A DNA stretch of 33,535 nucleotides from an uncultured Actinomycetes bacterium. Its GTDB lineage: Bacteria > Actinomycetota > Actinomycetes > Nanopelagicales > Nanopelagicaceae. Position 1 is the stretch's first letter; every line of letters begins with the position of its first letter. Where the stretch lies: NCBI GenBank assembly GCA_903933585.1, contig CAIZKO010000116.1:1-33535 (forward strand), given 5' to 3'. The notes beneath the pieces were generated by a model. That model was not told the origin of the DNA and did no database searches. It saw only the letters and a program-made list of their open reading frames with translations. The position numbers were made by a program, and so were the translations under genes. Below are positions 1 through 33,535 of this stretch, piece after piece.

Positions 1-654
1 GTTTCAGATGGTACTTTGACATCTAACGCAGTATCAGTTCGCGTATCATCAGCAGTTCCAACATCAGTTGTCTTGACAACCGATGCTGCTGCTTATCCTG
101 CAGGTGGAGCCGGTACTTTGACAGTGACCCTGTCAGATGCTGCTGGAACACTTCCGGCTGGCGCATACAACGTTTATGGCACTGGTGCAGTAGTTGGATC
201 AGCTCCAGCTTCTTCATTCGCTCTAACCGTAGCTACACCAGCATTGAGTACACTTGCTCCGACAGTGACAGTTAATGATTCTGGCGTTGCTACCATCGCA
301 TTCAATGCTCCATTGTCTGATGGAACAACAACAATCAGCGGAACAACCTCTGCAACAACAATCGTAGAGACTCCTGCAAGCTTCGCAGTTTCAAGCGGAG
401 CATCAGATGCAGCTAACGCTGCAACAGATGCTGCAAACGAAGCTACTGATGCTGCTAACGCTGCTACCGATGCTGCAAACGCAGCTGCTGATTCAGCAGA
501 TGCTGCAACACAGGCTGCAGAAGATGCTGGCGCCAAGGCTGATGCTGCTCTTGCAGCTGTAACAGCATTGTCACAGCAAGTAACTTCAGTACTAGCTAAG
601 GTTGCTGCGTTGTCAGCACTCCTAGTTCGTGTTGTTAAGAAGGTAAAGGCTTAA
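1..654 (+). CDS. secreted/surface protein with C-terminal alanine-rich heptad-repeat coiled coil (5' truncated by window)
   Basis: Frame is open from base 1 (VSDGTLTSNAVSV...), so the TTG at 16 is probably not the start; Thr/Ser/Val-rich beta-type region, then DAANAAT heptads and a hydrophobic basic tail LLVRVVKKVKA. Confidence 0.75.
   Translation, partial: VSDGTLTSNAVSVRVSSAVPTSVVLTTDAAAYPAGGAGTLTVTLSDAAGTLPAGAYNVYGTGAVVGSAPASSFALTVATPALSTLAPTVTVNDSGVATIAFNAPLSDGTTTISGTTSATTIVETPASFAVSSGASDAANAATDAANEATDAANAATDAANAAADSADAATQAAEDAGAKADAALAAVTALSQQVTSVLAKVAALSALLVRVVKKVKA
406..510 (+). repeat. five 21-bp coding repeats (DAANAAT heptads)
   Basis: gatgcagctaacgctgcaaca / gatgctgcaaacgaagctact / gatgctgctaacgctgctacc / gatgctgcaaacgcagctgct / gattcagcagatgctgcaaca. 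Confidence 0.85.
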
Positions 655-688
655 TTGCCTCTGCTTTAAGTCAGTCTGACTGACAAAC

Positions 689-735
689 AGAAGCCCGGTT
701 CTCCCAGTGGGGGAGCCGGGCTTCTGGCTTTTCTA
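689..735 (+). terminator. intrinsic terminator
   Basis: AGAAGCCCGGTTCTCCC-AGTG-GGGGAGCCGGGCTTCT hairpin followed by ggcttttct, just after the stop at 654. Confidence 0.85.
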
Positions 736-809
736 GAACATGGTGGGTATTAACCTAAATCACTGCCCACGCACAGGTTTCTCCCAAGAATTAAGGGTTA
801 TATTCAGGT

Positions 810-2168
810 ATGGCAAATAAGCGCAGGGTTCGCGATCTGGGCGTAGGCCATCGCATTAACGCCGATTGGGCTTCGATCCTGATGGGGCTAGGACTTGGGC
901 TTACTTTGGCTCTAGAAATCGACACCATGACCTCTGGGGATTGGTCGGGGGTTTACTCGTCGATCACATCGTTATCGCGCTTGGCGGCTTTATCTGGCTC
1001 ATATTTTGCGCTGGTGGGTCTGGTCTTTGTGGCTCGTATCCCGTGGATAGAAAAATCGGTGGGGCACGACAAGTTGGTGAAGTGGCACCGCAAGTTGGGG
1101 CCTTGGTCTTTGTATCTCATTTTGTTCCACGTACTTCTCGTCGGTCTGGGTTATGCGGGTGGCGATCGTGTATCTACGGCTGCTGAACTCTGGCGCATGA
1201 CGCTTAAGTATCCCTGGATGATTCCGGCAGATATTGGTTTTCTTTTGATGATGATCGCTGGTGTGACTTCGTATAAGAAGGCGCGCGCCAAGATGAGTTA
1301 TGAGACCTGGTGGACTGTTCACCTCTACACATATCTTGCTGTTGCTTTGGGATTTATGCACCAAGTGTTAACCGGTCCGATGTTTACTGGTCACCCACTG
1401 AACAAATTATTCTGGGAGGGTTTATACATCGCAACAGCGGCTGTAATTCTGCTGTGGCGATTTGTAATACCTCTAGTGCGCTCACTGCGTCACAATTTGC
1501 GAGTGGACCAAGTCGTGGTTGAGGGGCCAGGCGTGGTTTCGATTGTGATGCGGGGGCGTCATCTAGATCGCCTCAATGCGCAGGGCGGGCAATTCTTTAG
1601 TTGGCGCTTTATTACCTCCGGCCAGTGGTGGATTTCGCACCCATACTCATTATCGGCCGCACCCACCGAACACCATATGCGTGTGACCGTGAAGAACCTG
1701 GGTGATGCCTCAGGTGCGGTGTTGAATATTAAACCCGGTACTCGGGTCTTCTTCGAAGGGCCATATGGCACATTTGTGGCTTCCAAGGCTGCTCGCGGAC
1801 ATATCGTTCTTGTGGGCGGCGGTGTAGGAATCACGCCTCTGCGTGCGCTTCTCGAAGAGTTTGATGCTACAAAAGAGATCGACGTTTTGTATCGCGTCGG
1901 TGATGAAAAAGAGCTCGTTTTCCGCAAAGAACTCGATGCTATCGCCGCTTGGCGCGGCGCTCGAGTCCATTACTTGGTGGGTAACCGTAAGCAGCATCCG
2001 ATGGATGCGCGCTACATCAACAAATTAGTGCCCGCCTTTAGTGATTCAGATGTCTACATCTGCGGACCGACCGGTCTAGTCGAGACGGTACGTAAAGCTG
2101 CGCGCGATGTTGGTATTCCAAAGGATCGTTTCCATAATGAAGAATTTGAATTTCACTCGGTTGAATAA
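810..2168 (+). CDS. ferric-reductase-like transmembrane protein with FAD/NAD(P)H-binding ferredoxin-reductase domain
   Basis: Multiple hydrophobic helices with His (WHRKLGPWSLYLILFHVLL), HPYSLSAAP flavin motif, GGGVGITPLRALL, YICGPTGLVETV. Confidence 0.85.
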   Translation: MANKRRVRDLGVGHRINADWASILMGLGLGLTLALEIDTMTSGDWSGVYSSITSLSRLAALSGSYFALVGLVFVARIPWIEKSVGHDKLVKWHRKLGPWSLYLILFHVLLVGLGYAGGDRVSTAAELWRMTLKYPWMIPADIGFLLMMIAGVTSYKKARAKMSYETWWTVHLYTYLAVALGFMHQVLTGPMFTGHPLNKLFWEGLYIATAAVILLWRFVIPLVRSLRHNLRVDQVVVEGPGVVSIVMRGRHLDRLNAQGGQFFSWRFITSGQWWISHPYSLSAAPTEHHMRVTVKNLGDASGAVLNIKPGTRVFFEGPYGTFVASKAARGHIVLVGGGVGITPLRALLEEFDATKEIDVLYRVGDEKELVFRKELDAIAAWRGARVHYLVGNRKQHPMDARYINKLVPAFSDSDVYICGPTGLVETVRKAARDVGIPKDRFHNEEFEFHSVE

Positions 2169-2179
2169 GGGAGATAACA

Positions 2180-2758
2180 ATGCTTACTAGACGCTTCTTT
2201 TTGATCGCTGGAGGTACCGTCGGCGGTCTGGGCGCTGTTCTCTCAATCACGCCGCCACAATTTGGGGCAACGACCGGGTTGGCACTGGGCACCGGAGGTT
2301 CGCTTGCGGGAGGCACCACTGCAACACCTCTTGCATCGCCAACACCTGCCACAACTCAAAAGGCCACACCAGCACCAACCAAGAAGCCAACCAAGAAGCC
2401 AACCAAGGGAACGACTGGTGGTACGACGACGCCTACAAAGACACCGGCTCCAGTCACGACTCCAAAGCCAGCTGGTGGCGTGAGTGGCACATTCACTGGT
2501 GCTTCCGCGAATACCGCGTATGGCCCGGTTCAGGTACAGATCGTTGTCGTCAATGGAAAGATTACAAATGCCATCGCTTTGACGTACCCAACTAATTCGT
2601 TTCGCGATCAGCAGATTAATTCGCAGGCAATCCCTTATTTGGTGCAAGAGACACTCGCTGCCCAATCTGCAAATATTCAAGGCGTAGGGGGCGCTTCATA
2701 CACCTCGCAAGGATGGGCTAACTCGCTGCAATCTGCGTTAAAAAAGGCAGGTTTGTAA
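2180..2758 (+). CDS. FMN-binding domain protein with Tat-type signal and Pro/Thr/Lys linker
   Basis: MLTRRFFLIAGGTVGG (RRxFL), TPAPTKKPTKKPT linker, C-terminal FMN_bind motif GVGGASYTSQGW. Confidence 0.85.
   Translation: MLTRRFFLIAGGTVGGLGAVLSITPPQFGATTGLALGTGGSLAGGTTATPLASPTPATTQKATPAPTKKPTKKPTKGTTGGTTTPTKTPAPVTTPKPAGGVSGTFTGASANTAYGPVQVQIVVVNGKITNAIALTYPTNSFRDQQINSQAIPYLVQETLAAQSANIQGVGGASYTSQGWANSLQSALKKAGL
2377..2407 (+). repeat. 12-bp tandem repeat (aaccaagaagcc) about 2.6 copies, encoding KKPT linker units
   Basis: aaccaagaagcc aaccaagaagcc aaccaag. Confidence 0.85.
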
Positions 2759-3529
2759 TTGGGCGAGAGAGCACACACCACAGCCGAGATTGATGTCTGG
2801 GGCACAATCGTCTTCATTGAGGTTGCTTCGACAAAGGTTGGTTTGGAGGAACTCAACGCCGGGTTGGCGGAAGTAATTGATTATGTGCGTTTGATTGACG
2901 AAGAGTTTTCGACATATAAACCGACTTCACAGGTCTCGCAGATTCGCCGCGGAGAGCTAAAGATTGAAAATGCTTCGGCGCAGATGCAAGAGGTCTGGCA
3001 CCTCTGTGAAGTTGCGCGAGATCTCACCGATGGCTCCTTTAACCCCTGGGTTGTTAAGGGCGGCTACGATCCATCGGGATATGTAAAGGGTTGGGCGGCT
3101 GAAGGGTGCGCCCGGATTCTGCAACGCCATGGAGCGGAAAATATTCAGGTCAACTGCTCGGGGGATTTATACCTTGCCGGCGGCTACGAAAATGGAAAGC
3201 CGTGGTCGATTGGCGTGCGCAGCCCAGAGAACAAATGGGAAGTTCTTAAGATTTTTGAGATAACCGATGGAGCTATAGCAACATCTGGCACCTACGAACT
3301 CGGTGCCCACATAAAAGACCCACATTCGGGACTAATAGCGATCGGCGCTCGCAGTGCCACCGTGCTCGGACCAGATGGTGGGCTCTGTGACGCGCTGGCC
3401 ACCTCTTTGATCGTCGCTGGCCAGGATGGGGCGGCCTACTTCACTAAGCCCGAACTATCCGAATACAAGGTCTGGGTCATTAACCGCAATGAAGATACCG
3501 CCTGGAGTATCGCGGAACCGACCGCTTAA
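2759..3529 (+). CDS. apbE: ApbE family FAD:protein FMN transferase
   Basis: ApbE-like segments DPSGYVKGWAAEGCARILQRHG, NCSGDLYLAGG, WSIGVRSP, GAIATSGTYELGAHIKDP; TTG start directly after the upstream TAA. Confidence 0.88.
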   Translation: MGERAHTTAEIDVWGTIVFIEVASTKVGLEELNAGLAEVIDYVRLIDEEFSTYKPTSQVSQIRRGELKIENASAQMQEVWHLCEVARDLTDGSFNPWVVKGGYDPSGYVKGWAAEGCARILQRHGAENIQVNCSGDLYLAGGYENGKPWSIGVRSPENKWEVLKIFEITDGAIATSGTYELGAHIKDPHSGLIAIGARSATVLGPDGGLCDALATSLIVAGQDGAAYFTKPELSEYKVWVINRNEDTAWSIAEPTA

Positions 3530-3579
3530 TTCTCAGGGAATTATCAGCGCTAGTGCGGTTTAATCACAAAAACGTTATC

Positions 3580-3585
3580 TAAGGT
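3580..3585 (+). promoter_or_regulatory. -10 element of candidate leaderless promoter
   Basis: TAAGGT-tcagga-ATG(3592). Confidence 0.5.
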
Positions 3586-3591
3586 TCAGGA

Positions 3592-5310
3592 ATGAATAAA
3601 TCCCGACTCCGTATCTTGATACTAAATCTAGTAATTGTGGTGGCGATAGCTTCGGTGGGCTTCTGGGGGTATTCGACACTCCATCCCAAGGCCGCAAAAG
3701 CAACTCTCTCAACCGTGACCGTCACTCGAGGGGATGTCTCTTCGACAGTTTCATCTTCAGGCACCGTTATTAGCCCGAGCGATATTGCGCTCGCCCCAAC
3801 TGTCTCTGGCACCTTGGCTAAATTGAATGTGAAGGTGGGTCAATCAGTAACCGCCGGTCAAGTTCTGGCACAGATGGATACAACAAGTTTAAGTAGCGCA
3901 GTAGCGCAGGCCGAATCTAGTTTGGCACAAGCACAAGCTAATTTGGCTGCGATCAATACAACGGTTGCAACATCTTCACTGCAGTTGCAGAACGATCAAA
4001 ATGCAGTCACTAGCGCGCAGAATAATTTGGCCTATCAACAGACTCTGATCGCGGCGGCACAAACCACAGATGCGAACAACGTTGCTTCAGCGCTCAACAA
4101 ATTAAATAACGACAAGACGACCACATCGCAGAATGTTGGACTTTATCAATCGAGCGTAGACACGGCGAAGAACTCTTTGGCAAATGCTCAACTCACCTAC
4201 AACAACTACGAAGGGCTCTATGGCTCTGCTGGTATCACCCCTGCCTTCTGTGCCTCGATTAATACGATTAACGCGAACTGCACAACGCTCACTCAAGATC
4301 AGAACGCGGTTACGGCTGCGCAGACGGCTTACAACAATTCTTTAATAACTCAACAACAAAGTCTTGCAAAGGATGCGCAAACGATTGCTGCTGACGAACA
4401 GAGTTACGCCGATGCGCAATCAACTGCCGCGCTCAACGTTAAGAAGAATGCGCAGACTCTGGCAAGCGCTCAGGCAGCAATTGATTCGGCACAATATGCA
4501 TTGAAGCTTTATCAAACTCAAAACAACGGATCGGCTATCACTACATCCACGACCGTGGATCAGGCTCAAGTGACTGTGGCGCAAGCCAATTTGGTGATCG
4601 CGCAGAAGAACTTGGCCGGAGCTTCAGTAATCGCTCCGGTATCGGGCAAGATCGCTTCCATCTCCAATACCTTGATCGGGGCAAATATCAGCCCAAATGT
4701 GACTCCTACCAATGGCGCAACTGGAGCAACCGGTTTCATTGTCCTCACCAACGTTGGTGGGCTGCAAGTAACCGCAGGCTTCTCCGAATCTGATGTTGCG
4801 AAGATTTCAGTCGGGCAGAGCGCCTCTATGGCCTTTACCGCACTTCCTAATGCACTTGGCGATGCCAAAGTATCTGCTGTTGCTCTACTCCCAACGACCT
4901 CGAGTGGTGCGACAACTTATACGGTGACCTTTCAATTGACCGGCAAAGTGGCCGGACTCAAACCAGGTATGACGGCCACTGCGACCGTGATCGTTGCTGA
5001 CTCACCCAATGCAATCTCAGTAACATCGCGTGCGGTCACAACCCGCGGTACTCGTACCACTGTTAATGTCGTGACAACTGTGGCGGGCAAGCAGGTCGAA
5101 ACTCCAACAACTGTTCTCGTGGGTATCGTCGGTGATTCGAGCGATGAGATTCTCTCTGGTCTCAAGGTCGGTCAAGTCGTTGCGCTCCCTGCAGTCGTTA
5201 GTTCTTCCTCATCGCTAACCGGAGTCCCATCTGTCTTAGGTGGTGCCGGCATCGGTGGCGCAACTGGTGGCGGTCGTGGCGGCGGCGGAGGCGGTGGATT
5301 CGGTGGTTGA
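3592..5310 (+). CDS. HlyD/MFP-type ABC/efflux adaptor subunit with long coiled-coil hairpin and Gly-rich C-terminus
   Basis: N-terminal TM, lipoyl/barrel-type segments (LAPTVSGTLAKLNVKVGQSVTAGQVLAQMD; VIAPVSGKIASI), long Gln/Ala-rich helices, C-terminal GGGRGGGGGGGFGG. Confidence 0.87.
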   Translation: MNKSRLRILILNLVIVVAIASVGFWGYSTLHPKAAKATLSTVTVTRGDVSSTVSSSGTVISPSDIALAPTVSGTLAKLNVKVGQSVTAGQVLAQMDTTSLSSAVAQAESSLAQAQANLAAINTTVATSSLQLQNDQNAVTSAQNNLAYQQTLIAAAQTTDANNVASALNKLNNDKTTTSQNVGLYQSSVDTAKNSLANAQLTYNNYEGLYGSAGITPAFCASINTINANCTTLTQDQNAVTAAQTAYNNSLITQQQSLAKDAQTIAADEQSYADAQSTAALNVKKNAQTLASAQAAIDSAQYALKLYQTQNNGSAITTSTTVDQAQVTVAQANLVIAQKNLAGASVIAPVSGKIASISNTLIGANISPNVTPTNGATGATGFIVLTNVGGLQVTAGFSESDVAKISVGQSASMAFTALPNALGDAKVSAVALLPTTSSGATTYTVTFQLTGKVAGLKPGMTATATVIVADSPNAISVTSRAVTTRGTRTTVNVVTTVAGKQVETPTTVLVGIVGDSSDEILSGLKVGQVVALPAVVSSSSSLTGVPSVLGGAGIGGATGGGRGGGGGGGFGG

Positions 5311-6010
5311 TAAGCAACCCGTTATCGATGTTCGCGACGCTGTAAAGCGTTACGGCGTCGGTGATGCATCGATCTTCGCCCTCGATGGAGTCAGCTTGAC
5401 TATCGATGCCGGTGAATATGTCGCGATCATGGGTCCATCGGGTTCGGGCAAGTCCACCCTGATGAACATCCTAGGCGCCCTCGACAACATGACTAGCGGT
5501 GAATACTTCTTAGATGGCATCGAAATTTCATCGATGGATGAAAGCCATCTTTCGATCGTCCGCGGTAGAAAGATCGGATTCATATTCCAATCGTTCAACC
5601 TGATTCCTCGGACGACTGCGATTGCCAACGTCGAACTCCCTATGGCGTACCAGGGCGTTAAGTCCAAGGAGCGCCGCGAACGCGCCTTGGTGGCACTTGA
5701 TGTCGTCGGTCTAGGCGATCGTATTAATCACGAACCGACTGAACTATCTGGAGGACAACAACAACGTGTGGCGGTAGCTCGCGCACTTGTTACTCGCCCC
5801 GCGCTGCTCTTGGCCGATGAACCAACTGGCGCCCTTGATTCCAAATCAACGGCGGATCTATTGGATCTCTTCGACCAGATTAATGCAGCAGGTCGCACCG
5901 TCGTCGTGATTACACACGAACTCGATGTGGCACACCGTGCCAAAAGAATTATTCGAATGCGCGATGGCAAGATCGTCAGCGATGATCTCAATAAGGAGCG
6001 CGTCGCATGA
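5303..6010 (+). CDS. MacB/LolD-type ABC transporter ATP-binding protein
   Basis: Walker A GPSGSGKST, signature LSGGQQQRVAVARAL, Walker B LLLADEPT; GTG start 5303 preferred over ORF-track start 5240 (MVPASVAQLV... is antecedent out-of-family sequence). Confidence 0.9.
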   Translation: MVDKQPVIDVRDAVKRYGVGDASIFALDGVSLTIDAGEYVAIMGPSGSGKSTLMNILGALDNMTSGEYFLDGIEISSMDESHLSIVRGRKIGFIFQSFNLIPRTTAIANVELPMAYQGVKSKERRERALVALDVVGLGDRINHEPTELSGGQQQRVAVARALVTRPALLLADEPTGALDSKSTADLLDLFDQINAAGRTVVVITHELDVAHRAKRIIRMRDGKIVSDDLNKERVA

Positions 6011-7227
6011 GTGTCTTTGAAATCGTCCGATTCGCTATCCGCGGGCTCTTTACCAATCGGCTCCGTACCTTTCTGACCGTGCTTGGCATCACCATCGGTG
6101 TCGCCTCAGTGATTATCTTGCTGGCAGTCGGTAACGGTTCCAGCAAGGCGATCCAGGCCTCCCTTGACCGCCTTGGCACCAACTCATTGCAGGTTAGATC
6201 AGGTGGAGGTGGATTTGGTCCACGCGCCCGCGCGACCGCCTCTTCGCAGAAACCGCTAACTATTCTGGATGCTGCTGCTCTGATGGATAAGAGCCAAGCC
6301 CCAGATATCTTGCAGGTAGCCCCGATCGCTTCAACAAATGGAACCTGCGTCGTCGGAGCCAGCACAACCACGCCGTCGACATTTTATGGAACATGGCCCG
6401 CTTACTATAAAGCGAGCAATACCTCGATTCAGTCCGGTTCTTATTTCACAAACGATGATGTGACTCAAGGAAGACGAGTCGCTCTCATCGGACAGACAAC
6501 CGCCACCGCGCTCTTTGGCACAGCCAGTCCCATCGGACAGACGATGCGCTGTTCTGGAATCGAATTCACCGTTATCGGTTTGACTACCGTTAAAGGTGCA
6601 TCAGGATTCCAAGATGGCGACAGCTTGGTTTTGATCCCAATCACAACGATGGAAAATTCCATTACAGGGAATCAACCACTGTCTAGCATCATCGTTGAAG
6701 CAACGAGTTCGAAGACGACGGATGCAGCACAAACCGAGCTGACGTCGATCTTGGATGCGCGACATGGAATTTCAGGTCGCAAGACCGCGGATTTCAGCGT
6801 CTTCAATCAGGCCTCACTTCTTACAACGGCATCAACTAGTTCCAAAACATTCACCACGCTCTTGGGAATGGTTGCTGCGATCTCGCTCCTAGTGGGCGGT
6901 ATCGGAATCACCAACATCATGTTGGTCACTGTTATCGAACGAACTCGCGAAATCGGTATCCGCAAGGCTATCGGTGCCCCCAAAGGTGCAATTTTGAGCC
7001 AGTTCCTGATTGAAGCAACGATATTGTCGGTCTTAGGAGGGGCGCTCGGAGTTGTGGCGGGATTTGTAGGAAGCCACTTCACTATCGCCGGCACTAAGCC
7101 CGTAATCGTTCCTGCATCTGTCTTCTTGGCCTTCGGAGTAAGCATCTTGATCGGTGTCTTCTTCGGTGGCTACCCAGCATCACGCGCCGCATCACTACGA
7201 CCAATCGAGGCACTCCGTTATGAATGA
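6007..7227 (+). CDS. ABC transporter permease (MacB_PCD/FtsX family)
   Basis: TNRLRTFLTVLGITIGVASVIILLAVG, TREIGIRKAIGAPKGAILSQFLIEA, PASRAASLRPIEALRYE. Confidence 0.92.
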   Translation: MSVFEIVRFAIRGLFTNRLRTFLTVLGITIGVASVIILLAVGNGSSKAIQASLDRLGTNSLQVRSGGGGFGPRARATASSQKPLTILDAAALMDKSQAPDILQVAPIASTNGTCVVGASTTTPSTFYGTWPAYYKASNTSIQSGSYFTNDDVTQGRRVALIGQTTATALFGTASPIGQTMRCSGIEFTVIGLTTVKGASGFQDGDSLVLIPITTMENSITGNQPLSSIIVEATSSKTTDAAQTELTSILDARHGISGRKTADFSVFNQASLLTTASTSSKTFTTLLGMVAAISLLVGGIGITNIMLVTVIERTREIGIRKAIGAPKGAILSQFLIEATILSVLGGALGVVAGFVGSHFTIAGTKPVIVPASVFLAFGVSILIGVFFGGYPASRAASLRPIEALRYE

Positions 7228-7975
7228 TGAAATAACTCCCGACGCACCGAAGTTTGATCTCTTCGCAACTGAGGTTGAAGATAACCTCAAAGAAGAGCTC
7301 GCTAAGGGCACATTCCAATGGACCAACAAGTACACCAAAGGGCTCGGTATTCTCTTTGCGATTGTTGGACTTCTCTCGGTCGGTACTTGGTACGGCCACT
7401 ACGAAGCGACCAAGTCCACGACGACCCTAGGTGCATCTTCCTTTGCATCGCTCCGCGCCTCCTTTGGCGGCGGTGGTGGAACTGGTGCAGCTGCTGGGGC
7501 AGGCGCCGCAGCAGGTGGCTTTGGTGGCTTTGGTGGCGGAGGAACTCGCATCACTGGCACTATCAATTCAGTTAAGGGATCGACGGTAACGATCACCTTG
7601 GATGATCCAACTCAAGCTTCTTCACTTGTATCGGGCGATGTAGCACGTATTACTGATACCGGGACTGCCGCTGCGGGTGGAACGACTCCATCTGGAACGA
7701 CAACTGGCGGGGATGCAATTGCCCCCGCTCCAGGAGTTTCAGCACCTTCCGGAACCGGCGGAACACGTGGTGGAGCTTTCTCTAATCCAAAGTTGACCGC
7801 TTGCTTAACTAAAGCGGGTATCACAATCGCTGCAGGAGCACGTCCGAACTTCCAGGATCCTGCGACAGCAACTGCGTTACAAACATGCTTTTCACAACTA
7901 GGAATCACTCCTGGTGGTGGCTTCGGTGGAGGTGCGGCTGGAGGGGCAGTTCCTACACCGGCAGCAACGAAGTAG
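7220..7975 (+). CDS. membrane-anchored Gly-rich protein of the exporter operon
   Basis: ATG 7220 overlaps the permease stop; TM LGILFAIVGLLSVGTWYG, Gly-rich stretches, ITGTINSVKGSTVTITLDD and Cys-containing C-terminal segment. Confidence 0.75.
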   Translation: MNDEITPDAPKFDLFATEVEDNLKEELAKGTFQWTNKYTKGLGILFAIVGLLSVGTWYGHYEATKSTTTLGASSFASLRASFGGGGGTGAAAGAGAAAGGFGGFGGGGTRITGTINSVKGSTVTITLDDPTQASSLVSGDVARITDTGTAAAGGTTPSGTTTGGDAIAPAPGVSAPSGTGGTRGGAFSNPKLTACLTKAGITIAAGARPNFQDPATATALQTCFSQLGITPGGGFGGGAAGGAVPTPAATK

Positions 7976-7978
7976 AAA

Positions 7979-8911
7979 TTACTTAGTTAAATCAGAGAGT
8001 TCGTTAATTTCGTCGCCCGAAAGTGCGGTGAAATTGACGATTTCCTTTAACTGCTCGACGGTGCGCGCACTCGCAATTGGAGTTGTAACACCAGGTTGCG
8101 CTGCTAGCCAACCAAGGGCGACTGAGGAAATAGATGTGCCGTGAGCCTTGGAGATCTCTTCTAACTTTGCAACAACTTTAAACCCACGCTCATTTTGATA
8201 GTCGGCGACTCCACTTGCGCGGACTGAATCAACGGTTGCACCCGGGCGGTATTTACCGGATAAGAATCCGCGAGCCAGACCAAAGAATGGAATTCCCGAG
8301 ATCCCTTCTGCCACAACAACAGGCGCGGCATCTTCTTCATATTCGTCTCGATGCAGCAAGTTGTACCAATTTTGTAGGGCAATGTACTGGGCGAAACCTT
8401 CGGATTTAGAAATATCTAGCGCCTCTTCCAACCGCTCACCGGTGTAATTGGATGCCGCGATGTAACGGACCTTCCCGGATTTCACCAAGGCATCAAATGT
8501 TTCCAAGGTTTCACGCAGGGGAACCGTCTTGTCATCTTCGTGGGCATAATAAATATCGATGTAATCGCTCTGCAGGGCGCGCAGTGAATCTTCAACGGCT
8601 GCGGTGATATTAGCGGCAGAGAGTCCAGGGCGAGTTGAAAGCTTTGCTACTTTGGTTGCGATGACGATCTCAGAGCGATTGCCGCGCTGCTTCATCCATT
8701 TGCCGAGGATTCGCTCACTATCGTGGCCGGTATTGCCTTCTTTCCACTCCGCATAGACATCGGCGGTATCGATGAAATTGCCGTTGTATTCGGTATACGC
8801 GTTGAGGACCGCTATTGACTGCTCTTCATCGGCGCTCCACCCTAATACATTTCCACCGAGACAGAGCGGGTGGACTTTGAGGTCGGTCTTGGCAAGGGGT
8901 ATATGGGTCAT
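7979..8911 (-). CDS. aldo/keto reductase
   Basis: MTHIPLAKTDLKVHPLCLGGNVLGW, NFIDTADVYAEW, DIYYAHEDD, ALGWLAAQPGVTTPIASART; start placed at MTHIPL, not at 8977. Confidence 0.9.
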   Translation of the reverse strand: MTHIPLAKTDLKVHPLCLGGNVLGWSADEEQSIAVLNAYTEYNGNFIDTADVYAEWKEGNTGHDSERILGKWMKQRGNRSEIVIATKVAKLSTRPGLSAANITAAVEDSLRALQSDYIDIYYAHEDDKTVPLRETLETFDALVKSGKVRYIAASNYTGERLEEALDISKSEGFAQYIALQNWYNLLHRDEYEEDAAPVVVAEGISGIPFFGLARGFLSGKYRPGATVDSVRASGVADYQNERGFKVVAKLEEISKAHGTSISSVALGWLAAQPGVTTPIASARTVEQLKEIVNFTALSGDEINELSDLTK

Positions 8912-8935
8912 GCGGAGAAGTTTATGGCTCTCTAT

Positions 8936-8941
8936 TAGAGT
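8936..8941 (+). promoter_or_regulatory. -10 element of candidate leaderless promoter
   Basis: TAGAGT-gtgcac-ATG(8948). Confidence 0.55.
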
Positions 8942-8947
8942 GTGCAC

Positions 8948-9433
8948 ATGACAACAGGGGGCTTCACGAGTGAACAACTAGAACTCGAAGAGCAGATTCT
9001 AGTTTTACCTCATTGCGACCTGAGAGATGCGGTATCAATTGGAGAGATCGCGGTAGAGATAGCCAAACGCGAATCCCTTGCAATCTCTATCGAAGTTCGC
9101 CTCGGCGAGTGGACGGTATTTCATACCGCGCTTCCTGGTGCTAAGCCTGATCAACCCTCATGGATCGCTCGCAAAGCTCGCGTAGTTCTTGCTACGGGAC
9201 ACTCCACGATGTTAGAGCGCGTAAAAGCCGAAGAAGCTGGATTCGATTGGTACGAGAAGTACGGCCTGCCGGAAGAGACGCACGCCATACACGGTGGCGG
9301 ATTACCACTGAATGTCACGGGTCAAGGTTTGCAGGGGATTTTACTCATTAGCGGACTACCTCAAGTAGAAGATCATCTCTTTGGCATCCGTGTAATCACC
9401 GAATTTTTGGCTCGCGCCGGGGAGAACGATTGA
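8948..9433 (+). CDS. heme-degrading domain-containing / UPF0303 family protein
   Basis: VFHTALPGAKPDQPSWIARKARVV, HAIHGGGLPL; ATG 8948 preceded by TAGAGT-N6. Confidence 0.78.
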   Translation: MTTGGFTSEQLELEEQILVLPHCDLRDAVSIGEIAVEIAKRESLAISIEVRLGEWTVFHTALPGAKPDQPSWIARKARVVLATGHSTMLERVKAEEAGFDWYEKYGLPEETHAIHGGGLPLNVTGQGLQGILLISGLPQVEDHLFGIRVITEFLARAGEND

Positions 9434-10332
9434 GTACGACTGTCTGGGTTGCAGGCGAAGTACTTATTGATCTCATCCCTAAAGATGGTGGGCGTGTAGC
9501 GATAGTCGGCGGTGGACCAGCCAATACTGCAAAGGCTCTGGCGCGTCTCGGTTTTGATTCTTACTTTATCGATGGAATATCTACCGACGCTTATGGTGAG
9601 CAAGCACGCGCCGAACTCTTGGCCGATGGCGTCAAACTCGATTACACCTTAAGTTCTAATAGTCCGACCTGTGTTGCCAACGTTTCTCTCGATGTAGATG
9701 GTGGCGCTACATATGAGTTTTTGATTGATGGGACTGCCACCTTTGACTTTAATGAGTCGTGGCTACCCGATCCGTCGAATCCACCGGCAGTCCTACATGT
9801 TGGAACACTGGCAACAATCGTTGAACCGGGGGCCACCAACCTCTTCAATTGGGCTGAGAAAGTTAAAGCGCCACTCGTCTTTGATCCCAATATCCGCACC
9901 TCGGTAGTCAGTGATCGTGCTCGCTACCTGGCCATCATGGAGAAATGGGCTGCAATCTCTTCGGTCATCAAGATGAGCGAAGACGACCTGGCTTGGCTCT
10001 ATCCCGACATGGATTTCAGAGCGGCGGCCGAGAATTTCATCAACGAGAAGACCCAACTGGTGGTGCTTACTCGAGGAGCCAGCGGCATGGATGGATATAC
10101 CGAGGATGGCGAGGTTTCAGTTCACGGAGTGAGCGTTGATGTGGTCGATACCGTTGGCGCCGGAGATACCGTGGGAGCGATCTTGGTTGAAGCGATCGTC
10201 AAGTACGGATTAGATAATCTTGTTGGAATTACTTTAGAAAAGGCGCTGCATCGAGCTGCACGAGCAGCCGCGATAACGTGTTCACGTGCAGGAGCAAATC
10301 CACCCACCTTCCAAGAGTTAGCGGGCTTCTAA
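9430..10332 (+). CDS. PfkB family carbohydrate kinase (fructokinase-like)
   Basis: GGGPANTAKALARLG and DTVGAGDTVGAILVEAI PfkB signatures; TTG start. Confidence 0.9.
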   Translation: MSTTVWVAGEVLIDLIPKDGGRVAIVGGGPANTAKALARLGFDSYFIDGISTDAYGEQARAELLADGVKLDYTLSSNSPTCVANVSLDVDGGATYEFLIDGTATFDFNESWLPDPSNPPAVLHVGTLATIVEPGATNLFNWAEKVKAPLVFDPNIRTSVVSDRARYLAIMEKWAAISSVIKMSEDDLAWLYPDMDFRAAAENFINEKTQLVVLTRGASGMDGYTEDGEVSVHGVSVDVVDTVGAGDTVGAILVEAIVKYGLDNLVGITLEKALHRAARAAAITCSRAGANPPTFQELAGF

Positions 10333-11099
10333 TGCAACATATCGATGGCGCAGAGATATCAGTTTCGATAGATCTTGATCAAGGTGGACGCATCGCTTCA
10401 TTGCAATGGCGCGATCTGCAATTTGCAGTGCCCTTTCGCGGAACTCCATTGTCATGGGGTTGGTATGCGATGGCTCCCTGGGCGGGACGCATTGATGAAG
10501 GTCTCGTCACCAGTGAATCTGGGATCGTGCATACCTTGCCAACAAGTTGGGCACCCCCGCATGCTATTCACGGTTATGGTTTTACAAGTTCGTGGGAAGA
10601 GACCGGTACTGGGCGTGCGCGGTTAGAACTCCCCGCGCCCTATAACGGTGCGGTAGTCGAGCAGACGATTGAGATTCTTGATGATGCAGTGCGTTGGATT
10701 TTGGAATACACGCCAAATGGTTGCGATCTACCAGCGTGGTTGGGTTTCCACCCTTGGTTTCCCCGCGAACTCGAACGTGGCGATGCCGCCGAAGTTGAAT
10801 TTACTGCTGGTCGCATGATGGTCCGCGATGAAGAAGGATTACCTACGGGAGAGTTTGTGCCACAGCCCAAAGAGCCGTGGGATGACTGCTTTGTTGATAT
10901 CAAGGGAGTTCCGTCGGTGGTCTGGCCGGGGGCGGCGCGTATTACAGTCGAATCTGATGCCCCATATTGGGTTGTCTATACAGAAGATAGTGATGGAGTG
11001 TGTTTGGAGCCACAGACCGCACCTCCCAATGCGCAAAATCTCGGTATAACTGGTGAGCACTACATTGAGGCTTTGTTTACCTTCTCGGAAGAGGTTTAG
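10332..11099 (+). CDS. aldose 1-epimerase family protein
   Basis: MAPWAGRI, HAIHGYGF, LGFHPWFPRE, CLEPQTAPPNAQ; ATG overlaps upstream TAA. Confidence 0.88.
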   Translation: MQHIDGAEISVSIDLDQGGRIASLQWRDLQFAVPFRGTPLSWGWYAMAPWAGRIDEGLVTSESGIVHTLPTSWAPPHAIHGYGFTSSWEETGTGRARLELPAPYNGAVVEQTIEILDDAVRWILEYTPNGCDLPAWLGFHPWFPRELERGDAAEVEFTAGRMMVRDEEGLPTGEFVPQPKEPWDDCFVDIKGVPSVVWPGAARITVESDAPYWVVYTEDSDGVCLEPQTAPPNAQNLGITGEHYIEALFTFSEEV

Positions 11100-11102
11100 G
11101 CT
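11097..11102 (+). promoter_or_regulatory. -10 element of candidate leaderless promoter (fur-like)
   Basis: TAGGCT-agggca-ATG(11109). Confidence 0.55.
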
Positions 11103-11108
11103 AGGGCA

Positions 11109-11525
11109 ATGGTTGAACAGAATGAACTACGAGAAAAAGGACTGCGCTTAACCCCGCAGCGCGAATTGGTTTTGCAGGCGGTCCGCGATCTGGGGCATGC
11201 AACTCCCGAAGAGGTCGCAAATAAGATTCACATTACCCACCCCGGCATCAATCTCTCCACGGTGTATCGCAACCTGGAAACTTTAGAGAATGTTGGACTT
11301 GTTCAACACACCCATCTGGGCCACGGTGGTGCGACCTATCACGCAGCTGAAGAGTTAACTCACCTCCACCTTGTATGTGGGATCTGTGGAGTCGTCGGCG
11401 ATGCTCCTATCGAAACAGCCGCAAACTTTGTACAACAACTAGCAGATGATTACGGTTTCAAGACCGATGTCACTCACTTTGCAATTTACGGCACCTGCGC
11501 CGCTTGCGCCGCTCTAACAAATTAA
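11109..11525 (+). CDS. Fur family transcriptional regulator
   Basis: GLRLTPQRELVLQAV, STVYRNLETLENVGLV, HLHLVCGICG; CxxC motifs. Confidence 0.92.
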   Translation: MVEQNELREKGLRLTPQRELVLQAVRDLGHATPEEVANKIHITHPGINLSTVYRNLETLENVGLVQHTHLGHGGATYHAAEELTHLHLVCGICGVVGDAPIETAANFVQQLADDYGFKTDVTHFAIYGTCAACAALTN

Positions 11526-11528
11526 TCT

Positions 11529-12440
11529 ATGAGCGCTGTTCTCGTTGAATCAGGTTTAGATGAAGGTGCCATATGGCACTTTGGCGAACCCAATCAGGAA
11601 CAACGAGTGCTCGCTGCAGGAAATGGCTGGGCGGATCTCTCGCATCGCGCGGTTATAAGTATCTCTGGAAAAGATCGCACTACGTGGATCAATGACATGA
11701 TGACGCAAGAGCTTCTTACGCTGGCTACAGGCGAATGGACTGAGACACTTCTCTTAGATGCCCAAGGCCATATCGAACAACAGATATTTATGGTCGATGA
11801 TGGTGAAACAATGTGGATGCATACCGAAGCGGTTAAGGCCGCAGAGTTACTTACCTATTTAAACAAGATGAAATTTATGCTTGATGTGGATGTTCAAGAT
11901 CGCGGATCGGAATTTGCCGTGCTGCGCGCACCGGGAGCTGCAGATAAATTTGGTGGACCTTATGCGCTCGTTCCTCGCGCTGAACTTTCGGCTTTAACGT
12001 CGGCCTATAAGAGCGCGGGACATCTGCAAGTTGGCATGTGGGCGTTGGAAGCAGAACGTATCGCAGCCGGACGTGCTCGTATCTTGCTTGAGAGCGATCA
12101 CAAATCAATTCCCAACGAGTTGGGCTTCTTGCACACTGCGGTTCATATGAACAAGGGTTGCTATCGCGGACAAGAGACGGTGGCCAAGGTATTTAATTTG
12201 GGCCATCCGCCACGTCGTCTCGTCTTGCTCCATCTTGATGGCACCATGGTGCACATGCCCGAACATGGCGCAAAGGTGACACTTGATGGCAAGGAGATCG
12301 GCTTCATCGGCTCTATGGCGCGCCACTTTGAGCTAGGGCCTATCGCTCTTGCGGTAATCAAGCGCACCGTTCCCGTTGGTGCCACCCTAGATATCGATGG
12401 GGTGGCCGCCACTCAGGAAGTACTTGTAGCAGCCGAATAG
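11529..12440 (+). CDS. YgfZ/GcvT-domain folate-binding protein
   Basis: WADLSHRAVISISGKDRTTWINDMMTQ, family motif KGCYRGQETVAKVFNLG. Confidence 0.9.
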   Translation: MSAVLVESGLDEGAIWHFGEPNQEQRVLAAGNGWADLSHRAVISISGKDRTTWINDMMTQELLTLATGEWTETLLLDAQGHIEQQIFMVDDGETMWMHTEAVKAAELLTYLNKMKFMLDVDVQDRGSEFAVLRAPGAADKFGGPYALVPRAELSALTSAYKSAGHLQVGMWALEAERIAAGRARILLESDHKSIPNELGFLHTAVHMNKGCYRGQETVAKVFNLGHPPRRLVLLHLDGTMVHMPEHGAKVTLDGKEIGFIGSMARHFELGPIALAVIKRTVPVGATLDIDGVAATQEVLVAAE

Positions 12441-12450
12441 GATTGTGGCT

Positions 12451-14496
12451 ATGAGCCTAGATCCAAAGAACCCCTTTGCCGCAGTCAGCACCCTCGAATA
12501 CGAGATGCCCCCTTTTGCATTAATCAAGGATGAGCATTACCTCCCCGCCTTTTATGGCGGCATGGAGGAGCAGCTTGCAGAAGTTGATGCGATTATCGCT
12601 CAGCCTGATGTCACCTTTGAAAATACCATCGTCGCTCTGGAAAAGAGCGGGAGGACGCTACTTCGCGTAACGCTGGTCTTCTTCAATAAATCTTCGAGTG
12701 ATACCTCTGATCTGCTCGACGCTATAGAAGAAGAGATCGCTCCCAAGTTGGCAGCGCACTCTGATGCAATAAAATTAAATCCACTGCTCTGGTCGCGTGT
12801 CGTGAAAATTTACAACGATCGTTCGACCCTGGGGCTGGAACCCGAAGATTTACGGCTGGTTGAGTTGTACTACAAAGATTTCCATTTTGCAGGTGCACAC
12901 CTAAATTCAGAGGAGCGAGTAGAGCTAAAAACTCTGAACGAAGAACTCTCCAAACTGGAAGCCGAGTTCTCGCGGAAAGTTTTGGCTGACACCAACGACT
13001 CTGCAATCGTTGTGGATTCAATTGCCGAACTCTCCGGGTTGAGCGATAACGAGATCGCGGGAGCGAAGGCAGCGGCCGAGGCACGTGGCTTGAACGATAA
13101 GTATTTGATTGATGCAGTTAATTACAGTGGTAATCCCGCACTAGCAACTCTGACTAATCGCGATATGCGCGAACGGATTATGCAGGCCTCCTTGGCGCGC
13201 TCAAATCGTGATAATGAAAATGACACGAAGTCTGTGCTTGTTGCAATGACTAAGTTGCGCGCTCGTCGCGCCACCCTCTTTGGAGCGAAGAGCCATGCCG
13301 AATACATCACGAGCGAGAACACCGCGAAATCTCCCGAGAACATTCACGTCATGCTCCGTAAAATTGCGAAATCTGCAGCTGCTAATGTCAAGAAGGAGGG
13401 TGAAGTACTACAAGAGGCTATTAACGCGGCGGGCGAGGCTTTCAGCCTGCAGAGTTGGGATTGGGATGTGTATTCCGAGTTGGTCCGCGCCGAGAAGTAT
13501 CAGGTGGATACCGCGGCGCTGAAACCCTACTTCGAGCTAGAAAAGACCTTGTGGGATGGCGTCTTCTTTGCAGCAACCAAACTCTTTGGCGTCACCTTTA
13601 AAGAGCGTCCAGATATCGTTACATACCATCCCGAGGCGCGCGCCTTTGAGGTGAATAATGAGGATGGTTCCAAGCTGGGCCTCTTTATCGGAGATTTCTA
13701 TACCCGTGACTCTAAGCGTGGCGGCGCGTGGATGAACAACCTGGTCGATCAGAACTTTCTCTTTGGTCAACTGCCAGTCGTCGTTAACAATCTCAACATT
13801 GTTAAGCCTCCAGAGGGTGAACCGACGCTCTTATCCTTTGATTTCCTCACCACCTTGTTCCACGAATTCGGCCATGCACTCCACGGGCTCTTCTCGCAGG
13901 CTAAATACCCGCGAACCTCCGGTACAAATGTGGAGCGCGACTTCGTAGAATTTCCCTCACAAGTAAATGAGATGTGGATCTTCTGGCCAGAAGTAGTCAA
14001 TAACTTTGCGGTGCATTATCAAACTGGCGAAAAGTTGCCGCAATCGATTATCGACAATATCGAGAACTCATCAACCTTTAACCAAGGATTTGAGACCTCG
14101 TCCTATTTGCAAGCAGCCATCTTGGATTTGGCGCTTCATCAGATTCCCGATGGATATGAGATCGACGATGTAGTTGCCTTTGAAAGCAAAGCGATTGCTG
14201 ATTACGGCCTGGATTATGCGCCGGTTCCAACTCGTTATCGCTCAACCTACTTCTCACATATCTTTGCTGGAGGCTATTCCTCTGGTTACTACGGTTACAT
14301 CTGGTCGGAAATTTTGGATGCAGATACCGTCGATTGGTTTAAGGAGAATGGCGGCTTAACCCGTGCCAATGGCGATCACTTTCGGCGCGAATTATTGGGT
14401 CGCGGTGGCACCATTGATTCGATGCAGATGTATCGCAACTTTCGCGGCCGTGATGCCTCCATTGCACCATTACTTAAGCGCAGAGGCTTGAACTGA
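12451..14496 (+). CDS. M3 family metallopeptidase (oligopeptidase A/Dcp-like)
   Basis: HEFGHALHGLFS zinc-site motif; M3 architecture; ATG 12451 or GTG 12445 start. Confidence 0.93.
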   Translation: MSLDPKNPFAAVSTLEYEMPPFALIKDEHYLPAFYGGMEEQLAEVDAIIAQPDVTFENTIVALEKSGRTLLRVTLVFFNKSSSDTSDLLDAIEEEIAPKLAAHSDAIKLNPLLWSRVVKIYNDRSTLGLEPEDLRLVELYYKDFHFAGAHLNSEERVELKTLNEELSKLEAEFSRKVLADTNDSAIVVDSIAELSGLSDNEIAGAKAAAEARGLNDKYLIDAVNYSGNPALATLTNRDMRERIMQASLARSNRDNENDTKSVLVAMTKLRARRATLFGAKSHAEYITSENTAKSPENIHVMLRKIAKSAAANVKKEGEVLQEAINAAGEAFSLQSWDWDVYSELVRAEKYQVDTAALKPYFELEKTLWDGVFFAATKLFGVTFKERPDIVTYHPEARAFEVNNEDGSKLGLFIGDFYTRDSKRGGAWMNNLVDQNFLFGQLPVVVNNLNIVKPPEGEPTLLSFDFLTTLFHEFGHALHGLFSQAKYPRTSGTNVERDFVEFPSQVNEMWIFWPEVVNNFAVHYQTGEKLPQSIIDNIENSSTFNQGFETSSYLQAAILDLALHQIPDGYEIDDVVAFESKAIADYGLDYAPVPTRYRSTYFSHIFAGGYSSGYYGYIWSEILDADTVDWFKENGGLTRANGDHFRRELLGRGGTIDSMQMYRNFRGRDASIAPLLKRRGLN

Positions 14497-15401
14497 AGCT
14501 ATCTATCCCAGTAAGCCCGCTATTCATTGCACTATTAGCGGGCTTATTTTTTGCTAACTTTCCACGATTTACCGCCTGGGCGAAACCCGTCTTAGATTTT
14601 TCGGCGAAGCGCTTACTCCGCGTCGGAGTAGCTCTCCTGGGCTTTCAAATCACCTTCCACAAGTTTGCCGATATTGGACTTAAGGGCTTCGTAGCGATCT
14701 TGGCCGTCGTCATCTTGACCTTCTTTACCGTGCGCACATCTGCCCGGTACTTCGGATTGTCTCCCGATCTTGCTCTGTTGATTGCTGGCGGATTTTCAAT
14801 CTGTGGAGCATCAGCGGTAACCGCTATCGGTGCCTCGAAGAAGAGTCGCAGTGAAGATATCTCTTATGCCGTGGGAATAGTTACATTGTGCGGAACCTTA
14901 TCGATCTTTGCCATACCACCGATCGCGAAAGCTCTACATCTCACTCACCGTATAACAGGTGCGTGGATCGGGGCGGCGGTACATGACATCGGTCAGGTGG
15001 TAGCAACGGCATCGGTCGTGGGTGGAACAACGCTCTCTTATGCGGTCATTTCCAAATTGGCCCGCGTGGTTTTACTCGCACCGCTCTTAGTATTGATCAA
15101 TCTAAAACAGAGCGATAATTCGATACCACGCTCAAAGTTTTCTATCACCACCTGGCTACCACCATTTATTCTGGCCTTCATCGCTATCGCCATCTTCAAC
15201 AATCAAGTGCATCTATCAGTCGGAACAACAAATCTTTTGATCAATATCTCTAAAGCGCTCTTATCTGCGGGTCTCTTTGCGATGGCGACACATGTAAAGT
15301 GGCGACAGATTCGCGCGATCGGTTCTAAGCCACTTCTCTTTGGTTTATCTGCCTGGCTGATCTGCGGCGCATTTTCGCTCCTGATAATCCGAGTGATTTA
15401 A
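14493..15401 (+). CDS. YeiH/UPF0324 family putative sulfate exporter, probable CTG start
   Basis: SAKRLLRVGVALLGFQITFHKFADIGLKG, SICGASAVTA, GAAVHDIGQVVA; family-like sequence extends upstream of ORF-track start 14700; frame open back to TAA 14475. Confidence 0.8.
   Translation: MKLSIPVSPLFIALLAGLFFANFPRFTAWAKPVLDFSAKRLLRVGVALLGFQITFHKFADIGLKGFVAILAVVILTFFTVRTSARYFGLSPDLALLIAGGFSICGASAVTAIGASKKSRSEDISYAVGIVTLCGTLSIFAIPPIAKALHLTHRITGAWIGAAVHDIGQVVATASVVGGTTLSYAVISKLARVVLLAPLLVLINLKQSDNSIPRSKFSITTWLPPFILAFIAIAIFNNQVHLSVGTTNLLINISKALLSAGLFAMATHVKWRQIRAIGSKPLLFGLSAWLICGAFSLLIIRVI
14512..14552 (+). terminator. intrinsic-terminator-like hairpin overlapping the start of the yeiH-like reading frame
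   Basis: taagcccgcta (14512-14522) / tagcgggctta (14536-14546) perfect 11-bp stem, then TTTTTT (14547-14552). Confidence 0.7.
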
Positions 15402-15757
15402 TAAACTAGCGCTTGCACACCGTCGGCCATAATCTCTTCAACAAAGGATGCAGAACCCATGATGGAGATTCCTGGCAGTAGGTCATTTTCGGTGATACCA
15501 CGTCGAACTGCGCACTGCGTGCACAGGGTGATTGTTCCGCCAGCAAGAATCGCATCGCGCAATTGATCGAGCGCGGCAGAGTGCGGCAGCGTGAACTCTT
15601 CGCAGCGTCCCGGCAGCGCAAAATATGATGCTTCGCTAGTAAGCCAGAGCGAAACTTCAAATCCGCTCGCCAAAGCCGTTGCAGCTACCGTGAATGCTTG
15701 GGCGGCGCGCTCTGGATCGTCGGTGCCACTCATAGCCTTGACGACCAACTTCTTCAT
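15398..15757 (-). CDS. DsrE family protein
   Basis: MKKLVVKAMSGTDDPERAAQAFTVAATALASGFEVSLWLTSEA, CTQCAVRRGI. Confidence 0.85.
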   Translation of the reverse strand: MKKLVVKAMSGTDDPERAAQAFTVAATALASGFEVSLWLTSEASYFALPGRCEEFTLPHSAALDQLRDAILAGGTITLCTQCAVRRGITENDLLPGISIMGSASFVEEIMADGVQALVY

Positions 15758-15763
15758 AAATCA

Positions 15764-15780
15764 ATCGTAACGGTTACGAT
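15764..15780. promoter_or_regulatory. perfect palindrome carrying divergent -10 elements
   Basis: ATCGTAAC-G-GTTACGAT; TACGAT on each strand lies exactly 6 nt from start codons 15757(-) and 15787(+). Confidence 0.7.
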
Positions 15781-15786
15781 TATCGC

Positions 15787-15903
15787 GTGGTGACTGTCAG
15801 CTCTATAGCGTTAATTGCCGGCTCAGTCGCCTTTGGTCTATTCCTTATTATCTTTGGAGTCCGTGGCGCAGTACGGCTGTGGCGGCAAGAAAGGGCTGAG
15901 TAA
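15787..15903 (+). CDS. 38-aa single-TM small membrane protein
   Basis: GTG...TAA translates as MVTVSSIALIAGSVAFGLFLIIFGVRGAVRLWRQERAE; TACGAT-N6-GTG upstream; TAA abuts ATG of the next gene; below ORF-track size cut-off. Confidence 0.65.
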   Translation: MVTVSSIALIAGSVAFGLFLIIFGVRGAVRLWRQERAE

Positions 15904-16404
15904 ATGGTTTTCACAATTCCCGAGGGCTTGCACGAGGACTTATATCCACTGGCGTGGATGATTGGGACCTGGCGTGGGAAAGGCCACGGCGAATACCCTG
16001 GCATTCCATCTTTTCAATACGCGCAAGAGGTGACCTTCAATCACGACGGTCGCGACTTTCTTAATTACTACTCGCGCACCTGGTTGATCGATGATGATGC
16101 AAATATCATCGAGCCCTTTGAAAACGAAGTGGGATTTTGGCATCCCAAGCCAAAGAAAGTTCTCGAAGTTGTCCTTTCATACAACACCGGACGGGGCGAG
16201 GGCTGGGTCGGACTTTATGATGGTCCGAAGATTCAACTGGCCTTGGACCGCGGGTACGTTTCACCTTCTGGAAAGTCCGTTGAATCTGCCTCGCGCTTAT
16301 ATGGACTTGTTGAAGGACAACTCTTCTTCGCCCACGATGTAGAGATGAATGGCCATGAACTGCAGTCCTATATGTGGTCAACACTCGAACGACAAGCGGA
16401 ATAG
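15904..16404 (+). CDS. nitrobindin-like (FABP/THAP4-type) heme-binding beta-barrel protein
   Basis: LAWMIGTWRGKGHGEYPGI family signature, FLNYYSRTWLID, EVGFWHPKPKKVLEVVLSYNTGRGEGWVG. Confidence 0.88.
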   Translation: MVFTIPEGLHEDLYPLAWMIGTWRGKGHGEYPGIPSFQYAQEVTFNHDGRDFLNYYSRTWLIDDDANIIEPFENEVGFWHPKPKKVLEVVLSYNTGRGEGWVGLYDGPKIQLALDRGYVSPSGKSVESASRLYGLVEGQLFFAHDVEMNGHELQSYMWSTLERQAE

Positions 16405-16407
16405 CCG

Positions 16408-17352
16408 GTGAGTAATTTCACCGGTGCACTACTAGCGGAGTTGGTTCGAGCGGGCATTGTTGAATCAGTTCACAACGGACATCTAGCTCTCCTCAATAGC
16501 GATGGATCGCTCCGTGCAGCCATCGGAGATATCGACGCGACGATGTATCCGCGTTCCTCGATCAAATCTTTTCAAGCAGCCGCGATGGTTCGCCACGGCT
16601 TAAAGTTAAATCCCCGCCAATTGGCGATCGTCTGCGCTAGCCATTCTGGTTCACCGGAGCACCTTGAAGTTGTCGAATCAATTTTGCATAGCGCTGGACT
16701 TACAGTGATGGATCTTCGCAATACTCCAGACGTTCCACTTGGTCGCGCCGAACGTCAGAGTTGGGGTTCAAATCCACCTTCGCAAATTGCTCAGGGTTGC
16801 AGCGGAAAACACGCTGGCATGCTCGCGACCTGTGTGATTAATGGTTGGGAAACTGAGAGCTATTTAGATCCGGAACATCCATTGCAAATTGCAATTCGCC
16901 AAGAGATCCAATTGCTCATAGGTAATTCCGTGATTTCAACGACAATCGATGGCTGCGGCGCTCCGCTCTTCGCAATTACCACAAAGAATTTTGCGCAGGG
17001 TGCACAGAAGATGCGGATTAGTAGCGATCCGGTTTATCAAGAGGTAATCGCTGCCTGCCTCGCACACCCAGAGATGGTTGCCGGAATCGGCCGCTTAACT
17101 ACGACCTTGATGAAGAGCGTGCCCGGCTTGTTTATTAAGGATGGGGCAGAGGCGGTAGAACTCCTCTCGCTCCCCGATGGTCGCGCCTGCGTATTTAAGG
17201 TCAGCGACGGATCGGATCGCGCCTTCCCGACGATCGTAAAAGCAGTACTCGCCGCGTGGGATATCGACGTAACTATCGATCCCGTGCTTGTGCGAGGGGG
17301 ATCTCATATCACAGGAGAAATTCGAGTATCGCACTCTCTCACGCAGTTATAG
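16408..17352 (+). CDS. L-asparaginase II family protein
   Basis: RSSIKSFQAAAMV, CASHSGSPEHLEV, NPPSQIAQGCSGKHAGMLATC, DGCGAPLFAI; GTG start. Confidence 0.9.
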   Translation: MSNFTGALLAELVRAGIVESVHNGHLALLNSDGSLRAAIGDIDATMYPRSSIKSFQAAAMVRHGLKLNPRQLAIVCASHSGSPEHLEVVESILHSAGLTVMDLRNTPDVPLGRAERQSWGSNPPSQIAQGCSGKHAGMLATCVINGWETESYLDPEHPLQIAIRQEIQLLIGNSVISTTIDGCGAPLFAITTKNFAQGAQKMRISSDPVYQEVIAACLAHPEMVAGIGRLTTTLMKSVPGLFIKDGAEAVELLSLPDGRACVFKVSDGSDRAFPTIVKAVLAAWDIDVTIDPVLVRGGSHITGEIRVSHSLTQL

Positions 17353-17355
17353 ACT
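17350..17355 (+). promoter_or_regulatory. -10 element of candidate leaderless promoter (mshA)
   Basis: TAGACT-tttaac-ATG(17362). Confidence 0.55.
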
Positions 17356-17361
17356 TTTAAC

Positions 17362-18630
17362 ATGAGAGGCCGCATCGCAACCCTAATGATGCACACCTCT
17401 CCTCTTGATCAAGCGGGCATCGGAGATGCTGGCGGCATGAATATTTATGTCGTAGAGAGCGCGCTCAAGATGGCGGCTGCCGGAGTAGATGTTGATATTT
17501 ATACGAGAGCAACCGATCCCTATCTTCCTAAGATTGTTGAACTCGCGCCTGGCGTAACAGTTCGCCATATCGAAGCCGGCCCATTTAAAGGTTTAACCAA
17601 AGAGGAGCTGCCTACGCAGATGGGCGCTCTCACCCATGGTGTAATGGAAGTCTTTAACTCACTTCCTAAGAATTATTACAAAATATTGCACTCGCACTAT
17701 TGGATCAGCGGACAGCTGGGCTGGATGCTCTCGGAACGCACCTCCATTCCACTTGTACACACCATGCACACCATGGCGCGCGTCAAAAATTTGCATATGG
17801 CCGATCAAGAGAGTCCAGAACCGGAAATCCGTGCGATCGGTGAAGAGCAGATTGTTAAGAATGCAGCTGCGCTCATCGCTAATACTGATTCCGAAGCAGC
17901 CAGCCTGGTCTCTCTCTATGGAGCCTGCCCCGACACGGTATTTGTTGTTGCCCCCGGTGTGGATTTAAAGCGCTTTACCGTCGGTGCAGGTAAAGCTGCT
18001 GCACGCGCTAGATTAAATATCGCACCCGATGCACAGATGATTACCTTTGTCGGTCGGGTTCAGCCACATAAGGGTCCAGAGGTATTGGTGCGTGCGGTTG
18101 CCGAGATGCTTACTCATACTCCACATATGCGTGCGAAATTAGCCCTCGTCATTATCGGCGGTGCATCTGGTGCTGGTTCCGCCGAACCGGAGCGTTTAAA
18201 AGAGCTTGCAAAATTCTTGGGCGTCGATGATGTGATTCATTTTATGCCGCCGGTAGCACGAGAAGATCTTCCCGATTGGTACCGCGCTTCTGATTTGGTG
18301 TGTGTGCCAAGTTATTCAGAGAGCTTTGGTCTGGTTGCTCTTGAAGCACAAGCGTGCGGAACACCGGTCGTTGCAACAGCAATTGGTGGATTGCGTACCG
18401 CGGTTGCGGATGGAATTTCGGGTTCGCTCGTTGACGGCCATGATCCACGCGCTTGGTCTGCGGTGATCTCACGATTACTTGCCGACCCAGCACGCCGAAT
18501 CACACTTTCTATGGGCGCGATCTCTCATGCCGCTAACTTTGGATGGGAATCAACGGCAAGACGAACTTTAGATGTATATGACTGGGTATTGTCTCGAGGC
18601 GAGGAAACATCTATTAAACTGGTGCAATGA
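17362..18630 (+). CDS. mshA: MshA-like D-inositol-3-phosphate glycosyltransferase (GT4)
   Basis: [68 protein letters not shown]. Confidence 0.88.
18615..18620 (+). promoter_or_regulatory. -10 element of candidate leaderless promoter (gpmA), inside mshA
   Basis: TAAACT-ggtgca-ATG(18627). Confidence 0.45.
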
Positions 18631-19373
18631 CCACACAATTGATCTTGCTTCGCCACGGCGAGTCCGAATGGAACGCTAAGAATCTCTTTACCGGGTGGGT
18701 AGATGTCTCCCTCTCCGAGAAGGGGCAGATCGAGGCCAAGCGTGGTGGCGAGCTCCTCAAAGAGCGTGGATTACTGCCAAATATTGTTCATACCTCACTC
18801 CTACGTCGGGCAATCATCACCTCGCAGATCGCGCTGGATGAGTGCGATCGCGCTTGGATCCCCGTCCATCGCTCTTGGCGTTTAAACGAGCGTCACTATG
18901 GCGCATTGCAGGGCAAAGATAAGGCGCAGACCTTGGCCGAGTATGGCGAGGAGCAGTTCATGCTCTGGCGCCGCTCCTTCGATGTGCCACCTCCACCGAT
19001 TGCCGATAACGATGAATTTAGCCAGGCGCATGACCCGCGCTATGCCGACCTTGGCGCTGCGCTTCCTAAGTCAGAGTGCCTCAAGGATGTCGTTGATCGC
19101 ATGCTGCCCTATTGGTTTGATGCGATCATTCCCGACCTCACCGCTCATAAGACCGTTCTGGTGACGGCACATGGAAATTCGTTGCGCGCGCTCGTTAAGC
19201 ATCTGGATGGAATTTCGGATGCTGATATTGCCAGCCTTAATATCCCTACCGGTATCCCTTTGCTCTACGAGCTCAAAGATGACTTTACGCCGGTAAAGGT
19301 GGGTGGCGAGTATCTAGACCCGGCCGCGGCAGCTGATGCAATCACCGCGGTGGCTAATCAAGGCAAGAAGTAG
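18627..19373 (+). CDS. gpmA: 2,3-bisphosphoglycerate-dependent phosphoglycerate mutase
   Basis: [55 protein letters not shown]. Confidence 0.97.
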
Positions 19374-19376
19374 AAG

Positions 19377-20027
19377 TTAACTTTTAGGGGCGAACTCACC
19401 GGTCTCGGTGTAATACACGCGCTGGGCAATTGACACGGCGTGATCGGAGAAGCGTTCGTAGTACCGACTTGCAAAGGCCATATCGACCGCAGCCTCAACT
19501 GAATTATTCCAATCAGAGCTGAGCAGCGTGGCAATTAATCGGCGTTGCAATATATCCATCTCGTCGTCGTCGCTGTCGATTTCGAGGGCGCGATTGGTGT
19601 CACGAAATTCCAGAACAACTGCCATCTTCTCCACAATACGGGAGGCCGCAGAGCCCATCTCTGTTATCACCTCAAGTAATTCTGCAGGTACTGCCTTGTT
19701 GGGATAACGCATCCGTGCCAGCTTGGCGATGTGGTTTGCGAGATCGCCCATACGTTCTAGGTCGGCGCTGATTCGTAGCGAACTTACGAGGCGCCGCAGG
19801 TCTGACGCGACCGGCTGCTGGCGTGCCATGATGTTGATTGTTCGCTCATCCAGCGCGTGCTGGATTCTGTCGATTTCAAGATCATCCGCAATCACCTTCT
19901 CAGCCAATTGCAGGTCGGTATTGAGCAGGGCCTTGGTGGCAGATTCGATAGCATCCCGAACCAGGGCCGTCATCTTGAGGTGGTCGGCCGTAATCGACTC
20001 GAGCTCCTCGTGGAATATGTCGCGCAT
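19377..20027 (-). CDS. phoU: phosphate signalling complex protein PhoU
   Basis: MRDIFHEELESITADHLKM, DLRRLVSSLRISADLERMGDLANHIAK; start 20027 preceded by TACCCT-N6, favoured over 20060. Confidence 0.92.
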   Translation of the reverse strand: MRDIFHEELESITADHLKMTALVRDAIESATKALLNTDLQLAEKVIADDLEIDRIQHALDERTINIMARQQPVASDLRRLVSSLRISADLERMGDLANHIAKLARMRYPNKAVPAELLEVITEMGSAASRIVEKMAVVLEFRDTNRALEIDSDDDEMDILQRRLIATLLSSDWNNSVEAAVDMAFASRYYERFSDHAVSIAQRVYYTETGEFAPKS

Positions 20028-20033
20028 TGGTGA

Positions 20034-20039
20034 AGGGTA
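20034..20039 (-). promoter_or_regulatory. -10 element of candidate leaderless promoter (phoU)
   Basis: reverse strand TACCCT-tcacca-ATG(20027). Confidence 0.5.
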
Positions 20040-20069
20040 CCCCGAGGGCGTGTATGCCACGGGTTGATA

Positions 20070-20098
20070 TGTGAACTTGTCCTAAACGGAATCTGAAG
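20070..20098. promoter_or_regulatory. candidate PHO-box/RegX3-type direct repeat array
   Basis: Reverse strand CTTCAGA-TTCC-GTTTAGG-ACAA-GTTCACA: three 7-mers at 11-bp period resembling GTTCACC-type units. Confidence 0.45.
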
Positions 20099-20157
20099 TT
20101 TTGGGGCTGATTTCCCCACAAGGGGCTTGAAGGGGGAGCGCATACCCCGAAGGCTCC

Positions 20158-20163
20158 TACGAT
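20158..20163 (+). promoter_or_regulatory. -10 element of candidate leaderless promoter (senX3)
   Basis: TACGAT-aagggg-GTG(20170). Confidence 0.55.
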
Positions 20164-20169
20164 AAGGGG

Positions 20170-21246
20170 GTGAGTTGGATCAAGCGCAGACCAGAGGTAG
20201 TGGAGTACTTCAATCCGCTTGAAATCACCCCTGCCATGGCCACCCTCCTCTCTAACGTCGATGCCGAAGCGATCGTCATTGGTCCAAATGACCTTATTAT
20301 TTATATGAGCGATAGCGTCAATAATTTTAATTTGCAGCGCGATAACCGCATCAACAATGAATCGCTACAACATCTCGTTCGAGCGGTACGCCGCAGCGGA
20401 AATATTCAAGAAGCAACAATGGAACTTCCACGTGGTCCCCTTGGGACAGGTACTCATGACTTACTCGTCCGCGTAATACCCCTAGATGCAAATGGGCTGA
20501 TCTGCGTTTTGATATTTGACGATAGCGAGATGCGCCGCCTAGATTCTATTCGCCGCGATTTCGTTGCCAATATTTCTCACGAGCTCAAGACTCCGATCGG
20601 TGCGCTCTCGATTCTCTCCGAAGCGGTACTTGGAGCCGCCGATGATCCGGAGGCAATCGTGCGTTTTGCAAATCGGATGCAGGCTGAATCAAAGCGCCTG
20701 AGCGATCTGGTTCAAGAGATTATCAATCTATCTCGATTGCAAGATGACGATCCCCTTAAAAATGCCAAAGTTATTGATCTCAACGAAGTTTTGCTCAATG
20801 CGATTGATCAATCTGAGCTCAACGCCAGCGCGCGTAATATTGAATTAATCTATAGCGAGCAGGCGCAAGCCCGAATAAAGGGTGACCAGAGCCAGGTAAT
20901 AATGGCGATCTCAAATTTGATCGAAAACGCGATCAACTACAGTCCTGAAGGAACCCGAGTTGCGATTGCGCTCCGAGTAAATGATGGCCTTGCCGAAGTT
21001 TCTGTGACAGATCAAGGAATCGGAATACCCGAGAAAGATCTTGAACGTATCTTCGAACGTTTTTATCGTGTCGATCCTGCGCGTTCGCGCGCAACCGGCG
21101 GCACAGGTTTAGGACTCTCTATCGTGAAGCACGTTGCAACCAATCACGGTGGGGATGTTTCGGTATGGAGCGTCGAAAATGCTGGTAGTACATTTACAAT
21201 CCGTTTTCCCATCACATCTCACCTAACAGCCGTGGAGGCCGAGTAA
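20170..21246 (+). CDS. senX3: SenX3-like sensor histidine kinase lacking N-terminal transmembrane segment
   Basis: RRDFVANISHELKTPIGALSILSEA, NLIENAINYSPEGT, GIGIPEKDLERIFERFYRVDPARSRATGGTGLGLSIVKHV. Confidence 0.9.
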   Translation: MSWIKRRPEVVEYFNPLEITPAMATLLSNVDAEAIVIGPNDLIIYMSDSVNNFNLQRDNRINNESLQHLVRAVRRSGNIQEATMELPRGPLGTGTHDLLVRVIPLDANGLICVLIFDDSEMRRLDSIRRDFVANISHELKTPIGALSILSEAVLGAADDPEAIVRFANRMQAESKRLSDLVQEIINLSRLQDDDPLKNAKVIDLNEVLLNAIDQSELNASARNIELIYSEQAQARIKGDQSQVIMAISNLIENAINYSPEGTRVAIALRVNDGLAEVSVTDQGIGIPEKDLERIFERFYRVDPARSRATGGTGLGLSIVKHVATNHGGDVSVWSVENAGSTFTIRFPITSHLTAVEAE

Positions 21247-21926
21247 TGACAAAGATCCTCGTAGTAGAAGACGAAGCATCATTCTCCGATGCGCTCGCCT
21301 ATCTCTTAGGACGCGAAGGATTCGATGTTTCAGTAGCCGATACGGGTACCGGAGCTATTGAAGAGTTTGATCGCCACGGCGCTGACTTAATTCTGCTTGA
21401 TCTCATGTTGCCTGGGCTACCTGGGACCGAGGTATGTCGTCAGATTCGTACGCGCTCTAATGTTCCTGTGATCATGTTGACCGCGAAAGATACCGAAGTC
21501 GACAAGGTCGTTGGACTTGAACTTGGTGCCGATGATTATGTAACAAAGCCTTATTCCACCCGCGAACTAGTTGCGCGTATTCGCGCGGTGTTGCGTCGTC
21601 GCGGCGAGGACGATGTTTCTACCGATGGATTGCTCTCAGCGGGTCCAGTTCGCATCGATGTTGAGCGCCACTTGGTAACCGTTAATGGAACTCCACAAGC
21701 GCTTCCACTTAAAGAGTTCGAACTTCTTGAATTCTTAGTACGTAATAGTGGACGCGTCTTAACGCGTTCGCAATTAATCGATCGCGTCTGGGGCAGCGAT
21801 TACTTTGGTGATACCAAGACCCTCGACGTTCACGTAAAGCGCTTGCGCGCCAAGATCGAATCAGATCCAGGCAACCCAGTCTTTATTCAGACCGTGCGCG
21901 GACTTGGATATAAGTTCGAAGAGTAA
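21246..21926 (+). CDS. regX3: RegX3-like OmpR/PhoB family response regulator
   Basis: TKILVVEDEASFSDALAYLL, LLDLMLPGLPG, LTAKDTEVDKVVGLELGADDYVTKPYS, C-terminal winged helix VRGLGYKFEE. Confidence 0.95.
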   Translation: MTKILVVEDEASFSDALAYLLGREGFDVSVADTGTGAIEEFDRHGADLILLDLMLPGLPGTEVCRQIRTRSNVPVIMLTAKDTEVDKVVGLELGADDYVTKPYSTRELVARIRAVLRRRGEDDVSTDGLLSAGPVRIDVERHLVTVNGTPQALPLKEFELLEFLVRNSGRVLTRSQLIDRVWGSDYFGDTKTLDVHVKRLRAKIESDPGNPVFIQTVRGLGYKFEE

Positions 21927-22418
21927 TTATTTAGTAGAAGCAGGCGACGCACCAACGCCAGCAAGGTAATCCGCTTTGGCGCGAACAATGGCGCTGAGAG
22001 TTACTGAAGCCGCGTGTGCAAAGGTGACAACAACATCAACACGATTGCCCGGGGCGGTGGTCAGGCCTGGTACAACTCCGGTTGCATTTGCAGAGTCACC
22101 AGAGAAGATCACTGGAGTGTTCTGCACGAGACCGTATGACGGTGCAGAGAGAGTTGCTTTAATTCCACCCACGGTAATTCCGGTGAGCGCATCGCTTGTG
22201 GCCTCTTCATTGATAAAGGTTCCAACGAGATCGGCGCTGCCATCGGGCTGGGATACGAGCAGTACATCGCGAATATAGATAGAACCGCTTTGCGCTTCGA
22301 CGCCATCCGTAACCTGCTTGATATTGCGGGTGGGAGCCTGGGCTCCGCTTGCGCCACAGCCGGTGAGGGCGAGGACGCTGATCAATGCGGTGGCTATGCC
22401 TGCGGTCTTCTTCATCAT
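21927..22418 (-). CDS. small lipoprotein
   Basis: MMKKTAGIATALISVLALTGCGASG lipobox; no family recognised. Confidence 0.8.
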   Translation of the reverse strand: MMKKTAGIATALISVLALTGCGASGAQAPTRNIKQVTDGVEAQSGSIYIRDVLLVSQPDGSADLVGTFINEEATSDALTGITVGGIKATLSAPSYGLVQNTPVIFSGDSANATGVVPGLTTAPGNRVDVVVTFAHAASVTLSAIVRAKADYLAGVGASPASTK

Positions 22419-22424
22419 GGCGGA

Positions 22425-22430
22425 AGAATA
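22425..22430 (-). promoter_or_regulatory. -10 element of candidate leaderless promoter (lipoprotein)
   Basis: reverse strand TATTCT-tccgcc-ATG(22418). Confidence 0.55.
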
Positions 22431-22471
22431 CAGGGCTTATATGGCCATTTTTCTGTGACCCAAGTCGCTGG

Positions 22472-22477
22472 TACAAT
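22472..22477 (+). promoter_or_regulatory. candidate -10 (TACAAT) for the leadered carD transcript
   Basis: TACAAT 29 bp upstream of ATG 22506, with AAGGAG Shine-Dalgarno before the ATG. Confidence 0.4.
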
Positions 22478-22505
22478 TGGCGCCTAATCCCAAGGAGCCC
22501 ATTTA

Positions 22506-22988
22506 ATGTCATTTAAGGTCGGCGAAACCGTTGTATATCCCCATCACGGAGCGGCTCTCATTGAAGCTATTGAGACTCGGACTATAAAAGGCGAAGATAA
22601 GATTTATCTGGTTTTGAAGGTGGCTCAGGGCGACCTGACAGTCCGCGTTCCAGCCGAGAATATTGACCTAGTAGGCGTTCGCGATGTCGTTGACTCTGCC
22701 GGTCTGGACCGAGTCTTCAATGTCCTGCGTCAGCCATATACCGAGGAGCCAACAAACTGGTCTCGTCGCTATAAGGCAAATGTCGAAAAATTAGCCTCTG
22801 GTGATGTCATCAAGGTAGCGGAAGTTGTTCGCGACCTTTATCGTCGCGATCTCGATCGCGGACTCTCTGCCGGTGAGAAGCGCATGCTCTCAAAAGCGAA
22901 GCAGATCTTGATCTCTGAACTCGCGCTCGCTGAGCGAACTGATGAAGAGAAGGCTGGCGTAATCCTCGATGAGGTTCTAGCTTCCTAA
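22506..22988 (+). CDS. carD: CarD family transcriptional regulator
   Basis: [52 protein letters not shown]. Confidence 0.96.
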
Positions 22989-22998
22989 AGCTAGCCCC

Positions 22999-24147
22999 GT
23001 GACTGATTTAGTTGCCGTCATCATTCCTGCTGGCGGCAGTGGTGAGCGCTTAGGCGCCAAAATACCTAAGGCTCTCGTACAACTGGCAGGAAGAACTCTC
23101 ATTGAACACGCCGTTGCAAATATGGCGCCAATTGCCAATCAAATTATCGTGGCGGCACCTGCAGGATACGAAGCAGAATTTCAAAAGCTCTTGGGAAGCG
23201 AAGTTACCGTTGTCACCGGGGGCACCACTCGTACCTTGAGCGTGAAGCTAGCACTTGAATTCGTAGGCAAAGAGAATGATTACATTCTCGTCCATGATGC
23301 CGCCCGCGCCTTAGCTTCCACCGATTTAGCAATGCGCATTGTGGATTCCTTGCGTGCGGGTGAGCGCGCGGTTGTTCCAGGTCTCGCAGTCACTGACACC
23401 ATCAAGCGCGTAGATAGTGATAACTATGTGACGAAGACCCCAACGCGATCTAAGTTGCGAGCCATTCAAACCCCTCAGGGATTCTCCCGGAAATTGCTGA
23501 TCAAGGCGCATTCATCTCCAGATGATGTGACCGATGATGCAGGACTTGTCGAAGATCGCGGCGTGGATGTCAAGGTCATCGCTGGTGAAGAACTCGCATT
23601 CAAAATAACGACGTTGAGTGATCTGGTACGAGCCGAACGTGCGCTCATTCCCGAAGCGGATAGTGAGATGCGCGTCGGTATCGGCACGGATACCCATGCC
23701 TTCTCCAACAACCCGGCTCGTTCATTGTGGCTCGCTGGATTGTTCTGGCCGAACGAAGTGGGCGTTGATGGACATTCCGATGGCGACGTGGCAGCACATG
23801 CAATCTGTGATGCGCTCTTTAGCGCGGCCGGACTCGGTGATCTTGGTTCTAACTTTGGGACCAGTGATCCCAAATACGCGGGCGCAAGCGGTTTACAGCT
23901 CTTAGCCGAATGCTTGCAGCGCGTAGATGCAACTGGTTTTGTGATCAACAACATCTCAGTTCAAATTATTGGAAATCGTCCCAAGATCGGTTCACGACGT
24001 GCTGAGGCAATGTATGCGCTCTCCGCGACGTTGGGTGGAGCCCCGGTCTCAGTAAGCGCCACAACAACCGATGGTTTGGGCTTCACCGGTGAGGGTCGTG
24101 GTATCTCCGCCATCGCCACTGCTCTACTACTTCGCAGCGCACGATAG
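22999..24147 (+). CDS. ispDF: bifunctional IspD/IspF (MEP pathway)
   Basis: Isp[41 protein letters not shown]; Isp[44 protein letters not shown] start. Confidence 0.95.
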
Positions 24148-24150
24148 AAT
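24145..24150 (+). promoter_or_regulatory. -10 element of candidate leaderless promoter (cysS)
   Basis: TAGAAT-ctccta-ATG(24157). Confidence 0.6.
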
Positions 24151-24156
24151 CTCCTA

Positions 24157-25545
24157 ATGTCAGCGCGCCTTAAGTTGTATAACACCGCGACCCGTGAGGT
24201 TGCAGATTTCCACCCGCTTAAATCAGGGCAGGTTGGAATCTATCTATGTGGAGCGACTGTACAAGCACCCCCTCATATCGGCCACGTCCGTAGTGGCGTC
24301 AACTTCGATATCTTGCGTCGTTGGTTAAGTGCAAGTGGCTACGACGTTACCTTCATCCGCAATGTGACAGATATTGACGACAAGATTTTGCATAAAGCTG
24401 TTCATGAAGAGATTCCATGGTGGGCGGTTGCAGAAAAATATGAGCGCGCATTTACCGATGCGTATCGCGCTCTCAATGTTCTTCCTCCGACTTATGAGCC
24501 GCGAGCAACCGGGCACATTACGCAGATGATCGAACTGATGGAATTGCTGATCGCCAACGGCAGCGCTTATGCGCCTGGCAATGGCGATGTCTACCTCGAC
24601 GTTCGCCACTTGAAGTCCTATCTCACACTTTCTAATCAGAAGCTCGATGATCTGCAGTCTGCCGAGGATGCTGATTTGACGTACAAGAAAGACCCGCGGG
24701 ATTTCGCACTCTGGAAGGCGGCTAAACCGGGAGACCCTTCCTGGCCAACTCCGTGGGGAGCTGGTCGCCCCGGCTGGCATTTAGAATGTTCTGCAATGGC
24801 GCACGCTTATCTCGGCGAAACCTTCGACATTCACGGCGGTGGTTTAGATTTAATTTTTCCGCACCATGAAAATGAAATCGCACAATCGCAATCAGCTGGT
24901 TGGGGTTTTGCAAATATCTGGATGCACAATGCCTGGGTAACTGCATCGGGTGAGAAGATGTCGAAATCACTCGGCAATTCGCTGCAAGTGCAGGAAATTT
25001 TGAAAACGGTTCGTGGCATCGAACTGCGTTGGTACCTGGGAAGCGCGCACTACCGTTCTATGACGGAATTCTCTTTCGAGGCTTTGGAAGAGGCCTCCGT
25101 TAATTTCCGCCGCATCGAAGGATTTTTAAAGCGGGCGACTGATGTACTGGGCGAAACCCCAGAGGGAGTTATATCTTCTGGATTTAGCGAAGCGATGAAT
25201 GAAGATCTTGCGGTACCCACCGCTCTCGCCGTTATTGCTGAAATTATGCGATTGGGTAACACCGCGCTATCTGCTGGTGATCTTGCAGGCGTGCGAGTTG
25301 CAGCTGCCGAAATCCGCGGTGCACTGAACATCCTGGGTTGCGATCCTTTCGATCCGATATTCGCAACATCCAGTAGCGCAAACGCCGAACTCCTTGATGG
25401 CTTAGTTGCCCTCGCACTAGAACAGCGCGCTGCCGCGCGTGTCCGTAAAGATTTTGCAGCAGCAGATGCAATCCGTGATCAAATAGCGGCGTTAGGCGTG
25501 GTTATTGAAGATACCGCAGCCGGCACCAGATGGAGTATCAGCTAA
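24157..25545 (+). CDS. cysS: cysteinyl-tRNA synthetase
   Basis: YLCGATVQAPPHIGHVRSGVNFDILRRWL, GRPGWHLECSAMA, FDIHGGGLDLIFPHHENEIAQS, KMSKSLGN. Confidence 0.96.
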   Translation: MSARLKLYNTATREVADFHPLKSGQVGIYLCGATVQAPPHIGHVRSGVNFDILRRWLSASGYDVTFIRNVTDIDDKILHKAVHEEIPWWAVAEKYERAFTDAYRALNVLPPTYEPRATGHITQMIELMELLIANGSAYAPGNGDVYLDVRHLKSYLTLSNQKLDDLQSAEDADLTYKKDPRDFALWKAAKPGDPSWPTPWGAGRPGWHLECSAMAHAYLGETFDIHGGGLDLIFPHHENEIAQSQSAGWGFANIWMHNAWVTASGEKMSKSLGNSLQVQEILKTVRGIELRWYLGSAHYRSMTEFSFEALEEASVNFRRIEGFLKRATDVLGETPEGVISSGFSEAMNEDLAVPTALAVIAEIMRLGNTALSAGDLAGVRVAAAEIRGALNILGCDPFDPIFATSSSANAELLDGLVALALEQRAAARVRKDFAAADAIRDQIAALGVVIEDTAAGTRWSIS

Positions 25546-26375
25546 TGCGCCCAGGTAAAAAACGTCGTGAGAGTGCAGCTGCGCCAAAGCGCGAACAGAC
25601 TCGCAGACCCGAGAGCCGTCGCGAGACCAGACCATCATCTGATGCCGTCGCTGGCCGTAATCCAGTGGTTGAAGCGCTGCGGGCAAAGATTCCCGCTAAA
25701 GAGCTACTCGTTGCCGAGCGCGCCGAGATTGATGAGCGCATGCAAGAGGCGATGCGCCTGGCAAAGAATCAGAACCTGCTCATCAAAGAGGTTGCTCGCG
25801 GAGTCCTCGATGGATTGACCGGAACCACGATGCATCAAGGGATCGCCCTCGTTATTAAGCCCTTCCAATATGCCAACTTTGAAGAGCTTCTTAAGAAAAT
25901 TACAAAGCCCGGGCTTCTTATTGGTCTCGATGGAGTTACCGATCCGCATAATTTGGGAGCGATCGTTCGAAGCGCGGCAGCATTTGGCGCAAATGGAGTT
26001 GTCATCCCAGAACGTCGCACCGCGGCAATGACTGGTTCGGCCTGGAAGGCATCTGCTGGAGCTGCCGCCCGTCTACCAATCTCGCAGGTTACAAATCTGG
26101 TTCGTTCGCTTGAAGATGCTAAGAAGGCTGGGTACTTCGTCGTCGGGCTCGATGCCGAAGGCGATGAATCGCTTCCCAAGTTCTCACTCGCTCTAGAGTC
26201 GATCTATGTCATTGTGGGTAGCGAAGGGAAGGGCCTTTCTCGCCTGGTGCGCGAGACCTGTGATCTGATCCTTTCCATCCCGATGAAATCGGATGTTGAA
26301 TCACTCAACGCGAGCGTGGCGACGGCTATTGTCCTGCACCAGATCGCAGCCAATCGCGCTGCGTCCACCATTTAG
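25545..26375 (+). CDS. rlmB: 23S rRNA 2'-O-ribose methyltransferase RlmB (SpoU family)
   Basis: AVAGRNPVVEALRAK, LDGVTDPHNLGAIVRSAAAFGANGVVIP, VGSEGKGLSRLVRETCD, SLNASVATAIVL; ATG overlaps cysS stop. Confidence 0.94.
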   Translation: MRPGKKRRESAAAPKREQTRRPESRRETRPSSDAVAGRNPVVEALRAKIPAKELLVAERAEIDERMQEAMRLAKNQNLLIKEVARGVLDGLTGTTMHQGIALVIKPFQYANFEELLKKITKPGLLIGLDGVTDPHNLGAIVRSAAAFGANGVVIPERRTAAMTGSAWKASAGAAARLPISQVTNLVRSLEDAKKAGYFVVGLDAEGDESLPKFSLALESIYVIVGSEGKGLSRLVRETCDLILSIPMKSDVESLNASVATAIVLHQIAANRAASTI

Positions 26376-26412
26376 TTACCCTCCGTTCACCTAAATACGG
26401 CAAAATAGCAAC

Positions 26413-28494
26413 ATGTCACATCTGATCAATGAGGATCCCAGAGGACGTTTAATCGATCGCGAACTCTCGTGGTTGGCATTTAATGAGCGCGTCTTGGAGT
26501 TGGCGGAAGATACCTCCGTGCCGTTATTGGAACGCTGTCGTTTTCTTGCAATCTTCTCCTCCAATCTCGATGATTTTTACATGATTCGCGTAGCAACTCT
26601 AAAACGCAAGCTGGAGACGGGAGTTTCTAAACCCAACACCGCGGGATACACCCCGATGCAATTAATGAGCGAGATTGCACAGAAGACCCAAGAGTTGTTA
26701 CAACGTCAGTCCAAAGCATTTCACGATGTGATCTTGCCGCACCTTGGCAACTTCGGGATCGAGCTTGCCGCTTGGAGTTCGTTGGATGATGCCGAAAAGG
26801 TAGCGGTAAATAAGGTCTTTCACACCAAGATATTTCCCGTACTTACTCCACTTGCCGTAGATCCTTCGCATCCCTTTCCTTATATCTCGGGACTCTCACT
26901 TAATCTTGCCGTTGTTGTGACAAAGCCGGATAGTGAAGAGGATCTCTTCGCCCGAGTCAAAGTTCCTTCAAACCTGCCGCGCTTTGTCGAAACAGGCCGA
27001 CCAGGAGTTCGTCGTTTTGTTCCGCTTGAAGAAGTCATAATTGCAAATTTGCACGAACTCTTTCAAGGGATGGAAGTCAAAGATCATTACACCTTCCGCC
27101 TCACTCGCAATGCCGATTTAGAACTTGAAGAGGAAGAATCAGAAGATCTCCTTGCATCGATGGAACAAGAGCTACTTCGTCGTAAATTCGGACCGCCAGT
27201 GAGATTAGAAGTGGATCGCGATATTAATCCAGCGCTACTTCAAACTTTGATGGACGAACTCAACATCAAAGAAGAGGACATCAGCAGATATAAAGAGCCA
27301 CTAGATCTAACAGGTCTGCATCAACTCGCCGATATCGATATGCCCGAACTTCGCTTCCCTCCATTTAGAAATCAAGTGGCTCCAGATCTGCGCGAAACCG
27401 ATCCGGATTCCACCGATAGTTTCTTCGATGCAATCCGTCGCCGCGAAATCATCTTGCATCATCCCTATGAATCATTTACATCTAGCGTGGTTCGATTCTT
27501 GGAATCGGCAGCTGCCGACCCCCATGTGTTAGCAATCAAGCAGACTTTATATCGCACATCCGGTGATTCCCCCGTCGTGCAGGCGCTGATTGAAGCAGCA
27601 GAGGCGGGCAAGCAGGTCCTTGCCGTTATCGAAATTCGGGCTCGCTTCGATGAACTCGCTAACGTGCGATGGGCTCGTAAATTGGAAGATGCCGGAGTCC
27701 ATGTCGTATATGGGCTTATCGGGTACAAGACACACGCCAAGTTATCCCTCGTTGTCCGGCAGGAGACCAACGGAATTCGCCGCTACTCCCATATCGGAAC
27801 TGGTAATTACAACCCTAAGACCGCCCGTATGTATGAGGATTTTGGCCTTCTCTCTGCAGATCCAGTCTTGGGGGAAGATGTAAACAAGCTCTTCAATCAG
27901 CTCTCAGGATTTGCTCCACAGACCGCTTTTACCCGCCTCCTGGTTGCCCCGCGCACCATGCGAACTGGATTGCTGGAGCGTATTGATCGTGAAATCGCTA
28001 ATCATCACGCCGGCAAGACCGCATTTATTCGAATGAAACTCAATTCAATTCTCGACGAAGAGTTTGTCGAAGCGCTCTATAAAGCATCTCTTGCTGGAGT
28101 CAGAATCGAATTGATTGTTCGGGGAATCTGTTCTCTACGCGCCGGAGTTCCCGGGCTTTCCGAGAATATCCGCGTCCGTTCGCTCCTGGGCCGGTTCTTG
28201 GAGCATTCGCGAATCTTCCATTTTGCCAACGATGGCAATGATGAGTTGTACATCGGTAGCGCAGATTTGATGCATCGCAATCTTGATCGCCGCGTTGAAA
28301 GCTTGGTACAAGTGACACAAGGAGATCACAAGCGATTCCTCATTGGAGCGATAGATAGTTATCTCTCCGATGAATTTGTACGCTGGGAGATGTTGCCCGA
28401 TGGAAAGTGGCTTGAAATTAAAGAGGGTCCTGATGGCGTGAGACTAAAGGACTTCCATGCATCAGCAATAGATTGGTATCGGAACCGAGGATGA
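26413..28494 (+). CDS. ppk1: polyphosphate kinase 1
   Basis: RELSWLAFNERVLELA, FFDAIRRREIILHHPYESF, IKQTLYRTS, HAKLSLVVRQE, YSHIGTGNYNPKTARMYEDFGL. Confidence 0.97.
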   Translation: MSHLINEDPRGRLIDRELSWLAFNERVLELAEDTSVPLLERCRFLAIFSSNLDDFYMIRVATLKRKLETGVSKPNTAGYTPMQLMSEIAQKTQELLQRQSKAFHDVILPHLGNFGIELAAWSSLDDAEKVAVNKVFHTKIFPVLTPLAVDPSHPFPYISGLSLNLAVVVTKPDSEEDLFARVKVPSNLPRFVETGRPGVRRFVPLEEVIIANLHELFQGMEVKDHYTFRLTRNADLELEEEESEDLLASMEQELLRRKFGPPVRLEVDRDINPALLQTLMDELNIKEEDISRYKEPLDLTGLHQLADIDMPELRFPPFRNQVAPDLRETDPDSTDSFFDAIRRREIILHHPYESFTSSVVRFLESAAADPHVLAIKQTLYRTSGDSPVVQALIEAAEAGKQVLAVIEIRARFDELANVRWARKLEDAGVHVVYGLIGYKTHAKLSLVVRQETNGIRRYSHIGTGNYNPKTARMYEDFGLLSADPVLGEDVNKLFNQLSGFAPQTAFTRLLVAPRTMRTGLLERIDREIANHHAGKTAFIRMKLNSILDEEFVEALYKASLAGVRIELIVRGICSLRAGVPGLSENIRVRSLLGRFLEHSRIFHFANDGNDELYIGSADLMHRNLDRRVESLVQVTQGDHKRFLIGAIDSYLSDEFVRWEMLPDGKWLEIKEGPDGVRLKDFHASAIDWYRNRG

Positions 28495-29381
28495 CACCTG
28501 AAATCGTTGCCGCCGGCGGAGTTGTTTGGCGTAGAGATATCGAAGGCGAGATTGAAGTTCTGCTCGTGCATCGCCCACGCTATGACGATTGGTCACTGCC
28601 AAAGGGTAAGGTCGAAGAGGGTGAAGCGCTTATCTCTTGCGCGTACCGCGAGATCCTCGAAGAGACCGGCTTGAGCATAAAATTAGGTCCCTATATTGGA
28701 TCGGTAGAGTATTACGTTCCGGATGGTTTAAAGAGCGTCGCCTATTGGAGCGCATCTCTTGTAGAAGATCACAGCTCGTTTCATGCTAACGAAGAGGTCG
28801 ATCAGATAATCTGGCTCGATCTGCAATCGGCGGCCTTCCGAGCCACTCGAGAGAGCGACCGAGAAATTCTGGTCCGCTTTAGCGCAACTCCGTATGACTC
28901 ATCTGCCTTGATTATGTTGCGTCACGGAAAAGCACTAGAACGTACCGAATGGCAGGGTGAAGATGAAGATCGCCCGCTGCAATTAGTTGGACAGTTGCAG
29001 GCCAAGCGCATGCTCTCGCTTTATCAGGTTTACGGGTTGGATGAAATACATACCTCCGATGCGGTTCGCTGCCTCGACACCGTTGCATTGATGGCCAAGT
29101 CCTTGCAGATCACGCCGACAATCACTCATGCGGTGAGCGAGTACACCTATAAGAAGAACAAAGAGAAGGCGATCGAGTACGCCAAAGAATTAATCAAGAA
29201 GAAGAAGCAAGTGATTTTATGCAGCCATAATCCAGTATTGCCACGGATGATGGAGAAGCTGACAAAGAAGATTGATTTCGACTACCCGGATAATAAGTTG
29301 ATGCCAGGTGAAGCATGGGTACTCTTTCATAATAAGAAAGAGGTTTTGCAGATTGATCGGATGGCCGCACCGAGCGTTTAG
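28491..29381 (+). CDS. NUDIX hydrolase fused to histidine-phosphatase domain (MutT1-like)
   Basis: NUDIX box GKVEEGEALISCAYREILEETGL; LIMLRHGKALERTEW and CSHNPVLPRMM; ATGA overlap with ppk1 stop. Confidence 0.9.
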   Translation: MTPEIVAAGGVVWRRDIEGEIEVLLVHRPRYDDWSLPKGKVEEGEALISCAYREILEETGLSIKLGPYIGSVEYYVPDGLKSVAYWSASLVEDHSSFHANEEVDQIIWLDLQSAAFRATRESDREILVRFSATPYDSSALIMLRHGKALERTEWQGEDEDRPLQLVGQLQAKRMLSLYQVYGLDEIHTSDAVRCLDTVALMAKSLQITPTITHAVSEYTYKKNKEKAIEYAKELIKKKKQVILCSHNPVLPRMMEKLTKKIDFDYPDNKLMPGEAWVLFHNKKEVLQIDRMAAPSV

Positions 29382-30298
29382 CGGTTCTCCATCCAATCCA
29401 TATATTTCAAAACAATTCCCTCACGCAATGCCCATGGACATATTTCAAGCTCACGAAGATCCAGGTTTCGCATCACGCTCTCGGTGACGAAGGCCCCCGC
29501 AACTATCTGCTTGGCACGATTGGACGAAACTCCTGGCAATTTAGTGCGTTCTTCATGAGTCATATCAGCCAGGCGCGTAGCAATTTTCCGTACAACATCA
29601 AATTTAATAACGCTGCCGTTGGTATCAAACCAATCACCACTGAGGCGGGCCAAGGTACGTAGCGTTTTGCTGGTAGCAATTGAGCGATCAGATTCTTGGT
29701 GCTTAACGAGCGCTGGCAAAACAGCCTCGAGTTGTGATTCGATATGTTCGCGCATCGCGTTGATACCTTTTTGAGAGTAAGGATTACCAACCAGAAACTT
29801 TTGAGTGAGACGCGAGGCTCCGAGTGGAAGCGATGTTGCGACTTCGGGTGATTCATCCACGCCTACGGCGATCTCTAGTGAACCTCCGCCGATATCAATG
29901 ACAAGTAGTCGTCCGCTAGACCAACCGAACCAACGACGGGCCGCTAGAAAAGTTAACTTCGCCTCTTCATCACCGGTCAAGACTTGTAAATCGATATCAA
30001 ATTCTTTATTGATGCTCGCGATTATCTGCTCACCATTGGCAGCCTCGCGAAGTGCAGATGTGGCGAAGGGGAGGAACTCTTTTACCTGGACGGTACGCGC
30101 CTGAAGGACAGCGTTACCTATAGATCTGCGCAGGTGATCGATACCTTCATCGCTGATCTCATTTTTTGCGTTGAGAAATTCCGTGAGCCGCAGCTCTTCT
30201 TTGTAGTTAAAGGTTGGATTTGGGCGTGCTCCTGGGTGGGTATCGACCACTTGAAGGTGGATTGTGTTAGAACCGACATCTAGGACTCCGAGGCGCAC
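29378..30298 (-). CDS. Ppx/GppA phosphatase family protein (exopolyphosphatase-like)
   Basis: VLDVGSNTIHLQVVD, FATSALREAANGEQI, LLVIDIGGGSLEIAVG; GTG start. Confidence 0.93.
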   Translation of the reverse strand: MRLGVLDVGSNTIHLQVVDTHPGARPNPTFNYKEELRLTEFLNAKNEISDEGIDHLRRSIGNAVLQARTVQVKEFLPFATSALREAANGEQIIASINKEFDIDLQVLTGDEEAKLTFLAARRWFGWSSGRLLVIDIGGGSLEIAVGVDESPEVATSLPLGASRLTQKFLVGNPYSQKGINAMREHIESQLEAVLPALVKHQESDRSIATSKTLRTLARLSGDWFDTNGSVIKFDVVRKIATRLADMTHEERTKLPGVSSNRAKQIVAGAFVTESVMRNLDLRELEICPWALREGIVLKYMDWMENR

Positions 30299-30304
30299 CT
30301 GCGA

Positions 30305-30310
30305 AACCTA
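30305..30310 (-). promoter_or_regulatory. -10 element of candidate leaderless promoter (ppx-like)
   Basis: reverse strand TAGGTT-tcgcag-GTG(30298). Confidence 0.55.
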
Positions 30311-30399
30311 CCCTTTACTAGGCGAGTTCGCTTATGCCATTTTGTCGTGTCATAATTGCGCCTTACTAGAAATAGTTGAAGAGCCGCCCTTGGCGGTCC

Positions 30400-30474
30400 G
30401 CCTCCCTAGCTCAGTGGTAGAGCATCCGCCTTGTAAGCGGAAGGTCGTCAGTTCAATCCTGACGGGGGGCTCCA
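30400..30474 (+). tRNA. tRNA-Thr (anticodon UGU), CCA encoded
   Basis: GCCTCCC/GGGGGGC acceptor, TCCGC-CTTGTAA-GCGGA anticodon arm, GTCAG-TTCAATC-CTGAC T arm, terminal TCCA. Confidence 0.95.
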
Positions 30475-30493
30475 CCGTAGCCTTAGGTGATGA

Positions 30494-31291
30494 ATGGTTG
30501 CCAAGATGGTCAGTGAAAAGCAGCGAGATATGACCTCGGCGATTTTGCTGAGAGTAGATGTATGTGCCGGAGAAATTCGCGCGAGCGCACCTTTAGCCGC
30601 TATGAATAGCGAAGAACTTCATCAAACCCGGGTCAATGTCCGCAAACTCAGATGTTATCTCGGAATCTTTCGAAGCGCTTTTGACCCATCATGGGTGGAA
30701 CACATGCTTAACGAATTGCGCTGGCTAAACCTGGTTCTCCGAGAGGTGCGTTCGGCTGATGTGCTAGAAGCCAGGATTTCGGAAATTTGCCTGAACCACG
30801 AATTAACAGATGTTACACCCAGGCAATTCGTTCTAGATCACGCTCAAGTGCGCATTGATTTAGTTGAGGCTTTGGGATCCGTGCGGTTTGCTGACCTGAT
30901 GGTTGATTTAAAAGCCTGGGACCCATTCGGCGAAGTGCTGCGGGCAGATGTGGATTTCGGCGAGCTCTTAAAAAAAGGTCGGAAGAAGGAGTGGAAGAGA
31001 TTTAAGGGAGTGACCGAATCTCGCGGATCTGACCTCCATAAAGTTCGCATCTTCTGCAAGAAGATTCGATATATCTCTGAGTTAGCTGAGGAGGTTCAAA
31101 TGAAAGACCACCCCAGGCGAATATTGAAACTCAGAGCAATTCAGGATTTGCTTGGCAAATACCATGACTCGGTTGAGTTAGTGATCTGGCTCCAATCAAT
31201 TGCAGCGATAGAGAATGTGCAATTCTTGATTGACCTTGAAATTTCGGCACAAGAGGCGCTGGCTGATGAATTTCGGAAGATTAAGATCTAA
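30494..31291 (+). CDS. CHAD domain-containing protein
   Basis: ELHQTRVNVRKLRCYLGIFRSAF, DLHKVRIFCKKIRYISELAEEV, QDLLGKYHDSVELVIWL conserved basic/His motifs. Confidence 0.88.
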   Translation: MVAKMVSEKQRDMTSAILLRVDVCAGEIRASAPLAAMNSEELHQTRVNVRKLRCYLGIFRSAFDPSWVEHMLNELRWLNLVLREVRSADVLEARISEICLNHELTDVTPRQFVLDHAQVRIDLVEALGSVRFADLMVDLKAWDPFGEVLRADVDFGELLKKGRKKEWKRFKGVTESRGSDLHKVRIFCKKIRYISELAEEVQMKDHPRRILKLRAIQDLLGKYHDSVELVIWLQSIAAIENVQFLIDLEISAQEALADEFRKIKI

Positions 31292-31312
31292 CCTTGCGCG
31301 CTATAGGAAGGG

Positions 31313-33007
31313 ATGGCCATGGGTGCTTCCGAGCAAATCAATGATTATGACGTTCTTATTATTGGCTCCGGCTTTGGTGGATCGGTCAGCGCACTTCGCC
31401 TCACCGAAAAGGGCTACAAGGTTGCGGTTCTTGAAGCAGGCCGCAGATTTGCGGATAAAGATTTTCCCAAGACCTCTTGGCGCATAAACAAATTCCTCTT
31501 CCTCCCTAAATTGGGTCTAAGAGGAATTCAAAGAATCCACGTCCTACCTGACGTCCTTGTGCTCGCTGGCGCCGGGGTCGGCGGCGGCTCACTTGTTTAC
31601 GCCAATACTCTTTATACCCCGCCCGATACTTACTTTGCCGATCAGCAATGGGCTCACATCACCGATTGGAAAACTGAGTTATCGCCTTGGTATGACCAGG
31701 CATCGCGGATGTTAGGAGTTGTTGATAACCCATACTTCTCACCATCGGATCGCGCGATGAAAGATGCCGCGGTTGAGATGGGTGTAGGTCACACCTTTAA
31801 ATTAGCTCCACTAGGAATCTATTTTGGAGAAGGCCCTGGAGTTACTTCAAAAGATCCATACTTTGGTGGAAAGGGTCCAGAGCGCAATGGATGTAAGCAA
31901 TGTGGCGGCTGCATGTCTGGTTGCCGAGAGAATGCAAAGAACACTCTGCCCAAGAATTACCTCGGCTTAGCGGAGGGTGCTGGTGCCAAAGTATTTCCGG
32001 AACATACAGTTACTGAGATTGATGAGCAGAGCGACGGCAGTTGGCGTGTCACCGCGAAGAGGAGCAGCGCGTGGGTAGGCAGAGACCGAGTATTTACCGC
32101 GCGCCAGGTAATTGTTGCCGCTGGAACTTTTAATACCCAAAAGTTATTGCACGCCATGAAGCAGAGCCACGTACTTCCCAATTTATCATCGGCGCTGGGC
32201 AAGCTCTCTCGAACAAATAGTGAGTCATTAACAGGCGCGTTGATGCCGAATATTGATATTGACTATAGCCAAGGCCCCGCCATCACTTCATCGTTCTTTC
32301 CCGATGAGCACACCCATGTGGAGCCCGTGCGATATGGAGTCGGTAGCAATCTGATGGGATTACTCCAGACTGCATTGACCGATGGGCAGCATCCCAAGGA
32401 TCGCCGCCACCAATGGTGGAGAACTATGTTGAGTCACCCAGGACTCGTCGTTAAATTCTTGAATGTAAGACGTTGGAGTCAGCGCACTGTTATCGCTCTC
32501 GTCATGCAAAATGTAGATTCATCACTCTCGGTAACCGGCAAGAAATCCTTATTTGGCTGGCGTCTCACTTCTAGAAACGATTCGGATAAGCCCAATGCAA
32601 CCTACATTCCAGCAGCCAATGAAGTTGTACGCCGGATTGCCGCGAAGCACGGTGGAGTAGCCGGCGGTCACATTGGCGATTTGATCGGAGCGCCATTCAC
32701 GGCACATTTCGTTGGAGGGTGTGTGATCGGGGACTCACCAGAGAGTGGGGTTATCGATCCCTATCACCGAGTGTGGAACTACCCAACCTTGCATATCGTT
32801 GATGGCTCAAGTGTGACGGCGAATTTGGGTGTGAATCCATCTTTAACAATTACCGCGCAAGCGGAGCGAGCGATCTCGATGTGGCCAAATTTTGGCGATG
32901 TAGATCCACGTCCGGAACAAGGGGCGAATTACGAGAGAGTGAATTTTCAGCGGCCCAAAAACCCCGTGGTTCCAACTGGTGCCTACGGAGCACTTTTCTC
33001 TGACTAA
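31313..33007 (+). CDS. GMC family oxidoreductase (cholesterol-oxidase-like)
   Basis: YDVLIIGSGFGGSVSALRLTEKGYKVAVLEAG, AGAGVGGGSLVYANTLY, HIVDGSSVTANLGVNPSLTITAQAERA. Confidence 0.92.
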   Translation: MAMGASEQINDYDVLIIGSGFGGSVSALRLTEKGYKVAVLEAGRRFADKDFPKTSWRINKFLFLPKLGLRGIQRIHVLPDVLVLAGAGVGGGSLVYANTLYTPPDTYFADQQWAHITDWKTELSPWYDQASRMLGVVDNPYFSPSDRAMKDAAVEMGVGHTFKLAPLGIYFGEGPGVTSKDPYFGGKGPERNGCKQCGGCMSGCRENAKNTLPKNYLGLAEGAGAKVFPEHTVTEIDEQSDGSWRVTAKRSSAWVGRDRVFTARQVIVAAGTFNTQKLLHAMKQSHVLPNLSSALGKLSRTNSESLTGALMPNIDIDYSQGPAITSSFFPDEHTHVEPVRYGVGSNLMGLLQTALTDGQHPKDRRHQWWRTMLSHPGLVVKFLNVRRWSQRTVIALVMQNVDSSLSVTGKKSLFGWRLTSRNDSDKPNATYIPAANEVVRRIAAKHGGVAGGHIGDLIGAPFTAHFVGGCVIGDSPESGVIDPYHRVWNYPTLHIVDGSSVTANLGVNPSLTITAQAERAISMWPNFGDVDPRPEQGANYERVNFQRPKNPVVPTGAYGALFSD

Positions 33008-33088
33008 TAGGAGTGGAGGCACTATAGATAAGCGGCGCCGGCAGACTATTATGGAGATCACAATTCAGTTGAATCATTGGAGTCAGTC

Positions 33089-33535
33089 ATGACAGACCGT
33101 AAAGCAGGGAACTCCATCCGCAAGATTCTCGTTGGCGTCGATGGTTCTGATAAGTCGATTGCCGCACTTAAATGGGCCTCCGAGTTGGCAGCCAAAGAGG
33201 GTGCGCACGTCGATGTTCTCACGAGTTGGCAGACACCATTTCCCACCATTGAATTGATCGCGATCGGTTTCAATCTAGATATGTCGGAAATTAATGATCG
33301 GCCCGCAGAGATTGCGCAGTACCGCTTGGAAAAGACGGTTCACGCAGTATACGGAGAGCCACACCCAAAGAACGTTGATTTCATTATTGAAGAAGGATAC
33401 CCAGGGTTGGTATTGGTGGAGCGAAGCGCGAACGTTGATCTTCTCGTCCTTGGAAATCGTGGCCACAGTCCAATTGTAGAAAACCTCTTAGGATCAGTCA
33501 GCACGCACTGTGTTTCTTACGCGCACTGCCCGGTA
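33089..33535 (+). CDS. universal stress protein (UspA family), truncated by window end
   Basis: ATG 33089 open to window end: MTDRKAGNSIRKILVGVDGSDKSIAALKWASELAAKEGAHVDVLTSW...DLLVLGNRGHSPIVENLLGSVSTHCVSYAHCPV; absent from ORF track because it runs off the edge. Confidence 0.92.
   Translation, partial: MTDRKAGNSIRKILVGVDGSDKSIAALKWASELAAKEGAHVDVLTSWQTPFPTIELIAIGFNLDMSEINDRPAEIAQYRLEKTVHAVYGEPHPKNVDFIIEEGYPGLVLVERSANVDLLVLGNRGHSPIVENLLGSVSTHCVSYAHCPV

Follow-up and report, generated by a model that had tools for sequence, protein, structure and literature searches.

A 29-bp Intergenic Gap Predicted to Hold Two Back-to-Back Leaderless Promoters between Divergent dsrE and Membrane Protein Genes of a Small-Genome Actinobacterium

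Introduction

Bidirectional promoters are defined by divergent transcription start sites (TSSs) lying 7-25 bp apart (Middlemiss et al. 2023, PMC10268837) and cannot be bound by the two opposing polymerases simultaneously (PMC12825309). Bidirectional promoters with symmetric -10 elements have been described by Warman et al. (2021), as cited in PMC12825309. Leaderless genes are marked by a TANNNT hexamer about 12 bp before the start and represent on average 19% of the genes of Actinobacteria (Zheng et al. 2011, PMC3160421). Our literature search found no report of leaderless genes in Nanopelagicales, nor of leaderless bidirectional promoters in mycobacteria.

The locus analyzed here lies in a stretch of 33,535 nucleotides, hereafter called the window, from a small-genome lineage of actinobacteria. 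Among named relatives those nearest to it are MAGs of uncultured actinobacteria, and further relatives carry the label Candidatus Nanopelagicales or Nanopelagicaceae. In hexamer, distance and phylum the window locus resembles the leaderless TANNNT genes of Zheng et al. (2011; PMC3160421), which make up about a fifth of genes, but differs from them in having two such promoters back to back that fill the whole gap between divergent genes. With the promoters of Warman and Middlemiss the window locus has in common the divergent starts and a near-symmetric DNA on which polymerase would fit in one orientation only. Those promoters have TSSs 7-25 bp apart (most often 18) and share their -10, whereas the window locus has separate -10s 5 bp apart, presumed TSSs at 15757 and 15787, that is 30 bp apart and outside the 7-25 bp range, and two transcripts that are both predicted to be leaderless. 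Overlap of the -10s, in the form of a shared TA, is seen in some relatives only, for instance at the dsrE locus of Micromonosporaceae, which in this respect are like the Warman and Middlemiss promoters. By the definition of PMC10268837 the window pair thus appears to be a close relative of a shared -10 bidirectional promoter and not itself one. The results of our analysis indicate that the 29-bp gap is very probably a compact divergent leaderless promoter pair, consisting of two back-to-back predicted promoters.

Layout of the Locus

The intergenic gap (15758-15786) is divided as 6+6+5+6+6 and separates dsrE on the minus strand from the gene of a 38-aa membrane protein on the plus strand (table 1). 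Direct reading shows that ATCGTAACGGTTACGAT, at 15764-15780, is an inverted repeat with 8-bp arms and a single unpaired base, G15772; counting in the flanking A15763/T15781 extends it to 19 bp with 9-bp arms (AATCGTAACGGTTACGATT). The palindrome reported in an earlier, sequence-only reading of this DNA is therefore present as described, with arms one pair longer than was said. That reading also placed TACGAT on each arm's own strand, exactly 6 nt before ATG 15757 (-) and GTG 15787 (+), and this can be read directly: the hexamer runs from 15775 to 15780 on the plus strand and from 15769 to 15764 on the minus strand, in each case followed by 6 nt and then the start codon.

The small hydrophobic protein encoded on the plus strand matches no Pfam or NCBIfam family above cut-off, and its ORF keeps length, sequence and position in relatives, in synteny with dsrE; because of this conservation it is considered a real gene. 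The product of the following gene scores 85 bits against the NCBIfam peroxynitrite isomerase, under the cut-off of 225 for that family, and no link between dsrE and nitrobindin was found in our literature search.

Table 1. Features of the divergent dsrE locus, with positions in the window
Feature	Position	Strand	Evidence and remarks
dsrE-like gene, 119 aa	15398..15757	-	PF02635, E 1.9e-12; orthologs
6-nt spacer, -10 to presumed TSS (A of ATG), dsrE side	15758..15763	-	Length conserved
Inverted repeat AATCGTAACGGTTACGATT	15763..15781	none	9-bp arms flanking G15772; 17-bp palindrome plus one pair
Predicted -10 element TACGAT of dsrE	15764..15769	-	6 nt upstream of ATG 15757; TAnnnT conservation; genome-wide -12 peak
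5-bp centre ACGGT	15770..15774	none	G -14 and T -13 for both promoters (extended -10 context)
Predicted -10 element TACGAT of the small membrane protein gene	15775..15780	+	6 nt upstream of GTG 15787; TAnnnT conservation; -12 peak
6-nt spacer, -10 to presumed TSS (G of GTG), membrane protein side	15781..15786	+	Length fixed, sequence variable
38-aa single-span membrane protein, gene 1 of the plus-strand operon	15787..15903	+	ORF conserved in relatives
Nitrobindin/THAP4-like heme-binding protein	15904..16404	+	PF08768, E 8.8e-42; directly after the membrane protein gene, no gap
L-asparaginase II-like protein	16408..17352	+	PF06089, E 2e-90; probable later gene of the plus-strand operon

Leaderless Signal across the Genome

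The genome of the window (G000) comprises 1.53 Mb in 135 contigs, of which 1.125 Mb was used for genome-wide counts. In this portion 203 candidate start codons have a TAnnnT motif beginning at -12, compared with about 24 at a typical position and 67 at -13. Expressed by gene, 202 of 1,151 carry TAnnnT at -12; these counts are approximate, the genes having been called by a simple longest-ORF script, and the positional peak at -12 is independent of gene calling. The peak lies at the same position in two congeners (G011 and G017), and TACGAT is among the hexamers used at the TAnnnT leaderless starts of the window genome. The 6-nt spacing on each side of the dsrE-locus palindrome thus appears to reflect two copies of the leaderless promoter that is usual in this genome. 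On each side TACGAT stands at -12 in a position conserved in orthologs, as is characteristic of leaderless TANNNT promoters, and the 6-nt spacers are too short to hold a Shine-Dalgarno site. No sigma70-type -35/-10 pair was found in the region, as is expected for TAnnnT promoters.

Conservation of the Divergent Promoters

DsrE relatives were retrieved from 36 of 60 genomes, 20 of the 36 being within the genus (window included). All 18 genus loci with a readable divergent start, the window among them, carry TAnnnT at a distance of 6-7 nt from each start; since start codons were partly chosen for pattern fit, agreement at single loci is inflated, which does not apply to the genome-wide peak or to the reversed-pattern controls presented below. 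The two -10s lie 5 bp apart in 12 of these loci and 7, 18 or 36 bp apart in the remainder, figures that count loci and not events because the sets compared share members and lack phylogenetic independence. Every one of the 12 loci with the compact layout (gap of 29-30 bp, -10s 5 bp apart) retains a TAnnnT 6-7 nt away from each of the two starts. More distant congeners, with gaps of 32, 42 or 60 bp, have both predicted leaderless promoters and no palindrome. A wider set of 65 dsrE loci from named genomes, which overlaps with the 60-genome set and of which 63 were scored, extends this picture: in 60 of the 63 actinobacterial loci TAnnnT lies 6-8 nt from the dsrE start, and in 30 both divergent genes have it, the inter-10 distance ranging from -7 to 18 with one locus excepted. 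In Micromonospora and Dactylosporangium a single TA is common to both -10s of the dsrE locus.

The palindrome behaves differently from the promoters. Its exact 17-bp form is found in five of 32 genus genomes, once per genome and always at the dsrE locus, and perfect symmetry thus appears confined to the subclade of the window. In the four congeners having the 17-bp block intact, fourfold-site identity of dsrE to the window is 0.34-0.56, and all five loci have C as their centre base when read on the dsrE strand. These five, window included, are the only ones among the 12 compact loci to keep the full palindrome; the other seven have lost symmetry by changes that are uncompensated on the other arm and that always leave TAnnnT in place. 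The dsrE arm has become TACCAT in four of them (L009, L013, L014 and L015) and the opposite arm TAGGCT in another (L011), while the hexamers of both arms differ in L012 and the centre is altered in L010, with both TACGAT kept.

The earlier proposal of two back-to-back -10 elements, with both transcripts leaderless, is accordingly upheld by the sequence evidence, including the conserved spacing. The same proposal had made conservation of the palindrome under conserved synteny its touchstone, and here its two parts separate: the palindrome fails in the seven asymmetric compact loci, whereas the promoters endure, TAnnnT being kept throughout.

Origin of the Symmetry and of the Conserved Centre

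Bare palindromes of the 8+1+8 kind are not rare in this genome: a uniform base composition would give 17 in 1.125 Mb, whereas 28 are present, and a second one stands at 6910 of the window itself. Such abundance would suit the view that the palindrome at the dsrE locus is a coincidence devoid of promoter function, the true promoters lying further upstream inside the neighbouring genes. What seems to exceed chance is its placement, namely two TAnnnT motifs located exactly 6 nt from divergent starts and conserved as such. Considering also the genome-wide peak at -12, the conservation at near-saturated divergence and the retention of TAnnnT while the rest of the gap changes, we regard coincidence as very improbable. 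Improbable too, if to a lesser degree, is that the 17-19 bp palindrome constitutes an operator, at which a putative dimeric regulator would cover both -10s and silence both genes together. The perfect symmetry across the 9-bp arms speaks for such a site, as does the centre, which remains conserved (11, 11, 9, 11 and 11 of the 12 compact loci) though the fourfold sites of dsrE are near saturation. An operator should have its symmetry conserved or compensated across orthologs and should recur at further intergenic sites, but neither was found: the seven asymmetric loci include no compensatory pair, and the core of the palindrome, GTAACNGTTAC, has two other sites in the genome, both inside coding-like sequence. 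Moreover, the palindrome is missing from other congeners in which the gene pair is the same, the full palindrome is limited to this locus in each genome, and Pfam profile searches revealed no DNA-binding regulator among the ORFs adjoining the gap. Because one-arm changes are uncompensated with TAnnnT kept, and because the core has no other intergenic site, the symmetry appears to derive from two identical -10s placed back to back and not from a shared operator; the earlier suggestion that a symmetric regulator could act on the palindrome is not supported. A shared-operator reading was consequently rejected, there being neither a regulon nor compensatory changes. A putative regulator binding the centre is conceivable, but it would have its site at the dsrE locus only. 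An RNA hairpin was also discarded, as transcription starting at the start codons would leave the palindrome out of both RNAs.

The 5-bp centre deserves separate consideration. In comparison with the modal counts just given for its positions, those of the five outer positions of the spacer on the membrane protein side are 5-9 of 12 compact loci, and the centre appears conserved beyond neutral expectation, about as strongly as the -10s. Since the centre is conserved like the -10s, whereas that of a second 29-bp locus described below varies, something beyond two bare -10 hexamers seems to be under selection at the dsrE locus. A refinement of the back-to-back promoter reading, for and against which the evidence is in our opinion evenly balanced, is that the centre provides an extended -10 (G-14/T-13), needed as each -35 would lie inside the start of the opposite gene; indeed, the -35 regions fall around the first codons of the opposite genes, and no -35-like hexamer pair was found. 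Consistent with this possibility, all but one of the 12 compact loci (11) have G at -14 on each strand (columns 8 and 10), and in a set of 133 TAnnnT leaderless starts no base is more frequent than G at this position (0.36). However, the genome-wide preference is weak (-17 to -13), L010 has a changed centre with both TACGAT kept, and the second 29-bp locus has no fixed centre.

Polymerase Competition and Its Possible Meaning

According to the back-to-back promoter reading, the TAnnnT -10 on each strand, presumably used with the housekeeping sigma factor, would make transcription begin with the first base of the start codon; both mRNAs are predicted to be leaderless because the position of each -10 places the TSS at that base. 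With a distance of 5 bp between the -10s and of 30 bp between the presumed TSSs, the two promoters would form one shared binding zone, in which a polymerase sitting on either -10 covers the other and only one orientation is occupied at a time. The perfect palindrome would then arise where TACGAT happens to serve as -10 on both strands, preceded in each case by G-14/T-13, and judging from the asymmetric loci it does not appear to be needed for the divergent arrangement. Polymerase competition at the window pair is plausible from this geometry together with the work on E. coli (PMC12825309), the exclusion seen in E. coli being carried over by geometry only because the 30-bp TSS separation lies outside the 7-25 bp range (PMC10268837).

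If so, the locus would offer a minimal natural case of polymerase competition at divergent promoters, measuring 29 bp and having both TSSs predicted to the base. It would also illustrate how leaderless translation may allow a small genome to cut an intergenic region down to two -10 elements plus two spacers, and how promoter symmetry can be separated from regulator symmetry, as at the dsrE locus symmetry decays while the predicted promoters stay. A broader scenario, which we put forward tentatively and consider rather doubtful, is that streamlined actinobacteria maintain, at gene pairs that are conserved, a set of divergent leaderless promoters of compact and near-symmetric form, with one polymerase zone per two genes, and that the centre of the dsrE locus would equalise the two orientations, so that the ratio between dsrE and the nitrobindin operon would be fixed by competition.

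Recurrence of Compact Divergent Pairs

The arrangement had earlier been called unusual, which overstates the case for this lineage, in which compact divergent leaderless pairs recur and a second one has the identical 29-bp layout. Among divergent pairs sampled from the window genome and from G011 and G017, 43 of 278 show TAnnnT on either side at a distance of 6-7 nt, and the smallest gap among them is 17 bp; the pair of the window itself falls outside this sample because the script required 60 aa. Gaps of 17 and 22 bp correspond to TSS separations of 18 and 23, respectively, two of the distances favoured by bidirectional promoters in E. coli (PMC12825309). Across the 32 genus genomes the pattern CAY-N6-AnnnTA-N5-TAnnnT-N6-RTG has 35 matches, as against 3 for its reversed control. 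The corresponding figures are 18 and 1 for an inter-10 distance of 6 bp, 6 and 3 for 4 bp, and about 111 and 62 for the shared-TA pattern, which is less specific. With several spacings in use (35/3, 18/1, 6/3 and about 111/62), a single fixed inter-10 spacing was rejected as a rule of the lineage; on the loci compared, it is individual conserved loci that tend to keep their own spacing.

The second 29-bp locus (L134, G000:C77:6014-6048) carries AGCCTA-GTCGC-TAGGCT between terC (PF03741) and the gene of a HhH-GPD glycosylase (PF00730). It is like the dsrE locus in its 6+6+5+6+6 layout, in having one same hexamer as both -10s and in the presence of its pattern in other genus genomes, about a dozen of which match it with a variable centre on the basis of the sequence pattern alone. 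It is unlike the dsrE locus in its hexamer, TAGGCT, in having GTG starts on both sides and in its centre, which is not conserved.

Other configurations were observed in the window genome. At L129 (G000:C72, around 6161-6178) the divergent starts are 17 bp apart and the -10s overlap (TAGAATA), which would put the TSSs 18 bp apart, the most frequent value in E. coli bidirectional promoters (PMC12825309). The -10s share one TA at L037 (G000:C96) and L098 (G000:C41), which have 22-bp gaps with the sequences AGGATACATT and AGAGTAAACT, and shared-TA divergent leaderless pairs of this type recur in other genus genomes. Finally, the divergent pair at G000:C123:3917-3952 has 6 bp between its -10s and the core TATACAAGTA, which reads TATCCAAGTA in most relatives, and is present in many genomes of the genus.
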